A DNA stretch of 64,000 nucleotides from Geodermatophilus saharensis (GTDB taxonomy: Bacteria; Actinomycetota; Actinomycetes; Mycobacteriales; Geodermatophilaceae), in NCBI RefSeq assembly GCF_900188205.1, contig NZ_FZOH01000011.1, positions 62,001 through 126,000 of the forward strand. Direction: 5' to 3'. Both the position numbers and the translations under genes were made by a program. The notes under the pieces are model-generated. The model was not told the origin of the DNA, made no database searches, and was given only the letters and a program-made list of their open reading frames with translations. Each line of letters starts with the position of its first letter. Position 1 is the stretch's first letter. This document shows positions 1 through 64,000 of the stretch, one piece after another.

Positions 1-527
1 CCCGCTTCCTCAACGTCACCAGCGAGATGGCCGGCCTCGCCCGCTCCGGCCCGATCAAGACCCAGAGCGACGGCGTCATGGCCGTGCTGCGCTCCCCGCA
101 GACGGCGGTGCACCTGGTCACCCTGCTGGAGGACATGCCGGTGCAGGAGACCGCCGACGCGATCGCCGAGCTGACCGAGGCCGGCCTGCCGGTCGGGTCG
201 GTGATCGTCAACATGGCCACCGAGCCGGCCCTGCCGGCCGAGGACCTCGTCCGCGCCGCCGCGGGCCGGCTCACCGGCGCCGACCTCGCGCCCGGCCTGA
301 CCGCGGCCGGCCTGCCCGAGGACACCGACCTGGCCGAGGCGCTGGCCGCCGAGGTCGTCGAGCACGCCCAGCGGTGGGCCGCCCAGGACGCGCTGCGCGC
401 CCGCGTGGAGTCCCTCGGCCGACCGACGGTGGAGCTGCCGCTGCTGCCCGGGCCGATGGACCTCGGCTGCCTGTTCGAGCTGGCCGGCCGGCTCGAGGAG
501 CACCTCGGCGCGGAGGTGGCGGCGTGA
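1..527 (+). CDS. ArsA-family ATPase, first subunit (5' truncated by window edge)
   Basis: This is the C-terminal part of an ArsA/GET3-like anion-transporting ATPase; the reading frame is open from base 3, so the true start lies upstream of the window. The remaining ~175 residues read through the family's regulatory segment ([14 protein letters not shown] near the beginning) and end in a helical tail; the P-loop is not in the window. The stop overlaps the GTG of the next ArsA-like gene by 4 bp, so the two are co-translated and probably form a heterodimer. In mycobacteria the equivalent pair (Rv3679/Rv3680, from memory) sits next to ponA2, as here. The real substrate is unknown; arsenite export is unlikely because no arsenic genes are near. 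Confidence 0.85.
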
Positions 528-1768
528 CCGCGGCCGCCTCCGGGGACGCGCACCGCCCGGCCCGCGCGGCCGGCACGCCGCGCTACGCGCCGCCGGTCGA
601 CCTCGCCGAGCTGATCGCCGACCCCGACACCCGCATCGTCGTCTGCTGCGGCTCCGGCGGGGTGGGCAAGACGACGACGTCGGCGGCGCTGGCGCTGGCC
701 GCCGCGGAGGCCGGCCGCCGGGTCGTCGTCCTCACCATCGACCCCGCGCGCCGGCTGGCGCAGTCGCTGGGCCTGGGAGAGCTCGACAACGAGCCGCGGC
801 GGGTCGACGTCCCGGGGGTCGACGGCGAGCTGCACGCGATGATGCTGGACATGAAGCGCACGTTCGACGACATCGTCGTGGCGCACTCGACGCCCGAACG
901 TGCCGAGGTGATCCTGGCCAACCCCTTCTACCAGACGCTGTCGTCGTCCTTCGCCGGGACGCAGGAGTACATGGCGATGGAGAAGCTGGGGCAGCTGCGC
1001 GCGGCCGACACGTGGGACCTCATCGTCGTCGACACGCCCCCGTCCCGGTCGGCGCTGGACTTCCTCGACGCGCCCAACCGGATGAGCCGCTTCCTCGACG
1101 GCACGATGATCCGGCTGCTCACCGCGCCCGCGCGGGCCGGTGGCCGGGCCGGGTTCAAGTTCGCCAGCGCCGGGCTGCTGTTCTTCAGCCGGATCATCAG
1201 CAAGGTCCTCGGCGGCCAGCTGCTGCGCGACATCTCCGCGTTCGTCTCGGCCCTCGACACGATGTTCGGCGGGTTCCGCGAGCGGGCCACCGCCACCTAC
1301 GAGCTGCTGCGCCGGCCCGGGACGTGGTTCGTCGTCGTCGCCACGCCCGAGCCCGACGCCCTGCGCGAGGCCTCCTACTTCGTCGACCGGCTCTCCGCCG
1401 AGGGCATGCCGCTGGCCGGGCTGGTGCTCAACCGGACCCACCCGCCGGCCAGCACCCGGCTGTCGGCCACCCGCGCCGAGGTCGCCGCCGAGTCCGTCGA
1501 CGACGGCGACGGCGCCCCCGCCGCCCTGGTCGCCGGGGCGCTGCGGGTGCACGCCGAGCGGATGACGCTGGCGATGCGCGAGCAGCGGCTGGCCGACCGG
1601 TTCACCAGCGCCCACCCCGAGGTGGGCATCCGGGCGGTCCCGGCCGCGGCCGGCGACGTCCACGACCTCGAGGGTCTGCGGGTGATGGCCGAGGCGCTGA
1701 CCGGCCCCGACGACGACACGCCGACCGGCGTGCCGCGCACCCGCGTGCTGCCCGCGCGCCGCGGCTGA
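524..1768 (+). CDS. ArsA-family ATPase, second subunit
   Basis: A 414-residue ATPase of the ArsA/GET3 type (SIMIBI class P-loop NTPase). The deviant Walker [11 protein letters not shown] lies at about residues 43-52, [11 protein letters not shown] is the family's switch-I-like segment, and [15 protein letters not shown] carries the switch-II aspartate. The GTG start at 524 overlaps the previous stop by 4 bp; an upstream in-frame ATG at 374 is rejected because it lies inside the partner gene. Together with the preceding gene it makes a two-subunit ATPase; the mycobacterial homologues are linked to stress tolerance (recollection). In many actinobacteria a whiB gene follows, but here only 40 bp separate it from the PBP gene. 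Confidence 0.9.
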
Positions 1769-1795
1769 GACCGGGCTGCGGGCCCGGTCACGCCG

Positions 1796-1801
1796 TACAT
1801 T
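1796..1801 (+). promoter_or_regulatory. candidate -10 box of the PBP gene
   Basis: TACATT lies 7 nt before the ATG at 1809, which has no Shine-Dalgarno. The geometry fits a leaderless transcript starting at or next to the start codon. No clear -35 box is visible. Confidence 0.4.
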
Positions 1802-1808
1802 GGCGGCG

Positions 1809-3953
1809 ATGTCTGCTGCCTCCCGCGCCAGGGCCCTGGCCAAGCTCGTCGCGCTGATCGTCGTCGCCGGCGCACTCGTCGCCGGCATGCTGCTGCCCGT
1901 CGTCGGCGGCTCGGGCGTGGTGGCGCGCAACTCCGCGTCCCTGCTCGACGCACTCCCGGTGGAGCTGACCGACGCCACCCCGGCGGGCAACTCCCGGGTG
2001 CTGGCGGCCGACGGGTCGCTGATCACGAACTTCTACACCAACAACCGCACGGTCGTGACCGCCGACCAGATCGCCGAGGTCATGAAGCAGGCGCTGGTCG
2101 CGATCGAGGACTCCCGCTTCTACGAGCACAACGGCCTGGACGTGCAGGGCACGCTGCGCGCGGCGGTGACCAACCTGACGGCCGGGTCGGTGCAGGAGGG
2201 CGGCTCGACGATCACCCAGCAGCTGGTCAAGCAGACCCTGCTGGAGACCGCCGACACCCCCGAGGAGCGGACGGCGGCCACCGAGCAGGACGGTGTCGAG
2301 GGCCTGTCCCGCAAGCTGCGCGAGGCCCGGCTGGCCCTCGCCCTGGAGGACACCTACTCCAAGGACGAGATCCTCACCCGCTACCTCAACATCGTGTACT
2401 TCGGCCGCGGCGCCTACGGCATCCAGGCCGCCGCCCAGCGCTACTTCAGCGTCAACGCCATCGACCTGACCCTGCCCCAGGCCGCCATGCTGGCCGGGCT
2501 GGTGCAGAGCCCGTCCAACGACGACCCGATCGCCAACCCGGAGAACGGCCAGACGCGGCGCAACCAGGTGCTGCAGCGGATGTTCGACCTCGGCTACATC
2601 TCCGAGGCCGAGCTGACCGAGATCTCCGCCCAGCCGGTGCAGGTGGCCGAGGGCCTCAGCCCGGCCAACGGCTGCATCGACGCCGTCATCGGCGGCTTCT
2701 TCTGCGCCTACACGCAGGGCTACCTCACCGGAGTCCTGGGGCTGACCCAGGAGCAGCTCGACAACGGCGGGCTGACCATCCAGACGACGCTGGACACGCA
2801 GCTGCAGACCCTCGCCGACCAGTCGGTGCTCAACACCCTGCCGATGGGCGACCCGCTGGCGGCGGTGTTCACGGCCCTCAAGCCGGGCTCCGGCGACGTG
2901 ATGGCGATGGCCGTCAACCGCCGCTACGGCTGCGACGACCCCGACTGCGAGTCCGTCGTCCTGCACACCGCGGCCAGCAAGGGCGCCGGCTCCACGTACA
3001 AGACCTTCACCGCCGCGGCGGCGCTCGAGGCCGGCATCGGCGCCGGCACCGTGATCACGACGCCGGGTGACCAGTACACCTCCCGCGTGTTCCGCGGCCC
3101 CTCCTGCGGCGGTGACCGGGAGCAGTCCAACGGGATGTACTGCGTCCAGAACGTCGGCGACTACCCCGACACCCTCGACATGGTCGACGCGCTGGTCCGC
3201 TCCTCGAACACCTACTTCCTGGCGCTGGAGGACCGCCTCGGCAGCGTCGAGGGCCCGGTGCGGATGGCCGAGCGGATGGGCATGACCTTCGACCAGCCCA
3301 CCCAGAACTCCGCCGACGAGATCATCGACGGGAACTTCGGCTCCTTCACCCTCGGCGCCGAGGCCACCAGCCCGATGGACCTGGCCAACGCCTACGCCAC
3401 GCTGGCCGCCCAGGGGACCCGGTGCACCCCGACCCCGGTGCTGCAGGTCCTCGACCGCAACGGCCAGCCCCTCACCGGCGAGGACGGCCAGCCGCTGGTC
3501 AAGGACGACAACTGCACGCCGGAGTCCATCCCGCCGAACATCGCCAACACGCTGGCCACCATCCTCATCGGCGACACCTCCAGCCCGGTGGGCACCGGCC
3601 AGCGGGCCGGGATCCCCGGGCGCGGGGTCGCCGGCAAGACCGGCACCGCCCAGGGCCGCGACTCGGTGGCCTTCGTCGGGGTCCTGCCCGAGTACGCAGG
3701 CAGCGTCATGGTGTTCAACCCCAAGGAGAAGCAGGACGTCGGCGGCTACGGCGGCAACATGCCGGCCGCGATCTGGCGGGACGCGTTCGAGCCCTACCTG
3801 GCCGACAAGCCCACCTCGTTCTTCCCGCCGGTCGACCCGGCCCTCATGGGCGGCGGCCCGGCTCCCGCCGCGCCCGGCGGCAACCGCGGCAACGGTGGCA
3901 ACGGAGGCCGCAACGGCGGGAACGGCGGCACCGGATGGTGGAACGGCGGATAG
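1809..3953 (+). CDS. ponA2: bifunctional class A penicillin-binding protein (glycosyltransferase/transpeptidase)
   Basis: A 714-residue peptidoglycan synthase anchored by one N-terminal membrane helix (about residues 8-32). The GT51 domain shows EDSRFYEHNG with the catalytic glutamate near residue 100, and GGSTITQQLVKQ. The transpeptidase domain has the nucleophile motif STYK near residue 395, SSN (VRSSNTYF) and KTGTA. It ends in a low-complexity Gly/Asn tail instead of the PASTA domain of mycobacterial PonA2. ATG 1809 is preferred over TTG 1800 because a -10-like box precedes it. It follows the ArsA pair in the orientation seen around ponA2 in mycobacteria, but the whiB gene usually found between them is missing. 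The symbol rests on synteny. Confidence 0.92.
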   Translation: MSAASRARALAKLVALIVVAGALVAGMLLPVVGGSGVVARNSASLLDALPVELTDATPAGNSRVLAADGSLITNFYTNNRTVVTADQIAEVMKQALVAIEDSRFYEHNGLDVQGTLRAAVTNLTAGSVQEGGSTITQQLVKQTLLETADTPEERTAATEQDGVEGLSRKLREARLALALEDTYSKDEILTRYLNIVYFGRGAYGIQAAAQRYFSVNAIDLTLPQAAMLAGLVQSPSNDDPIANPENGQTRRNQVLQRMFDLGYISEAELTEISAQPVQVAEGLSPANGCIDAVIGGFFCAYTQGYLTGVLGLTQEQLDNGGLTIQTTLDTQLQTLADQSVLNTLPMGDPLAAVFTALKPGSGDVMAMAVNRRYGCDDPDCESVVLHTAASKGAGSTYKTFTAAAALEAGIGAGTVITTPGDQYTSRVFRGPSCGGDREQSNGMYCVQNVGDYPDTLDMVDALVRSSNTYFLALEDRLGSVEGPVRMAERMGMTFDQPTQNSADEIIDGNFGSFTLGAEATSPMDLANAYATLAAQGTRCTPTPVLQVLDRNGQPLTGEDGQPLVKDDNCTPESIPPNIANTLATILIGDTSSPVGTGQRAGIPGRGVAGKTGTAQGRDSVAFVGVLPEYAGSVMVFNPKEKQDVGGYGGNMPAAIWRDAFEPYLADKPTSFFPPVDPALMGGGPAPAAPGGNRGNGGNGGRNGGNGGTGWWNGG

Positions 3954-3971
3954 CCGGTCACGCGCCGCGGC

Positions 3972-4424
3972 TCACCCCAGCTGGCGGCGGACCTCCGCGG
4001 CGACCCGGCCGCCCTCGGCGCGGCCGGCGACGGCCGCGGTGGCCGCACCCATCACCCGGCCCATGTCCTTCATCCCGGTCGCGCCGATGCGGGTGACGAC
4101 GTCGGCGACCAGCGCCGCGAGGTCGGCGTCGTCGAGCTGCGCGGGCAGGTAGCCGGCCACGACCTCGCCCTCGGCGCGCTCGCGGCCGGCCTGCTCGGCG
4201 CGGCCGGCCGCGTCGAAGGCCTCCGCCGCCTCCCGGCGCCGCTTGGCCTCGCGCCGCAGCACCCCCGTCACCTCGTCGTCGGACAGCTCGCGGGCCTCCT
4301 TGCCGGCGACCTCCTCGGCGCTCACCGCCGCGAGCACCATCCGCAGCGTGGCGGTGCGCAGCTCGTCACGGGACTTCATGGCACTGGTGAGGTCGGCGCG
4401 CAGCCGGCCCTTGAGGTCGGACAC
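3972..4424 (-). CDS. GatB/YqeY domain-containing protein
   Basis: A 150-residue protein of the YqeY family, which resembles the tRNA-binding tail domain of the amidotransferase subunit GatB. Typical features are LKGRLRADLTSAMKSRDE at the start, the helical LRREAKRRREAAEAFDAAGR region and the C-terminal GATGMKDMGRVMGA turn. GTG 4424 is chosen because the family begins with this LKxxL helix and a G-rich stretch lies just upstream; the ATG at 4460 would add 12 unlikely residues. The gene converges on the PBP gene with 18 bp between stops and is divergent from the metallophosphoesterase. The precise role of free-standing YqeY proteins is not established. Confidence 0.88.
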   Translation of the reverse strand: MSDLKGRLRADLTSAMKSRDELRTATLRMVLAAVSAEEVAGKEARELSDDEVTGVLRREAKRRREAAEAFDAAGRAEQAGRERAEGEVVAGYLPAQLDDADLAALVADVVTRIGATGMKDMGRVMGAATAAVAGRAEGGRVAAEVRRQLG

Positions 4425-4481
4425 GCCCCCAGCCTGGCACGACGTCACCGGCACGCCCACGCCGGTGGCGCGGGCGGCCCG

Positions 4482-4487
4482 TAGGCT
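4482..4487 (+). promoter_or_regulatory. candidate -10 box, metallophosphoesterase gene
   Basis: TAGGCT lies 8 nt upstream of the GTG at 4496, with no Shine-Dalgarno between. This matches the leaderless arrangement seen at several genes in this window. Confidence 0.4.
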
Positions 4488-4495
4488 CGGGCACC

Positions 4496-5407
4496 GTGCG
4501 CTGGTACACCGCCCTGCCCACGGCCGCCGTCGCCACCGGCACCGCCACCGTGGCCTACGCCTCGCTGTACGAGCGCACCCGCTGGACGCTGCGCCGCTTC
4601 GAGGTGCCCGTGCTGGCCCCGGGCTCCGCGCCGCTGACCGTGCTGCACCTGTCGGACCTGCACATGACCGCCGGGCAGCGCTCCAAGCAGGAGTGGGTGG
4701 CCGCGCTCGACGGCCTGGAGCCCGACCTGGTCGTCGACACCGGGGACAACCTCGCCGGGACCGACGCCGTCCCGGCGGTGCTGGGCTCGCTGGACCCGCT
4801 GCTCGACCGCCCGGGTGTGTTCGTGACCTCGTCCAACGACTACTACGCCCCGCGCCCGAAGAACCCGGTCGGCTACCTCACCCGCAGCCAGAAGCGGGTG
4901 CACGGCGAGGAGCTGCCGTGGCGGGACATGCGCGACGGGTTCACCGCCCGCGGCTGGCTGGACCTCACCAACGCCCGGGGCGAGCTCACCGTGGCGGGGA
5001 GGCGGATCTCCTTCGCCGGCCTCGACGACCCGCACCTGCGGCGGGACCGCTACGACGACGTCGCCGGGCCCGTCGACCCCACCGCGGACCTGCGCGTGGG
5101 CGTCGTCCACTCCCCCGAGCCCCGGGTGCTGGACCGGTTCGTCGCCGACGGCTACGACCTGCTGCTGTGCGGCCACACCCACGGCGGCCAGCTGCGGGTG
5201 CCCTTATACGGCGCCCTGGTCACCAACTGCGGCATCGACCGCGCCCACGCCCGCTGGCTGCACCGGTGGGCCGGGCCCTCACCCGAGCGGCCGGCCGGCA
5301 CCTGGCTGCACGTGTCCGCGGGCCTGGGCACCAGTCCCTTCGCCCCGGCCCGGTTCGCCTGCCCGCCGGAGGCGACGCTGCTCACGCTGACCGCGCGCAC
5401 CCCGTGA
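4496..5407 (+). CDS. metallophosphoesterase
   Basis: A 303-residue calcineurin-like phosphoesterase with an N-terminal hydrophobic segment (about residues 5-22) that may anchor it in the membrane. Metal-binding blocks are visible in order: HLSDLHM (DxH) near residue 55, VVDTGDN (GD) near 80, SSNDYY near 115 where most family members have GNHD/E, VVHSPEP, and GHTHGGQ near 225. The Asn is kept in the SSND variant. The gene follows ponA2 and the YqeY gene, similar to the mycobacterial Rv3682-Rv3683 order (recollection). The substrate is unknown; YkuE-like members act on cell-envelope or lipid phosphates. Confidence 0.85.
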   Translation: MRWYTALPTAAVATGTATVAYASLYERTRWTLRRFEVPVLAPGSAPLTVLHLSDLHMTAGQRSKQEWVAALDGLEPDLVVDTGDNLAGTDAVPAVLGSLDPLLDRPGVFVTSSNDYYAPRPKNPVGYLTRSQKRVHGEELPWRDMRDGFTARGWLDLTNARGELTVAGRRISFAGLDDPHLRRDRYDDVAGPVDPTADLRVGVVHSPEPRVLDRFVADGYDLLLCGHTHGGQLRVPLYGALVTNCGIDRAHARWLHRWAGPSPERPAGTWLHVSAGLGTSPFAPARFACPPEATLLTLTARTP

Positions 5408-5437
5408 CCCGGCGCCGGGTCCGCTGCGCGGCTCGGC

Positions 5438-5443
5438 TACAGT
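5438..5443 (+). promoter_or_regulatory. candidate -10 box of tRNA-Pro
   Basis: TACAGT lies 14 nt upstream of the mature tRNA 5' end, so transcription would start about 8 nt before it, a normal distance for a tRNA precursor. Confidence 0.45.
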
Positions 5444-5457
5444 GGTCGAGGCACGCC

Positions 5458-5531
5458 CGGGGTGTGGCGCAGCTTGGTAGCGCGCGTCGTTCGGGACGAC
5501 GAGGCCGCAGGTTCAAATCCTGTCACCCCGA
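5458..5531 (+). tRNA. tRNA-Pro(CGG)
   Basis: A complete 74-nt cloverleaf. The acceptor CGGGGTG (5458-5464) pairs perfectly with CACCCCG (5524-5530). The anticodon stem CGTCG/CGACG encloses the loop TTCGGGA, with anticodon CGG at 5492-5494. The T arm is GCAGG-TTCAAAT-CCTGT. CCA is not encoded. It reads CCG codons, which are abundant in this genome. Confidence 0.97.
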
Positions 5532-5536
5532 CCCAC

Positions 5537-5570
5537 CGCTCAGGGGCCGCCGGAAGGCGGCCCCTGAGCG
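5537..5570 (+). terminator. hairpin terminator after tRNA-Pro
   Basis: A perfect 15-bp GC-rich stem (5537-5551 with 5556-5570) closed by the GNRA tetraloop GGAA. It begins 6 nt after the tRNA and lacks a T-tract, as is common for actinobacterial terminators. Confidence 0.8.
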
Positions 5571-5624
5571 CGTTCCGGCCCCGTTCCGGTTGGACTCCCT
5601 CCGTGGCGGGCACCGAGGAGCCCG

Positions 5625-6977
5625 ATGACCGAGTGGCTGCTCCTCCTCGCCGCCGTGGTGCTCACGGCGCTCACCGGCTTCTTCGTCGCGGCCGAGTTCT
5701 CCCTGACGACGGTCGACCGGGGCCGCGTCGAGGAGGCCGCCCGGGCCGGCGACGCGGGCGCGGGCGGCGTGGCGACCGCACTGCGCTCGCTGTCGACCCA
5801 GCTGTCGGCGGCCCAGCTCGGCATCACGCTGACCACCCTCATCGTCGGCTACCTCGCCGAGCCCGCGATCGGCCGCCTGCTGCACGGCCCGCTGGAGTCC
5901 CTGGGCCTGTCCGCGGGGGCGGCCACCGGCGTCTCCTACGGCCTGGCGCTGGCCCTGGCGACGACGCTGCAGATGCTGCTGGGGGAGCTGGGGCCCAAGA
6001 ACCTCGCCATCGCCAACCCGCTGGGGGTCGCCCGCTGGGTGGCGCCGGGGATGCGGGCCTTCACCGCCGTCTTCGGCGTCGTCGTCCGGTCCCTGCAGCG
6101 GCTGGCCAACGCCATCGTGCGGCGGCTGGGCTTCGAGCCGCGGGAGGAGCTGGACTCCGCCCGCGGAGCCGACGAGCTCGCCGCCGTCGCCCGCCGCTCG
6201 GCCGAGGAGGGCGACCTCTCCCCCGTCGCCGCGCGGCTGCTGGAGCGCTCGCTGGGGCTGCGCGCGAAGTACGCCACCGACGTCATGACCCCGCGCACCC
6301 GGCTGTGGACGCTGCGGGCCAGCGCCAGCGCGGCCGACGTCATCGCCGCGGCCACCGAGTCGGGGAACTCGCGGTTCCCCGTGTACGGCTCCGACCTCGA
6401 CGAGGTCACCGGCGTCGTGCACGTCAAGCGGGCGGTCGCGGTGCCGGAGGCCGAGCGCTCCCGCCGCACCGCCGGGGAACTGGCCGACCCGGTGCTCGCG
6501 GTGCCGTCGTCGCTGCGGCTGGAGCGGCTGCTGGACCTGCTGCGCGAGCAGGGCCTGCAGATCGCCCTCGTCGTCGACGAGTGGGGCGCCACGCACGGGG
6601 TGGTGACGCTGGAGGACATCGTCGAGGAGCTCGTCGGCGAGATCACCGACGAGACCGACCGCCCGCTGCGCACGCTGCGCCGGCTCGACGACGGCCAGTG
6701 GCTGCTGTCGGGGCTGCTGCGGCCCGACGAGGTGCTCGAGCGCACCCGGATCGCGGTGCCCGAGGGTCGCTACGAGACGCTGTCGGGCTTCCTCGCCGAG
6801 CGGCTGCAGCGGCTCCCCGAGGTGGGCGACACCGTGGAACTCGAGGGGGCCCGGCTGACCGTGGAGAGCCTCGACGGCCGCCGGGTCGCCCGGGTGCGCG
6901 CCGAGCAGACCGTGCACCTCCCGGCGGGGGCGACGGCGTCGGCCCGGCAGCGCGCCGAGCGGGCGGTGGCGGCGTGA
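5625..6977 (+). CDS. CNNM/CBS-domain membrane protein (hemolysin-C/CorC type), long paralogue
   Basis: A 450-residue membrane protein of the CNNM (DUF21)-CBS-CorC_HlyC architecture. The N-terminal DUF21 has about three to four membrane helices, starting with WLLLLAAVVLTALTGFFVAAEF. Two CBS repeats follow (MTPRTRLWTL... and VPSSLRLERLLDLLREQ, with VTLEDIVEELVGEI). The C-terminal CorC_HlyC domain begins around WLLSGLLRPDEV. Related proteins act in Mg2+/Co2+ efflux or homeostasis (family knowledge; substrate not shown here). ATG 5625 has GAGGAG 8 nt upstream. It overlaps the next paralogue by 4 bp, so the two are an operon. Confidence 0.9.
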   Translation: MTEWLLLLAAVVLTALTGFFVAAEFSLTTVDRGRVEEAARAGDAGAGGVATALRSLSTQLSAAQLGITLTTLIVGYLAEPAIGRLLHGPLESLGLSAGAATGVSYGLALALATTLQMLLGELGPKNLAIANPLGVARWVAPGMRAFTAVFGVVVRSLQRLANAIVRRLGFEPREELDSARGADELAAVARRSAEEGDLSPVAARLLERSLGLRAKYATDVMTPRTRLWTLRASASAADVIAAATESGNSRFPVYGSDLDEVTGVVHVKRAVAVPEAERSRRTAGELADPVLAVPSSLRLERLLDLLREQGLQIALVVDEWGATHGVVTLEDIVEELVGEITDETDRPLRTLRRLDDGQWLLSGLLRPDEVLERTRIAVPEGRYETLSGFLAERLQRLPEVGDTVELEGARLTVESLDGRRVARVRAEQTVHLPAGATASARQRAERAVAA

Positions 6978-8104
6978 GCGACGTCGTCAGCCTGCTGGTC
7001 CTGGTCGCCCTGCTGCTGGGCAACGCCTTCTTCGTGGCCGCGGAGTTCGCCCTGGTGTCGGCCCGGGTCGACCAGATCGAGCCGCGCGCCGCGACCGGCT
7101 CGCCCCGCGCGGTCAAGACGCTGGCCGCGATGCGCGACGTCTCGCGGAACATGGCCGGCGCGCAGCTGGGCATCACGCTGTGCTCGCTGGGCCTCGGCGC
7201 CGTCGGCGAGCCCGCCGTCGCCCACCTCATCGAGGCGCCGCTGCACGCCGCGCACGTCCCCGACGCGCTGCTGCACCCCATCGCGCTGGTCGTCGCGCTG
7301 TCGCTGGTGACCGTGCTGCACATGGTGCTCGGCGAGATGGTCCCCAAGAACATCACCATCGCCGGGCCCGACCGCGCGGCGCTGGTGCTCGGCCCGGCGC
7401 TGGCCGCCTTCACGCGCCTGCTGCGGCCGGTGATCTGGTTCTTCAACACCACGGCCAACCTCTTCGTGCGGCTGTTCGGCGCCACCCCCACCGACGAGGT
7501 GGCGGCCAGCTTCGACGAGGGCGAGATCCGGTCGATGATCACCCAGTCCCGGCGGGAGGGGCTGCTGGGCACCGAGGTGAGCACGCTGGCCGCCGGGGCG
7601 CTGACCTTCGGGCAGCACACGGTCGAGGACGTGCTGCTGCCGATGGACGCCGTGGTCACCGTTCCGCGCTCGACCACGCCGCGGCAGCTCGAGGCCGTCG
7701 TCGCCGAGCACGGCTTCAGCCGGTACCCGGTGGCCGGCGACGACGGCGCGCTGCTCGGCTTCGTGCACGTCAAGGACGCGCTGCGCACCACCGGCGCGGA
7801 CCGCGACCGGCCGCTGCCCGAGGAGTTCCTGACCCCGCTGGTGCCGATCGCGCCGGGGACGAAGCTGCCCGAGGTGCTGTCGGAGATGCGCGCGCAGGGC
7901 GCCCACCTCGGTGGCGTGGTGGGCACCGACGGCGGGCAGCGGCGGACCGTGGGCCTGGTGGCGCTCGAGGACGTGCTCGAGCTGCTCATCGGCGACGTCC
8001 GCGACGCCGCCGCCGAGCACACGCGGGCGATGGCCGACCGGGCCACCCGCGGCGGCCGCGGCCGGGCCGGGTACCCGACCGGGGCCGGCGCCGGAGGCCG
8101 CTGA
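6974..8104 (+). CDS. CNNM/CBS-domain membrane protein, short paralogue lacking the CorC domain
   Basis: A 376-residue paralogue of the preceding gene, started by a GTG that overlaps its stop (GTGA). The DUF21 membrane domain opens with LLVLVALLLGNAFFVAAEFALVSAR, retaining the FFVAAEF signature. Two CBS domains follow (LLPMDAVVTVPRST and VALEDVLELLIGDV). After the second CBS domain there is only a charged, Gly/Arg-rich tail, so the C-terminal CorC_HlyC domain of the long paralogue is missing. Tandem long/short pairs are common in actinobacteria and may form heterodimers through their CBS modules; that is inference. Confidence 0.9.
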   Translation: MSDVVSLLVLVALLLGNAFFVAAEFALVSARVDQIEPRAATGSPRAVKTLAAMRDVSRNMAGAQLGITLCSLGLGAVGEPAVAHLIEAPLHAAHVPDALLHPIALVVALSLVTVLHMVLGEMVPKNITIAGPDRAALVLGPALAAFTRLLRPVIWFFNTTANLFVRLFGATPTDEVAASFDEGEIRSMITQSRREGLLGTEVSTLAAGALTFGQHTVEDVLLPMDAVVTVPRSTTPRQLEAVVAEHGFSRYPVAGDDGALLGFVHVKDALRTTGADRDRPLPEEFLTPLVPIAPGTKLPEVLSEMRAQGAHLGGVVGTDGGQRRTVGLVALEDVLELLIGDVRDAAAEHTRAMADRATRGGRGRAGYPTGAGAGGR

Positions 8105-8174
8105 CGACGGGCCCGGGCACCGGCGACGGTGCACCATCGAGGGCACGGGTCGCACACCGACGAGGGGAACGGCG

Positions 8175-9029
8175 ATGAGCACCGACACACCCACCGGCAC
8201 GCGGGGCGAGGCCCCCACCGACGACGGCATCGACCGGGCCGCCATCCGGGAGGCGCTGTACACCGACGGCATCACCGCGCGGAAGGGCGCCTTCTCCCGC
8301 GACTGGGTCGCCCGGCTGCGCGAGGACGTCGACGCCGCCTTCGAGGAGGCCCGCGGCCGCGAGGGCGGCGCCGTCGGGCGGGGTCCCAACCGCTGGTACG
8401 TGGAGGTCCACCCGCAGGCGCTGCGCGGGTTCGTCGACCTGGTCGACCACCCGTGGGTGCGGGCCACGTGCGAGACGGTCCTCGGGCCCGACTACACGAT
8501 CGTCGAGGTGGGCTTCGACACGCCCTTCCCCGGCGCGAAGGACCAGCCGTGGCACCGGGACTTCCCCAGCCCGCGGGAGACGCGGGAGGAGCGGCGGCTG
8601 ACCTCCCTCGCCTTCAACGTCACCACGGTCGACACCGTCGACGAGATGGGGCCCTTCGAGGTAGCGCCGGGGACGCAGTGGGAGACCGGCGAGGACTTCG
8701 ACCACGGGATGTTCCCGCCGAAGAGCGAGTACCCGCGCTACGAGGCGCTGGCCGTGCGCAAGTACCCGCAGATGGGCGACGTCTCGGTGCGCTCCGCCCT
8801 GACGCTGCACCGCGGGACGGAGAACCGCTCGCAGCTCTCCCGCCCCGTCCTGGTCCTGGGCGTCGACGCGCCCGGCGCCGGCAACGACGAGCACCACGAC
8901 CTCGCGGTGACCTCCGACTACTGGGAGCAGCTGCCCCAGCGGGTGCGCGACCACCTGCGCTGCCCCGTCGTCGACGAGCTGCGGCCGATCGTGCAGAAGC
9001 ACGACATCGAGGGCCTGGTGATGGGCTGA
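8175..9029 (+). CDS. phytanoyl-CoA dioxygenase (PhyH) family protein
   Basis: A 284-residue Fe(II)/2-oxoglutarate-dependent oxygenase-like protein. The facial triad is recognisable: HRD in QPWHRDFPSP near residue 125, and a second His in LTLHRGTENRSQ near 215, with the Arg a few residues later expected to bind 2-oxoglutarate. ATG 8175 has GAGGGG 8 nt upstream; an ORF start at 7911 is rejected as it lies inside the previous gene. It stands alone between the CBS pair and the peptidase, giving no pathway context. PhyH proteins hydroxylate diverse small molecules (lipids, ectoine, natural products), so the substrate cannot be named. Confidence 0.85.
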   Translation: MSTDTPTGTRGEAPTDDGIDRAAIREALYTDGITARKGAFSRDWVARLREDVDAAFEEARGREGGAVGRGPNRWYVEVHPQALRGFVDLVDHPWVRATCETVLGPDYTIVEVGFDTPFPGAKDQPWHRDFPSPRETREERRLTSLAFNVTTVDTVDEMGPFEVAPGTQWETGEDFDHGMFPPKSEYPRYEALAVRKYPQMGDVSVRSALTLHRGTENRSQLSRPVLVLGVDAPGAGNDEHHDLAVTSDYWEQLPQRVRDHLRCPVVDELRPIVQKHDIEGLVMG

Positions 9030-9077
9030 GCCCGACACCCCGGCGGCGGGCCGGAGGGGTGCGGGCACGATGGGCCG

Positions 9078-10871
9078 GTGACCGCCGAGCAGACCGCCCC
9101 CCTCCTCCCGCCCGACGTCACCGCCCGGTGGCAGGCCCGCTTCCGCGCGCCACGGGTGAGCCTGCCCGACTGGGCGCTGCACGCGCCGCAGCGCAGCCTC
9201 TACGCCTCCGACGTCAGCGGCGTCGTCGAGCAGTACGCCTGGGACCGCGACACCGACGTCCACCGGCAGGTGACCGACCGGCCCAACGGCACGCTGATCG
9301 GCACGCTGTCCCCCGACGGCGAGCAGATCTGGTGGTTCGCCGACACCGACGGCGACGAGTTCGGCGTGTGGATGGTGCAGCCCTTCGCCGGCGGCGAGGA
9401 CCGGGTCGCCGTCCCCGAGGTCGGGCCGGCCTACCCCGCGGGCCTGGAGATCGGCTCCTCGCTGGTGGCCGTCGGCCGGTCCACCGACGACGGCAGCGAG
9501 CTGTGGCTGGCCCCCGCCGGCGGGACGCCGCGGGTGGTCTACCGCCACGAGGACCCCGCCTCGGTCGACGCGCTCACCCTCGACGACGAGCTGCTGGTGA
9601 TCTCGCACTCGGAGCACGGCGACCCGCGCTACCCGGCGCTGCGCGTCCTGCGCACGGACGACGACGCGGTCGTCGCCGAGAAGTGGGACGGCGAGGGCCG
9701 CGGCCTGCACGCGCTGGAGTTCGCCCCGCTGCCCGGCGACCGGCGGCTGCTGGTCGGCCACGAGCGGCGCGGCCGCGAGGAGCTGCTGGTCTGGGACGTC
9801 GCCGCCGAGACCGAGACCGAGATCGTGCTCGACCTGCCCGGCGACGTGACCGCCGGCTGGTACCCCGACGGCTCGGCGCTGCTGGTGGGTCACGACCACG
9901 CCGCCCGCAGCGAGCTGTACCGCTACGACCTCGCCAGCGGGGCGCTGGAGCGGCTGGACACCCCGCGCGGCGTCGTCCGCGGCGCCACCGCCCGGCCCGA
10001 CGGCACGGTCGAGCTGGCCTGGTCGAACTCCGAGCGCCCGCCGGTGATCCGCCGCGCCGACGGGCCGGTGGTGCTCGCCGCGCCCGGCGGGGAGCCGCCG
10101 GCCGCCCACCCGGTCGAGGACCGCTGGGTACCCGGCCCCGGGGGCGACGTCCACGCGCTGCTGGTGCGCCCGGCCGGCGAGCCCCCGTACGCCACGGCGT
10201 TCCTCGTCCACGGCGGGCCGGAGTCGGCCGACGACGACAGCTACCGCGCCCGCCGGGCGGCCTACGTCGACGCCGGCTACGCGGTCGTGCACGTCAACTA
10301 CCGCGGGTCCACCGGCTACGGCAGCGCCTGGCGCGACGCCCTCACCGGCCGGCCCGGACCCACCGAGCTCGAGGACGTCGCCGCCGTCTACGACGCGCTG
10401 GCCGCCGAGGGGTTCCTGGACCCGGCACGGGCGCTGGTCACCGGCGGGTCGTGGGGCGGCTTCCTGACCCTGCTGGCGCTGGGCACGCAGCCCGAGCGCT
10501 GGGCGGCAGGCATCGCCGAGGTGCCGGTGGCCGACTACCTGGCCGCCTACGAGGACGAGATGGAGGGCCTGCGGGCCTACGACCGCGCGCTGTTCGGTGG
10601 CTCACCGGAGGAGGTGCGCGACCGGTACGTGCGCTCCTCGCCGATCACCCACGTCGAGGCCGTGCGGGCGCCGGTGCTGGTGGTGGCCGGGGCGAACGAC
10701 CCGCGCTGCCCGATCCGGCAGATCGAGAACTACCTCGCCCGTCTCGAGGAGCTCGGCAAGCCGCACGAGGTGTACCGGTTCGACGCCGGGCACGGCTCGC
10801 TGGTCATCGAGGAGACGATCCGGCAGGTCGAGACGGCGCTGTCGTTCGCGCTGCGCCACGTGCGGCCGTGA
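9078..10871 (+). CDS. S9 family (prolyl oligopeptidase-like) serine peptidase
   Basis: A 597-residue two-domain peptidase. An N-terminal beta-propeller (about residues 1-340) has repeated blade motifs such as LSPDGEQIWWFADTDGDEFG and GWYPDGSALLVGHD. The alpha/beta-hydrolase domain carries the nucleophile in GGSWGG, the acid in GANDPRCPI and the His in FDAGHGS; FLVHGGPES forms the oxyanion region. No signal peptide is seen, so it is probably cytosolic and trims oligopeptides or acts as an acylaminoacyl-peptidase. The GTG 9078 start is tentative. Its last 68 bp overlap the 3' end of the opposite-strand glycosyltransferase gene. Confidence 0.9.
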   Translation: MTAEQTAPLLPPDVTARWQARFRAPRVSLPDWALHAPQRSLYASDVSGVVEQYAWDRDTDVHRQVTDRPNGTLIGTLSPDGEQIWWFADTDGDEFGVWMVQPFAGGEDRVAVPEVGPAYPAGLEIGSSLVAVGRSTDDGSELWLAPAGGTPRVVYRHEDPASVDALTLDDELLVISHSEHGDPRYPALRVLRTDDDAVVAEKWDGEGRGLHALEFAPLPGDRRLLVGHERRGREELLVWDVAAETETEIVLDLPGDVTAGWYPDGSALLVGHDHAARSELYRYDLASGALERLDTPRGVVRGATARPDGTVELAWSNSERPPVIRRADGPVVLAAPGGEPPAAHPVEDRWVPGPGGDVHALLVRPAGEPPYATAFLVHGGPESADDDSYRARRAAYVDAGYAVVHVNYRGSTGYGSAWRDALTGRPGPTELEDVAAVYDALAAEGFLDPARALVTGGSWGGFLTLLALGTQPERWAAGIAEVPVADYLAAYEDEMEGLRAYDRALFGGSPEEVRDRYVRSSPITHVEAVRAPVLVVAGANDPRCPIRQIENYLARLEELGKPHEVYRFDAGHGSLVIEETIRQVETALSFALRHVRP

Positions 10872-12048
10872 CCCGGGCCGGCAGCAGCGCGACGACGGCG
10901 AGGGTCACCAGCAGGTAGAGGTCCTCGACGACGATCCCGACGACGCCGCGGTCGTGGTGGTGGCCGGAGGTGGCGGAGGCGAACCAGATCGCCGACGAGG
11001 CGAGCACCAGCGTGGTGACGGCGGCCAGCGCCCCGGCCAGCAGCCGCGAGCGCTCCCGCCACCACCGCGGCGTCCCCGGGGCCGGCGGCCTCCCGGCGGC
11101 GAGGTCGACCAGCACGACCAGCGCCGGCACCAGCCAGACGAGGTGGTGCGACCAGGACACGGGGCTGACCAGGCAGGCGGCCAGCCCGGTGAGCGCGACG
11201 CCGGCCAGGTCGTCGCCGGCCCGCGTCGCGCGCACCGCGCGGGTCAGCACGACCGCCAGCGCGACGGCCGCCAGCACCGCCCAGACCGGGCGCGGGGGCT
11301 CGGCGGGGTCGGCCAGGCGCGCCAGCGCGCCCAGCAGCGACTGGTTGGACGTCTTGTCCAGCGCGCCGACCCGCTCGGTCTGCCACAGCGTGTGCGTCCA
11401 GAACCGCCACGACGTCGCCGGGGCCACCGCGAGGGCCAGCAGCGTGGCCCCGGCGGCGGTGGCGACGGCGACCCCGGCCGCGCGCCAGCGGCGGGCCAGC
11501 AGCAGCCAGACGACGAACAGCGCCGGCGTCAGCTTCACCGCCGCGGCCAGCCCGATCCCCACGCCGGCCCACCGCGACCCGCGCCGCAGCGCCGCCACGT
11601 CGGCCAGCACCAGCGCCATCAGCAGCAGGTTGACCTGGCCGAAGCCGATGGTCTCCCGCACCGGCTCGACGACGAACACCAGCGGCAGCGCGAACAGCCA
11701 CGCCCACGGCAGCGGCCACCCGTGCCGGCGGGCCAGCGGGGTGACCAGCCACCAGGTGAGCCCGACGAGGGCGGCCGCGTTGAGCAGCACGTGGCCGGCG
11801 GCCACCACCGGGTAGGGCAGCAGCGCCATCGGCAGGACCAGCAGCGCGGCGAACGTCGGGTAGGTGAAGCCGTAGGGGCTGCGGCCGTAGGTGTAGTCGT
11901 AGAGCGGCTGCCCCTCGAGCCACGAGGCGACGGCGCCGCGGTACACCCGCAGGTCGAAGAAGTCGTGCCACGGGTCGTTGGGCACGACCACCGACACGAC
12001 CGCGACCAGCGCGACCAGCGCGAGGAACCCCCCGACCCGGAGGAGCAC
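10804..12048 (-). CDS. GT87-like polyprenyl-phosphate-dependent mannosyltransferase
   Basis: A 414-residue polytopic protein with about ten membrane helices and a short charged Arg/Pro tail. It resembles the GT87/DUF2029 family of GT-C alpha-1,2-mannosyltransferases (PimE-like, Rv2181-like) that build phosphatidylinositol mannosides and lipomannan in actinobacteria. Supporting features are an Asp-containing first loop (DPWHDFFDLRVYRGA), the SPYGFTYPTFAALL segment, GFGQVNLLLM and KLTPALFVVW, all typical of the family. The 3' end overlaps the S9 peptidase gene by 68 bp in antisense. It lies 13 bp downstream of asd's stop in the same direction and may be read from that operon. Confidence 0.82.
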   Translation of the reverse strand: MLLRVGGFLALVALVAVVSVVVPNDPWHDFFDLRVYRGAVASWLEGQPLYDYTYGRSPYGFTYPTFAALLVLPMALLPYPVVAAGHVLLNAAALVGLTWWLVTPLARRHGWPLPWAWLFALPLVFVVEPVRETIGFGQVNLLLMALVLADVAALRRGSRWAGVGIGLAAAVKLTPALFVVWLLLARRWRAAGVAVATAAGATLLALAVAPATSWRFWTHTLWQTERVGALDKTSNQSLLGALARLADPAEPPRPVWAVLAAVALAVVLTRAVRATRAGDDLAGVALTGLAACLVSPVSWSHHLVWLVPALVVLVDLAAGRPPAPGTPRWWRERSRLLAGALAAVTTLVLASSAIWFASATSGHHHDRGVVGIVVEDLYLLVTLAVVALLPARVTAARGAARTTAPSRPAGSSPR

Positions 12049-12061
12049 CCGCGCCGTCCGG

Positions 12062-14382
<2,321 letters not shown>

Positions 14383-14390
14383 GGGTCCAC

Positions 14391-14396
14391 AGGCTA
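14391..14396 (-). promoter_or_regulatory. candidate -10 box of lysC-asd
   Basis: Minus-strand TAGCCT ends 8 nt before the lysC GTG, consistent with a leaderless lysC-asd mRNA. No lysine riboswitch or leader fits in this space. Confidence 0.4.
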
Positions 14397-14439
14397 CCGA
14401 TGTGCCGGACCGGCACCGGGATGCAGGCGGGCCCGTCCC

Positions 14440-14468
14440 TTGCGTGCCCCTCCCCGGCGCGATGTGAT
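14440..14468 (+). promoter_or_regulatory. candidate promoter of the PLD-like gene
   Basis: TTGCGT (14440-14445) and TGTGAT (14463-14468) are separated by 17 nt, and the start GTG is 6 nt after the -10 box. This suggests a sigma-A-type promoter giving a leaderless transcript; the -10 box is not a perfect TANNNT. Confidence 0.35.
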
Positions 14469-14474
14469 CACGAG

Positions 14475-16067
14475 GTGACCGATCCCGCGGAGTGGCTGCT
14501 CGGCCCCGAGGAGCGGGGCAACACGGCCACCGACCTGCCGGCCTGGACCGAGGGCAACCTCGCCGTGCCGCTGGTGCACGGGACCGCCTACTTCGACGCG
14601 CTGGTCTCGGCCGTCGAGGTCCTCGACGAGAACGACCACCTGTTCTTCACCGACTGGCGCGGCGACCCGGACGAGGAGCTGCGCCCGGGCGGTCCGACGG
14701 TCGCCGAGCTGTTCACCGCGGCGGTGCGCCGCGGGGTGACCGTCCGCGGGCTGGTGTGGCGCTCGCACGTGGACTGGCTGTCGTTCAGCAGCCGGGAGAA
14801 CCGGGCGCTGGACCGCGAGGTCGAGGACGGCGGCGGGCTGGTCGTGCTCGACCAGCGGGTGCGCCGGATGGGCAGCCACCACCAGAAGCTCGTCGTCTGC
14901 CGGCACGACCAGGACGCCACGAAGGACGTCGCCTTCATCGGCGGCATCGACCTGTGCCACAGCCGCCGCGACGACGCCGAGCACCGCGGCGACCCGCAGG
15001 CGGTCCCGATGGCCTCCGCGTACGGGCCCACGCCGCCGTGGCACGACGTGCAGCTCATGATCCGCGGTCCGGCCGTCGCGGCGCTGGACACGGTCTTCCG
15101 GGAGCGCTGGGACGACCCCACCGACCCCGACGAGGGCAACCCGATCGCGCACGTGATCGACCGGCTGCGGCAGAGCCGGATGTACGCCGACCGGCTGCCC
15201 CCACAGCTGCCCCCGCCCCCGCCGGCCGGGCCGCACCTGGTGCAGAACCTGCGGACCTATCCCGCCGTCCGCCCGCGCTACGACTTCGCCCCCGACGGCG
15301 AGCGCTCGATCGCCCGCGGCTACTCGAAGGCGATCAAGCGGGCGCGGCGGCTGATCTACCTCGAGGACCAGTACATGTGGTCGGGCGAGGTCGCGCAGCT
15401 GTTCGCCGACGCGCTGGCCGAGCACCCCGACCTGCACCTGGTCGTCGTCGTGCCCCGCGTCCCCGACCAGGACGGGGCGCTGGCGTCGCGGCCGCAGTTC
15501 GTCGGCCGGTGGCAGGCGCTGGAGATGTGCCGCCGGGCCGGGCGCGACCGGGTGCACGTGTTCGACGTGGAGAACCACGAGAGCACGCCCGTCTACGTGC
15601 ACGCGAAGGTCTGCGTGGTCGACGACGTGTGGGCCAGCGTCGGCAGCGACAACTTCAACCGGCGGTCCTGGACCCACGACAGCGAGCTCTCCAGCGCCGT
15701 GCTCGACACCACGCTCGACCCCCGGGAGCCGCGCGACCCGGCCGGCACCGGCGACGGCGCGCGCACCTTCGCCCGCGACCTGCGGCTGGTCCTGGCGCGC
15801 GAGCACACCGACCGGGCCGAGGACGGCAGCGAGGACGACGACCTGATCGACCCCGAGGCGTTCGTCGCCACCCTCGAGGCCCAGGCCACCGAGCTCGACG
15901 CCTGGCACGAGGGCGGCCGCCGCGGCCCGCGCCCGCGCGGCCGGCTGCGCCACCACGCGCCAGAGCAGCTCTCCCTCGCGACCCGGCTCTGGGCCACGCC
16001 GGTGTACCGGCTCGTCGACGACCCCGACGGCCGCCCCCTCCGCCTCCGCCGCCGCGGCGAGTTCTGA
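14475..16067 (+). CDS. phospholipase D-like domain protein
   Basis: A 530-residue member of the PLD superfamily, with two phosphodiesterase half-sites. The second HKD motif is intact (HAKVCVVD in [11 protein letters not shown], followed by GSDNFNRRS). The first is [11 protein letters not shown], where the usual Asp eight positions after the His is replaced and an insert (about DQDATK) precedes [13 protein letters not shown]. No signal peptide is evident. GTG 14475 is chosen because the domain starts soon after it and a promoter-like sequence sits just upstream; the ATG at 14400 has no support. Substrate could be phospholipid (cardiolipin-type transfer or hydrolysis); it is a monocistronic gene facing away from lysC. 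Confidence 0.85.
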
Positions 16068-16110
16068 GCGCGGTCCCACCTCCGGACCCGCGCACCTCCT
16101 CTGAGCACAG

Positions 16111-16144
16111 TCGTGCTCTGCACACACCTGTGTGCAGAGCACGA
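16111..16144. repeat. 34-bp perfect palindrome upstream of HTH regulator
   Basis: Two 16-nt arms (16111-16126 and 16129-16144) are exact reverse complements around a CC centre; the right arm is TGTGTGCAGAGCACGA. It lies 44 bp after the PLD stop and 125 bp before the HTH gene. It could be an operator, or a stem terminating the PLD transcript, although the spacer is very short for a hairpin loop. A smaller inverted repeat, GAGCAC/GTGCTC (16103-16108, 16113-16118), overlaps its left edge. Confidence 0.85.
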
Positions 16145-16209
16145 GCGGACGGGAGCCCTGTACCACCGCTCGTCTTCGAGCTCTGACTACACCTGTGTGC
16201 AGAGCACGA
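16124..16209. repeat. 21-bp direct repeat (two copies)
   Basis: The 21 bp at 16124-16144 (right part of the palindrome) recur exactly at 16189-16209, 65 bp downstream and 60 bp before the HTH gene start. Two spaced copies of one half-site are what a regulator-binding region would show; the adjacent HTH protein is the obvious candidate binder. Confidence 0.8.
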
Positions 16210-16268
16210 CCGTCCCCAGGAACACCTACCCAGTGCCGAGCGACGCCGGCGCCCACGAGGCTGGCGGC

Positions 16269-16919
16269 GTGTCCGACCTCGACCTGCCCGGCCTGCTGCG
16301 CCGCATCCGGCGCACCGCGGACCTGTCCCAGCGCGAGATGGCCCGGTCCACGGGCACGTCGAGGGCGACGATCGCCGCGGCGGAGGCCGGCACGCGCGGG
16401 CTCGATGCCAGGACGCTGGCCCGCCTGGCGGCCGTGGCCGGGTTGCGGCTCGCGCTGGTGGACGCCGACGGCGCGGAGGTGGCGCCCATGGACGGCGCGG
16501 CCGTGCGGGACGGCGGCGGACGGCGCTTCCCCGCACACCTCGACACCCGGCACGGTGACGAGGGCTGGTGGCACGGCCCGCACCGGTACGACCGCGACCC
16601 GGTCACCTACACGTTCACCCGCGTCCGGGAGCACCGCGACGAGCAGCGCGCACGCCGTGGCACCCCGGAGGACCACCAGCTGCCGCAGCCGGGTGACGCG
16701 CTCGCCGACCGGGCCGCGGACCGCCGGGCGGCCGCGCGACGGGCCCGGGAGGAGGACCTCGAGCGCCGGCGCGCCGCCGGGCTGCTGCGATCGCCCGTGG
16801 ATCTCCTCTGCGAGTGCCCGCCGGCCTGCGACGACCTGCTCCTCGAGGACCTCCCACCGGTCCCCGGCCGGCCCGGTCCGCACACCGACGACTGCGCGTG
16901 TTCCTGTGACGTCAGCTGA
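16269..16919 (+). CDS. XRE-type helix-turn-helix protein with cysteine-rich C-terminus
   Basis: A 216-residue protein. Residues ~7-60 form an XRE/Cro-like HTH (LLRRIRRTADLSQREMA, then TSRATIAAAEAG as recognition helix). The middle is rich in charged residues and includes a YDRDPVTYTFTRVREHR segment. The last ~40 residues hold six cysteines (CECPPAC and CACSC), which could bind metal. GTG 16269 is chosen because it directly precedes the HTH; the ORF upstream runs through the palindromic repeat region and is unlikely to be coding. It probably controls itself or neighbours through the palindrome/direct repeats upstream. Ligand unknown. Its 3' end overlaps the leuA leader promoter. Confidence 0.75.
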   Translation: MSDLDLPGLLRRIRRTADLSQREMARSTGTSRATIAAAEAGTRGLDARTLARLAAVAGLRLALVDADGAEVAPMDGAAVRDGGGRRFPAHLDTRHGDEGWWHGPHRYDRDPVTYTFTRVREHRDEQRARRGTPEDHQLPQPGDALADRAADRRAAARRAREEDLERRRAAGLLRSPVDLLCECPPACDDLLLEDLPPVPGRPGPHTDDCACSCDVS

Positions 16920-16933
16920 CCCGCTGCTACCGT
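16905..16933 (+). promoter_or_regulatory. candidate promoter of leuA leader
   Basis: TGTGAC (16905-16910) and TACCGT (16928-16933) are 17 nt apart. Transcription start would fall on the GTG of the leader peptide at 16940, 7 nt after the box. The promoter overlaps the end of the upstream HTH gene. Confidence 0.5.
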
Positions 16934-16939
16934 GGGCCC

Positions 16940-16987
16940 GTGCGCGGCGACCTCCTGCTTACCCGCCGCGGCGAGGCCCTCTCCTAG
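16940..16987 (+). CDS. leuL: leuA leader peptide
   Basis: A 15-codon ORF reading M(V)RGDLLLTRRGEALS then TAG. It has three consecutive leucine codons (CTC CTG CTT) and a fourth near the end. It starts at the predicted transcription start, has its stop inside a hairpin, and ends 111 bp before leuA. This is the classic layout of leucine-sensing ribosome-mediated attenuation: with leucyl-tRNA scarce, ribosomes stall at the Leu run and change the downstream fold. Leader-peptide control of leuA has been proposed in actinobacteria (recollection). Confidence 0.75.
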   Translation: MRGDLLLTRRGEALS

Positions 16988-17006
16988 GTCGGCCCCCTCG
17001 CCGCGG
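16966..17006 (+). promoter_or_regulatory. leuA leader hairpin (attenuator element)
   Basis: CCGCGGCGAGG (16966-16976) pairs perfectly with CCTCGCCGCGG (16996-17006), an 11-bp stem with a 19-nt loop that contains the leader stop codon. CTCCTG at the leucine codons of the leader could alternatively pair with a CAGGAG downstream (about 17058-17063). No T-tract follows, so control could be of translation rather than termination. Confidence 0.6.
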
Positions 17007-17020
17007 AGATCCCGCCGTGA

Positions 17021-18835
<1,815 letters not shown>

Positions 18836-18845
18836 CCACCGCGCG

Positions 18846-18876
18846 CGGCCGGCCCGGCGCTCAGCCGGGCCGGCCG
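18846..18876. terminator. bidirectional terminator between leuA and mnhG
   Basis: A 13-bp GC stem (18846-18858 with 18864-18876) with loop GCTCA that contains the mnhG stop codon on the minus strand. It serves both convergent transcripts. Confidence 0.75.
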
Positions 18877-19274
18877 GCCGCCGGGCGGGGGTCCTCGGGC
18901 GGTGCGTCGCCGGGCTCGTCCCCGCGGTACCGCTCGTCCTGGTGGCCGGTGCCGGCGTACTCGTCGACCAGCAGCAGGTCGCGGCGCACGTGCCGGCGGC
19001 GGTAGGCCACCCGGCTGATCAGGTGCGCGCTCACCGGCGCGGTCAGCAGCTGGAAGGCCGCCACGAGCAGCAGCATCCAGGCGTTGGCCCACCCGTCGAG
19101 CCGGATGGCCGCGCCCACCATGACCAGCAGGACGCCGAGCACCTGCGGCTTGGTGCCGGCGTGCATCCGCGACAGCACGTCGGGGAAGCGCACCAGGCCC
19201 AGCCCGGCGGTGAGGCACAGCGCCGCGCCGCTCAGCAGGCAGGCGAAGGCGACGACGTCGGCGAGGGCGGTCAC
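18861..19274 (-). CDS. mnhG: Mrp-type Na+/H+ antiporter subunit G
   Basis: A 137-residue MnhG/MrpG subunit with three predicted membrane helices and the family signature GLVRFPDVLSRMHAGTKPQVLG. The C-terminal ~40 residues are hydrophilic and acidic. It is the last gene of the mnhA-C-D-E-F-G operon and overlaps mnhF by 4 bp. Its stop codon sits in the loop of the terminator shared with leuA. The Mrp complex exchanges cytoplasmic Na+ for protons in the cytoplasmic membrane. Confidence 0.93.
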   Translation of the reverse strand: MTALADVVAFACLLSGAALCLTAGLGLVRFPDVLSRMHAGTKPQVLGVLLVMVGAAIRLDGWANAWMLLLVAAFQLLTAPVSAHLISRVAYRRRHVRRDLLLVDEYAGTGHQDERYRGDEPGDAPPEDPRPAAGRPG

Positions 19275-19597
19275 CGCGCCTCCCGTTCCTCGGCGGCCAG
19301 GGGCAGGCCGACGTCGCGGCCGTCACCGGTGCGCGAGCGCAGCAGCATCCCGCCGATGTAGCGGGCGACCGACACCGAGCCGACGAAGGCCAGCAGGGAG
19401 ACCACGACCAGCACCGGGACCAGCGTCGGGTCGCGGACCAGCGCGGCGTGCACCGCCAGACCGGCCGAGATGATCACCAGCAGGGTGTCGGTGGCGACCA
19501 CCCGGTCCAGCAGCGAGGGACCGCGGGCCAGCCGGTACAGCGCCAGCACCGCTCCCCCGGCCATCATCGCGTACAGCGCGCCGCTGACGACGGTCAC
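19271..19597 (-). CDS. mnhF: Mrp-type Na+/H+ antiporter subunit F
   Basis: A 108-residue MnhF/MrpF subunit with three membrane helices; the typical LYRLARGPSLLDRVVATDTL loop joins the first two. GTG 19597 overlaps the mnhE stop by 4 bp and is preferred over far upstream starts that would run into mnhE. It belongs to the membrane arm of the antiporter. Confidence 0.93.
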   Translation of the reverse strand: MTVVSGALYAMMAGGAVLALYRLARGPSLLDRVVATDTLLVIISAGLAVHAALVRDPTLVPVLVVVSLLAFVGSVSVARYIGGMLLRSRTGDGRDVGLPLAAEEREAR

Positions 19598-20157
19598 GAG
19601 GTGAGCACCTGCCCCTCCTCCCGCTCGAGGGCCGCGAGGTCCTCGGCCGAGCCGAGCGCGCGCACGAGCCGGGTCTCCACGACCAGGACGTGGGTCTTCT
19701 TGCGCTCGACGTCGTCGCGGTCGCGCACGGGCAGCAGGTGCAGGGTCATCACCCGGCGCTCCCGGTCGAGGTCGAGCACCAGGGAACCGGGGACGAGCGA
19801 GGTGGCCTCGGCGACCATCGTCAGGAGCAGGTCGGAGTCGGCGCGCAGCTGCACCTGCACGATCGCCGTGCTGCGCACCCCTCCGGGCCGCAGCGCCTGC
19901 CAGGCCACCTCGGCGCCGGACACGACGAGATCCGCGACGAAGTGCCCGAGGAAGACGAGCAGCGCCAGCGGGCGCACCCGCGTGCCGCCGACCACGTGCG
20001 GCAGCGGCAGCAGCACGAGCAGGACCAGGGCGACGACCAGGCCGGAGAGCAGGTTGGCCCAGGACCAGGTGCCCCACAGCAGCATCCAGACCAGGACCAG
20101 CCAGGCGACCAGCGGGACCTGGTGTCGCAGCCGGGTGGCGGCCGGCTCGACGGTCAC
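19594..20157 (-). CDS. mnhE: Mrp-type Na+/H+ antiporter subunit E
   Basis: A 187-residue MnhE/MrpE subunit. Two or three N-terminal membrane helices (VPLVAWLVLVWMLLWGTWSWANLLSG is the conserved opening, given here only as its position 14-40) are followed by a cytosolic domain with VQVQLRADSDLLLTMVAE and SLVPGSLVLDLD, both family hallmarks. GTG 20157 overlaps the mnhD stop by 4 bp. Confidence 0.93.
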   Translation of the reverse strand: MTVEPAATRLRHQVPLVAWLVLVWMLLWGTWSWANLLSGLVVALVLLVLLPLPHVVGGTRVRPLALLVFLGHFVADLVVSGAEVAWQALRPGGVRSTAIVQVQLRADSDLLLTMVAEATSLVPGSLVLDLDRERRVMTLHLLPVRDRDDVERKKTHVLVVETRLVRALGSAEDLAALEREEGQVLTS

Positions 20158-21863
20158 GGCACCTCCTCCGTCCCGAACACCGAGGTGATGTACGGGGTGC
20201 GGTCGATCAGGTCGACCGAGGCCCGGTCGGCGAGGCCGTAGAGCGGCCCGGCCAGCCCGGTCAGGGCCACGGTCAGCGCGACCAGCGCCGTCGTCGCCCC
20301 CACCATGGTCCTCGGCAGCGGGCGCAGCGCCCGGACCGCCCCCGCCGCGGGCGGCAGGCCCGGCTCGGCCGCGAGCGCGACCGCCGTGTGCCGCCGCCAC
20401 GCGTCCTGCAGCGCCGTCCGCGGCCGTCCGTCGGCGAGCCCGTCGCCCTCCTCGCCCGTCGCGTCACCGGTCTCGTCGTCGGGCCGGCGGCGCGCGGTGG
20501 CGTCGGCGGCCGCGGCGGCCGCGGTCTCCTCGGCGGGCGGCTGGCTCGCCGGGCGCCAGAAGGCGCGGGTCCAGACGCGGGCGACGGCCAGCAGCGTCAG
20601 CAGGCTGGTCACCACCCCGCCGGCGACGAGGGTGAACGCGAGCACGCTGCCCTCGGCGACGCCGGCCTGCAGCAGTCCCAGCTTGCCGATGAACCCCGAC
20701 AGCGGCGGGATGCCGGCCAGGTTCATCGCCGGCACGAAGAACAGCACCGCCAGCATCGGGGACCGCCGCGCCAGGCCACCGAGCCGGTGCACCGACGTCG
20801 ACCCGCCCTGCCGCTCGACGAGCCCGGCGACCAGGAACAGCGTCGTCTGGATGGCGATGTGGTGGGCGACGTAGAAGACCGCACCGGCGAGCCCGGCCGC
20901 CGTCCCGAGGGCGATGCCGAACACCATGTAGCCGATGTGGCTGACCAGGGTGAACGACAGCATCCGGCGCAGGTCGCTCTGCGCGACCGCACCGAGGATG
21001 CCGACCAGCATCGTGGCCAGCGCCGCCCACATGAGCAGCTCGTCGAGCGCCCCGCCCGGGAACAGCAGCGTCTGGGTGCGGATGATCGCGTAGACGCCGA
21101 CCTTGGTGAGCAGGCCGGCGAACACGGCGGTGACCGGCGCCGGCGCGGTCGGGTAGCTGTCGGGCAGCCACGCCGAGAGCGGGAAGACGGCGGCCTTGAT
21201 GCCGAACGCGATGAGCAGCATCGACTGCAGCAGCAGCTGGGTGCCCTCGGGCAGCTCGCCCAGCCGCACCGCCAGCTGCGCCATGTTCACCGTGCCGGTG
21301 GCCGCGTAGACGAGCGCGATCGCGGCGAGGAACACCAGCGAGCTGGTGAGGCTGACGACCACGTAGGTGATGCCGCCGCGGATGCGCGCCGCGGTGCCGC
21401 CGAGGGTCAGCAGCACGTAGGAGGCCATCAGCAGGATCTCGAAGCCGACGTAGAGATTGAACAGGTCGCCGGCCAGGAAGGCGTTGCTCACACCTGCGAC
21501 CAGCACCAGGAACGTCGGGTGGAAGATCGACAGCGGGGTCTCCTCCGACCCGTCGGCCGCGCCCTGGCCGACGGCGAAGACGAGGACGCCGAGGGCCACG
21601 GTGGAGGCGACCACCAGCATCAGCGCCGAGAGCCGGTCGACGACGAGCACGATGCCGAGCGGGACCGGCCAGCCCCCGACCGAGACCGCGCCGGCACCCT
21701 CGGCGTCGGCGACGAGCAGCAGGACCACCGACACCGCGAGCACCGCGGTCAGCACCACCAGGCTGAGCGTGCGCTGGAACGTCGGGTGCCCGCTGGCCAG
21801 CAGCGCGCCGGCGGCCCCGAGGAGCGGGAGCAGCACCGGCAGCGGGGCGAGGACCTCGATCAC
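20154..21863 (-). CDS. mnhD: Mrp-type Na+/H+ antiporter subunit D
   Basis: A 569-residue proton-pumping subunit related to NuoM/NuoN of complex I, with about 14 membrane helices. The conserved lysine-containing helix SMLLIAFGIKAAVFPLSAWL and the loop LPDSYPTAPAPVTAVFAG are clear. A glutamate-bearing helix (LYVGFEILLMASYVLL) contributes to the ion path. A hydrophilic Ala/Thr/Glu-rich insertion of ~60 residues lies between the last core helices, near residues 450-510. GTG 21863 overlaps mnhC's stop by 4 bp. Confidence 0.94.
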   Translation of the reverse strand: MIEVLAPLPVLLPLLGAAGALLASGHPTFQRTLSLVVLTAVLAVSVVLLLVADAEGAGAVSVGGWPVPLGIVLVVDRLSALMLVVASTVALGVLVFAVGQGAADGSEETPLSIFHPTFLVLVAGVSNAFLAGDLFNLYVGFEILLMASYVLLTLGGTAARIRGGITYVVVSLTSSLVFLAAIALVYAATGTVNMAQLAVRLGELPEGTQLLLQSMLLIAFGIKAAVFPLSAWLPDSYPTAPAPVTAVFAGLLTKVGVYAIIRTQTLLFPGGALDELLMWAALATMLVGILGAVAQSDLRRMLSFTLVSHIGYMVFGIALGTAAGLAGAVFYVAHHIAIQTTLFLVAGLVERQGGSTSVHRLGGLARRSPMLAVLFFVPAMNLAGIPPLSGFIGKLGLLQAGVAEGSVLAFTLVAGGVVTSLLTLLAVARVWTRAFWRPASQPPAEETAAAAAADATARRRPDDETGDATGEEGDGLADGRPRTALQDAWRRHTAVALAAEPGLPPAAGAVRALRPLPRTMVGATTALVALTVALTGLAGPLYGLADRASVDLIDRTPYITSVFGTEEVP

Positions 21864-22351
21864 CGCCGTCCGCTCCCCGCGGGCAGGTCGACGTCGTCGG
21901 CGAGCTCCTCGACGTCCTCGGAGAGGCTGTCGGCGTGCCCGGCGATGCGGTCCTCGGGGGCCAGCTCGTCCGGGTCGAGCTCGTCGGCGTCGGTCCCCCG
22001 GCGGGCGGCGACCCGGCGGTCCTCCTCGTCGGTGCCCACGACCTCCTCGCGCACCAGCCGCCAGGACCGGTGGATGATCGCCAGCACGAACGCCGAGACA
22101 CCGAAGGTGATCACGATCGCGGTGAGGATCAGCGCCTGCGGCAGCGGGTCGTTGATCTCGTCGGCGTCGGAGTAGCCGAGGATCGGCGCCAGCCCCGCCA
22201 CGCCACCGGCCGACAGCAGCAGCAGGTTGGTCGCGTTGCCCAGCAGCACGAACCCGAGCAGCACGCGGGTGAGGCTGCGGTCGAGCAGCAGGTAGACACC
22301 CGCCGCGTAGAGCCCGCCGATCATGAGCGGGAACACGATCGTGGGAGTCAC
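21860..22351 (-). CDS. mnhC: Mrp-type Na+/H+ antiporter subunit C
   Basis: A 163-residue NuoK-like subunit. Three membrane helices are followed by a long acidic tail (about residues 100-163), which is much longer than in the compact family core. Family motifs include LLGFVLLGNATNLLLLSAGG and DPLPQALILTAIVITFG. It overlaps mnhA and mnhD by 4 bp each. Confidence 0.93.
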   Translation of the reverse strand: MTPTIVFPLMIGGLYAAGVYLLLDRSLTRVLLGFVLLGNATNLLLLSAGGVAGLAPILGYSDADEINDPLPQALILTAIVITFGVSAFVLAIIHRSWRLVREEVVGTDEEDRRVAARRGTDADELDPDELAPEDRIAGHADSLSEDVEELADDVDLPAGSGRR

Positions 22352-25221
22352 CGCAGCACCACCTCACCGGGGTCGAGTTCGACGGGGTCCTCCTCGTCGT
22401 CCTGCCGGTCGAGCTCCGCGCCGAGGCTGCGCAGCACGTCGAGCACCAGGCCCACGACGATCAGGTAGACGCCGATGTCGAAGAACAGCGAGGTCACCAG
22501 CTTCACGTCGCCGAGCACCGGCAGCGTGCTCTCCAAGATCGCCGTCTGCAGGACGCCGGCCCCCAGCGCCAGGCCGACGACGCCGGTGCCGCCGGCGAAC
22601 AGCAGCCCGCCGCCCAGCAGCAGGCCGGGGGCGACCGGCGCGGCCTCGCCCAGCTCGTAGCGCCCGCCGGCCAGGTAGCGCAGCACGAGGGCCAGGCCCG
22701 CGACGAGGCCGCCGGCGAACCCCCCGCCGGGCTCGTTGTGCCCGGAGAAGAGCAGGTAGAGCGAGAACACCATGATCGTGTGGAACAGCAGCCGGGTGAC
22801 CACCTCGAGCACGACCGAGCGCCGGGCGGGGTCCAGGGTCGCGGTGGCGGCCAGCCAGCGGTCCCGCGGCGCGCGGCGTCCCCGCTCCGCCTGCGCGAGC
22901 CGCGTGCGGGGTGCGCGCTCGACCCCGCCGGTGCGCCGGCGCAGGAAGACCAGGCTCGCGACGCCGGTCGCGGCGACGACCAGCAGCGAGACCTCGCCGA
23001 GGGTGTCCCACGCGCGGATGTCGACCAGGGTGACGTTGACGACGTTCTTGCCGCCGCCGTAGTCGTAGGCCGGCCCGGGATAGCCCTCCGACACCGGCGT
23101 CCCGGTGCGGGCCGCCAGCGCGACGGCCCCGGCCGCGGCCATGAACGCCCCGACCGCCACCGCGATCACCCCGCGCACGGCCCGCTCGCGCGGGCGGTGC
23201 CGCTCGGTGATGTCCTTGGGCAGCTTGCGCAGCACGAGCACGAAGACGACGAGGGTGAGCGTCTCCACCAGGAACTGGGTGAGCGCGAGGTCGGGGGCGC
23301 CCTGCAGCGCGAAGACGACGGCGATCCCGTAGCCGGTGACGCCGACGACCAGCACCGCGGACAGGCGCTGCCGGATGCGCAGCGCCAGCACCCCGGCGGT
23401 GACCACGACGATCCCGACGACGGCCTGCACCGGGGTGTCCCACGCCCGCCACTGCCCCGGCCACGGTGCCCGGGTGAGCAGCAGGACCCCCGGCAGGGCG
23501 AGCACCGCGACGAGGATGGTGCCGAGGTAGGCCGGCAGCGACCCGCGCTGGGTGGTGCCGGTGACCGCCACCGAGAGCCGGTCGACGCCCTGCAGGACGT
23601 TCCAGTAGCCCTCGTCGGCCGACGCACCGACCGCCATCCGCCGCTGCAGGCGGCCCACCGGCCCGCGGACAGCGAACAGCGCGGCGCCGCCGGCGACGGT
23701 GAGCGCCGAGAGGGCGAGGGCCGGCTGCCAGCCGTGCCACAGCGCCAGGTGCTCCACCTCGGGGGCCAGCAGCGGCAGCGTGTCGGCGTAGCGGGCGACC
23801 AGCCCGTCGAGCAGCGGGCTGGCCGGGCCGAGGACCAGCCCGGTGAGCGACAGCAGCACCGGTGCGGCAAGGAACAGCGGCTCGGGGGCGTGCCCGACCT
23901 CGGTGTCGGCGACCCCCGGCTTGCGGGCGAAGGCACCCCAGAGGAAGCGGGCGGTGTAGGCGGCGGTGAGCACCGAGCCGGCCACCAGGCCCACCAGGAC
24001 GGCGAGCGCGGCGGTGCGGTCGGCCAGCCCGCCGTCGAGCAGCGCGGTGAACGCCGCCTCCTTGCCGACGAAGCCCAGCAGCGGGGGCAGGCCGGCCATC
24101 GACGCCGCGGCGAGGGTGCCGGTGACGGCGAGCAGCGGCAGCCGCCGGCCCAGCCCCGACAGCCGGGACAGGTCACGGGTGCCGGTGGCGTGGTCGACGA
24201 CGCCGACGGTCAGGAACAGCGTGGACTTGAACAGCGCGTGGGCCAGCGTCATGACCAGCCCGGCGGCGGCCAGCTCCCGGCTGCCCGCGCCGACCAGCGT
24301 GACGAGAAAGCCCAGCTGGCTGACCGTGCCGAAGGCCAGCAGCAGCTTCAGGTCCTTCTGCCGCAGCGCCCGGTACCCGCCGACGAGCATGGTGGCCACG
24401 CCCATCCCCAGCACCAGCGGCCGCCAGCCGGGGACGTCGGCCATCGCGGGGGCCAGCCGGGCGACCAGGTAGACGCCGGCCTTCACCATGGCCGCGGCGT
24501 GCAGGTAGGCACTGACCGGCGTGGGCGCCTCCATGGCCGCGGGCAGCCAGAAGTGGAAGGGCACCAGCGCGGACTTGGTGACCGCCCCGGCCAGCACGAG
24601 CACCGCGCCCCAGACCATGGCCGGGCCGCTGCCGGGGTCGGCGAGGATCTCCGAGAGCAGGAACGAGCCGCTGGCCTGGCCGATCACGATGAGCCCGACC
24701 AGCATCGCCAGCCCACCGGCCGTGGTGAGGACGAGCGCCTGCGACGCGGCCCGCCGGGCGGCCAGCCGCCGTCCCGACCCGCCGATCAGGAGGAACGAGA
24801 AGACGGTCGTGAGCTCCCAGAAGACGTAGAGGAGCAGCACGTCGTCGGCGAGGACCAGGCCCAGCATGGAGCCGGCGAAGGCGGTGAGGGAGCCGGCGAA
24901 GCGGCCGGTGCCCTCGTCCTCCGGGGAGAAGTAGCGGGCGCAGTAGACCAGCACCAGCGCCCCGACGCCGGTGACCAGCGCGGCGAAGGTGAGCGCCAGC
25001 GCGTCCAGCCGCAGCGCGACGTCGAGGTCGAGCGCGGGGACCCACGGCACCGTCTCGCGCACGTCGTCCCCCGCCAGGACCGTGCGCAGCTGCAGCAGCG
25101 TCCAGACGAAGGACGCGGCGGGCACCAGCGCCAGCGCGAGGAAGGCCTGCCGCCCCCACCACCGCACGAGGACGGGCGCCAGCACGCCGGCGATCAGGTG
25201 GAGGAGCAGCAGAGCGGTCAC
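22348..25221 (-). CDS. mnhA: Mrp-type Na+/H+ antiporter subunit A fused to subunit B
   Basis: A 957-residue subunit with about 20 or more membrane helices. The N-terminal two thirds is NuoL-like, with the glutamate helix YVFWELTTVFSFLLIG and the conserved FHFWLPAAMEAPTPVSAYLHA loop (positions ~225-245). A DUF4040 segment follows (VVFALQGAPDLALTQFLVE). The last ~160 residues, from RSVVLEVVTRLLFHTIMVFS through GHNEPGGGFAGGLVAGLA, correspond to MnhB, and no separate mnhB exists in the operon. GTG 25221 has GGAGA 7 nt upstream. First gene of the operon. Confidence 0.94.
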   Translation of the reverse strand: MTALLLLHLIAGVLAPVLVRWWGRQAFLALALVPAASFVWTLLQLRTVLAGDDVRETVPWVPALDLDVALRLDALALTFAALVTGVGALVLVYCARYFSPEDEGTGRFAGSLTAFAGSMLGLVLADDVLLLYVFWELTTVFSFLLIGGSGRRLAARRAASQALVLTTAGGLAMLVGLIVIGQASGSFLLSEILADPGSGPAMVWGAVLVLAGAVTKSALVPFHFWLPAAMEAPTPVSAYLHAAAMVKAGVYLVARLAPAMADVPGWRPLVLGMGVATMLVGGYRALRQKDLKLLLAFGTVSQLGFLVTLVGAGSRELAAAGLVMTLAHALFKSTLFLTVGVVDHATGTRDLSRLSGLGRRLPLLAVTGTLAAASMAGLPPLLGFVGKEAAFTALLDGGLADRTAALAVLVGLVAGSVLTAAYTARFLWGAFARKPGVADTEVGHAPEPLFLAAPVLLSLTGLVLGPASPLLDGLVARYADTLPLLAPEVEHLALWHGWQPALALSALTVAGGAALFAVRGPVGRLQRRMAVGASADEGYWNVLQGVDRLSVAVTGTTQRGSLPAYLGTILVAVLALPGVLLLTRAPWPGQWRAWDTPVQAVVGIVVVTAGVLALRIRQRLSAVLVVGVTGYGIAVVFALQGAPDLALTQFLVETLTLVVFVLVLRKLPKDITERHRPRERAVRGVIAVAVGAFMAAAGAVALAARTGTPVSEGYPGPAYDYGGGKNVVNVTLVDIRAWDTLGEVSLLVVAATGVASLVFLRRRTGGVERAPRTRLAQAERGRRAPRDRWLAATATLDPARRSVVLEVVTRLLFHTIMVFSLYLLFSGHNEPGGGFAGGLVAGLALVLRYLAGGRYELGEAAPVAPGLLLGGGLLFAGGTGVVGLALGAGVLQTAILESTLPVLGDVKLVTSLFFDIGVYLIVVGLVLDVLRSLGAELDRQDDEEDPVELDPGEVVLR

Positions 25222-25292
25222 GTGTCTCCGGGAGTCGATGGCGGCTCGGGGACACCAGGTACGTCGGTCGGGCGACGGCCGGCGGTGCCACC

Positions 25293-25298
25293 AGTCTA
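25293..25298 (-). promoter_or_regulatory. candidate -10 box of the mnh operon
   Basis: Minus-strand TAGACT about 70 nt upstream of mnhA, which would give a ~65-nt untranslated leader containing the GGAGA ribosome-binding site. The -35 region is unclear. Confidence 0.3.
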
Positions 25299-25318
25299 TC
25301 CGCAGGTCCGGTCGGCCC

Positions 25319-25380
25319 GGCCCCGCTGCAGGGGCCCGCCCCGAGCGGAGCGAGGGGTGGGGGGCAGCGGGGCCCTTCCA
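25319..25380 (-). terminator. stop-abutting palindromic element, copy A
   Basis: Member of a six-copy repeat family in this window. Outer arms 25319-25329 and 25364-25374 pair over 11 bp; the inner part pairs GCCCC with GGGGT. Its edge is 1 bp from the stop codon of the response-regulator gene, so it should terminate that transcript. Confidence 0.7.
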
Positions 25381-26040
25381 CTAGCTGCCCGGCCTGACCA
25401 GCCCCGACTCGTAGGCGAAGGCCACCGCCTGCACCCGGTCGCGCAGGCCCAGCTTGAGCAGGACCCGGCTCACGTGCGTCTTCACCGTCGCCTCACCCAG
25501 GTAGAGCCGGGCGGCGATCTCGGCGTTGCTCAGCCCGGCCGCCACGAGCGCGAGGACGTCGGTCTCCCGCTCGGTGAGCGTCGCCAGCGCGGCCGCCCGG
25601 GCCGGGTCCGGCGCCGGGGCCGCGGCGAAGGAGCCGATCACCCGCAGCGTCACCGCCGGGTCGAGCAGGCCCTGCCCGGAGGCGACGGTGCGCACCGCGG
25701 CCACCAGGTCCTCCGGCGGGGCGACCTTGAGCAGGAAACCGCTGACCCCGGCGCGCAGCGCGGCGGTGACGTACTCGTCCTCGTCGAAGGTGGTGAGGAC
25801 GACGACCCGCGTGGGCAGGCCCGCGGCCAGGATCTGCCGCGCCGCCTCCAGCCCGTCCGTGCCGGGCATGCGGACGTCGAGCAACACCACGTCGGGCACC
25901 AGCTCGGTGACCACCCGCACCCCCGCGGCGCCGTCGGAGGCCTCCCCGACCACCTCGATGTCGGGTTCGGCGGCGAGCACCATGCGCAGGCCGGTGCGGA
26001 TCATCGACTGGTCGTCGACCAGCACCACCCGGATCGTCAC
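25381..26040 (-). CDS. NarL/FixJ-family response regulator
   Basis: A 219-residue two-component regulator. The receiver domain has the phosphoacceptor Asp in VVLLDVRMPGTDG (near residue 55), acidic pair VDD at 8-10, and Lys in FLLKVAPPEDL. A LuxR-type HTH occupies the last ~65 residues (LTERETDVLALVAAGLSNAE, TVKTHVSRVLLKLGLRDR). GTG 26040 overlaps the stop of the sensor kinase gene by 4 bp. The target is unknown; the divergently oriented membrane-protein gene beyond the kinase is a candidate. Confidence 0.93.
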   Translation of the reverse strand: MTIRVVLVDDQSMIRTGLRMVLAAEPDIEVVGEASDGAAGVRVVTELVPDVVLLDVRMPGTDGLEAARQILAAGLPTRVVVLTTFDEDEYVTAALRAGVSGFLLKVAPPEDLVAAVRTVASGQGLLDPAVTLRVIGSFAAAPAPDPARAAALATLTERETDVLALVAAGLSNAEIAARLYLGEATVKTHVSRVLLKLGLRDRVQAVAFAYESGLVRPGS

Positions 26041-27212
26041 GCGCCCACCGCCGCGGGCGGCACGGTCACCGGCGCGGGAACCGGGAAGCCGGCCCGGACC
26101 CGGTAGCCCCCGCCGCGCACCGGGCCCACGTGCAGGTCGCCGCCGGCGACGGCGACCCGCTCGCGCATGTGCAGCTGCCCGTGCCCGCCGGGAGCGTGCG
26201 GGGTGGGCTCGACCCGCGGCCGCCCGTCGTCGGTCACCGTGACCGTCACCCGCCCCGGCGTCCAGGCCACCTCCACCCGGGTGGCCGCGGCACCGGCGTG
26301 CCGGACGACGTTGGACAGCGCCTCCTGCACCACCCGCACCGCCGAGACGTCGACCAGCGGCGGCAGCTCGGCCGGCTCGCCGGTGACGACCAGCTCGACC
26401 GGCATCCCGCCGGCCCGCAGCTCGGCCAGGACGGCGTCGATCCGGGCCAGCGAGGGCTGCGGGGCGGAGTCCCCGGTGGAGCCCTCCCGCAGGATGCCGA
26501 CGACGCGGCGCATCTCGTCGACCGACTCCCGGCCCAGCCGCTCCAGGCCCAGCAGCACGTCCTGCGCCCCGGGGTGGTCGGGCAGCAGCCGGCGCAGGCC
26601 GCCCATCTGCAGCACCATGACGCTCACCGCGTGGGCGACGGAGTCGTGCACCTCCCGGGCGATGCGGGCACGCTCGGCGGTGGTGGCGGCCGCGGCGACC
26701 GCCTCCTGCTGCTCGGCCAGCCGGGCGGCGAGCACCTGCAGCTCCCGCGAGCGCTGCTGCAGCCGGCGGACCAGCACGCCCACCGCCCAGGCACCGGCAC
26801 TGACCAGCAGGTAGAACAGCCCCTCCCACGGGGAGGGCGAGAACGCGAAGCCGGCCCCGAGCACCGCCGCGCTGGCCAGGGCGCCGGCGCGGCCCCCCTG
26901 CCGCAGGGGCAGCACCGCCGAGGCGTGCCCGACCAGCAGCGCCATGCCGATCAGCTGGGTGCCGCCCGGGCCGGGGGTGCCGAGCGCGAAGTTGCCCACC
27001 ACGGTGGCCCCACCCAGGACGGCGGCGGCCTCGGGCAGCCGCGGGCAGAGCAGGACCAGCAGGCCGGTGACGACCCCGGGCAGCGCCGTGGCCAGCGGGT
27101 AGCCGAACACCTCGTCGGTCGCGGTCTCGACGACGGACAGGGTCGCGACGAGCAGGCCGAGGACCGGCCACACGAGCCGGCGGGCGGTGGCGGAGGAGGA
27201 CCAGCGGGGCAC
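26037..27212 (-). CDS. sensor histidine kinase (NarL-partner type)
   Basis: About 391 residues. Several N-terminal membrane helices (residues ~10-130) precede a short coiled coil (RLQQRSRELQVLAARLAEQQ) and a HisKA_3 dimerisation domain with the phospho-His in REVHDSVAHAVSVM. The HATPase domain has VVQEALSNVVRHA (N box) and GGHGQLHMRERV (G box, with H in place of the usual glycine-rich L/I context). Start GTG 27212 is preferred over 27242 because a TAGCGT box ends 7 nt before it, while it would be inside the coding sequence of the longer form. Signal unknown. Confidence 0.9.
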   Translation of the reverse strand: MPRWSSSATARRLVWPVLGLLVATLSVVETATDEVFGYPLATALPGVVTGLLVLLCPRLPEAAAVLGGATVVGNFALGTPGPGGTQLIGMALLVGHASAVLPLRQGGRAGALASAAVLGAGFAFSPSPWEGLFYLLVSAGAWAVGVLVRRLQQRSRELQVLAARLAEQQEAVAAAATTAERARIAREVHDSVAHAVSVMVLQMGGLRRLLPDHPGAQDVLLGLERLGRESVDEMRRVVGILREGSTGDSAPQPSLARIDAVLAELRAGGMPVELVVTGEPAELPPLVDVSAVRVVQEALSNVVRHAGAAATRVEVAWTPGRVTVTVTDDGRPRVEPTPHAPGGHGQLHMRERVAVAGGDLHVGPVRGGGYRVRAGFPVPAPVTVPPAAVGA

Positions 27213-27219
27213 GGCGAGC

Positions 27220-27225
27220 ACGCTA
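27220..27225 (-). promoter_or_regulatory. candidate -10 box of the two-component operon
   Basis: Minus-strand TAGCGT, followed by 7 nt and GTG 27212; indicates a leaderless kinase-regulator mRNA and decides the start codon. Confidence 0.45.
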
Positions 27226-27396
27226 GGGGCCGCGGAGGCCACCCGGGATCACCCACGCGGCCGATGGACGCGGCCGCCGCCTCCCCCTCGCGACGGACGG
27301 CGGTCGGTCCGCCTCGACGGACGTGCGGGAGGCGCCCCCGCCAGCAGAGTCCTCGCCGACGCACCGACCGATGCGGTGCCCGACCGACGAGGACCG

Positions 27397-28098
27397 ATGA
27401 CCACCTCCCTCTCCCCCGCCCCCACCACCACCGACGAGCGGCCGGCCCGCAGCACCGGCGCGCTGATGCTCACGATCGCCGGCGGCGCCATGGTCGCGGG
27501 CTCGCTGCTCTACGCCTCCGGCATGCTGACCTCCCCGCCGCAGGACTCCCCGGCAGCGGCCGACTACATCGCCGCGCTGGGCCGCGACGAGGGCCAGACC
27601 ACGCTGTCGGCGGTGCTGCTGCACTACGGCAACATGGCGCTGGCCCTGGCCTGGCTGGCCGCCCCGGTGCTGGTCCGCGGCCGCCGCGGCCGGATCCCCA
27701 CCGTGGTCGGGGCGCTGATGTCGGCGATCGGGCTGGTGACCGTGGCCGGCTTCGTGCTCTACGACTACTGGACCGGCGCCATCGGCCGCGAGCTGGACCC
27801 GGCCACCGCGCTGGGCCTGTACGAGACCGTGGGCGCCAACGCCGGCGTCGGCGTGGTCGGCCTGCTGACCCTGTTCGGGCTCCTCGGCCCGGTCGTGGCC
27901 TACGTCGGCCTCGCCCGCGCCGGGGTCACCGGCTGGTGGCTGCTGCTCCCCGTCGTCGGCGCCACCGTGGCCTCGGCGGTGATCCCCTTCTCCCCGCTGG
28001 TCCACGGCGCCCTCGCGCTGGTCGGCGCCGTGGCCCCGGTGGTGCTCGGCCTGCGGATGATCGCCCGCTCGCGGGCCGAGGCCGCCGTCGCCGCCTGA
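27397..28098 (+). CDS. polytopic membrane protein of unknown function
   Basis: A 233-residue protein with about six membrane helices (first at residues ~25-45, LMLTIAGGAMVAGSLLYASG) and short loops. I do not recognise a named family. ATG 27397 has GAGG 6 nt upstream; the ORF could extend to 27187 but that would overlap the divergent kinase gene and adds low-complexity Pro/Arg sequence. It is transcribed away from the NarL-type two-component system with 184 bp between starts, the arrangement typical of a regulated target or of a membrane partner of the sensor. Confidence 0.75.
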   Translation: MTTSLSPAPTTTDERPARSTGALMLTIAGGAMVAGSLLYASGMLTSPPQDSPAAADYIAALGRDEGQTTLSAVLLHYGNMALALAWLAAPVLVRGRRGRIPTVVGALMSAIGLVTVAGFVLYDYWTGAIGRELDPATALGLYETVGANAGVGVVGLLTLFGLLGPVVAYVGLARAGVTGWWLLLPVVGATVASAVIPFSPLVHGALALVGAVAPVVLGLRMIARSRAEAAVAA

Positions 28099-28102
28099 GC
28101 AC

Positions 28103-28119
28103 GATCAGGTGACCTGATC
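28103..28119. repeat. 17-bp palindrome after membrane-protein gene
   Basis: GATCAGGT and ACCTGATC form 8-bp arms around a single G, 4 bp after the stop codon at 28098 and just before a terminator stem. AT content is higher than around it, so it looks more like a protein site than a terminator. Confidence 0.6.
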
Positions 28120-28123
28120 CCGC

Positions 28124-28161
28124 TGCGTCCTGGCCCACCGTGGGAGGTGAGCCAGGACGCA
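28124..28161. terminator. terminator between convergent genes
   Basis: TGCGTCCTGGC (28124-28134) pairs with GCCAGGACGCA (28151-28161); the 16-nt loop contains a further CCACC/GGTG pairing. It separates the membrane-protein gene from the convergent ABC-F gene. Confidence 0.7.
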
Positions 28162-28187
28162 CGGCGGTGAGCCCGGACGGCCGGGGG

Positions 28188-29996
28188 TCAGCCCTCCGCG
28201 AGCTCCGCGGCTGCCAGCCAGTCGGTCTCCACCCGCTCCTTCTCGGCGAGCAGGTCGCGCAGCCGGGCATCGAGCTCCATCACCTTGGCGTGGTCGGTGG
28301 CCGCGGCCGCGAGGTCGGCGTGCAGCCGCTCCTCGTCGCTGCTCAGCCGCTCCAGCCGCCGCTCGAGCCGGGCGGCCTCCTTGCGGGCGGCCCGCACCTC
28401 GGCCGCCGAGGGACCTGCCGGTACCGGCGCGGCGGCCGGCGCCGGCCCGGCCGCCGCCGAGGGAAGCGCGGCCTCGCCGGCGGCCCGGCGGGCCAGGTAC
28501 TCCTCCACGCCGCCGGGCAGCGCGGCCAGCGAGCCGTCGCCCATGAGCGCCACGACCGAGTCGCACACCCGGTCGACGAAGTACCGGTCGTGGCTGACCA
28601 CCAGCACGGTGCCGGGGAAGGAGTCGAGCAGGTCCTCGAGCTGGGTGAGCGTGTCGATGTCCAGGTCGTTCGTCGGCTCGTCGAGGAGCAGCACGTTGGG
28701 CTCGGCCATGAGCAGCCGCAGCAGCTGCAGCCGGCGCCGCTCGCCGCCGGAGAGGTCGCCGACCGGCGTCCACTGCCGCGACGCCGGGAACCCGAACCGC
28801 TCGGCCAGCGACGACGCCGAGATCTCCTGCCCCCCGATGCGGGCGACGCGGGCGATCTCCTGCACCGCCTCGAGCACCCGCAGCCGCCCGGGCAGCTCGG
28901 TGACGTGCTGGGAGAGGTAGGCCGGGGCCACCGTCTGCCCGCGCACCACCCGGCCCCGGTCGGGCTCGACCTCGCCGACCAGCAGCCGCAGCAGCGACGT
29001 CTTCCCCGCGCCGTTCACCCCGACGACGCCGATCCGGTCCCCGGGCCCGACGTGCCAGGTGAGGTCGTCGAACAGGACCCGCGGGCCGGTGTCGGTGGGC
29101 ACCGCATAGTCGACGTCCTCGACGTCGTAGACCGCCCGCCCGAGCCGGCGGGCGGCGAACCCCTTCAGCGCCATGGCCTCCCGTGGCGGCGGCTCGTCGG
29201 CGATGAGCGCCTCGGCGGCCTCGATGCGGAACCGCGGCTTGCTGGTGCGCGCCGGCGGCCCGCGGCGCAGCCAGGCCAGCTCCTTGCGCACGAGGTTGAG
29301 CCGCTTCTCCTCGGTGGCCGCGGCGACCCGGGCCCGCTCCGCGCGCGCCAGCGTGTAGGCCGCGTAGCCGCCCTCGTAGGAGTGCACCGCGCCGTCGGCG
29401 ACCTCCCAGGTCTGCGTGCAGACCTCGTCGAGGAACCACCGGTCGTGGGTGACGACGACCAGCGCCCCGACCCGCCGCCGGACGAAGTCGGCCAGCCACG
29501 CGACGCCCTCGACGTCGAGGTGGTTGGTCGGCTCGTCGAGGACCAGCAGGTCCAGCGGCCGGATGAGCTGCGCGGCCAGCGCGACGCGCCGCCGCTCACC
29601 GCCGGACATGGGCGCCACCGGGCTGTCGAGGCCGAGCCGGTCGAGCTCGAGGCCGGTCAGCACGCTGCGGACGGCCGGGTCGGCGGCCCACTCGTGCTCG
29701 GCGGCGAACAGGCTGGCCGGCAGGACGACGTCGCGGACGGTCTCCCCCGTCGGCAGCGACCCGGACTGGTCCAGGACGCCGACGGCGAGGTCGCCGCGCC
29801 GGGTGACCCGCCCGCTGTCGGGCTCCTCGCGGCCGGTGAGGACCCCGAGCAGCGTGGACTTGCCGCTGCCGTTGCGCCCGACGACGCCGATCCGCTCCCC
29901 GGCCGCGACACCGAGGGAGACGTCGTCGAGCAGCACGGTGGTGCCGTGGGCCTTGGAGACCCGCTCGAGCGCGAGCAGGTTCAGCGGGGCGCTCAC
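28188..29996 (-). CDS. ABC-F family ATP-binding protein
   Basis: A 602-residue soluble protein with two ABC cassettes and no membrane domain. Walker A motifs are GRNGSGKST (cassette 1) and GVNGAGKTS (cassette 2). Signature/Walker B regions are MSGGERRRVALAAQL with LLVLDEPTNHLD, and LSGGERRRLQLLRLL with LLLDEPTNDLD. The linker between cassettes and the charged C-terminal coiled coil (about residues 530-600, RLERLSSDEERLHADL) are typical. ABC-F proteins act on the ribosome, in translation factor roles or antibiotic protection; which applies cannot be told. GTG 29996 opens directly before the conserved NLLALERVSK. Confidence 0.92.
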   Translation of the reverse strand: MSAPLNLLALERVSKAHGTTVLLDDVSLGVAAGERIGVVGRNGSGKSTLLGVLTGREEPDSGRVTRRGDLAVGVLDQSGSLPTGETVRDVVLPASLFAAEHEWAADPAVRSVLTGLELDRLGLDSPVAPMSGGERRRVALAAQLIRPLDLLVLDEPTNHLDVEGVAWLADFVRRRVGALVVVTHDRWFLDEVCTQTWEVADGAVHSYEGGYAAYTLARAERARVAAATEEKRLNLVRKELAWLRRGPPARTSKPRFRIEAAEALIADEPPPREAMALKGFAARRLGRAVYDVEDVDYAVPTDTGPRVLFDDLTWHVGPGDRIGVVGVNGAGKTSLLRLLVGEVEPDRGRVVRGQTVAPAYLSQHVTELPGRLRVLEAVQEIARVARIGGQEISASSLAERFGFPASRQWTPVGDLSGGERRRLQLLRLLMAEPNVLLLDEPTNDLDIDTLTQLEDLLDSFPGTVLVVSHDRYFVDRVCDSVVALMGDGSLAALPGGVEEYLARRAAGEAALPSAAAGPAPAAAPVPAGPSAAEVRAARKEAARLERRLERLSSDEERLHADLAAAATDHAKVMELDARLRDLLAEKERVETDWLAAAELAEG

Positions 29997-30065
29997 CGGC
30001 GGGTCCAGGTCATCAGGGACCCAGTATCCCCGGGCCGGGGGACCGCCCGACGCGTGCCCGCTAGT

Positions 30066-30094
30066 GGACCCCAAGGCCGTCGCAAGTGGGGTCC
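30066..30094 (+). repeat. inverted repeat upstream of GNAT-like gene
   Basis: GGACCCCA (30066-30073) and TGGGGTCC (30087-30094) form exact 8-bp arms with a 13-nt spacer, 57 bp before the start codon. It could be a 5'-UTR hairpin or an operator; it is in the 154-bp gap between divergent genes. Confidence 0.55.
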
Positions 30095-30150
30095 GGAGAG
30101 TCGTTCCCAGCACACCCCGGGACACCCGGGGCGGACGAGCGGAGGACGAC

Positions 30151-30912
30151 ATGAGCATGACGGCAGCGGCCACCCACGCGGCGATCCCGGCGCCGGCGAC
30201 CCCCCGCCTGCGGGCGGTGCCGCCGCTCCCCGTGCCCGCCGCCGAGACGACGGCGCTGTGGTGGGCGCGGCTGCTGCGCCGCGGCCCCGGCCCGCTGGAG
30301 TACTCGCTCGTCGCCGTCAACTCCGACCGCTTCCCCGACGGCACGCCGGTCGACATGACCGCCGTCGACGCCCGCGGCCGCCGTCCCGCCGGCTGGCAGG
30401 TCGACGTGCGGCACCGCGCCGCCGACGGCCGCGTGGTCCGCATCGACGTCGCCGAGGAGATCGCCGACCGCTGCCCCCCGATGTGGTTCGCCGAGGTGCA
30501 CCACGCGTCCTCCCCGGTGCCCTGCACGTCGCTGCTGGCCTTCCGCGGCACCGCCTTCCGGCCCGGCGCCCTGGTCGGCCTGCATGAGGTGGCCGCCGCC
30601 GGCGTCGCCCCCACCGACCGCATCGCCGAGGTCCGCTGGTGGACCCGCTCGGGCCTGGTCGACACCGTGACCGTCGAGCCGGTGTACCGCCGCCGCGGCG
30701 TGGCCCGGACCCTGGTCACCGCCGCCGAGGGGCTGCGGTTCCTGCGCGGCTGGGCGCCGCTGCGCTCCGACGGCCGGCTGACCGACGCCGGCGCCGACTG
30801 GCTGGAGCAGGCTCACCCCGCCTGGCGACTCCGCCTGGCCGAGCGCAGCGAGGTGCTGCCCGACGCCGACGCCGAGGAGGAGCTGACCGGGGTCGCGCGC
30901 CTGCTGCGCTGA
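30151..30912 (+). CDS. GNAT-like acetyltransferase, putative
   Basis: A 253-residue protein. The C-terminal half contains VYRRRGVARTLVTAAEGLRF, resembling GNAT motif A (R/Q-x-x-G-x-G/A) that binds acetyl-CoA pyrophosphate, followed by a segment ending DWLEQAHPAWRL. The N-terminal half (residues ~25-150) has no motif I know; it includes EYSLVAVNSDRFPDGTPVDM. ATG 30151 has GGAGGA 5 nt upstream; the longer ORF runs antisense through the ABC-F gene and is rejected. Substrate unknown; the gene precedes the Mur-ligase-like gene by 60 bp in the same direction. Confidence 0.6.
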   Translation: MSMTAAATHAAIPAPATPRLRAVPPLPVPAAETTALWWARLLRRGPGPLEYSLVAVNSDRFPDGTPVDMTAVDARGRRPAGWQVDVRHRAADGRVVRIDVAEEIADRCPPMWFAEVHHASSPVPCTSLLAFRGTAFRPGALVGLHEVAAAGVAPTDRIAEVRWWTRSGLVDTVTVEPVYRRRGVARTLVTAAEGLRFLRGWAPLRSDGRLTDAGADWLEQAHPAWRLRLAERSEVLPDADAEEELTGVARLLR

Positions 30913-30959
30913 CCCCCTCGGGCCCGATCGTCCGACCTGCAAGAAGATGGCGCCCCGCC

Positions 30960-30965
30960 TATCGT
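30960..30965 (+). promoter_or_regulatory. candidate -10 box, Mur-ligase-like gene
   Basis: TATCGT ends 7 nt before GTG 30973, supporting leaderless translation from that codon. Confidence 0.4.
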
Positions 30966-30972
30966 CCGGGGA

Positions 30973-32511
30973 GTGCGTCTCCCCGCGGTGACCTGGTCGG
31001 CCGTCGAGCGCCGGGCGCGCACCGTCCCCGACGGGCCGGTCACCCGGTCCGGCGGGGACGACGGCCTGCTCCTGCGCGGTCTGGTCACCGACTCCCGGCG
31101 GGTCGTCCCCGGGTGCCTGTTCGCCTGCGTGCGCGGTGCGGCCAGCGACGGGCACCGCTGGGCCGGCGCGGCCGCCCGGGCCGGCGCGGCGGCGCTGCTG
31201 GCCGACCGGCCGGTCGACCTCGCCCTGCCCACGCTGTCGGTCCCCTCGGTGCGCGCCCGGCTCGGGCCGCTGGGCGCGCTGCTGGCCGGTGACCCCGCCG
31301 ACGCGCTCGACCTGGTCGGCGTGACCGGCAGCAACGGCAAGACCACGACCAGCACGCTGGTCGGCGGGGTCCTCGAGGCCGGCGGAACCTGCACGGGCGT
31401 CGTCGGCACGCTGGGCGCGCGGGTGGGCATCCGCACGCGCCGCACCCCCCTGACCACCCCCGAGGCCCCCGAGCTGCACGAGCTGCTGCGCTGGATGGTC
31501 GACGCCGGCGCCCGGCGGGCGGTGGTGGAGGCCTCCTCCATCGCGCTGGACATGGGCCGCATCGACGGCCTGCGCTTCGGCGTCGCCGTCTTCACCGGCT
31601 TCGAGGAGGACCACCTCGACCACCACGGCACCATCGAGCACTACTGGGCCAGCAAGGCCCGGCTGTTCGAGCGGGACCGGTCGGCCGCCGCGGTGGTCGT
31701 CGTCGACGACCCCTGGGGACGCCGGCTGGCCGAGCAGGCGCCGGTGCCGGTGACGCGCGTGGGGACGTCCGAGGACGCCGACGTCCGGGTGCTCGGCTGG
31801 CGCACCGGAGCCGCCGGCACCGAGGTCCTGCTCGGCGACGACACCGGCGGGCACCGGGTGTCCAGCCCGCTGGTCGGCCGGGTGCACGTGACCAACCTGG
31901 CCGCGGCCTGGGCCACCGGCCGGGCGCTGGGCGTCCCGGCCGACGCCATCGCCGCGGGCCTGGCCGCCACCACACCCCCGCGCGGGCGCAACACGGTGCT
32001 CGGCGGGTCCGGGCGCCCGGTCGTGGTCGTGGACTACGCGCACACCCCCCGCGCCCTGGCCGCGGCCGTCGCCACCGCGCGGGACCTGTGCGGCCCCGGT
32101 GGTCGGCTGCACCTGGTGCTCGGCGCCCGCGGCCGCCGCGACCGCTACAAGCGGCAGGGGCTGGGCGAGTCGGCCCGGGCCGCCGACGTCGTCTGGCTGA
32201 CCAACGAGGGCAGCCACGGCGAGGACCCCGCGGCGATCATCGGCGAGCTGCGGATCGGCCTGCTCGGCGGCGGCGCCGCCGTCCGGACGGTGCCCGACCG
32301 GCGGGCGGCGATCCACGCGGCGGTCCGCGCGGCCGGCCCGGCCGACGTCGTCCTCGTCGTCGGCCGCGGGCACGAGACGCGGCTGCTCGACACCACCGAC
32401 CCGCGCGACGCCGTCCACCTCGACGACGCCGAGGTCGCCACCACCGCGCTCATCGTCGAGCACGGCCCGCCGACGAGGGCTCCGGCGGGCGAGGACGAGC
32501 TCGCCTCCTGA
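30973..32511 (+). CDS. MurE-like Mur ligase with altered amino-acid specificity motif
   Basis: A 512-residue ATP-dependent amide ligase of the Mur family. The N-terminal UDP-binding-like domain has DSRRVVPGCLFACVRG; the ATP site is GVTGSNGKTTT (near residue 117); TTPEAPELHELL, EASSIALDMGR and the carbamylated-Lys motif YWASKARLFER follow; the C-terminal domain ends with VVGRGHE, as in MurE. At the amino-acid recognition site, where diaminopimelate-adding MurE has DNPR, this protein reads EGSH (in LTNEGSHGEDP). It is therefore probably not the cell's main MurE, which would be in the division/cell-wall cluster elsewhere, and may add a different residue or act on another substrate. No gatD partner follows, so MurT is unlikely. 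Confidence 0.85.
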   Translation: MRLPAVTWSAVERRARTVPDGPVTRSGGDDGLLLRGLVTDSRRVVPGCLFACVRGAASDGHRWAGAAARAGAAALLADRPVDLALPTLSVPSVRARLGPLGALLAGDPADALDLVGVTGSNGKTTTSTLVGGVLEAGGTCTGVVGTLGARVGIRTRRTPLTTPEAPELHELLRWMVDAGARRAVVEASSIALDMGRIDGLRFGVAVFTGFEEDHLDHHGTIEHYWASKARLFERDRSAAAVVVVDDPWGRRLAEQAPVPVTRVGTSEDADVRVLGWRTGAAGTEVLLGDDTGGHRVSSPLVGRVHVTNLAAAWATGRALGVPADAIAAGLAATTPPRGRNTVLGGSGRPVVVVDYAHTPRALAAAVATARDLCGPGGRLHLVLGARGRRDRYKRQGLGESARAADVVWLTNEGSHGEDPAAIIGELRIGLLGGGAAVRTVPDRRAAIHAAVRAAGPADVVLVVGRGHETRLLDTTDPRDAVHLDDAEVATTALIVEHGPPTRAPAGEDELAS

Positions 32512-32547
32512 CCCGCGGCGTGGGAACAGACCGGGCCCGTCCGGTGC

Positions 32548-32574
32548 TACGGTCGCCACAGTTGAACTTTCAAC
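32548..32574 (+). promoter_or_regulatory. candidate promoter and operator of pirin operon
   Basis: A TACGGT -10-like box (32548-32553) is followed 7 nt later by the palindrome GTTGAA-CT-TTCAAC (32561-32574), which would cover the transcription start. This AT-rich dyad stands out from its surroundings and resembles MarR-type operators (family knowledge). GAGGAGG follows at 32575. Confidence 0.6.
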
Positions 32575-32587
32575 GAGGAGGCCGGCC

Positions 32588-33607
32588 ATGCCCGCCGTCA
32601 CCGTCGAGGACACCACCACCCTCCCCCGCGTCCCGCTGCCGGCTCCGCGCACCGTCCGCCGCCGGACCCGCACGGTGACCACGGCCCCGTCGGGCTTGGA
32701 AGGCGAGGGCTTCCCCGTGCGCCGCGCGTTCGCCGGGGTGGACCTGCGCGACCTCGACCCGTTCGTCCACATGGACCAGATGGGCGAGGTCGAGTACGCC
32801 CCCGGCGAGCCCAAGGGGACCTCCTGGCACCCGCACCGCGGCTTCGAGACCGTCACCTACATCATCGACGGCACCTTCGAGCACGCCGACTCCCACGGCG
32901 GCGGCGGGACGATCAGCAACGGCGACACCCAGTGGATGACCGCCGGCGGCGGCGTCCTGCACATCGAGCGGCCGCCGGAGGCGCTGGTCGCCAGCGGCGG
33001 GCTGTTCCACGGCCTGCAGCTGTGGGTGAACCTGCCGCGGGCGCAGAAGTGGGTCGAGCCGCGCTACCAGGACCTGCGCGCGCGGGAGTCGGTGCTGCTG
33101 GCCAGCCCCGACGCCGGCGCCCTGGTGCGGGTCATCGCCGGCGACGTCGGCGGGCACACCGGACCGGGCTCCACCTACACGCCGATGGCGATGGTGCACG
33201 CGACGGTCGCGCCGGGCGCCGTCCTCGACCTGCCGTGGCGGCCGGACTTCAACGCGCTGGTCTACGTGCTCTCGGGAGCGGGCTCGGTGGGCATCGACGG
33301 GGCGCCGGTGCGCACCGGGCAGCTGGCCGTCCTCGGTCCCGGCGACACCGTGACCGTCCGCGGCGCGGTGCGGCAGGAGTCGCGGACCCCGGCGCTCGAC
33401 GTCGTCGTGCTGGGCGGCCGGCCGATCCGCGAGCCGATGGCGGTGTACGGGCCGTTCGTCATGAACACCCGCCAGGAGCTGGTCGAGGCCTTCGACGACT
33501 TCCGCGCCGGGCGGCTGGGCTCCGTCCCGGCGGCGCTCCGCCTCCCCCGCCGTCCCGCACGCCGGGGTCCACGGCGAGGCCGGACAGGAGTAGGAAGCCG
33601 GTCATGA
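32588..33607 (+). CDS. pirin family protein 1
   Basis: A 339-residue double-cupin pirin. The N-terminal cupin has metal-ligand region WHPHRGFETVTYIIDG (two His, then the downstream Glu/His in GGGVLHIE). The C-terminal pirin domain includes NALVYVLSGAGSVGIDG and ends with RQELVEAFDDFRAGRLG, typical of the family; about 30 basic residues follow. ATG 32588 has GAGGAGG 6 nt upstream. Bacterial pirins are iron-binding and some are quercetinases or redox/stress regulators. It overlaps the second pirin gene by 4 bp and is controlled by the palindromic site upstream. Confidence 0.92.
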   Translation: MPAVTVEDTTTLPRVPLPAPRTVRRRTRTVTTAPSGLEGEGFPVRRAFAGVDLRDLDPFVHMDQMGEVEYAPGEPKGTSWHPHRGFETVTYIIDGTFEHADSHGGGGTISNGDTQWMTAGGGVLHIERPPEALVASGGLFHGLQLWVNLPRAQKWVEPRYQDLRARESVLLASPDAGALVRVIAGDVGGHTGPGSTYTPMAMVHATVAPGAVLDLPWRPDFNALVYVLSGAGSVGIDGAPVRTGQLAVLGPGDTVTVRGAVRQESRTPALDVVVLGGRPIREPMAVYGPFVMNTRQELVEAFDDFRAGRLGSVPAALRLPRRPARRGPRRGRTGVGSRS

Positions 33608-34575
33608 GCGACACCGAACCGCGCCCGACCCCGCGGGAGGTGGGTGGGCTCGACGCGACCGCCGCGGGCCCGGCCCTCGACCTGCTGCCCGGGCGGGAGG
33701 TGATGCTGGGCCCCGGCACCCCGGTGCGGCGGCTGCTGCCCACCCTCGGCCGGCGGATGGTCGGCGCCTGGGCGTTCGTCGACCACTACGGGCCCGACGA
33801 CGTGTCCGGCAGCGCCGGCATGCAGGTCACCCCGCACCCGCACACCGGGCTGCAGACGGTGTCCTGGCTGATCGAGGGCCGCGTGCACCACCGTGACTCC
33901 CTCGGCAGCGACGTCGTCTTCGGCCCGCGCGAGCTGGCGCTCATGACCGCCGGGCACGGCATCGCGCACGCCGAGCAGTCGCCGGTGCCGCACCCGCGCT
34001 TCCTGCACGGCGCGCAGCTGTGGGTGGCGCTGCCCGAGGCCGCCCGCGACACCGCACCGGCGTTCGAGCACCACGCCACCCTGCCCGGGTTCACCTCCGA
34101 CGGGCTGACCGCCACGGTGCTCCTGGGCGGCTTCGGCGGGGCGACCTCCCCGGGCACGGCGCACACCCCGATCGTCGGCGTCGACCTCGACCTCGCCGCC
34201 GGGGCCGACGTCGAGGTGCCGCTCGAGCCGGACTTCGAGCACGTCCTGCTCGGCGCCGCGGGCGGGGCCGAGGTCGAGGGCGCGCCGCTGGCCCACGGGG
34301 CGATGGTCTACCTCGGCACCGGCCGCCGGTCGGTGCGGATCCGCACCGGTGCCCCCGCCCGGCTGCTGCTGCTCGGCGGCGAGCCGTTCGGGGAGCGGCT
34401 GGTCATGTGGTGGAACTTCGTCGGCCGGACGGGCGAGGAGATCGTGGAGTTCGCCGAGCGGTGGAACGCCGAGGACGAGCGGTTCGGCGCCGTCCCGGGG
34501 TTCGGCGGGGACGAGCGCCAGCTCGCCCCGGCGCTGCCGCCGGTGCCGCTCAAGGCCCGCGGGAGGGTCCGGTGA
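33604..34575 (+). CDS. pirin family protein 2
   Basis: A 323-residue pirin, different from the first. Iron ligands are expected in PHPHTGLQTVSWLIEGRVHH and the later MTAGHGIAHAEQS. The C-terminal domain carries VVMWWNFVGRTGEEIVEF-like sequence (MWWNFVGRTGEEIVE) common to the YhhW/pirin group, then DERFGAVPGF. The ATG overlaps the stop of pirin 1 and its own stop overlaps the PPOX gene, so three genes are translationally coupled. Confidence 0.92.
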   Translation: MSDTEPRPTPREVGGLDATAAGPALDLLPGREVMLGPGTPVRRLLPTLGRRMVGAWAFVDHYGPDDVSGSAGMQVTPHPHTGLQTVSWLIEGRVHHRDSLGSDVVFGPRELALMTAGHGIAHAEQSPVPHPRFLHGAQLWVALPEAARDTAPAFEHHATLPGFTSDGLTATVLLGGFGGATSPGTAHTPIVGVDLDLAAGADVEVPLEPDFEHVLLGAAGGAEVEGAPLAHGAMVYLGTGRRSVRIRTGAPARLLLLGGEPFGERLVMWWNFVGRTGEEIVEFAERWNAEDERFGAVPGFGGDERQLAPALPPVPLKARGRVR

Positions 34576-35000
34576 CCGTCGACGACCGCATGCTCGAGTT
34601 CCTCGCCGGGCGCCGCTGGGGCGTGCTGGCCACCGTCAAGCGCGACGGCCGGCCGCAGCTGTCCAACGTCGGGTACGCCTACGACCCGGCCGAGCGGCTG
34701 TTCCGGGTGTCGGTGACCGCCGACCGCGCGAAGACCCGCAACCTGCAGGCCGACCCGCGGGTGACCCTGCACGTCTCCTCCGACGACTTCTGGTCCTGGG
34801 TTGCCGTGGATGGCACCGCGGAGCTCACCCCGGTGGCCGCCGACCCGCACGACGCGACCGTCGACGAGCTGGTCGCCTACTACCGCGGGGTCTCCGGCGA
34901 GCACGAGGACTGGGACGACTACCGCCGGGCGATGGTGGCCGACCGGCGGCTGGTGGTCCGCTTCCGACCCGAGCACACCTACGGTCTGGTCCGCGGCTGA
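34572..35000 (+). CDS. PPOX-class F420-dependent enzyme
   Basis: A 142-residue split-barrel flavin/deazaflavin-binding protein. FLAGRRWGVLATVKRDGRPQLSNVGYAYD (residues ~9-37) is the conserved opening of the pyridoxamine-5'-phosphate-oxidase-like F420 enzymes of actinobacteria, followed by TADRAKTRNLQADPRVTLHV. GTG 34572 overlaps the stop of pirin 2 by 4 bp (GTGA). Such proteins reduce or oxidise small molecules using F420H2 or FMN; the substrate is unknown. Being cotranscribed with two pirins suggests a redox or quinone/aromatic detoxification module (inference). Confidence 0.88.
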   Translation: MTVDDRMLEFLAGRRWGVLATVKRDGRPQLSNVGYAYDPAERLFRVSVTADRAKTRNLQADPRVTLHVSSDDFWSWVAVDGTAELTPVAADPHDATVDELVAYYRGVSGEHEDWDDYRRAMVADRRLVVRFRPEHTYGLVRG

Positions 35001-35056
35001 GCGACCGGCCGGTGCGTCCCGTCCGCACCGGCCGGCCGCTGCGCTCGTGACGTGCT

Positions 35057-35121
35057 GGAACGGCCCCGTCGCAGGGACCCGCGCCGAGACTGCGAGGCGC
35101 GGGTCCCTGCGACGGGGTCCT
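35057..35121 (-). terminator. stop-abutting palindromic element, copy B
   Basis: The most perfect copy of the family: 22 bp of uninterrupted pairing (35064-35085 with 35096-35117) with a 10-nt loop. The GGAACGG flank is at 35057 and GGTCCTTC directly abuts the stop of the VOC gene at 35122. It lies between convergent genes and should stop both transcripts. Confidence 0.85.
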
Positions 35122-35868
35122 TCACTCCATGACCGAGAAGCCGGCACCCCACGGGTCCTGCACCACGGCGAAGCGGCCGAACTCGGTGTCCTGCGCGGCC
35201 ATGGTGACCTTCCCACCGGCGGCCTCGACCGCCGCGACAGTCTCGTCGGTGGACGCGACCGAGAAGCACGTGGACCAGCCCTTCGGCGCCCCCGGCGTCA
35301 CGCCGCCGAGCCCGCCCAGCGGGCGCTCGTCGGTGGCGAACGTCGCGTAGCCGCCCATGCCCTCGAGCTCGTCGAAGCGGAAGCCGAACACGGCGGCGTA
35401 GAAGGCCTGCGCCGCGGCCGGGTCGTCGACGGCGGCCTCGTTCCACGCCAGCGACCCCGGCTCGTTGTGCACCTCGACGCCGGTGTGCGTGCCGGCCTGC
35501 CACAGCCCGAACTGGTTGCCCTGCGGGTCGCGCGCGATGACCATCGTGCCCATCGGCCCGACCTCCATCGGCTCGACGACCACGGTGCCGCCCGCCTCGC
35601 GGATGCGGTCGCAGGTGGCGGCGGCGTCGCTGGCGGCGAAGTACGTCGTCCAGGAGGGGGAGGCGCCCGGCTCCATCAGCGGGCCGAGGCCGGCTGCCTG
35701 GTGGCCGTCCTTGAGCGCGTTGACGTAGCCGCCGAACTCGGGTGAGTCCGCCGTCCACTCCCAGCCCAGCAGCGAGCCGTAGAAGGACGTCGCGGCCGCG
35801 ACGTCGGCGGCGCCGTAGTCGACCCAGCAGGGCGTGCCGTCGGGCCAGGGGGTGTTCCGGGTGGGCAT
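35122..35868 (-). CDS. VOC family protein (two glyoxalase-like domains)
   Basis: A 248-residue protein with two vicinal-oxygen-chelate modules. The first starts WVDYGAADVAAATSFYGSLLGWEW, the second WNEAAVDDPAAAQAFYAAVFGF; both show the betaalpha-beta-beta-beta pattern and the late Glu/Asp-containing strand (VARDPQGNQFGLW, VQDPWGAGFSVME). This matches actinobacterial CFP30B-like glyoxalase/dioxygenase-superfamily proteins. ATG 35868 has GAGGAG 6 nt upstream; the longer ORF begins inside the upstream palindrome. Activity unknown (lactoylglutathione-lyase-like, dioxygenase or resistance protein). Confidence 0.88.
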   Translation of the reverse strand: MPTRNTPWPDGTPCWVDYGAADVAAATSFYGSLLGWEWTADSPEFGGYVNALKDGHQAAGLGPLMEPGASPSWTTYFAASDAAATCDRIREAGGTVVVEPMEVGPMGTMVIARDPQGNQFGLWQAGTHTGVEVHNEPGSLAWNEAAVDDPAAAQAFYAAVFGFRFDELEGMGGYATFATDERPLGGLGGVTPGAPKGWSTCFSVASTDETVAAVEAAGGKVTMAAQDTEFGRFAVVQDPWGAGFSVME

Positions 35869-35932
35869 GGCTCCTCCTCGGGGGTGTGGGGAGGGCACCG
35901 TCCCACCGGGCACCGACAGTCCGGGAGGGGAT

Positions 35933-35958
35933 GTGTGCACTTCCGCGGAAGTGCACAC
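35933..35958. repeat. 26-bp perfect palindrome between TPM and VOC genes
   Basis: GTGTGCACTTCCG (35933-35945) is followed immediately by its exact reverse complement (to 35958). It is 9 bp after the TPM stop and 65 bp upstream of the VOC start. With no loop it suits a dimer-binding operator; a hairpin with a tetraloop (terminator for TPM) is the alternative. Confidence 0.85.
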
Positions 35959-35967
35959 GAACGGGCG

Positions 35968-38052
35968 CTAGAAGCGGCCGCCGCCGGAGCGCCCGCCGCC
36001 CCCGCCGAACCCGCCGCCGCCCGACCGGCCGCCCGAGCCCCCGAAGCTGCCGCCCCGCGGCCGGCCACCCCCGAGGCCACCGCCGAACCCACCGCCGAAC
36101 CCGCCCCCGCGCATGCCACCGGCGAGGATGCCACCGAGCACGAGGCTGCCGAGGTCCACGCCGCCGCGGCGGCCGTAGCCGGGCGCGTACCCCGGCCCGT
36201 AGCCACCGCCGTACCCGGGCCCGTGGCCACCGCCGAACCCGCCGCCGTAGCCGGACGACCACGCCGCCACGTCGGACTGGGCCTGATCGAGCGCCTGCCG
36301 GGCCAGCTGGTCGGCGAGCTGGGCCTCCCGCAGCGCGCCCTCCGGGTCGGTGCGGCCGCTGCCGACGGCGGCGTCGAGGTGGCGCTGCGCCTCGGCCAGC
36401 CGGGTGCGGGCCTCCGGCCCGACCGCGCCGCGCCGGGTGGCGACGAAGTCGGCGGCCGCGGCCACGGTGGAGCGAGCCCGCAGCAGGGTCTGGTCCAGCG
36501 CGGCCGCCGCCCGGCGGGCACGGGTCTGCGCGTCGCGGGCCGCGGCCAGCCCCTGCTCCAGCGCCAGGCCGGCCTCCTCCAGCCGGCGCAGCGCGGCCAG
36601 CGGGTCGGGCAGCCCACCGCCGCCGGGACGCGCCGCCTCGTCGGCGGCGGTCAGCCCGGCCTCGGCGCGCGCGACCTGCGGCCGCAGCCCGCCGGCGTCA
36701 CCGGAGGCCACCACCGCACGGGCCTCGGCGAGGTCCTCCTCCACCTCGGCGCGGGCGGCGGGCAGCCGCGCGGCGGCGTCCTCGAGGTCGCGCTCGAGCC
36801 GGCCGACGGCGTCGAGCAGGGTGCCCACCTGGGCGACGGCGTCCTCGGCGGCCCGCAGGTCACCCACCGCCTCACCCGACCGCCCGGCCTGCAGCGCCTC
36901 GCGGGCCTCCGCCGCCTCGTGCTCGGCGGCGGTCAGCCGCGCGCGGGCCTGCTCGACGTTGTCCGCGACCGGCGCCAGCGCGGACTCGGCGTAGCGCCGT
37001 CGCAGCCGGGCCATCCGCTCCTCGTCCTGCGGCAGCCGGCCGTGCAGGGCGGTGATCCGCGCGGCGAGGCCCTCGAGCACCTGGGGAGCGGTGCGCTCGA
37101 GGTCGCGCAGCTGATCGAAGGCCTCCGCCTGCTCGTCGAGGCGCGCGTCGGCGGCCGAGGTCAGCGAGAGGATCTCGGCCAGCATCGCCCGCTGGGTCGG
37201 CTCGTCCTCGGGCACCTCGTCGTCGAGCTGCTGACGCAGCGTGAAGGCGCGGGTGAGCTCCTGCCGCGACTGCGCCAGGGCCTCGGAGAACCCGGCCACG
37301 GCCGCCTCGCCGTACTGCAGCCGGGCGAAGTCCAGGTCGAGCTGGGAGGTCTTCACCGCCTCGTCGAGGTCGAGCAGCGCCGCGCTCGCCCGGCCCTGCA
37401 GCTCCGGGGTGGGGACGCCGGCGTGCGGGTCGGGCCGCTCCAGCCGGGTGGTCGGCGGCGGCTGCGCCTCCCGCCGGCGCCGTCGGGAGCGGGTCACCAG
37501 GTAGGCGCCGCCGCCGAGGACGGCGATCCCCCCGACCACCGCCAGGGTCGTCGCTCCCGACCCGTCGCCGCCGGTGTCGCCGGACCCACCCGCGCCGGAG
37601 GAGGCGCCGATGCCCTCGGCGAAGGCCACCCCCGCCGCGCTCCAGTCAGCGGCCGCGAGCTCGGGCTCGACGTCCCGGGCGAGGAAGTCGTCGATCTCGG
37701 TGTTGCTCTGCGGGAAGGAGTCGTCGACCCAGTAGCCGTACTGCCGGTCGTCCACCGCGACGGCGAGCAGCACGTCGGTGCCGCCCAGCCCGGAGAACTG
37801 GGCGGTCCGCGCGGCCCACTCACCGGAGTCCAGGCCGTCGAAGGAGGACACGTAGACGACGAAGGCCTGGGTGCCGTCCTCGGCCTGCCGCCGGTCGACC
37901 GCCTGCTGCACGCGGGACACCCCGCCGTCCAGCGCGCCGACGAGGTCGGTGACCTCGCCGGGCACCTCGAACGGCTGCTCGGCCAGCGCCGGACCGCCGC
38001 CGGCGAGCACCAGGACCGCCGCGACCCCGAGGACTCCCACCATCCGGCGCAC
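35968..38052 (-). CDS. TPM-domain secreted/membrane protein with Gly-rich tail
   Basis: A 694-residue protein. A signal peptide (VGVLGVAAVLVLAGGGPALA) is followed by a TPM domain (Psb32/YgcG-like, residues ~25-165; FVVYVSSFDGLDSGEWA, GTDVLLAVAVDDRQYGY). A membrane helix (LAVVGGIAVLGGGAYLVTRS) then leads to a ~350-residue coiled-coil-rich cytosolic region with many Ala/Glu/Arg heptads. The last ~85 residues are Gly/Phe/Tyr/Arg repeats ending GGRSGGGRF, disordered and resembling RGG-type tails. Start GTG 38052 or ATG 38043; the former has a TAGGGT box 6 nt upstream. Role unknown; TPM domains are implicated in complex assembly and as phosphatases. Confidence 0.82.
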   Translation of the reverse strand: MRRMVGVLGVAAVLVLAGGGPALAEQPFEVPGEVTDLVGALDGGVSRVQQAVDRRQAEDGTQAFVVYVSSFDGLDSGEWAARTAQFSGLGGTDVLLAVAVDDRQYGYWVDDSFPQSNTEIDDFLARDVEPELAAADWSAAGVAFAEGIGASSGAGGSGDTGGDGSGATTLAVVGGIAVLGGGAYLVTRSRRRRREAQPPPTTRLERPDPHAGVPTPELQGRASAALLDLDEAVKTSQLDLDFARLQYGEAAVAGFSEALAQSRQELTRAFTLRQQLDDEVPEDEPTQRAMLAEILSLTSAADARLDEQAEAFDQLRDLERTAPQVLEGLAARITALHGRLPQDEERMARLRRRYAESALAPVADNVEQARARLTAAEHEAAEAREALQAGRSGEAVGDLRAAEDAVAQVGTLLDAVGRLERDLEDAAARLPAARAEVEEDLAEARAVVASGDAGGLRPQVARAEAGLTAADEAARPGGGGLPDPLAALRRLEEAGLALEQGLAAARDAQTRARRAAAALDQTLLRARSTVAAAADFVATRRGAVGPEARTRLAEAQRHLDAAVGSGRTDPEGALREAQLADQLARQALDQAQSDVAAWSSGYGGGFGGGHGPGYGGGYGPGYAPGYGRRGGVDLGSLVLGGILAGGMRGGGFGGGFGGGLGGGRPRGGSFGGSGGRSGGGGFGGGGGRSGGGRF

Positions 38053-38053
38053 G

Positions 38054-38072
38054 GCCCGACCCTAGGTCGGGC
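38054..38072 (-). promoter_or_regulatory. candidate promoter/operator of the TPM gene
   Basis: GCCCGACC (38054-38061) and GGTCGGGC (38065-38072) form an 8-bp dyad with CTA between. The minus-strand TAGGGT box overlaps it and ends 6 nt before GTG 38052, so a protein bound here would block initiation. Confidence 0.45.
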
Positions 38073-38166
38073 GCCCGGGAGCCGCCGCCGGAACGACGGC
38101 GCGGGGTAGGACGGGCACGACCGGGTAGTGGGCTCCTGACCTGTGCCCCGGCCCCAGGAGGACCCC

Positions 38167-38523
38167 GTGAGCGAGACCGACCGCATCCCCGCCGACCGGC
38201 TGCCCCCGGGGAGGGTGGGCCGGGCCGGGAACTGGGCCGTCGGCAACCGCGACGGGAAGTACTTCGCCGTCTCCCGCCGCTGCCGCCACCAGCTCGCCGA
38301 CCTCTCCGAGGGCAGCCTGGACGCCGACGGCTGCCTGGTCTGCCCGTGGCACCAGGCGCGCTACGACGTGCGCACCGGCGACATGGTCGAGGGCCCGCGC
38401 GGCTTCCTCGGCTACCACGGGCCGACCCCGGGCTACACCCAGCTCGTCCGCGGCTACGCGCACTTCCTGCGGCTGCGGGTCAGGAAGGCGCTGCGCCGCG
38501 GCGACGACGTCGTGGTGACGTGA
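38167..38523 (+). CDS. Rieske [2Fe-2S] ferredoxin-like protein
   Basis: A 118-residue single-domain Rieske protein. The cluster ligands are CRH (near residue 38) and CPWHQARYD (C-x-x-H near 58), with 17 residues between ligand pairs. GTG 38167 has AGGAGG 6 nt upstream and overlaps no other gene. No oxygenase gene is adjacent, so it may act as a free electron carrier. It is divergent from the TPM gene (114 bp between starts) and convergent with the peptide-transporter operon. Confidence 0.9.
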   Translation: MSETDRIPADRLPPGRVGRAGNWAVGNRDGKYFAVSRRCRHQLADLSEGSLDADGCLVCPWHQARYDVRTGDMVEGPRGFLGYHGPTPGYTQLVRGYAHFLRLRVRKALRRGDDVVVT

Positions 38524-38528
38524 GGTCG

Positions 38529-38586
38529 GCCCCCGCGCAGGGACCCGCCGCGGGCCTGCGCGTGGCGGGGGCGAGGGGGTCCTCCG
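38529..38586 (-). terminator. stop-abutting palindromic element, copy C
   Basis: GCCCCCGC (38529-38536) pairs with GCGGGGGC (38565-38572), and GCAGG with CCTGC inside. GGTCCTCC at the right side ends a few bases from the dppF stop codon at 38587. Lies between convergent genes. Confidence 0.7.
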
Positions 38587-39756
38587 TCAGCGCCACTCGA
38601 TGGGCTCGTCGACCCCCTGGACCAGCGCGTCGGACTCGGGGTCGGCCGCACCGGTCGGGCGCACGCTGACGCCCTGGGTGGCGGCGACCTCCTCGGCCGA
38701 CCGCGGGCGCAGCACGCCGTCGCGGATCTCCTCCGCCCAGTGGCAGCTGACCAGGTGTCCCGTCCCGAGCTCGCGCAGCACCGGGACCTCGTCGTCGCAC
38801 CGGGTCTCCTGCCGCCACGGGCACCGGGTGTGGAACCGGCACCCGCTGGGCGGGTTGGCCGGCGACGGGAGGTCACCGGCGAGCAGGATGCGCTCGCGGC
38901 TCTCCTCGACCACCGGGTCGGGCACCGGGACGGCGCTCATCAGCGCGCGGCTGTAGGGGTGCAGCGGCTCGGAGTACAGGACGTCGGAGGGCGCCTGCTC
39001 CACCAGCGAGCCCAGGTACATGACGCCGACGACGTCGCTGATGTGCCGGACCACCGCGAGGTCGTGCGCGATGACCAGGTAGGTCAGCCCGAGGCGCTCC
39101 TGCAGCTCCTCGAGCAGGTTGACCACCTGCGCCTGGACGCTGACGTCGAGCGCGGAGACCGGCTCGTCGGCGATGAGCAGGTCGGGCTCCAGGGCGATCG
39201 CGCGGGCGATGCCGATGCGCTGCCGCTGGCCGCCGGAGAACTCGTGCGGGTAGCGGCGCAGCGCCGCCGACGGCAGCCCGACGGCGTCGAGCAGCGTGCG
39301 GATCCGCTCGGCGATGCCGCGCTTGCCGCCGCCGAGGCCGTGCGCGCGCAGCGGCTCGGACAGCAGCGACTCGACGTTCTGCCGGGGGTCGAGGCTGCCG
39401 AGCGGGTCCTGGAAGACCATCTGCATCCGGCGGCGCATCGTGCGCAGCGGCTCGCCCTGCAGCGAGGCGACGTCGGTGCCGTCGAAGACGACCCGGCCGG
39501 CGGTGGGCTCGACCAGCCGCAGGACGGCGCGGCCGAGCGTGGACTTCCCGCAGCCGGACTCCCCCACCAGCCCGTAGGTGCTGCCGCGGGCGATGCTGAG
39601 GTCCACCCCGTCGACGGCGCGGACGTGCCCCACCGTGCGGTCGACGATCACGCCGCGCTTGATCGGGAAGTGCACCTGCAGGCCCTCGACCCGCAGCAGC
39701 GGGTCGGCGGCGGTGCTGTCGGCGGCGGTGCTGTCGGCGGAGGGGACGGCGGTCAT
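38587..39756 (-). CDS. dppF: peptide ABC transporter ATP-binding protein (OppF/DppF type)
   Basis: A 389-residue ABC ATPase. Walker [10 protein letters not shown], signature [15 protein letters not shown], Walker [15 protein letters not shown] and H-loop VIAHDL are all present. The C-terminal oligopeptide-type extension with a Cys cluster ([15 protein letters not shown], then VSCHW) is typical of Opp/Dpp ATPases. ATG 39756 overlaps the dppD stop by 4 bp. It pairs with DppD to drive peptide import; the exact substrate class is not known. Confidence 0.9.
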
Positions 39757-40823
39757 CGGGCGGCTCCGGACGCGGTGGCCCCGGCCGGGGACCTCGGGTG
39801 CTGGAGGGGATGACGGCAGCGCAGCTCGCGGCCGGGGCCGTCGTACTCCAGCGGCACGGTGCTGCCGGCGACCTCGGTGAGGCAGTCGTCCTGGGCGTTG
39901 TCGCACCGCGGGGCGAACGCGCACCCCTCGGCCCACGGGATGGCGTCGCGGGCGGAGCCGCGGATGGGGTGCAGCGGCGCGCCCCGGGCGGCGTCGAGCC
40001 GGGGCACGGAGGCGAGCAGCCCGCCGGTGTAGGGGTGGCGGGGCTGCGCGAACAGCTCGTGGCGGTCGGCGGACTCGATGATCCGGCCGGAGTACATGAC
40101 GTGCACCCGGTCGCACAGCCCGGCCACCACGCCGAGGTCGTGGGTGATCATCACCAGCGCGGTGCCGGAGTCGACCACCAGCTCGCGCAGCAGCTCGAGG
40201 ATCTGCGCCTGGATGGTGACGTCGAGGGCGGTGGTCGGCTCGTCGGCGATGAGCAGGCGCGGGGCGCAGGCCAGCGCCATCGCGATGAGCGCCCGCTGGC
40301 GCATGCCGCCGGAGAGCTGGTGCGGGTACTCCTTGAGCCGGCGGGAGGGGTCGGGGATGCCGACGCGGTCGAGCAGGCGGGTGGCCTCGTCGCCCGCCTC
40401 CTTCCTCGACATGTCCCGGTGCTCGAGCAGCACCTCGGTGACCTGGGTGCCGATGGGCACCGTGGGGTTCAGCGACGACAGCGGGTCCTGGAACACCATG
40501 GCCATGTCCGCGCCGCGCAGCCGGCGCAGGGCCCGGTCGCCGGCCCCGAGGAGCTCGCGGCCGTCGAGCCGCACCGAGCCGCCGACCTGCACGCCGCGGC
40601 TCGGGAGCAGCCCCATGACCGCCAGCGAGGTCACCGACTTCCCGCAGCCGGACTCCCCGACCAGTCCCACCGTCTCCCCCGGGCCGACGGAGAAGCTGAC
40701 CCCGTCGACGGCGCGGGTGGGCTGCTCGCCCCGGCGCGTGAAGGTGACGGTGAGCTCCTCGACGTCGAGGACGGAGGCACCGACGGTGCCCGCCTCGCCG
40801 GCCGGCAGCGACTCGATGGTCAC
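39753..40823 (-). CDS. dppD: peptide ABC transporter ATP-binding protein (OppD/DppD type)
   Basis: A 356-residue ABC ATPase. Walker A GESGCGKS, signature [15 protein letters not shown], Walker [15 protein letters not shown] and H-loop MITHDL are visible; the C-terminal extension contains [14 protein letters not shown]. It starts 5 bp after the end of the permease gene dppC and overlaps dppF. Confidence 0.9.
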
Positions 40824-40827
40824 CGGG

Positions 40828-41769
40828 TCACCTCCGGAACTTCGGGTCGAGCGCCTCGCGCAGCGACTCGCCCAGCAGCGTGAAGCCGAGCGCGACGACG
40901 ATGATGCACAGGGCCGGGTAGATGGCCAGCTCCGGCCGGATGGACAGGAACGCCTGGGCGTTGGACAGCATGGCCCCCCACTCGGGACGGGCGAGGTCGG
41001 GGTCGCCGAGACCCAGGAAGGACAGCGCCGCCGCCTCGATGATCGCCGTCGCCAGCGACAGCGTCGCCTGGACGATGACCGGTGACAGCGAGTTGGGCAG
41101 CACGTGCCCGAAGACGATGCGGCTGCGCCGGATGCCCAGCGCCCGGGCGGCGAGGGCGTAGTCGCTGCCGCGCTGGGCCAGCATCGACCCGCGCAGCAGC
41201 CGGGCGAAGACCGGCACCTGGGTGACCGCGATCGCGATCATCAGCGCCCACTGGTTCTGGCCCAGCAGCACCGAGATGCTGATCGCCATCAGCAGGCTGG
41301 GCAGCGACAGCAGGATGTCGACGAAGCGCATCACCACGCTGTCCACCCAGCCGCCGAACGCACCGGCCAGCACCCCCAGCGCCATGCCGACGGCGGCGCC
41401 GAGCAGCGTGGACACCACACCGATGAGCAGCGACTGCCGGGACCCGACGATCAGCCGGGACAGCAGGTCGCGGCCGAGGTTGTCCACGCCCAGCGGGAAG
41501 CCCTCGCGGCTGCCGGGGATGGAGCCCGGCCGGATCTCGCTCAGCAGGTACTGCGTGAGGGGGTCCTTGGGGGCCAGCAGCGGGGCGAAGGCCGCGACCA
41601 GCAGGAAGACGACGACGATGACCGCGCCGGTGATGGCCACCGGGTTGCGCCGCAGCCGGCGGAAGGCGCTGCGGGTCAGCGAGAGCCCGCCCTCACCCTC
41701 GGGCACCTGACCGGCGCGCGCGGCCAGCTCGTCGATCCGCCGCCGCTTGAGGTCCCCCATCGCGGTCAT
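40828..41769 (-). CDS. dppC: peptide ABC transporter permease (OppC/DppC type)
   Basis: A 313-residue permease with about six membrane helices; the first, AITGAVIVVVFLLVAAFAPLLA, follows a basic N-terminal stretch. The binding-protein-dependent transport EAA loop is AARALGIRRSRIVFGHVLPNS. A large periplasmic loop follows helix 1, as usual in OppC. Lies 28 bp downstream of dppB. Confidence 0.92.
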   Translation of the reverse strand: MTAMGDLKRRRIDELAARAGQVPEGEGGLSLTRSAFRRLRRNPVAITGAVIVVVFLLVAAFAPLLAPKDPLTQYLLSEIRPGSIPGSREGFPLGVDNLGRDLLSRLIVGSRQSLLIGVVSTLLGAAVGMALGVLAGAFGGWVDSVVMRFVDILLSLPSLLMAISISVLLGQNQWALMIAIAVTQVPVFARLLRGSMLAQRGSDYALAARALGIRRSRIVFGHVLPNSLSPVIVQATLSLATAIIEAAALSFLGLGDPDLARPEWGAMLSNAQAFLSIRPELAIYPALCIIVVALGFTLLGESLREALDPKFRR

Positions 41770-41797
41770 CGCCGCTGCTCCCGTCCGGCCTGCGGGC

Positions 41798-42802
41798 TCA
41801 TCGGACCCTCACCCGCGGGTCGAGCAGGCCGTAGGAGATGTCGACCAGCAGGTTCACCAGCACGTACACCACCGCCAGCATGAGGATGAAGCCCTGGAGG
41901 ACGGCGAAGTCCCGGGCGAAGATCGAGTCGAATATCGCCGACCCGACGCCGCCGAACGCGAAGACGGTCTCGGTGAGCACCGCACCGGACAGCAGCAGGC
42001 CGGTCTGCAGGCCGATCGTCGTCGACACCGGCAGCAGCGCGTTGCGCAGGATGTGCCGCCGGCGGACGGTCGACGTCGCCAGGCCCTTGGCGTTCGCCGT
42101 GCGCACGTAGTCCTCGTTCACCACGTCGAGCACCGAGGCCCGGGTGATCCGCACGATGATGGCCAGCGGGATGGTCCCCAGCGCGATGCCGGGGAGCACC
42201 AGGTGCAGGAAGGCGTCCCACGCGGCGTCCCACTCGCGGGTCAGCAGGCCGTCGAGGACGTAGAAGTTGGTGATGCGGGTGGCGTCGATGCGCACCTCCT
42301 GGCGCCCGGAGCCGGGCAGCCAGCCCAGCTCGACGGCGAACAGCAGGCGCAGCAGGTAGGCGAGGAAGAACACCGGGATCGCCACGCCCAGCAGCGAGCC
42401 GATGACCGAGGCCGAGTCCAGCCAGCTGCCGTGCCGGCGGGCGGCCAGGTAGCCCAGCGGGATGCCCAGGCCGATCGCGAAGACCATCGCGAAGACGGTG
42501 AGCTCGATCGTGCCGGGCATCCGCTCCAGGAACTCCTCGATGACCGGGCGCCCGGTGCGGGAGGAGTTGCCGAAGTCCAGCTGCACGGCCCGGCCGAGGA
42601 AGCGCAGGTACTGGACGTAGAGCGGCTGGTCGAGCCCGAAGAGCTCGTTGTAGCGGGCGATCGCCTCGGGGGTGGCGCGCTCACCCAGGGCGGCCTGGGC
42701 CGGCCCGCCGGGGAGGGCGCGCAGCCAGGCGAAGAGCAGCACCGACAGGCCCAGCAGGATCGGGATCAGCTGGAGGAGCCGCCGGACGATGAAACGGAGC
42801 AC
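41798..42802 (-). CDS. dppB: peptide ABC transporter permease (OppB/DppB type)
   Basis: A 334-residue permease that opens with the classic MLRFIVRRLLQLIPILLGLS and has about six membrane helices. The EAA loop is YVRTANAKGLATSTVRRRHI. It is separated from the binding-protein gene by a 19-bp terminator stem, so its expression is probably lower than that of the binding protein. Confidence 0.92.
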   Translation of the reverse strand: MLRFIVRRLLQLIPILLGLSVLLFAWLRALPGGPAQAALGERATPEAIARYNELFGLDQPLYVQYLRFLGRAVQLDFGNSSRTGRPVIEEFLERMPGTIELTVFAMVFAIGLGIPLGYLAARRHGSWLDSASVIGSLLGVAIPVFFLAYLLRLLFAVELGWLPGSGRQEVRIDATRITNFYVLDGLLTREWDAAWDAFLHLVLPGIALGTIPLAIIVRITRASVLDVVNEDYVRTANAKGLATSTVRRRHILRNALLPVSTTIGLQTGLLLSGAVLTETVFAFGGVGSAIFDSIFARDFAVLQGFILMLAVVYVLVNLLVDISYGLLDPRVRVR

Positions 42803-42850
42803 GTGCTCGGGTCACCTCTCCACGACGGGTGCACGGACCGGACACGCCGA

Positions 42851-42893
42851 CCGGCCGCGCCGGGGCAGGACGAGCCTGCCCCGGCGCGGCCGG
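42851..42893 (-). terminator. terminator between dppA and dppB
   Basis: CCGGCCGCGCCGGGGCAGG (42851-42869) pairs perfectly with 42875-42893 across a 5-nt loop: 19 bp, nearly all G-C. It lies 10 bp after the dppA stop, inside the operon, and fits partial termination that lets the binding protein be made in excess. Confidence 0.8.
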
Positions 42894-42902
42894 CAGTGGG
42901 GG

Positions 42903-44615
42903 TCAGTCGCTGACGGACACCGTCGAGAAGACCTCGGCGGTCAGCGGGCTGGGCTCCAGACCCTGGACGTTCTCGGCGACCACGAGCGCCGGCGGCGAGT
43001 GCGAGATCGGGACACCGGGCAGGTAGTCCATGATCAGCCGGTTCGCCTCCTGGTACAGCTCGGTGCGGCGGCTGGCGTCGGGCTCCTGGTCGGCCTCCGC
43101 CAGCGCGGCGAAGATCTCCGGGGCACTGAACGCACCGAACTCCGCGGACGCCTGGTTGTTCGCCTGCTCGGCGAAGAAGGTGCCGATGAAGTTGTAGGCG
43201 TCGTTGTAGTCACCGGTCCACCCGAGCAGGTGGATGTCGGCCTGACCGGCCTGCACCGCGTTGAGGTAGTCCGGGTTCCACGGCAGCGCCGTCGGCTCGA
43301 CGGTGAAGCCCGCGTCGATCAGGTTCTGGTTGATCACCTGGAACAGCGCGGCCGGGTCCGGCAGGTAGGGCCGGCTGACCTCGGTCGGGTAGTAGAACCG
43401 CAGGGTCGTCCCCTCGGCGCCGGCCTCCTGGAGCAGCTGGCGGGCCCGGTCGGGGTCGTAGTCGTAGGTGGTGACGTCCTCGGCCCACCCGTCGACCGTC
43501 GGCGGCATGAACTCCACGGCCGCCTCGGCGCCCTCCGGGAGGAGGGAGTTGACGATCGTCTCGCGGTCGATGGCGTGCGCGATGGCCTGGCGGACGCGCA
43601 CGTCCTTCAGTGCGGGGTTGGCCTGGGTGCCGGGCACGTTCCCGCCGTTGATGCCCAGGTAGAGGATGTTGAACGGGTCGCGGACCAGGACCTGGAACCC
43701 GTCGTCCTGCAGCGACTGGTAGTCGGCCGGGGCCACGAAGTCGTAGCCGTCGATCGAACCGGCCTGCAGCTCCTGCCGGCGGGTGTTCCCGTCGGGGATC
43801 GTCCGGAAGATGATCTCGTCGAGGAGGGCCTGGTCACCCCAGTAGTCCTCGTTGCGGACGATGGTCACCTCGCCGTTGCCGCGGTCCCAGCTCTCGAACT
43901 TGAACGGGCCGGTGCCGGTCGGGTGCTCCAGGGCGTACTCGGAGTAGCTGAGCGCGTCCTCGCTGCCGGAGAGGTTGTCGGCGTCGTACTGCTGCAGCGC
44001 CTCCGGGCTCTGGATGGAGAAGGCCGGGAGGGCCAGCGCGGCCGGGAACTTCGAGGTGACCTGGGTCAGCCGGATCACCGCGGTGTTCTCGTCGGTGGCC
44101 TCGCAGCTCTCGTAGATGCTGGGGGCGTCGGGCGTGCTGGCGAAGCCGCCGAAGACCGCCTGGTAGTAGTACGAGGCGCTGGGGCTCTGCGCCAGGCCCT
44201 CGAAGTTGTACCAGCGGTCGAAGTTGAAGCAGACCGCCTCGGCGTTGAAGTCGGTGCCGTCGTGGAACTTCACGCCCTCGCGCAGGGCGAAGGTGTACTC
44301 GAGGCCGTCCTCGCTGACCTCCCAGTCCTCGGCGAGCTCGGGCACCGGCTCGGTGCCGCCGATCTCGTTGCCCAGCAGGCCCTCGTAGATCTGGCGGGCG
44401 ACGCGGAAGGTCTCGCCGTCGCTGCCGAACGCCGGGTCGAGCATGGCCGGGTCGCCGGCCGCGCCGAAGACGAGGGTGCCGCCGGACTGGGCCTCACCGC
44501 CCTCCCCGCCGGAGCCGGAGTCGGAGTCCCGGTCACTGGAGGCACAGGCGGCCAGGGTGACGGCGGTCAGTGCGGCCGCGGAGGCGGCCAGCACTCGCTG
44601 TGGTCGACGCTGCAT
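42903..44615 (-). CDS. dppA: peptide ABC transporter substrate-binding lipoprotein (DppA/OppA type)
   Basis: A 570-residue extracytoplasmic solute-binding protein of family 5. The lipoprotein signal has lipobox LAAC at about residues 21-24. An acidic Ser/Gly linker follows, then the fold with ALREGVKFHDGTDFNAEAVCF (residues ~125-145) and RVRQAIAHAIDRETIV, both family 5 signatures. It binds oligopeptides or other peptide-like compounds outside the membrane and delivers them to DppBCDF. First gene of the operon, with a ~90-nt untranslated leader if the TAGGGT box is used. Confidence 0.92.
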   Translation of the reverse strand: MQRRPQRVLAASAAALTAVTLAACASSDRDSDSGSGGEGGEAQSGGTLVFGAAGDPAMLDPAFGSDGETFRVARQIYEGLLGNEIGGTEPVPELAEDWEVSEDGLEYTFALREGVKFHDGTDFNAEAVCFNFDRWYNFEGLAQSPSASYYYQAVFGGFASTPDAPSIYESCEATDENTAVIRLTQVTSKFPAALALPAFSIQSPEALQQYDADNLSGSEDALSYSEYALEHPTGTGPFKFESWDRGNGEVTIVRNEDYWGDQALLDEIIFRTIPDGNTRRQELQAGSIDGYDFVAPADYQSLQDDGFQVLVRDPFNILYLGINGGNVPGTQANPALKDVRVRQAIAHAIDRETIVNSLLPEGAEAAVEFMPPTVDGWAEDVTTYDYDPDRARQLLQEAGAEGTTLRFYYPTEVSRPYLPDPAALFQVINQNLIDAGFTVEPTALPWNPDYLNAVQAGQADIHLLGWTGDYNDAYNFIGTFFAEQANNQASAEFGAFSAPEIFAALAEADQEPDASRRTELYQEANRLIMDYLPGVPISHSPPALVVAENVQGLEPSPLTAEVFSTVSVSD

Positions 44616-44708
44616 CGCGAGAGACCTGCCTTCTCGGCCCGTCCTGGGCCGGATGATCCGTGGTGGACGGCCGTGCCGGCGCGTGACCTCCGGACGGCGT
44701 GCACAGGG

Positions 44709-44714
44709 ACCCTA
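44709..44714 (-). promoter_or_regulatory. candidate -10 box of the dpp operon
   Basis: Minus-strand TAGGGT about 94 nt before the dppA start. The -35 region is not convincing. The 44616-44849 gap otherwise contains only the recR-proximal repeat element (copy D). Confidence 0.3.
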
Positions 44715-44791
44715 GGTCCGGCTTGTGACCTCGATGACAGGGGGATGCCGTTTCGACACCGATTCGCAACCTGAGCTGGCCCTCAGCGGCT

Positions 44792-44849
44792 GGAACGGCC
44801 CGCCGGCAGGGACCCGCCCCGACCGGAGCGAGGGGCGAGGGGTCCTTCC
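44792..44849 (-). terminator. stop-abutting palindromic element, copy D
   Basis: GGAACGGCCC at 44792 and GGGGTCCTTCC at its end, with GGACCCGCCCC/GGGGCGAGGGGTCC able to pair. The right edge touches the recR stop codon at 44850. It also insulates recR from the dpp operon promoter. Confidence 0.7.
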
Positions 44850-45449
44850 TCAGGCGTCGATGCGGCGGCGGCCCTCGAACGCCCGGCCCAGCGTGATCTC
44901 GTCGGCGTACTCCAGGTCGCCGCCCACGGGCAGGCCGCTGGCCAGCCGGGACACGGCGAGCCCCAGCGGGCCGACCAGCCGCGCGAGGTAGGCCGCGGTG
45001 GCCTCGCCCTCGAGGTTGGGGTCGGTGGCGATGATCAGCTCGGTGACGGTGCCGTCCATGAGCCGGGTCATGAGCTCCTTGACCCGCAGGTCGTCGGGGC
45101 CGACGCCCTCGATCGGGCTGATCGCCCCGCCGAGGACGTGGTAGCGGCCACGGAACTCACGGGTGCGCTCGATGGCGACGACGTCCTTGGGTTCCTCGAC
45201 GACGCAGATGACGTCGGTGGAGCGGCGCGGGTCGCGGCAGATGCGGCACTGCTCGCCTTCGGCGACGTTGTAGCAGGTCACGCAGAAGCGGACCTCGGCC
45301 TGCACGCGCTGCAGCGCGGCGACCAGCCGGCCGACGTCGGCGGACTCGGCGGCCAGCAGGTGGAAGGCGATGCGCTGGGCGCTCTTCGGCCCGACGCCGG
45401 GCAGGCGGCCGAGCTCGTCGATGAGGTCCTGGACGGCCCCCTCGTACAC
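44850..45449 (-). CDS. recR: recombination mediator RecR
   Basis: A 199-residue RecR. In order: N-terminal helix-hairpin-helix ([17 protein letters not shown]), the four-Cys zinc finger ([18 protein letters not shown]), and the Toprim domain ([29 protein letters not shown]). GTG 45449 has GAGGAG 5 nt upstream. RecR acts with RecF/RecO to load RecA at gaps. It follows ybaB and dnaX as in many bacteria. Confidence 0.96.
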
Positions 45450-45483
45450 GGTGCTCCTCGGGGAAGTGGGATCGCGGGCCCGG

Positions 45484-45825
45484 TCAGGCGCCGGGCAGCC
45501 CCGGCATGCCGGGCAGCCCACCGGCCAGCGGGCTCATGCGGTCGGCGGTCAGCTGGTCGACCTGGCGGGCGGCGTCGCGGACGGCGGCGACGACGAGGTC
45601 CTGGAGGGTCTCGACGTCGTCGGGGTCGACGGCGGAGGGGGCGATGGTCACGGCGGTGAGCTCACCGCTGCCGGACATCGTGGCCGTGACCAGCCCGCCG
45701 CCGGCCGAGCCGGTGACCTGCTCGTTCGCCAGCTGCTCCTGTGCGGCGGCCAGGGCCTGCTGCATCTGCTGGGCCTGCGCGAGGATCGCCTGCAGGTCGG
45801 GCTGGCCACCACCACCGGGGAACAT
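45484..45825 (-). CDS. YbaB/EbfC family nucleoid-associated protein
   Basis: A 113-residue DNA-binding protein. After a Gly-rich start, [22 protein letters not shown] is the dimerisation helix, followed by the beta-strands ([18 protein letters not shown]) and the C-terminal helix [19 protein letters not shown]. The dnaX-ybaB-recR order is the normal bacterial cluster. ATG 45825 has a TACCCT box 6 nt upstream, so it may also have its own leaderless transcript. Confidence 0.92.
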
Positions 45826-45831
45826 GCCCCG

Positions 45832-45837
45832 AGGGTA
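45832..45837 (-). promoter_or_regulatory. candidate -10 box of ybaB-recR
   Basis: Minus-strand TACCCT, then 6 nt, then ATG 45825. Confidence 0.4.
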
Positions 45838-45905
45838 GGCCGAGGGGACGACATCCGGCGGGACGTGGTGGGTGGCGGGAACGGCGGGGACCGGCCCACC
45901 GCCGC

Positions 45906-48212
45906 TCAGGACTCGACCGGCCGGGCCCCGAGCTCCGCGCGCAGCAGCGCCAGGGCCGCCTGCTCGGGGTCGACCGCGGGGACGTGCTCGCGCTCGCCGC
46001 CGTCCTCGGACTGCTCGGCGGCCCGCTGGGCCAGCAGCTCGCGCGCCTCGGCGGCCTCGGCGGCGCGGGCGGCCTCGCGGGCGGCCTCCCGGGCTCCCTC
46101 GGGGCCCCCGCCCGACACCGGAGCCCGGCCGGCCGCGCCCTCGACGACCGCCTCGACCCGCCAGCGCACGCCGAGCAGCTCGTTGAGCGCCTCGCGCAGC
46201 ACGTCCTTGTTGAGGTCGTCGCCGATGCGCCGGGCCAGCGCCGGGGACGTCGTGGACAGCGTCAGGACGCCGCCGGCGAGGTCGTGCACCTGCGCGTTCT
46301 TCAGCAGCGCCTCGGTGGTGCGCTTGTGCCGCTTGACCACGGCGAGCAGCTCGGGCCACACCCGGCGGACGTCGCCGGTGGTCAGCTCGCCGTCGCCACC
46401 CGTGCCGGCGCCGGGCGGGTTCGCCGACACCACGGGGGTGGGCTCGCTGCCCCGCGGCGCGGGCGCGGACTCGGCCGCGGCGCGCGGCGCGGCCGCCGGC
46501 GGGCGCGGCTCGGCCACGCGGGCCGCGGCGTCGCGGGCGGCGTCCGGCCGCGGCGAGTGGGGGTGGTCCTCGTCGTCGGTGGGCTCCGGCGGGAGCGGGA
46601 CGTCCGGCTCGCCCTGCGCCACGCGCGGGCCGGACCGGGCCGGGGCGGCGCCGGATCCCGGCGGCGTCGTCTCCGGCCAGTCGTCGGCCGCCGGGGCCGA
46701 CCCGGGCGCCGAGGCGGCCGCCGCACGGGAGCCCGAGCCGGGCGGGGTGGTCTCCGGCCAGTCGTCACCGGCCGCGGGGGCCGGGGCGGCGGGTGCCGGC
46801 CGGGACGGGGTGGGGGTGGGCTCGGCCCTGGTGGCCGCCGCCTGGGTGCGCTGGGAGGGCCGGACGTACTCCCGCCGCGACGCCCCGCTCCGCTCGGCGG
46901 GCGCCGGCTCGTCGCCGGCCGGCGCCGGGCGCGGCGCCTCCCGCACGGGGACGTCGCGCACCGGGACGTCGCGCACCGGGACGTCGCGCACCGGGGTGTC
47001 ACGCACGGGGGTGTCGCGCAGCGGGACGTCGGCGGCCGCGCCGTCGCCGGCGATCGACAGCCGCCGCTCGAGCCGCTCGAGCCGCTGCAGCGTGGCCGCC
47101 GCGGAGCCGTCGGTGGCCGGCAGCAGCATGCGGGCGCAGACCAGCTCCAGCAGCAGCCGCGGCGCGGTGGTGCCGCGCATCTCGGAGAGCCCGGCGTGCA
47201 CGGTGTCGGCCAGCCGGGACAGCGTCGCCGACCCCAGCGCCCGCGCCTGCGAGGTCATCAGGTCCAGCCGGTCCGGCGGGCAGTCGAGCAGGCCGTTGCC
47301 GCCGGCCTCGGGCACGGCGTCGAGCACGATGAGGTCGCGCAGCCGGTCGAGCAGGTCGGTGGCGAAGCGGCGCGGGTCGTGCCCGGCCTCGACGACGCGG
47401 TCGACGGCGCGGAAGACACCCGGCGCGTCGGAGGCGGCGAGCGCGTCGATGGCCTCGTCGAGCAGGGCGTCGTCGGTGACGCCGAGCAGGCCCACCGCGG
47501 AGGCGTACGTGACGCCCTCGGGCCCGGCACCGGCCAGGAGCTGGTCGAGGATCGACAGCGAGTCGCGCACCGAGCCGCCGCCGGCGCGGACCACCAGCGG
47601 GAAGACCGTGGGCTCGACCTGCACGTCCTCGGCGGCGCAGGTCTTCTCCAGCAGCCCGCGCAGCGTCGTGGGCGGCACCAGCCGGAACGGGTAGTGGTGG
47701 GTGCGCGAGCGGATCGTCGGCAGCACCTTGTCCGGCTCGGTCGTGGCGAAGACGAAGACCAGGAACTCCGGCGGCTCCTCGACCACCTTGAGCAGGGCGT
47801 TGAAGCCCTGCGTGGTCACCATGTGCGCCTCGTCGACGATGTAGACCTTGTAACGGCTGTTCACCGGGGCGAAGAAGGCGCGCTCGCGCAGGTCGCGGGC
47901 GTCGTCGACACCGCCGTGGCTGGCCGCGTCGATCTCGATGACGTCGAGGGAGCCGGGGCCGTCGGGCGCCAGCGCCACGCAGGAGGCGCACACGCCGCAC
48001 GGCGTCGACGTCGGGCCCTGCTCGCAGTTCAGCGACCGGGCGAGGATGCGCGCCGACGAGGTCTTGCCGCAGCCGCGCGGCCCGCTGAACAGGTAGGCGT
48101 GGTTGACCCGGCCGCCGTCGACGGCGTTGACCAGCGGCGTCGTGACGTGCTCCTGGCCGACCACCTCGGCGAAGGTCGCCGGGCGGTACTTCCGGTAGAG
48201 CGCCAGAGCCAC
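45906..48212 (-). CDS. dnaX: DNA polymerase III subunit gamma/tau
   Basis: A 768-residue clamp-loader subunit. The AAA+ domain has [18 protein letters not shown], Walker [14 protein letters not shown], the zinc-binding Cys set ([16 protein letters not shown]), and Walker [10 protein letters not shown] with the sensor [19 protein letters not shown]. After the collar region (to ~residue 380) a long Pro/Ala/Arg-rich linker contains about six RDVPV/RDTPV pentapeptides and two [12 protein letters not shown] blocks. A conserved C-terminal domain ([19 protein letters not shown]) precedes the acidic/Ala-rich tail. GTG 48212 has a TAACCT box 6 nt upstream. Confidence 0.96.
46944..47032 (-). repeat. 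15-bp tandem repeat in the dnaX linker
   Basis: About six in-frame copies of a 15-bp unit (plus-strand form near CACCGGGACGTCGCG), encoding the repeating pentapeptide VRD(V/T)P. Three copies are nearly identical at DNA level, indicating recent slippage within a disordered linker. Confidence 0.8.
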
Positions 48213-48218
48213 GCGGCG

Positions 48219-48224
48219 AGGTTA
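48219..48224 (-). promoter_or_regulatory. candidate -10 box of dnaX
   Basis: Minus-strand TAACCT, then 6 nt, then GTG 48212; no Shine-Dalgarno between. Confidence 0.45.
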
Positions 48225-48292
48225 CGTGGCGGGGACGACGTCCCGGGGACACCGGGACGCCGCCCGTGTCCCCGGGTCAGGGCGACACCGGG

Positions 48293-48970
48293 TCAGGGCG
48301 ACATCGCCAGCCGCAGCAGGAACTCGACCTGCCCGCGGTCCTCGACGCGGACGAAGCCCAGGTTGGGCGCGGTGATGCCGAAGTCGGCGAAGACCACCGG
48401 CACGGCGCCGGAGACCTCCACCCCCTCGGCGGTGCGGACGACGGCGAGATCGGTCTGCACCTGACGGGTCTGCCCGCGCAGCGTGAGGTCGCCGGTCACC
48501 GGGACGGTCACCGGCGTGCCGGAGAGCTCGGGCAGGTCGACCGGCCCGCGGACGGTGAACGTCCCCGTCGGGTACGTGTCGACGTCCATGACGTTCCCGC
48601 GGAAGTAGGAGTCCCGCTGACCGATGTCGGTGCGGATGCTCGCGACGTCGACCGAGACCTCCGCCGATGCCAGGTCCCCGCCCTGGATGACCACCGAGCC
48701 GGTGACCTGGTCGGTGGTGCCGGCGACGGTGACGTTGGCGCCGTTGAGGACCTCGTCGACGCGGTAGCCGGCCGAGGAGCCCGGGACGACGGTCCACGTG
48801 CCGTCGGTCTCGGGTGCCAGCTCGACGTCGGAGGGCTGCGCCTGCACGGTCGGCGCCGCGGCGGCGTCCTCCTGCGTCGCGGCGTAGAGCAGCGGGCCGA
48901 CGCCGATCCCGAGGGCGAGGAGCGCGACGACCCCTCCGACGATCCACCAGGTGCGACGACGACGGGCCAT
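48293..48970 (-). CDS. YceI family protein, membrane-anchored
   Basis: A 225-residue protein. A membrane anchor or signal (WWIVGGVVALLALGIGVGPL, residues ~8-28) precedes a YceI lipocalin-like beta-barrel: GTWTVVPGSSAGYRVDE, SVDVASIRTDIGQRDSYFRG and FTVRGPVDLPEL, with the final FGITAPN. YceI barrels bind isoprenoid or other amphiphilic ligands. ATG 48970 has AAGGAGA 7 nt upstream. It lies between the SRP RNA and dnaX, in the same direction, with 80 bp to dnaX. Confidence 0.88.
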   Translation of the reverse strand: MARRRRTWWIVGGVVALLALGIGVGPLLYAATQEDAAAAPTVQAQPSDVELAPETDGTWTVVPGSSAGYRVDEVLNGANVTVAGTTDQVTGSVVIQGGDLASAEVSVDVASIRTDIGQRDSYFRGNVMDVDTYPTGTFTVRGPVDLPELSGTPVTVPVTGDLTLRGQTRQVQTDLAVVRTAEGVEVSGAVPVVFADFGITAPNLGFVRVEDRGQVEFLLRLAMSP

Positions 48971-49045
48971 GGCGTCTCCTTCCCTCGACGGACCGCGGAT
49001 GCTGGCCGGTCGACCTGTGAGCCGGCTGTGAGCCCGGGGGAAGAA

Positions 49046-49137
49046 GGGACCCCCCGTGCACCCGCCAGAGCCCGCTTATCCTTGCTGCCTTCCGGCCCTG
49101 GGGAGGTTCACAGGGTGACGCCACACGAGGGGTCTGC
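49046..49137 (-). ncRNA. ffs: signal recognition particle RNA (small bacterial type)
   Basis: The minus strand contains the conserved SRP core: CAGGGCCGGAAGGCAGCAAG, i.e. the GGAA tetraloop hairpin with the asymmetric A/C-rich internal loop (49082-49101). The ends pair: GACCCCTCGTG near the 5' end (49134-49124) with CACGGGGGGTC near the 3' end (49058-49048). The 5' end at 49137 is 6 nt after a TACAGT box; the 3' end is approximate. About 92 nt long. It sits near dnaX-ybaB-recR, as in other actinobacteria. Confidence 0.93.
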
Positions 49138-49142
49138 ACACC

Positions 49143-49148
49143 ACTGTA
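49143..49148 (-). promoter_or_regulatory. candidate -10 box of SRP RNA
   Basis: Minus-strand TACAGT; transcription would begin at about 49137. It lies only 15 bp from the divergent box at 49164-49169, so the two promoters overlap. Confidence 0.5.
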
Positions 49149-49163
49149 GAGGACGGCGGTCGC

Positions 49164-49169
49164 TAGGCT
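49164..49169 (+). promoter_or_regulatory. candidate -10 box of EamA leader
   Basis: TAGGCT, 8 nt before the ATG of the 14-residue leader ORF. Confidence 0.45.
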
Positions 49170-49177
49170 CCCGGGGC

Positions 49178-49222
49178 ATGACGCCCCGGCGCGCCCTCGT
49201 GCTGCCCCCGCCCCGCTCCTGA
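49178..49222 (+). CDS. putative leader peptide upstream of EamA transporter
   Basis: A 14-codon ORF, MTPRRALVLPPPRS, with ATG almost at the predicted transcription start. It contains a Leu-Val-Leu stretch and three consecutive prolines (CCC CCG CCC), a sequence known to slow ribosomes. Its stop codon is 1 nt before the 5' strand of a three-stem RNA structure. It is 101 bp upstream of the EamA gene. No homologue was checked. Confidence 0.5.
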   Translation: MTPRRALVLPPPRS

Positions 49223-49223
49223 C

Positions 49224-49320
49224 CCGGAGCACCGCGGGCTGATCCGCGCGGCCGGCACGTCCGGCCGCCACTGCGCCGTGCTCCGGACCGCCGCCCCGTC
49301 CGGAACCAGCGCCCAGGAGC
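49224..49320 (+). promoter_or_regulatory. structured leader RNA (candidate translational attenuator)
   Basis: P1: CCGGAGCAC (49224-49232) with GTGCTCCGG (49278-49286), 9 bp. P2: CGCGG (49233-49237) with CCGCG (49244-49248). P3: GGCCGG (49250-49255) with CCGGCC (49261-49266). The P1 3' strand includes GCTCC (49280-49284), which is complementary to GGAGC (49316-49320), the Shine-Dalgarno region of the EamA gene. The alternative pairings would let leader translation switch access to the ribosome-binding site. Confidence 0.55.
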
Positions 49321-49323
49321 GTC

Positions 49324-50280
49324 ATGTCCACCCCCTCCCTCTCCCTCGCCTCCCGGCGCGACTCCTCGTCGTCCCGGCGTGGCTTCGCGTTCGTCGTCCT
49401 CGCGGCCCTGTGCTGGGGGACCTCCGGCCTGTCCGGCCGGGTCGTCGCCGACCGCAGCGGCCTGTCCGCGCTCGACATCGCCTGGTACCGCCTGGCGGTC
49501 GGCGCGGTCGCCCTGTGCGCGGCCTGGGCGGTGACCGCCCGGCGCCGCGGGCCCGCCGTCCGGGTGACGCGGCCGGTGGCCGGCCGCCTGGTCCTCATCG
49601 GCGCCGGGCTGGCCGCCTACCAGCTCGCCTACTTCAGCGCCGTCGAGCGGGCCGGGGTGAGCATCGCCACGCTCGTCGCGCTCGGCCTGGCGCCGCTGCT
49701 CGTCGCCGTCGGCGGCACCCTGCTCGGCGCGGGCCGGCCGAACCGGACCACCCTCGTCGCGCTGGGCGTCGCCCTCGTCGGGCTCACCCTGCTCGTGGGC
49801 GTCTCCGCCGGCGCCGACACCGGGACGACCGTGCTGCTCGGCGCGCTGACGGCGACCGGCTCGGCGCTCGGCTACGCCGTCGTCACGCTGGCCGGCGGCG
49901 GCGTGCCGGCCGGTGTCCCGGTGACGCTGGCCGGGTTCGCCGGCGGCGCGCTGCTGCTCACCCCGGTCGTCCTCGCCGAGGGGCTGACCGTCCCGTCCGA
50001 CGGCGTCGCGCTGGCGGTGCTGCTCTACCTGGGGCTAGTGCCCAGCGCCCTGGCCTACCGGCTGTTCTTCGCCGGCGTGCGCACGGTGCCGGGCGCGGTG
50101 GCCTCGATCGTGACGCTGCTCGAGCCGCTGACGGCGACCGTGCTGGCCACGGCGTTCCTCGGCGAGCGGCTCGAGCCGGCCGCCGTCGCCGGCGGGGTGC
50201 TGCTGCTCGCCGCGGTCGCCGGGCTCTACGTGCGCGAGCTGGGCCGCCGCGCCGGGCCGGCCGCCGCGACCGGCGCGTGA
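49324..50280 (+). CDS. EamA/DMT family transporter
   Basis: A 318-residue inner-membrane protein with ten predicted helices in two EamA repeats. The first begins GFAFVVLAALCWGTSGLSGR, the second TVLLGALTATGSALGYAVVT; YLGLVPSALAYRLFF and ASIVTLLEPLTATVLA are typical of RhaT/EamA exporters. ATG 49324 has AGGAGC 4 nt upstream. Many members export amino acids or other metabolites; the leader peptide and structured RNA upstream suggest that expression responds to translation state. Confidence 0.9.
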   Translation: MSTPSLSLASRRDSSSSRRGFAFVVLAALCWGTSGLSGRVVADRSGLSALDIAWYRLAVGAVALCAAWAVTARRRGPAVRVTRPVAGRLVLIGAGLAAYQLAYFSAVERAGVSIATLVALGLAPLLVAVGGTLLGAGRPNRTTLVALGVALVGLTLLVGVSAGADTGTTVLLGALTATGSALGYAVVTLAGGGVPAGVPVTLAGFAGGALLLTPVVLAEGLTVPSDGVALAVLLYLGLVPSALAYRLFFAGVRTVPGAVASIVTLLEPLTATVLATAFLGERLEPAAVAGGVLLLAAVAGLYVRELGRRAGPAAATGA

Positions 50281-50281
50281 A

Positions 50282-50320
50282 CGACGACGGGCCCCGGCGG
50301 TCTGCCGGGGCCCGTCGTCG
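50282..50320. terminator. terminator between EamA gene and tRNA-Ser
   Basis: A 17-bp stem (50282-50298 with 50304-50320) with loop GGTCT, starting 1 bp after the EamA stop. It also faces the 3' end of the convergent tRNA gene. Confidence 0.85.
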
Positions 50321-50325
50321 CGGTG

Positions 50326-50410
50326 CGGAGGATGGGAGATTCGAACTCCCGAGGGGTTGCCCCCAACCCGCTTTCCAAGCGAGCGCCATAGGCCACTAGG
50401 CGAATCCTCC
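50326..50410 (-). tRNA. tRNA-Ser(GGA)
   Basis: An 85-nt class II tRNA. Acceptor GGAGGAT (5' end at 50410) pairs with ATCCTCC; the anticodon loop TTGGAAA has GGA at 50376-50374; a long variable arm (GTTGGGGGCAACCCC) follows, and the T arm is GGGAGTTCGAATCTCCC. Discriminator G as in serine tRNAs. CCA is not encoded. Confidence 0.97.
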
Positions 50411-50419
50411 CGTGCCCCG

Positions 50420-50425
50420 ATGGTA
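50420..50425 (-). promoter_or_regulatory. candidate -10 box of tRNA-Ser(GGA)
   Basis: Minus-strand TACCAT 9 nt upstream of the tRNA 5' end. Confidence 0.4.
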
Positions 50426-50552
50426 GCGGGCGGCACCGCGGCGGTCAGCGGACGGTCCGCGGCGTGTGGCGCGCCACCCCGGGTGGTCGCCCGCCGCGGC
50501 ACGGGGCAGGCTGTCGAGGTCGGGGGGCGCACGAGAGTCGAGGAGCAGGACG

Positions 50553-50900
50553 ATGAGCGAGCCGGGCCAGGTCCGACCGGAGGTCGTGGACGAGATCGTG
50601 GCCGTCCTGCGTGGCGCCGACCCCGCGGGGCTGCCGCCCTCGGCCACGGCGGAGGAGAAGGCCGCCGCCAAGGACCGCTACCTCTCGGAGTTCGCCGCCG
50701 AGCGCAGCAAGCGCGACCGCCAGGCCCAGGCGTGGGAGCTGCTGCTGACCCGCAGCTACGACGAGCCGCCGACGTGGGAGCGGCTCTTCGACGACCTCCC
50801 GCCCGGCGCCGTCGAGGAGCTCGGCGGGCTCTACGACGTGCTGCCCTCGGGCGCGCAGGAGGAGTACGCCCGTCGCTACGGCGTCCCCAGCACCGTCTGA
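50553..50900 (+). CDS. hypothetical protein, acidic, 115 residues
   Basis: I do not recognise this family. It is mostly helical, Glu/Ala/Arg-rich, with VRPEVVDEIVAVLRGADPAG at the N-terminus, TAEEKAAAKDRYLSEFAAER in the middle and SYDEPPTWERLFDDLPPGAV near the C-terminus. It has no Cys, no signal peptide and no membrane helix. ATG 50553 has AGGAGCAGGA just upstream, a strong ribosome-binding site. It lies 43 bp before the Ser/Thr kinase gene in the same direction, and could be its partner or substrate (inference). Confidence 0.7.
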   Translation: MSEPGQVRPEVVDEIVAVLRGADPAGLPPSATAEEKAAAKDRYLSEFAAERSKRDRQAQAWELLLTRSYDEPPTWERLFDDLPPGAVEELGGLYDVLPSGAQEEYARRYGVPSTV

Positions 50901-50943
50901 GCCGGGGCGTGCCCGGCGCACCCCGGCGGGGTAGGGAGCGCCG

Positions 50944-52674
50944 GTGACCTCGACCGTCCCCGGCCGCCTGGTGGCCGGCCGCTACCGGCTGGTGTCGCGG
51001 GTGGGCCGCGGCAGCATGGGCGCGGTGTGGCTCGGGCGTGACGAGCTGCTCGGCCGCGAGGTCGCCGTCAAGCAGGTGCTGCTGCCGGCGGGCACCGACC
51101 CCGCGGTCGCCGACCAGCAGCGCCAGCGGGCGCTGCGCGAGGGCCGCATCGCCGCCCGGCTGACCCACCCGCACGCGATCTCCGTCTTCGACGTCGCCCT
51201 CGAGGACGGCGTCCCGTGGCTGGTGATGGAGTACCTGCCCTCCCGCAGCCTCGCCGAGGTGCTGCACCAGGACGGCGTGCTGCGCCCCGACCAGGTGGCG
51301 CAGGTGGGGGCGCAGCTGGCCGACGCGCTGGTCGCCGTGCACGAGGCCGGGATCGTGCACCGCGACGTCAAGCCCGGCAACGTGCTGGTCGGCCGGGGTG
51401 GGCGGGTCGACGGCCTGGTGAAGATCACCGACTTCGGCATCGCGCACGCCAGCGGTGACGTCACGCTCACCCAGACCGGGCAGATCACCGGGACGCCGGC
51501 CTTCCTCGCGCCCGAGGTCGCCCAGGGCAGCGAGATGACGCCGGCCAGCGACGTCTTCTCGCTGGCCGCGACGCTCTACACCTGCCTGGAGGGCGAGCCG
51601 CCCTTCGGCATGGACGACAACGCGCTGCGCCTGCTGCACCGGGTGGCCGGCGGGCAGGTGCGCCCGCCGCGGCGCGCGGGGTCTCTGGAGCGGCCGCTGC
51701 GGCGGATGCTCGAGGCCGACCCCGCCCGGCGGCCGTCGATGGGCCAGGTCCGCGACGAGCTGGCGCGGCTGGCCGCCGGGCGCGACGGCGACCCGACGAC
51801 GGTGCTGCTGGCGCGCACCGCCCTCGGGGCGGCGCCCAGCCGCAGCCGCACCGCCCAGCTCGAGCCGGACCCGCCGCTGCCGGTGGGACCGCCCGCGGAG
51901 GCCGTCGACCCGCCGACCCCCGTCGCGCCGGTCCCCGTCCCGCCGGACACGCTCGCCGGCCCGCCGGCCGGGGACCGCGGCGATCCGGACCCGCCCGCAC
52001 CGCAGCCCCGGACGCCGGAGCCGGCCGGTGCGGACCGGCCCGCGCGGTCGGGACCGCTGGTCGGCCCGAGGCGCCGGCGCCGCCGTCCGCTGCTGGTGGT
52101 CCTCGCCGTCGCCCTGGTCGCGCTGGCCGCCGTGGGGGGCACCTGGCTGGCCACCCGCGGCGGCACCGCGGACCCCGACGGCGGGACGTCGGCCGGTGCC
52201 ACCTCGTCGGCCCCGGACGACGCGACCGCGGAACCGTCCGGCGACGCCGGGGCGCCGGCCGGCGGGTCGTCCGCGGGTGAGCGGTCGGCGGAGAGCCCCC
52301 CGCCCGCGACGGACGGTCCCTCCGCGGAGTCGCCGCCCGCGGAGGAGGCGCCGGCCGACCCGGCCACCGAGGCGCGGGAGACCCTCGATCAGTACTACGC
52401 GCTGCTGCCCGGGGACACGGCCGGCGCCTACGAGCTGACCGGGCCGACCCTGCAGTCGCGCGCGAGCTACGGGTACTACGCGGACTTCTTCGGCCGCTGG
52501 TCGGAGGTCAACCTGCTCGACGTGCGCGACGTCACCGACCGAGGCGACCGCATCACCGCCACGACGCAGGTCGAGTTCCTCGACCCGGGCGAGCGGCTGG
52601 TCGAGACGCACGCGGTGACGTTCGTCCGCGCGGCCGACGGCCGGCTGCTCATCGACCTCGACGTGGTCGCCTGA
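50944..52674 (+). CDS. receptor-type serine/threonine protein kinase
   Basis: A 576-residue PknB-family kinase. The kinase domain (residues ~10-275) has the P-loop VGRGSMGAVW, VAVKQV Lys, catalytic HRDVKPGN, DFGIAHA, and APE in FLAPEVA. A Pro-rich juxtamembrane region is followed by one membrane helix (LLVVLAVALVALAAVGGTWL, about 380-400). An external Ser/Gly/Ala/Pro-rich linker leads to a ~95-residue folded domain (ETLDQYYALLPGDTAGAYEL ... TFVRAADGRLLIDL) of NTF2-like appearance. There are no PASTA repeats, so the ligand differs from that of PknB. The GTG start at 50944 is tentative. Confidence 0.92.
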   Translation: MTSTVPGRLVAGRYRLVSRVGRGSMGAVWLGRDELLGREVAVKQVLLPAGTDPAVADQQRQRALREGRIAARLTHPHAISVFDVALEDGVPWLVMEYLPSRSLAEVLHQDGVLRPDQVAQVGAQLADALVAVHEAGIVHRDVKPGNVLVGRGGRVDGLVKITDFGIAHASGDVTLTQTGQITGTPAFLAPEVAQGSEMTPASDVFSLAATLYTCLEGEPPFGMDDNALRLLHRVAGGQVRPPRRAGSLERPLRRMLEADPARRPSMGQVRDELARLAAGRDGDPTTVLLARTALGAAPSRSRTAQLEPDPPLPVGPPAEAVDPPTPVAPVPVPPDTLAGPPAGDRGDPDPPAPQPRTPEPAGADRPARSGPLVGPRRRRRRPLLVVLAVALVALAAVGGTWLATRGGTADPDGGTSAGATSSAPDDATAEPSGDAGAPAGGSSAGERSAESPPPATDGPSAESPPAEEAPADPATEARETLDQYYALLPGDTAGAYELTGPTLQSRASYGYYADFFGRWSEVNLLDVRDVTDRGDRITATTQVEFLDPGERLVETHAVTFVRAADGRLLIDLDVVA

Positions 52675-52703
52675 CCCCGGACGGCCGCCCGACCCCGGAC
52701 GCG

Positions 52704-52741
52704 ACGACGGCGGCGTCCCCGAGGTGGGACGCCGCCGTCGT
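52704..52741. terminator. terminator between kinase gene and tRNA-Ser
   Basis: A 16-bp perfect stem (52704-52719 with 52726-52741), 6-nt loop. It separates the kinase gene from the convergent tRNA. Confidence 0.85.
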
Positions 52742-52748
52742 GGACCGC

Positions 52749-52836
52749 TGGCGGTGGCGGTGGGATTTGAACCCACGGAGGCTTGCACCTCACACGCTTT
52801 CGAGGCGTGCTCCTTCGGCCGCTCGGACACGCCACC
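52749..52836 (-). tRNA. tRNA-Ser(CGA)
   Basis: A class II tRNA on the minus strand; acceptor GGTGGCG (5' end 52836) pairs with CGCCACC. Anticodon loop CTCGAAA has CGA at 52802-52800, and a long variable arm follows. Discriminator G, then CCA encoded (52751-52749). A TAGTCT -10-like box at 52849-52844 overlaps the stop codon of tadA. Confidence 0.97.
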
Positions 52837-52846
52837 GCCGAAGAGA

Positions 52847-53362
52847 CTACAGGCCCCGCTGCCGGCGGAAGAACGCGCGTAGCAGTGCGGCGCTCTCCTC
52901 CGCCCGGACTCCCCCGGTGACCTGCGGGCGGTGGTTGAGCCGGCGGTCGCGGACGACGTCCCACAGCGACCCGGCGGCACCGGCCTTGGGGTCGTCGGCG
53001 CCGTAGACGACGTGCGCGACCCGGGCCAGCACGCTCGCGCCGGCGCACATCGTGCACGGCTCGAGGGTGACCACCAGCGTGGCGCCGGTGAGCCGCCAGC
53101 CGTCCCCGTGCACCCGCGCCGCCGCGCGCAGCGCCAGCACCTCGGCGTGCGCGGTGGGGTCGCCGAGCCGCTCCCGCTCGTTGGCCGCCTCGGCGAGCAC
53201 CTGACCGCCGGGCCCGAGGACGACGGCGCCGATCGGCGTGTCCCCCCACACCTGCGCGGCGGCGGCGAGCTCGAGGGCCCGGCCCATCGCCGCGTCGACG
53301 GCGTCCGCGCCGGGTCCGGTCACGGCCCGCCGTCCCGGGGAGGGATCCCGCCCGGCGGTCAC
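52847..53362 (-). CDS. tadA: tRNA(adenine-34) deaminase TadA
   Basis: A 171-residue cytidine/deoxycytidylate-deaminase-fold enzyme. The zinc site is HAEV (catalytic Glu) near residue 72 and PCTMC near 101; the conserved GDTPIGAVVL and VVYGADDPKAGAAGSL segments mark TadA. It converts A34 to inosine in tRNA-Arg(ACG). The GTG start at 53362 overlaps the HAD stop by 4 bp; an internal ATG (Met26) is an alternative giving a more typical length of ~146. Its 3' end overlaps the tRNA-Ser(CGA) promoter. Confidence 0.94.
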   Translation of the reverse strand: MTAGRDPSPGRRAVTGPGADAVDAAMGRALELAAAAQVWGDTPIGAVVLGPGGQVLAEAANERERLGDPTAHAEVLALRAAARVHGDGWRLTGATLVVTLEPCTMCAGASVLARVAHVVYGADDPKAGAAGSLWDVVRDRRLNHRPQVTGGVRAEESAALLRAFFRRQRGL

Positions 53363-54003
53363 GTCAGCGGGAAGCCGACCAGCGCCGACAACTCCGCCAG
53401 CGCGGCCGCCGGGTCGGTCACCTTGACCGTGTGCATCCCCAGCGCCCGGGCGGGCTTGAGGTTGATGCCGAGGTCGTCGAGGTAGGCGCAGTCGGCGAAG
53501 GCGAGGTCCCGGCCGACCGCCTCGTTGAGCCGCGCCAGCGCCCGCCGGTAGATCTCCGGCTCGGGCTTGCGCACCCCCTCGACCGAGGACTCCACGACCG
53601 CGTCGAACAGGTCCAGCAGCTCGGCCAGCCGCCCGGTGCGCTCCATCGGCGCGACGTTGTTCGACAGCATCCCCAGCGGCAGGCCGGCCGCCCGCAGCCG
53701 ACGGACCGCCTCGACCATCTCCGGGCGGATCTCCCCCGACAGCGCGGCCAGCACCCGGCGGGCGTCCACCCGGTGCCCGGCGGCCAGCGCCTCGGCCTCG
53801 AAGGTGTCGACGAACCCCTCGACGTCGAGCTCGTTGCGCTCGAAGCGGGCCCAGGCGTTGGTGTCGGGGTCGGTGCTGTTGAGCCGGCGGATGAGGCCGT
53901 CGGGCAGCCCGGCCTCGGCCTCGTAGGCGGCGAAGGCCACCATCGGGCTCTCGGTGATGACCCCGCCGAGGTCGAAGACGACGGCGGAGACCTCCGCGCT
54001 CAC
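53359..54003 (-). CDS. HAD family hydrolase
   Basis: A 214-residue HAD-superfamily phosphatase. Motif I is VVFDLGGVIT (only the first Asp is kept, since the usual second DxD Asp is Gly), motif II GMLSNN, the Lys motif RKPEPEIYRRAL and motif IV FADCAYLDDLGINLKPA. It resembles the epoxide-hydrolase-N-terminal-like/YihX group. GTG 54003 overlaps the stop of the TadA-associated gene. Substrate unknown. The loss of the second motif I Asp is common in the group that starts DLGGV. Confidence 0.88.
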   Translation of the reverse strand: MSAEVSAVVFDLGGVITESPMVAFAAYEAEAGLPDGLIRRLNSTDPDTNAWARFERNELDVEGFVDTFEAEALAAGHRVDARRVLAALSGEIRPEMVEAVRRLRAAGLPLGMLSNNVAPMERTGRLAELLDLFDAVVESSVEGVRKPEPEIYRRALARLNEAVGRDLAFADCAYLDDLGINLKPARALGMHTVKVTDPAAALAELSALVGFPLT

Positions 54004-54488
54004 CGCGGCACCGCCGCGGCCAGCTCGTCGGCGAAGCCCAGCCGGGCGGCGATGGCCGCGACCTTCTCGTCGGCCCACAGGTCGTCGGCGGTCACGATCG
54101 GCCGCAGCTGCGCGGCGGGCAGACCGTCGTCGGCGAAGACGTCGAGGTCACCGCCGGGCCGGCCGGTCTCGTCGGGGTCGGTGGCGCCGGGGTCGTCCAC
54201 GGCGATCCCGTACCGCTCCACGACCTCCGCGGCCAGCACCCACTCCTGCATCGTGGCGTCGGAGATCAGCGCCCGGACCATCCCGCCCGGGCCGTGCCGC
54301 AGCACGACGAAGTACAGCCGCGAGTCGACGACGACCACGAACGGCACCGGCCAGGCGCCCGGGTCCCCCAGCGCCCGCTCCAGCACCGGCAGCTCGTCGC
54401 CGGCGTCGGCGGCGAGCAGTTCGACCTGCCAGCGGCCGTCCGGGCGGCTGACCCGCACCGCCCAGCTGCCGCCTCCCGTGCCGCTCAC
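54000..54488 (-). CDS. tRNA adenosine deaminase-associated protein
   Basis: A 162-residue protein that matches the actinobacterial family found next to tadA (Rv3753c-like, from memory). It opens SWAVRVSRPDGRWQVELL, has FVVVVDSRLYFVVLRHGPGG and TMQEWVLAAEVVERYG, and ends RLGFADELAAAVPR. Function is not known; its name reflects genomic association. GTG 54488 overlaps the stop of the O-methyltransferase gene by 4 bp. Here an HAD gene is inserted between it and tadA. Confidence 0.85.
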   Translation of the reverse strand: MSGTGGGSWAVRVSRPDGRWQVELLAADAGDELPVLERALGDPGAWPVPFVVVVDSRLYFVVLRHGPGGMVRALISDATMQEWVLAAEVVERYGIAVDDPGATDPDETGRPGGDLDVFADDGLPAAQLRPIVTADDLWADEKVAAIAARLGFADELAAAVPR

Positions 54489-55147
54489 CGGCGCCGCAGG
54501 AGGGTCAGGCCGTCGGCCAGCGGCAGCAGCACGGTCTCCCAGCGCGGGTCGGCGGCCAGTGCCGCGTTGAGCGCCACCACCGCGTGGTCGTCGTCGGACT
54601 CCGGCGCGAGCACCCGGCCACCGCGCAGCGTGTTGTCCAGCAGGACCACCCCGTTCTGCCGCACCCGCGGGTACAGCTCCTCGACGTAGTCGCGGTAGCC
54701 GGTCTTGTCGGCGTCGACGAAGGCCAGGTCCAGGACGGGTTCCTCCGACATCGCGCGCAGGGTGTCCAGCGCGTTGCCCAGCCGCAGGTCGATCCGGTCG
54801 GCAACGCCGGCGCGCTCCCAGTACCGCCGGGCGACCGCCGTCCACTCCTCGCTGCGGTCGAGGCAGACCAGCGAGCCGTCGGCGGGCAGGCCGCGGGCGA
54901 TGCACAGCGCCGAGAAGCCGGTGAACGTGCCGATCTCCAGCGCCCGCCGCACGCCGAGGGCGCGGGTGAGCAGCTGCATGAGGACGCCCTGCTCGACGGC
55001 GATCTGGAAGGTGGCCGGCGCCTCGCCGCGCTCGGCCATGGCCGCGGTCTCGGCGACCAGGTCGGCGGCCACCTCGTCGAGCGGCTCGGAGCTCGCCCGG
55101 ACGTGGTCGGCCAGCTCCGGGGTGAGGAGGAACGACCGCGGCGTCAT
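54485..55147 (-). CDS. class I SAM-dependent O-methyltransferase
   Basis: A 220-residue enzyme of the catechol/caffeoyl-CoA O-methyltransferase type. SAM motif I is ALEIGTFTGFSALCIARGL; metal-binding Asp residues are in DLAFVDADKTGYRDYVE and LLDNTLRGG. ATG 55147 is chosen; upstream extension would overlap the divergent thioesterase gene. It is first in an operon with the TadA partner, HAD and tadA genes. Substrate unknown. Confidence 0.92.
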   Translation of the reverse strand: MTPRSFLLTPELADHVRASSEPLDEVAADLVAETAAMAERGEAPATFQIAVEQGVLMQLLTRALGVRRALEIGTFTGFSALCIARGLPADGSLVCLDRSEEWTAVARRYWERAGVADRIDLRLGNALDTLRAMSEEPVLDLAFVDADKTGYRDYVEELYPRVRQNGVVLLDNTLRGGRVLAPESDDDHAVVALNAALAADPRWETVLLPLADGLTLLRRR

Positions 55148-55178
55148 GCCGGGGGCCGGGGGCGGGGTGAGGACGGCA

Positions 55179-55184
55179 TAGCCT
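55179..55184 (+). promoter_or_regulatory. candidate -10 box of thioesterase-tyrA
   Basis: TAGCCT, then 6 nt, then ATG 55191. The 43-bp gap to the divergent methyltransferase gene holds both promoters. Confidence 0.45.
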
Positions 55185-55190
55185 CCGATC

Positions 55191-55634
55191 ATGGCCGATC
55201 CCGCACCGGACGACGGCGCCCAGGTCGATCCCGCGCTGGCCGCCCGGCTCGCCGCCGACCCGCTCGCGGACCTGCTGGGCATCGTCCTCGAGGAGGTCCG
55301 CCCCGGGTACGCCCGCGCGGGCATGACCGTGGGCCCGCGGCTGCTCAACACCGTGGGCACCGCGCACGGCGGGGCGACGATGGCGCTGCTCGACGTCGTC
55401 CACGCCGCGGTGAGCAACAGCCACGGCGTGGTGGCGGTCGCGCAGGACGTGCACACCGAGTTCCTCGCCCCCGGCCGGCCCGGTGAGCGGCTGGTCGCCG
55501 AGGGCACCGAGCTGCACCGCAGCCGGCGCACCGCCGTCTACCGGATCGACGCCCGCGGGGAGGACGGCCGGCTGGTCGCGACCGCGCTGGCCCGGGTCTT
55601 CCGCACCGAGCGCAGCTGGGCGACGGCGGAGTGA
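55191..55634 (+). CDS. PaaI-family hotdog thioesterase
   Basis: A 147-residue hotdog-fold protein. GTAHGGATMALLDVVHA is the active-site helix region with the typical HGG, and VVAVAQDVHTEFLAPGRPGE is the following strand pair. It likely hydrolyses an acyl- or aryl-CoA thioester. GTGA overlap with tyrA places both in one operon, but a functional link is not obvious. Confidence 0.9.
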   Translation: MADPAPDDGAQVDPALAARLAADPLADLLGIVLEEVRPGYARAGMTVGPRLLNTVGTAHGGATMALLDVVHAAVSNSHGVVAVAQDVHTEFLAPGRPGERLVAEGTELHRSRRTAVYRIDARGEDGRLVATALARVFRTERSWATAE

Positions 55635-56542
55635 GCCTGCCGGTCCCCACCATGGCCCGCCCGCCGGTCGGCGTCGTCGGCCTCGGCCAGCTCGGCGGGT
55701 CGCTGGCCGCCGCGCTGGTGGCGGCCGGTCGCGAGGTCCGCGGGTGGGACGTCGACCCCGCCGCCCGGGAGGCCGCGGCGGCGCGGGGCGTGCGGGTGAC
55801 CCGGGAGCTGGCCGGCGTCGTCGTCCTGGCCGTCCCGCTGCCGGACACCGCCGCCGCGCTCGACGGTATCGACGTCGACCCGGCCGCCACCGTCACCGAC
55901 GTCGGCTCGGTCAAGGAGCCGGTGCTGGCCACGGTGGGCGCCGCGCTGGGCGGGCGGTTCGTCGGCGGGCACCCGATGGCCGGGACCGAGCGCTCCGGGC
56001 ACGCGGCCACCGACCCGGCACTGTTCCGCGGCGCCCGCTGGGCGCTGTGCCTGGAGCCGGGCACCGAGCTGCCGCGCTGGCTGCGCGCCGCGGAGGTGGT
56101 CCTCGACGCCGGCGCGGAGGTGGTGCCGGTGACCGCCGCCGAGCACGACGCCGCCGTCGCGGCGGTCAGCCACGTCCCGCACCTGCTCGCCGCCGCCCTG
56201 GCCGCGGCCGCCGGCGAGGCCGGCCCGCTGGCCCTGGCGCTGGCCGCCGGCAGCTTCCGCGACGGCACCCGGGTGGCCGGCAGCGACCCGGCGTTCGTGA
56301 CGGCGATGGTCGAGGGCAACGCCGGCCCGACGGCGGCCGCCCTGGACCGGGTGCTGGCCCAGCTGCGGCGGCCGTGGCCGGAGCTGGTGGCCGCCGGGCA
56401 CGGGGTGCGCACCGCGGACCCCGGCCGGCGCACCGTCCGGGTCCCGCTGGACCGGGTGGCGTTGCTGGCGCTGGGCCGGGCCGGCGGGGCGGTGACCCGG
56501 CGGCTGGCCGCCTTCGTCGAGGGCTGGGTGCCGCAGCCCTGA
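55631..56542 (+). CDS. tyrA: prephenate dehydrogenase
   Basis: A 303-residue NAD(P)-dependent enzyme making 4-hydroxyphenylpyruvate for tyrosine (or arogenate dehydrogenase). The Rossmann motif is GVVGLGQLGGSLA; VTDVGSVKEP and GHPMAGTERSG are diagnostic of TyrA; the catalytic-site His is in the latter. The dimerisation region contains VSHVPHLLAAAL. No C-terminal ACT domain is present. GTG 55631 overlaps the thioesterase stop. Close to tadA, as in mycobacteria (Rv3752c-Rv3754, from memory). Confidence 0.93.
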   Translation: MSLPVPTMARPPVGVVGLGQLGGSLAAALVAAGREVRGWDVDPAAREAAAARGVRVTRELAGVVVLAVPLPDTAAALDGIDVDPAATVTDVGSVKEPVLATVGAALGGRFVGGHPMAGTERSGHAATDPALFRGARWALCLEPGTELPRWLRAAEVVLDAGAEVVPVTAAEHDAAVAAVSHVPHLLAAALAAAAGEAGPLALALAAGSFRDGTRVAGSDPAFVTAMVEGNAGPTAAALDRVLAQLRRPWPELVAAGHGVRTADPGRRTVRVPLDRVALLALGRAGGAVTRRLAAFVEGWVPQP

Positions 56543-56579
56543 GCGGTTGCGCGGCGGGGGTGCAGGGCAAGGTGCGGGC

Positions 56580-56813
56580 ATGGACGACGACGAGATCCGC
56601 CACCGCATCGACGCGCTCGCCGACGAGGAGCGCCTGCTGAGGGAGAGCGGGGAGCACACCGCCGAGCAGCGGGCCCGGCTCCGGCAGGTCGAGGAGGAGC
56701 GCGACCAGCTCTGGGACCTGCGCCGGCAGCGGGACGCCAAGCGGCAGTACGACGAGGACCCCGACTCCGCGGAGGTCCGCCCGAGGTCCGAGGTCGAGGG
56801 CTACCTCCAGTAA
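56580..56813 (+). CDS. DUF2630 family protein
   Basis: A 77-residue, charged, helical protein: DDDEIRHRIDALADEERLLR, then RLRQVEEERDQLWDLRRQRD (coiled coil) and YDEDPDSAEVRPRSEVEGYLQ. This matches the small actinobacterial DUF2630 family of unknown function. ATG 56580; the ORF could start at 56547 but the family begins here. Confidence 0.85.
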   Translation: MDDDEIRHRIDALADEERLLRESGEHTAEQRARLRQVEEERDQLWDLRRQRDAKRQYDEDPDSAEVRPRSEVEGYLQ

Positions 56814-56839
56814 CGGGAGCCCGGCGACGCGGCTGCACC

Positions 56840-56902
56840 CCGGGCGGCCCCCTGCAGGGGCCCGCCGCGAGCGTGCGAGCGGTGGGGGCAGGGGGTCCGT
56901 CG
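56840..56902 (-). terminator. stop-abutting palindromic element, copy E
   Basis: CCCCCTGC (56848-56855) pairs with GCAGGGGG (56888-56895). It includes the CCGCGAGCG-TGCGAGCGG core of the family and ends 2-5 bp from the PucR-like gene stop at 56903. Between convergent genes. Confidence 0.7.
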
Positions 56903-58141
56903 TCAGGCCGAGTCGCAGACCGGCCGGCGGTTGCCGGCGTCGTGGTGGCCGGTGTCCAGCAGCGCCAGCTGCCAGAGCAGCCGCGCCCGCGGGTCGGCGA
57001 GCTTGCGGCCGGTCACCGACTCGATGCGCCGCAGCCGGTGCATGACCGTGTTGCGGTGGCAGTACAGGAGGTCGGCGGCGCGGGTGGGCGAGCCGTCGGC
57101 GTCGAGCAGGGCCGAGAGCGTCTCCAACAGCACCTCGCGCTCGTCCTCGGGCAGCTCCAGCAGCCGGCCGAGGGTGAGCCCGACGAGCCGCTCGGCGATC
57201 TCCGGCGAGTCGGACAGCAGCGCCTCGGGCAGCCGGTCGTCGACCGTGACCACCCGTGCGGTGCCGGCGCGCAGCGTGCGCGCGGCGGTCTCGGCCAGCC
57301 GGTAGGCCCCGGCCACGGCCGCGGCGCCCTCCACGACGGCCGACACCCCGACCGGCCCGGTGGCCAGCAGCCCCAGCCGGCCCAGCAGCTCCGGCAGCCG
57401 GCGGGTGCCCAGGGCCACCACGCCCACGAGCGCCTGCGACCGGGCGCCCCAGGCCGAGCGGATGCCGCGCTTGAGCAGGGCCGCCCCGGGGTCGGCCGGC
57501 AGGCCGGGCACGCCCTCCCCGGCCGGGGCGACGACGACGGCCAGCGGGCCGGTCAGCGGGACGGCGAGCTGCTCCGACGCCGTCCGGACGAACGCGGGGT
57601 CGCCGCCGCGGCCGTCGAGCAGCCCGTCGACCAGCCGCTGCCGCCCGGCGGCGTCGAGACCGGTGCGGCGGCGCTCCTCGGTGCGGTACGCCGTGGCGAC
57701 GGCGGTGCACTCGCGGTCGTTGGTGCGCCACAGCGACCCGGCCACCTCCAGCAGCAGGCCGTCGTCGTGGCCGGCGACCTGCCGGGAGGCCGCGACCAGC
57801 GACTCCCAGAGCACCTGGCCGCCGAGCCGGTAGCCGCGCAGCACCGCCTCGAGCGGGATGTCCTGGGTGGCGCGCAGGCGGCCGACCTCGGCGGCGGCGG
57901 CCGCACCGGCCTGGCGCTCGGGGACCGACCCCTCCGACAGCAGCCCGCGGACGCCGACGGCCAGGTTGGCCTTGAGGGAGGCGCGCATCGCGACCGGGTC
58001 GGTGCGCAGCGCGTCGCGGTAGGCGGGCTCGGTGCGCAGCAGGATGTCGACCATCCGGTCGGTCATGCCGTCGAGCTCGCCGAGCAGCACCGGCACGAGC
58101 TCGGCGAGCCGGTCGGCCACCGCACGCCGCGTCTCCTGCAC
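56903..58141 (-). CDS. PucR/CdaR-family transcriptional regulator
   Basis: A 412-residue regulator. The N-terminal ~130 residues form a helical domain (RsbRD-N-like: LVPVLLGELDGMTDRMVDIL), followed by a GGDEF-like/CdaR middle region and a C-terminal PucR HTH (LYCHRNTVMHRLRRIESVTG, residues ~375-395). GTG 58141 is preferred since GGAGG lies 7 nt upstream; the ORF extends to 58174. It is divergent from the branched-chain amino-acid transporter operon and is likely to control it (inference from position). Confidence 0.85.
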   Translation of the reverse strand: MQETRRAVADRLAELVPVLLGELDGMTDRMVDILLRTEPAYRDALRTDPVAMRASLKANLAVGVRGLLSEGSVPERQAGAAAAAEVGRLRATQDIPLEAVLRGYRLGGQVLWESLVAASRQVAGHDDGLLLEVAGSLWRTNDRECTAVATAYRTEERRRTGLDAAGRQRLVDGLLDGRGGDPAFVRTASEQLAVPLTGPLAVVVAPAGEGVPGLPADPGAALLKRGIRSAWGARSQALVGVVALGTRRLPELLGRLGLLATGPVGVSAVVEGAAAVAGAYRLAETAARTLRAGTARVVTVDDRLPEALLSDSPEIAERLVGLTLGRLLELPEDEREVLLETLSALLDADGSPTRAADLLYCHRNTVMHRLRRIESVTGRKLADPRARLLWQLALLDTGHHDAGNRRPVCDSA

Positions 58142-58189
58142 GTGACCACCTCCGCTCGGCACCGCGGACAGCACAACACGGGCCGGTCA

Positions 58190-58214
58190 TCACTGTGCGG
58201 TCAGCCCATTGTGA
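58190..58214. promoter_or_regulatory. candidate operator between PucR-like gene and liv operon
   Basis: TCACTGTG (58190-58197) and CATTGTGA (58207-58214) form an imperfect dyad (6 of 8 positions) with a 9-nt spacer in the 180-bp divergent region. It is one of the few AT-containing spots there. Confidence 0.35.
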
Positions 58215-58321
58215 CGGCCCTCACCAGTCGGCAGGCTCATCGGGACGGAGCCGTGACCCAATCGTCGCCCCGCGCGCCGCCGGTCGCGGGAACTCCCCGA
58301 CGCAGAGGAGACGTGGGCCCC

Positions 58322-59191
58322 TTGGCGCAGCCGCCGGACAGCACGAGCAGCAGCACGCCGCACCACGACCGCTCGTCCGGCGCCCGGCTGGAGATGACCG
58401 GGATCAGCGTGTCCTTCGGGGGCGTCGCCGCGCTCTCCGACGTGTCGCTGACCGTCGAGCCCGGCCAGGTGCACGGGCTCATCGGGCCCAACGGCGCGGG
58501 CAAGACCACCCTGTTCAACGTCGCGTGCGGCCTGGTCCGCCCCGACACGGGCCGGATCGTGTGGCGCGGCGACGAGCTGCGCCGGCTGCGGCCCAGCCAG
58601 CTGAGCCGGCTCGGCATCGCCCGCACCCTGCAGGGCGTCGGTCTCTTCCGCGGCCTGACCGTGCTGGAGAACGTCATGGTGGGTGCGCACCGGCACGCCC
58701 GGGCCGGGTTCGTCTCCGCGCTGTTCGCCATCCCGACGTCCGACCGCGACGAGGCGCGGCTGCGCGCGCGGGCCCTCGCGGCCCTCGAGGAGCTCGAGGC
58801 CACCCCCTACGCCGGGCGCTACCCCGACTCGCTGCCCTACCCGGTGCAGAAGCGGGTCGCGCTGGCCCGCGCCCTGGTCAGCGACCCCGACCTGCTGCTG
58901 CTCGACGAACCGGCCAGCGGCCTGTCCGAGGACGAGATGCACGAGCTCGGCGACCTGATCCGCACGCTCTCCGGGCGGATGAGCGTGCTGCTCGTCGAGC
59001 ACCACATGGACCTCGTCATGCGGGTGTGCGACCGGATCACCGTGCTCGACTCCGGCCAGCAGATCGCCGCCGGCACGCCGGCGGAGGTGCAGGCCGACCC
59101 GGCCGTGACCGAGGCCTACCTCGGCGACGAGGTCGACGTCGCGAGCGACGCCGCGGCCCTGACCACGTCCACCGACGGACGGGAGCGCTGA
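58322..59191 (+). CDS. livG: branched-chain amino-acid ABC transporter ATP-binding protein (LivG type)
   Basis: About 289 residues. After a ~25-residue Ser/Pro-rich start comes an ABC domain: GPNGAGKTT Walker A, the LivG-typical ARTLQGVGLFRGLTVLENV, an unusual signature SLPYPVQKRVALARAL (LSGGQ weakly conserved as LPYPVQK), Walker B LLLLDEPASGLSEDE and VEHHMDLVM. The start is uncertain: TTG 58322 is 11 nt after GAGGAG, GTG 58313 only 2 nt after. First gene of the operon. Confidence 0.88.
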   Translation: MAQPPDSTSSSTPHHDRSSGARLEMTGISVSFGGVAALSDVSLTVEPGQVHGLIGPNGAGKTTLFNVACGLVRPDTGRIVWRGDELRRLRPSQLSRLGIARTLQGVGLFRGLTVLENVMVGAHRHARAGFVSALFAIPTSDRDEARLRARALAALEELEATPYAGRYPDSLPYPVQKRVALARALVSDPDLLLLDEPASGLSEDEMHELGDLIRTLSGRMSVLLVEHHMDLVMRVCDRITVLDSGQQIAAGTPAEVQADPAVTEAYLGDEVDVASDAAALTTSTDGRER

Positions 59192-59192
59192 C

Positions 59193-59999
59193 GTGACCCA
59201 GCCGAACGGGGCCTCGCTGTCGAAGGGAGCCACCGCCGCGTCCGCCGCCGGCTCCGCTGCCACCGGTGCCGCCGGCGGGGCCCGCACCGCCGCGCCGGTG
59301 CTGGAGGTCGAGGGGCTGTCGGCGGCCTACGGGCCGGTCCGGGCGCTCGACGGCGTCTCGCTGCAGGCCGAGGCCGGCCGGATCACCGCCGTCCTCGGCG
59401 CCAACGGCGCGGGCAAGACGACGCTGCTGCGCACCATCAGCGGCCTGGTGCGCCCGACCGCCGGCCGCGTCGTCCTCGGCGGCGAGGACGTCACCCGGGC
59501 GCAGGTCGAGGCCATGGTCACCAAGGGCATGTCGCACGTGCCGGAGGGTCGCGGCGTCATCGCCGAGCTGACCGTCGACGAGAACCTCCGCGTGGGGTCG
59601 CTGTTCCGCGGCAAGGTCGGCAAGGACGAGTTCGACCGGGTCTACGACTTCTTCCCCCGCCTGGTGGAGCGGCGGGACAACCCGGCGCACACGCTCTCCG
59701 GCGGTGAGCGGCAGATGCTGGTCATCGGGCGGGCGCTGCTGGCCCAACCCCGCCTGCTGCTCCTCGACGAGCCGTCGCTGGGCCTGGCGCCGCGGATCGT
59801 GGCGCAGATCTTCGCGCTGCTGCGCAACCTCGTCGACTCCGAGGGCCTGTCGGTGCTGCTGGTGGAGCAGAACGCCCGCAGCGCGCTGTCGGTCGCCGAC
59901 GTGGGGGTCGTGCTCAACCTCGGCCGGGTCGTGGTCACCGACGAGGCGCACCGGCTCGCCGGGGACGAGGAACTCCGCCACGCCTACCTCGGCTTCTGA
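59193..59999 (+). CDS. livF: branched-chain amino-acid ABC transporter ATP-binding protein (LivF type)
   Basis: A 268-residue ABC ATPase; Walker A GANGAGKTT, HVPEGRGVIAELTVDENL typical of LivF, signature LSGGERQMLVIGRAL, Walker B LLLLDEPSLGLAP and VEQNARSAL. An Ala/Gly-rich N-terminal extension of ~33 residues precedes the domain. Begins 1 bp after the livG stop. Confidence 0.92.
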   Translation: MTQPNGASLSKGATAASAAGSAATGAAGGARTAAPVLEVEGLSAAYGPVRALDGVSLQAEAGRITAVLGANGAGKTTLLRTISGLVRPTAGRVVLGGEDVTRAQVEAMVTKGMSHVPEGRGVIAELTVDENLRVGSLFRGKVGKDEFDRVYDFFPRLVERRDNPAHTLSGGERQMLVIGRALLAQPRLLLLDEPSLGLAPRIVAQIFALLRNLVDSEGLSVLLVEQNARSALSVADVGVVLNLGRVVVTDEAHRLAGDEELRHAYLGF

Positions 60000-60041
60000 G
60001 CCGGCCGCCCGTCCAGGACACAGCAGGAAGGCGATCCGCTC

Positions 60042-60920
60042 GTGCAGCAGTTCGTGAACGTCACCCTCACCGGGCTGATCTCGGGGTCGGTCTACGCGGC
60101 CTTCGCGCTGGCCCTGGTGCTCATCTGGCGGTCCACCCGCATCGTCAACTTCGCGCAGGGCTCGATGGCCGCGGCGACCAGCTTCATCGCCCTGGCCCTC
60201 ATCCAGGCCGGGCAGTCCTACTGGCTGGCCCTCGTCGTCGCGCTGGCCAGCGGCTTCGTCATCGGCGCGGTCATCGAGCGGGTCGTCATCCGGCCGGTCG
60301 AGGGCGGTCCCGAGCTCAACGCCGTCATCGTGACCCTGGGTCTGTTCGTCGCGATCCAGGCGCTGATCGCGATCGTGTTCGGCTCGTCGTTCGAGTCGTT
60401 CCCGGCGCCGTTCGGGCTGCGCGGGTTCACCGTGGGCGAGACCACCATCGCCCTGACCCCCAACAGCATCTACGTGCTGGTCGCGGTCGTCCTGACGATG
60501 GCCGGCCTCATCGCGCTGTTCCGCTTCACCCGCCTGGGCCTGGCCATGCGCGCCTCGGCGTTCGGGCAGGAGGTGGCCCGGCTGCTCGGTGTCCGCGTCG
60601 GCCGGATGCTGACCCTCGGCTGGGCGCTGGCCGCCGTCGTCGGCTCGCTGTCGGGCCTGCTCATCGCCGGCGGTGGCCTGGTCTACCCGGCCTACATGGA
60701 CGCGCTCATCGTGTTCGGCTTCGTCGCCGCCGTGCTCGGCGGCCTCGACTCCCCGGTGGGCGCCGTCGTCGGCGGCCTGACCATCGGGCTGGCGCTGAGC
60801 TACGTCAGCGCGTACCTGGACCCCGCACTGGTCAACCTGGCCGCCCTCGTGATCCTCATGGTGGTGCTCCTGGTGCGGCCCGGCGGCCTGTTCGCCAGCA
60901 GCACGGCACGGAGGGCGTGA
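60042..60920 (+). CDS. livH: branched-chain amino-acid ABC transporter permease (LivH type)
   Basis: A 292-residue permease with about eight membrane helices. LTGLISGSVYAAFALALVLIW opens the protein, ARLLGVRVGRMLTLGWALAA is the coupling loop, and GGLDSPVGAVVGGLTIGL is the family's late motif. GTG 60042 has AGGAAGG 10 nt upstream. Confidence 0.93.
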   Translation: MQQFVNVTLTGLISGSVYAAFALALVLIWRSTRIVNFAQGSMAAATSFIALALIQAGQSYWLALVVALASGFVIGAVIERVVIRPVEGGPELNAVIVTLGLFVAIQALIAIVFGSSFESFPAPFGLRGFTVGETTIALTPNSIYVLVAVVLTMAGLIALFRFTRLGLAMRASAFGQEVARLLGVRVGRMLTLGWALAAVVGSLSGLLIAGGGLVYPAYMDALIVFGFVAAVLGGLDSPVGAVVGGLTIGLALSYVSAYLDPALVNLAALVILMVVLLVRPGGLFASSTARRA

Positions 60921-62086
60921 GCCAGATGACCCAGCCGCCGGACACCCCCGTCGTCTCGACCGGGGAGATCTCCTCCGAGGCCCCCGTGCAGGCCACCGCC
61001 GCGGCCAACGCGCCCACGGCCTCCGCGGGCGGCGGGCGCTCGTTCCTGCCCGCCAACACGCTGCTGCGCCACCTGCTGGTGCTGGTCGCCTGCGCGGTCG
61101 GCGCGGTGGTCCTGCTGGAGATCACCGACCCGTTCACCAACTCGCAGCTGGCCCAGCTCACCTACTACGCGATCGCCGCCGGCGGGCTCACGGTCCTGAC
61201 CGGCCTCAACGGGCAGATCTCCCTCGGCCACGGCGCGCTCATGGCCGTCGGCGCCTACACCACCGCCCTGATGCTCGACGCCGACGAGCCCCTGCCGCTG
61301 CCGGTCGTCCTCCTCGCCGCGGTGGCCCTCGCCACGGTCGTCGGCGCGCTGGTGGGGGTCGCCGCGGCCCGGCTGCACGGGCCCTACCTGGCCGGGGCGA
61401 CGCTGGCGCTCGCGGTCGGCCTGCCCGGTCTCGCGGTGTACTACGGCGACCTGTTCGGCGGGGAGCAGGGCCTGCGGGTGCGGGCACCGCGGGCGCCGGA
61501 GAGCTTCGAGAGCTTCATCGACCTGGTGTCGGGCAACCCGCCGAGCGCCACCAAGTGGCTGGCCTACGTCGGGACCATCTGCCTGCTCATCACCTTCTTC
61601 CTGCTGGCCAACCTGGTGCGCAGCCGCATCGGCCGCACCTGGCGCGCCGTCCGCGACCAGGAGGTGGCCGCCGAGCTCGCCGGTATCAACCTGGGCGCCT
61701 GGCGGGTGCTGGCCTTCGTCGTGAGCGCCGCCTGCGCCGGCCTCGCCGGCGGGGTGCTGGCCCTGGTCGTCCGACTGGCCGCGCCCAGCGGCTTCACGCT
61801 CGTCCTGTCCCTGGCGCTGCTGACCGCGATCGTCATCGGCGGTCTCGGCAGCCTGGTCGGCGTCCTGCTCGGCTCGGCGCTGCTGGTGTTCCTGCCGCCG
61901 TTCGTCACCGACCTCGGCGCCGACCTCGGGCTCAACAGCACCGAGGCGGCCCAGCTGGCCCCGTTCGTCTACGGGCTGGTGCTCGTCGTGGTGATGATCT
62001 TCGCCCCGGCCGGGGTGGTCGGGACCATCCGCATGCGGTGGCTGACCGCCCGGGCGCGCCGCGCGGCGCGCGGCGCCGGCAGCTGA
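60917..62086 (+). CDS. livM: branched-chain amino-acid ABC transporter permease (LivM type)
   Basis: A 389-residue permease. The N-terminal ~45 residues are polar; then about nine helices, with LNGQISLGHGALMAVGAYT and AWRVLAFVVSAACAGLAGG as LivM hallmarks, and EVAAELAGINLGAW as coupling region. It overlaps livH by 4 bp (GTGA). Confidence 0.93.
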   Translation: MSQMTQPPDTPVVSTGEISSEAPVQATAAANAPTASAGGGRSFLPANTLLRHLLVLVACAVGAVVLLEITDPFTNSQLAQLTYYAIAAGGLTVLTGLNGQISLGHGALMAVGAYTTALMLDADEPLPLPVVLLAAVALATVVGALVGVAAARLHGPYLAGATLALAVGLPGLAVYYGDLFGGEQGLRVRAPRAPESFESFIDLVSGNPPSATKWLAYVGTICLLITFFLLANLVRSRIGRTWRAVRDQEVAAELAGINLGAWRVLAFVVSAACAGLAGGVLALVVRLAAPSGFTLVLSLALLTAIVIGGLGSLVGVLLGSALLVFLPPFVTDLGADLGLNSTEAAQLAPFVYGLVLVVVMIFAPAGVVGTIRMRWLTARARRAARGAGS

Positions 62087-62118
62087 CCGGCGGCCGTCGC
62101 GCCGCGGGGCGACGCCGG
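62087..62118 (+). terminator. hairpin between livM and the binding-protein gene
   Basis: CCGG..CGTCGC (62087-62100) can pair with GCGACG..CCGG (62109-62118), leaving a small bulge. It starts directly after the livM stop. Its strength is modest, so it may be a processing or stabilising stem rather than a full stop. Confidence 0.45.
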
Positions 62119-62176
62119 CCCCCTCCCCCACAGACCCCCGGTCGAAGGCGTCCGGGACACGAAAGAAGGAGAACCG

Positions 62177-63523
62177 TTGACCAGATCCTCCCGGCGACTC
62201 ACCCGGCTCCTGGCCGCGGCCACCGTCGCCACGACGCTCGCCGCCTGCGGTGGCGGCGACGACGGCGGCGGCGGTGGCGGGGGCGGTGGCGGCGAGAACG
62301 AGGCCTCCGACGTCGGCATCACCGAGGACACCATCAAGCTCGGGGCGCACTACCCGCTCACCGGCGTGGCGGCCCCCGGCTACAGCGAGATCCCGACCGG
62401 TGTGCAGGCCTACTTCGACCACGTCAACGCCAACGGCGGTGTCTACGACCGGCAGATCGAGTACGTCTACCGCGACGACGCCTACAACCCCACGAACACC
62501 AGCGCGGTGGTCAACCAGCTGGTGCTCGAGGACGAGGTCTTCGCCGTCGTCGGTGGCCTCGGCACGCCGACGCACTCCGCCGTCCTGGAGTTCCTCAACA
62601 GCGAGCGGGTGCCCGACCTGTTCGTCTCCTCGGGCTCGCGGCTGTGGGGCGAGACCCCGGAGGACTACCCGTACACCTTCGGCTGGCAGACCGACTACGT
62701 CAGCGAGGGCAAGATCCTCGGGCAGTACATCGCCGAGAACCTGCCCGACGCGAAGGTCGGCCTGTTCCTGCAGGACGACGACCTCGGCGCCGACGGCGAG
62801 AGCGGCCTGCGGGAGTACATCGACGACCAGATCGTCGAGGTGCAGAGCTACGTCCCGGGCAACACCGACGTGGGTCCGCAGATCGCCGCCCTGCAGGCGG
62901 CCGGGGCCGACGTCGTCGTCGGGTTCAACGTGCCCAGCTACACGGCGCTGTCGCAGCTGGTCTCCCTGCGCCTGGGCTACCAGCCCCAGTGGTTCTACTC
63001 GAACGTGGGCTCGGACCCGACGCTGGTCGGCAGCCTGCTGGCCAACTTCTCCCAGGGCCAGGTGACCGACGCCACCCTGCTCGACGGCGCGATCACCACC
63101 GAGTACTTCCCGGGCACCGACTCGCCCGACGACCCGTGGGTGCAGATGTTCCAGCAGATCTGGGACGAGCAGGGGCAGGAGGGTGAGCTGACCACCTTCC
63201 GCCTGTACGGCATGGCGCAGGCCTACACGACCGTGCAGGCGCTGCAGGCGGCCGGGCAGAACCCCACCCGTGACGACCTGGTCGCGGCGATCGAGCAGGT
63301 CGGCGCCGACTGGGAGGGTCCGCTGTTCGCCCCGTTCCGGTACTCCGAGGACAGCCACATGGGCACCAGCGGCATGCGCGTCGTCCAGGTGGCCGGCGCG
63401 GCCGTCGAGGAGCTCACGCCGGTCCTCACCACCGACCTCGGTGACGCCGAGATCGAGGAGAGCGACCGCGAGGCCGCCACTCCCCCGGAGAACGGCATCC
63501 CCGACGAGGAGGCCGCTGACTAG
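62177..63523 (+). CDS. livK: branched-chain amino-acid ABC transporter substrate-binding lipoprotein
   Basis: A 448-residue family 6 periplasmic-type binding protein. Lipoprotein signal with LAAC lipobox (residues ~21-24) followed by a Gly-rich linker. Binding-domain motifs: IKLGAHYPLTGVAAPGY, YVYRDDAYNPTNTSAVVNQL and VVGFNVPSYTALSQL. TTG 62177 is supported by AAGGAG 7 nt upstream. Last gene of the operon, in contrast to the usual first position. Confidence 0.92.
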   Translation: MTRSSRRLTRLLAAATVATTLAACGGGDDGGGGGGGGGGENEASDVGITEDTIKLGAHYPLTGVAAPGYSEIPTGVQAYFDHVNANGGVYDRQIEYVYRDDAYNPTNTSAVVNQLVLEDEVFAVVGGLGTPTHSAVLEFLNSERVPDLFVSSGSRLWGETPEDYPYTFGWQTDYVSEGKILGQYIAENLPDAKVGLFLQDDDLGADGESGLREYIDDQIVEVQSYVPGNTDVGPQIAALQAAGADVVVGFNVPSYTALSQLVSLRLGYQPQWFYSNVGSDPTLVGSLLANFSQGQVTDATLLDGAITTEYFPGTDSPDDPWVQMFQQIWDEQGQEGELTTFRLYGMAQAYTTVQALQAAGQNPTRDDLVAAIEQVGADWEGPLFAPFRYSEDSHMGTSGMRVVQVAGAAVEELTPVLTTDLGDAEIEESDREAATPPENGIPDEEAAD

Positions 63524-63525
63524 CA

Positions 63526-63591
63526 GGAGGACCCCCTTCCTCCCCACCCCTCGCTGACGCTCGGGGCGGGGCACTGCGAGGGGGCCGTTCC
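63526..63591 (+). terminator. stop-abutting palindromic element, copy F
   Basis: The same family as copies A-E in the opposite strand orientation, matching the plus-strand gene it follows: GGAGGACCCCC begins 3 bp after the binding-protein stop, and it ends GGGGGCCGTTCC. The core reads CCCCTCGC..GCTCGGGGCGGGG. Confidence 0.7.
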
Positions 63592-63605
63592 AGCAGCTCA
63601 CCAGG

Positions 63606-63637
63606 CGGGCCGCCGGTCTCCCCGGACCGGCGGCCCG
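63606..63637 (+). terminator. second terminator after liv operon
   Basis: A 13-bp stem (63606-63618 with 63625-63637), 6-nt loop, following copy F by 14 bp. Confidence 0.7.
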
Positions 63638-63746
63638 TCGGCGTCCGGTCACCCGTGCGGGGAGACACTCAGCTGTCGAAGTGTCGGCCGGTGATCTCCG
63701 GGTAGGAGCGCCCCGGCAGAGCACGGGCGGAGGGACGGGAGCGTCG

Positions 63747-64000
63747 ATGGTGCAGGCGGCACGGACGATCCGGCGGGCGGTGGTGACCGGCGGCGCCGGG
63801 TTCCTCGGCTCCCACCTCTGCGAGCACCTCCTCGACCGCGGCGTCGAGGTGGTGTGCCTGGACAACTTCCTCACCGGCTCGCCGGAGAACGTCGTGCACC
63901 TGCTCGAGCACCCCGGGTTCCGGCTGGTGCGCTGCGACGTCACCGACTTCGTGCACGTGCCCGGCCCGGTCGACCTCGTGCTGCACTTCGCCTCGCCGGC
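63747..64000 (+). CDS. NAD-dependent epimerase/dehydratase, UDP-glucuronate decarboxylase-like (3' truncated)
   Basis: The first 84 residues of a short-chain dehydrogenase/reductase of the sugar-nucleotide type, open to the window end. Visible are the Rossmann motif VVTGGAGFLGSHLCEHLL, CLDNFLTGSPENVVHL, a CDVTDF strand and VDLVLHFASPA. The LDNF-TG and HFASPA pattern fits UDP-glucuronate decarboxylase (UXS) more than UDP-glucose epimerase. ATG 63747 has GGGAG 5 nt upstream. Likely makes UDP-xylose for wall or capsule polysaccharides if the assignment is right. Confidence 0.8.
   Translation, partial: MVQAARTIRRAVVTGGAGFLGSHLCEHLLDRGVEVVCLDNFLTGSPENVVHLLEHPGFRLVRCDVTDFVHVPGPVDLVLHFASP

Follow-up and report, generated by a model that had tools for sequence, protein, structure and literature searches.

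Attenuators of the erm type have a four-segment layout in the RNA, and the leaders of the mgtA and mgtB genes contain consecutive proline codons. In ermC/ermCL a ribosome that stalls on a short leader open reading frame (ORF) rearranges the hairpins and exposes the Shine-Dalgarno (SD) sequence (PMC10219788). In Salmonella the mgtQ ORF of the mgtB leader is likewise short and overlaps stem 1:2, and slow translation of this ORF is expected to favor stem 2:3 and translation of the transporter (PMC8092293). Consecutive proline codons and EF-P also set the translation of the transporters encoded by Salmonella mgtA and mgtB (PMC6460261, PMC5299641). CutF, which precedes cutO in Rhodobacter capsulatus, has a proline-rich C-terminal stall-like motif immediately 5' of a stem-loop that shields the SD of the next gene (PMC9973294), and a ribosome that stalls on the toiL uORF of E. 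coli topAI frees a masked ribosome-binding site (PMC12121999).

In this report, a putative element of this kind is described upstream of an EamA-family exporter gene of Geodermatophilus saharensis, within a stretch of 64,000 nucleotides (64 kb) that was analysed as a whole and is referred to as the window. The EamA leader differs from ermC/ermCL in that it is probably translated leaderless, has a fixed PP(P) near its stop codon and a free N-terminus, and precedes an exporter. It differs from mgtQ, which has one conserved proline codon acting via base pairing, its own SD and acidic residues that destabilise the ribosome (PMC8092293), and from CutF, which is an exported copper-binding protein, whereas the EamA leader has 9-29 residues and no such domain (PMC9973294). 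The genes, phylum and RNA are other than those of mgtA and mgtB, which encode Mg2+ transporters and not EamA proteins, and toiL, which responds to several antibiotic classes, has another peptide, target and RNA (PMC12121999). Unlike the transcription attenuators of amino-acid biosynthesis, the locus shows nothing that resembles an intrinsic terminator in a simple scan of 48900-49500, confined to the window, and an intrinsic terminator was rejected for the window on that scan.

A PP(P)-stop leader before EamA was not found described in the literature covered, with most subscription papers outside the scope of the search, and a study that reports 8 uORF candidates from 50 genomes leaves EamA unnamed in its main text (PMC11109978). 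The earlier note on this DNA, made from the sequence alone, had known of no element with such a layout for this gene family. What appears to be new, by the literature covered, is the probably leaderless PP(P)-stop leader, the EamA target and the wide actinobacterial range; the kind of attenuator is itself known. If the reading is correct, a control element would be common to many families of actinobacteria, among them those of a probable Streptomyces genus, and would be easily overlooked because its ORF has just 9-29 codons and no SD. Polyproline stalling would then have a natural reporter, and the element would offer a way to the substrate of a conserved EamA exporter and a case of a fixed peptide signal with a diverging RNA switch around it.

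The leader ORF and its conservation in Geodermatophilaceae

Table 1. Features of the exporter locus and of its upstream region (window positions).
Feature	Position	Strand	Remarks
Small SRP RNA gene	49042..49137	-	Divergent from the EamA gene, outside the switch; Rfam RF00169, 69.1 bits
-10-like box TAGGCT (TAnnnT)	49164-49169	+	8 nt 5' of leader ATG
Leader ORF MTPRRALVLPPPRS-stop	49178..49222	+	14 codons; ATG 49178 to TGA 49222
PPP codons of leader	49205-49213	+	Within leader ORF
Segment 1: CCCGC 49207-49211 and GCTCC 49215-49219	49207..49219	+	Lies in the Pro-Pro-Pro-Arg-Ser codons; partner 2
Segment 2: CCGGAGCAC 49224-49232 (P1 5' strand) and GCGGG 49234-49238	49224..49238	+	Partner 1 or 3
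Segment 3: GTGCTCCGG (P1 3' strand)	49278..49286	+	Partner 2 or SD side
Segment 4: CC-A-GGAGCG with EamA SD	49313..49321	+	Complementary to segment 3; RNAalifold consensus, 41 sequences
EamA-family (PF00892) exporter	49324..50280	+	Presumed regulated gene; Pfam PF00892 E 3.3e-26

The earlier note had proposed a 14-codon leader peptide that starts beside a predicted transcription start and precedes an EamA exporter. The ORF lies where it had been placed (Table 1), the box TAGGCT adjoins it, and the downstream gene matches PF00892, which supports an EamA exporter as the target; this protein scores below the cut-offs of TIGR00950 and of the YddG model, and its best hit among solved structures (E 0.064) is to unrelated proteins. 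Transcription directed by this box would begin on the leader ATG or directly beside it. The leader is probably leaderless, with no SD of its own, because a TAnnnT box lies 6-8 nt 5' of the leader ATG in 40/41 aligned relatives, a count made with a script that favored a start with a box where several in-frame starts were present. In M. smegmatis it is enough for leaderless translation that the transcript begins with ATG or GTG (PMC4633059). A pattern designed after the window ORF had been seen (TAnnnT, 6-8 nt, then an ATG or GTG ORF of 7-35 codons with PP among its final 7 residues) has a single match on the two strands of the window, and this match is the leader.

The relatives were drawn from 26 genomes of the genus and 80 loci of named genomes, a total of 110 loci, 69 of which have the SRP anchor that was used to cut the upstream region (57 distinct). 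The leader end, with at most 6 mismatches, is present in 43 of these 57, which bears out both the leader peptide and its conservation before EamA orthologues. The aligned set consists of the 41 loci with leader, SD and gene; L022 and L024, which hold EamA fragments only, were excluded. At L022 the leader has neither start codon nor PPP left, and at L024 it still ends in PPPPRS. Leader conservation as a by-product of the adjacent SRP RNA gene was considered and rejected, as the ORF recurs at loci without SRP RNA: in 10 relatives scanned, the leader ORF is present and the fetched locus has no SRP RNA and no other Rfam match. Within the window, the only Rfam matches at gathering score are the SRP RNA and tRNAs.

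The 41 leaders end in PPPRS (35), PPPHS (3), PPPVS (1), PPPRSC (1) or SPPRS (1, in L068), so that 39 have the ending PPP[R/H/V]S-stop and 40 have PPP. Proline is kept at codons -3 and -4 in 41/41 and at -5 in 40/41, and the third base of codon -3 varies (C in 24, G in 13, A in 3, T in 1). In the ten sense codons nearest the stop, departures from the commonest codon number 31 at position 1, 46 at position 2 and 74 at position 3, and the last six codons have 8 distinct synonymous variants against 6 nonsynonymous, a modest excess over the 35% expected to be synonymous. Leader length ranges from 9 to 29 codons, all variants being in frame. The leaders at L054, L015, L069, L042, L051, L058, L221, L228 and L024 are longer (25-29 codons, MTPRPRPEARPEPARGEEDGVL type) and share this end, and the type occurs in Geodermatophilus and Blastococcus alike. 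On these comparisons, the support for the predicted leader ORF is solid; the RNA switch around it is likely.

Occurrence in other actinobacterial families

Outside Geodermatophilaceae, a micro-ORF of this kind, with PP or PPP near its stop codon, was found in 114/128 EamA relatives, where PP in the last 7 residues and the TAnnnT box were search conditions, so that their presence is uninformative and the position of PP is informative. The query for the wider surveys was L080, an EamA protein of Catellatospora, a genus whose leaders end by eye in IISPPV[R/A] (8 loci, outside the counts). It matched in 26/148 genomes of the class, including the window's own genome, in 47/61 genomes of the G541 genus, which is probably Streptomyces (the best 30 loci were fetched), in 16/22 genomes of the G647 family and in 13/51 of the G612 family. 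When 430 nt upstream were scanned (700 nt for five loci with a match starting inside the gene), a strict leader was present in 66/71 EamA loci (L129-L143, L145-L200) and was not found in L140, L145, L150, L151 and L180. An ORF is visible by eye in L145 behind a CAGACT box, and the ORF of L151 (f105) is out of frame after PPP, which fits a change in the length of the C run that is either real or a sequencing error.

A survey of the order gave EamA matches in 93/298 genomes. In families other than f1 the leader is present in 48/57 loci, which are all the listed matches minus one second copy (G095): f16 22/22, f4 4/6, f2 6/9, f13 3/3, f15 13/16 and f8 0/1. Two f15 loci, L262 and L265, are second EamA copies that lack the leader in G094 and G114, where the other copy has a leader. 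The leader is also found in 10 of 19 further f1 loci. As controls, the opposite strand gave 0/71 and 0/76 matches (0/147) and windows further upstream gave 1/142. Over loci that add up to 1.78 million strand-bases, duplicates counted, the pattern has 143 matches, and only 3 are not of leader type by pattern, one being the actual SPPRS leader of L068. None of six weaker EamA loci in the genus has a match, nor does any of the distant loci L088-L106 and L108-L110, and a single unrelated match is present in each of L086 and L107.

Proline at -4 is the only residue found in 154/154 leaders; the last proline is at -3 in 145, PPP occurs in 138, and the last residue is mostly S, A or R. Of the stall signals that the earlier note had suggested, PPP thus holds as the likely one, while the Leu and Val codons are common and not invariant. 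Codon choice alters pausing at Pro pairs (PMC8129111). The middle proline is CCT in 19/33 PPP leaders of f18, compared to 5.1% of exporter proline codons (first 250 codons), and in 0/14 leaders of f105, 0/11 of f103 and 2/40 of Geodermatophilaceae.

In a quick tree of 64 EamA proteins, the leader-bearing group and the losses as one clade are not rejected (p-AU 0.228), a result that long branches weaken. A covariance model of the Geodermatophilaceae RNA matched 12/200 genomes of the order, all of f1 (28 f1 genomes listed), and one DNA pattern run on 396 genomes of the phylum found the window's genome once and 3 matches in 2 other genomes. The element does not appear to be confined to the window gene, and recurs, as judged by these searches, across actinobacterial families.

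Four complementary RNA segments

The earlier note had described a stem P1 enclosing P2 and P3, with a P1 3' strand that could instead pair with the exporter SD. The nine perfect pairs of P1 and the complementarity of GCTCC in its 3' strand to GGAGC 49316-49320 of the SD were confirmed, and P1 and the SD are supported as rival partners. P1 has standard pairs in 97.3% of cells in the 41 sequences, and the inner stems do not share this conservation: P2-like pairing occurs in 9/41, and the inner region is shorter than 25 nt in 7/41. At the P3 position, a helix of at least 5 consecutive pairs is predicted in 31 of the 34 sequences with an inner region of at least 25 nt, a count that has no shuffle control. 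P1-P2-P3 as a fixed three-stem receptor was rejected, as the inner stems are variable and there is no Rfam match. A third partner that the earlier note does not mention is the GCTCC at the end of the ORF, which pairs with the P1 5' strand.

Consensus folds were run without a given structure, with L156 and L178 (f18) and L190 (f105) left out. The RNAalifold consensus of the 41 Geodermatophilaceae sequences combines a 1:2 hairpin that spans the leader stop with a 3:4 hairpin that includes the SD. In f18 (33 sequences) 2:3 is the sole helix, with GCCCGC in 33/33, and segment 3 is invariant in 33/33 amid variable surroundings. The f105 consensus (14 sequences) has 1:2, an SD hairpin GCTCC:GGAGC and other helices, and the f103 consensus (14 sequences) has 1:2 and inner helices.

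The covariation check proposed for P1-P3 was borne out for P1 at one pair, P2 and P3 not being the conserved part. Of the 41 sequences, 23 have A-U at this pair (33/94), 11 have G-C and 1 has G-U, and 6 leave it unpaired. The covariation of 2:3 in Geodermatophilaceae (11 cells) was reached in 0/500 shuffles, with the caveat that sequences which are related to each other can outdo the shuffles used, and the number of covarying pairs was equalled in 498/500; 3:4 has no covariation in this alignment. In f103, segment 3 matches segment 2 in 98.8% of cells with no informative change. The f103 helix just 5' of the SD (3:4) has 4 pairs changed on both sides, with 84.9% of cells paired; its 11 covarying cells over the 4 pairs were reached in 0/500 shuffles and its number of covarying pairs was equalled in 69/500.

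A swap test favors 2:3 in Geodermatophilaceae, where the own partner is better in 35/41 sequences on swaps within the clade and in 41/41 on swaps between clades, and in f18 (25/34 and 28/34). There is no clear support from this test for 2:3 in f103 (p 0.97 and 0.33) or, likewise, in f105, or for 3:4 in Geodermatophilaceae (p 0.095 and 0.98), where 1:2 pairs less strongly than combinations exchanged across clades. The conserved plan would be four mutually complementary segments, each supported in some clades only. The RNA differs by clade and yet seems to repeat the order 1 (in the Pro codons), 2 (after the stop), 3 and 4 (on the SD side).

The best fold of the window RNA (-76.8 kcal/mol) has 1:2 and the SD region paired with the leader start. 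A fold with 2:3 (-71.9 kcal/mol) is 4.9 above it and one with 1:2 and 3:4 (-65.7 kcal/mol) is 11.1 above it, the probability of 3:4 being about 0 in every state. Because both are costlier than the best fold, the case for a switch at the window locus rests on comparison and not on its own fold. Over the 41 sequences, 3:4 forms in 4 as free RNA and in 20-21 with a ribosome at -3 to the stop. In the best fold, the leader start ATGACGC 49178-49184 is paired with the complementary exporter start GCGTCAT 49319-49325. Such complementarity (at least 6/7 pairs) is found in 35/41 Geodermatophilaceae and 10/65 leaders elsewhere, and does not belong to the common plan.

By convention, a simulated ribosome was given a front 16 nt away from the P-site codon, counted from the first base of this codon, and simulations were run on 41 Geodermatophilaceae leaders and on sets of 65 and 48 leaders outside the family. 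In free RNA, segment 2 is paired with the leader at a mean fraction of 0.38, 0.69 and 0.59 in the respective sets. A ribosome whose P site is at -6 to -4 has its A site over the Pro codons, and downstream pairing of segment 2 then occurs in 36-39/41, 53-57/65 and 44/48; at -3 this drops to 8/41, 18/65 and 23/48, and from -2 on to none. Since segment 2 switches between -4 and -2, a stall on the Pro codons would favor P1 and a ribosome at the stop codon would block it. The earlier note had left the direction of the switch open, and the simulation suggests this one; in Geodermatophilaceae it fixes only the late limit, because P1 is already favored at -10 to -7 (38-41/41) and segment 2 is already paired downstream at -9 to -7 (40-41/41). 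The folding gives no clear opening of the SD by ribosome position, its pairing changing little. In Geodermatophilaceae this pairing is 0.69-1.00, with the minimum at P site -6; elsewhere it is 0.67-0.87, with the minimum once the ribosome has passed the stop. Compared to dinucleotide shuffles, downstream pairing is 0.79 versus 0.47 in Geodermatophilaceae and 0.66 versus 0.62 outside (p 0.057).

A proposed attenuator and its alternatives

The most probable reading, in our judgment, is a ribosome-operated translational attenuator upstream of the EamA exporter; our confidence in it is lowered because the window fold disfavors 3:4 and because, outside Geodermatophilaceae, the SD opens most at a ribosome position other than PPP. 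In the model that we infer for the start site, the pause at PPP, its cause and the turning-on of the exporter, the mRNA would start at the leader ATG and the leader would be read without an SD, its fixed feature being Pro-Pro(-Pro) ending two codons 5' of the stop. When the leader is read fast or is unread, 1:2 would form and segment 3 would be free to pair with segment 4, masking the SD. A ribosome held with PPP in the P and A sites would cover segment 1 and expose segment 2, allowing 2:3 to form and segment 4 to be freed. The hold would come from slow Pro-Pro bond formation, possibly with EF-P or Pro-tRNA in short supply, or from a drug. We tentatively suggest, with less confidence than in the attenuator itself, that this may be an old actinobacteria-wide sensor of polyproline stalling (of EF-P capacity or of a blocking natural product) that switches on a dedicated EamA exporter, with the RNA rebuilt in each family.

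One or more ribosome-targeting antibiotics may instead be the direct cause of the stall at PPP, with the same RNA switch inducing an exporter that removes them, as in attenuators of the erm and toiL kind. An exporter is a fitting target for such a sensor, and uORFs that sense antibiotics and expose a ribosome-binding site are known (toiL, PMC12121999). We regard this reading as rather unlikely. Drug-dependent arrest often requires a defined nascent chain, whereas the residues ahead of PPP differ among leaders (9-29 codons long) in number and sequence.

It is less likely still that the leader reports the supply of proline, slow delivery of Pro-tRNA at PPP turning the exporter on (or off). The invariant proline at -4, the rare CCT at the middle position in f18 and the control of Salmonella mgtA and mgtB translation by EF-P (PMC6460261, PMC5299641) are consistent with such a role; the fixed part has just two or three Pro codons, however, and the target is by family an exporter and not a gene for proline synthesis or uptake. 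We give an equally low standing to control of transcription, in which leader translation would keep transcription from being terminated, by Rho or otherwise, ahead of or within the exporter gene. Repression linked to toiL leads to Rho termination (PMC12121999) and the folding described above does not demonstrate masking of the SD, but the scan of 48900-49500, made in the window alone, argues against intrinsic termination, and the SD lies inside a consensus hairpin in Geodermatophilaceae and f105. A functional small peptide, with RNA pairings as by-products of G+C-rich sequence, is improbable: segment 2 pairing outside Geodermatophilaceae is scarcely above shuffles and the folding gives no SD release, but only PP-x-x-stop is fixed while the N-terminal part and the length are free, 2:3 (Geodermatophilaceae) and 3:4 (f103) covary, and segment 3 is invariant in f18.

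The putative attenuator is absent in 14 of the 57 distinct relatives: 7 of Blastococcus, 5 of Modestobacter, L072 and L074. The Blastococcus loci (L040, L041, L044, L045, L046, L048 and L052) have no leader and no segment 2 and retain the promoter box and the terminal GCGCTCC...GGAGCG, as if the part between repeated GCTCC elements had been deleted. The Modestobacter loci (L061, L064, L066, L067 and L073) have lost the leader and have the same kind of -10 box. Their exporters appear to start directly at the former leaderless ATG (MTG[R/H]TPQP...), which would be a natural bypass of the switch.
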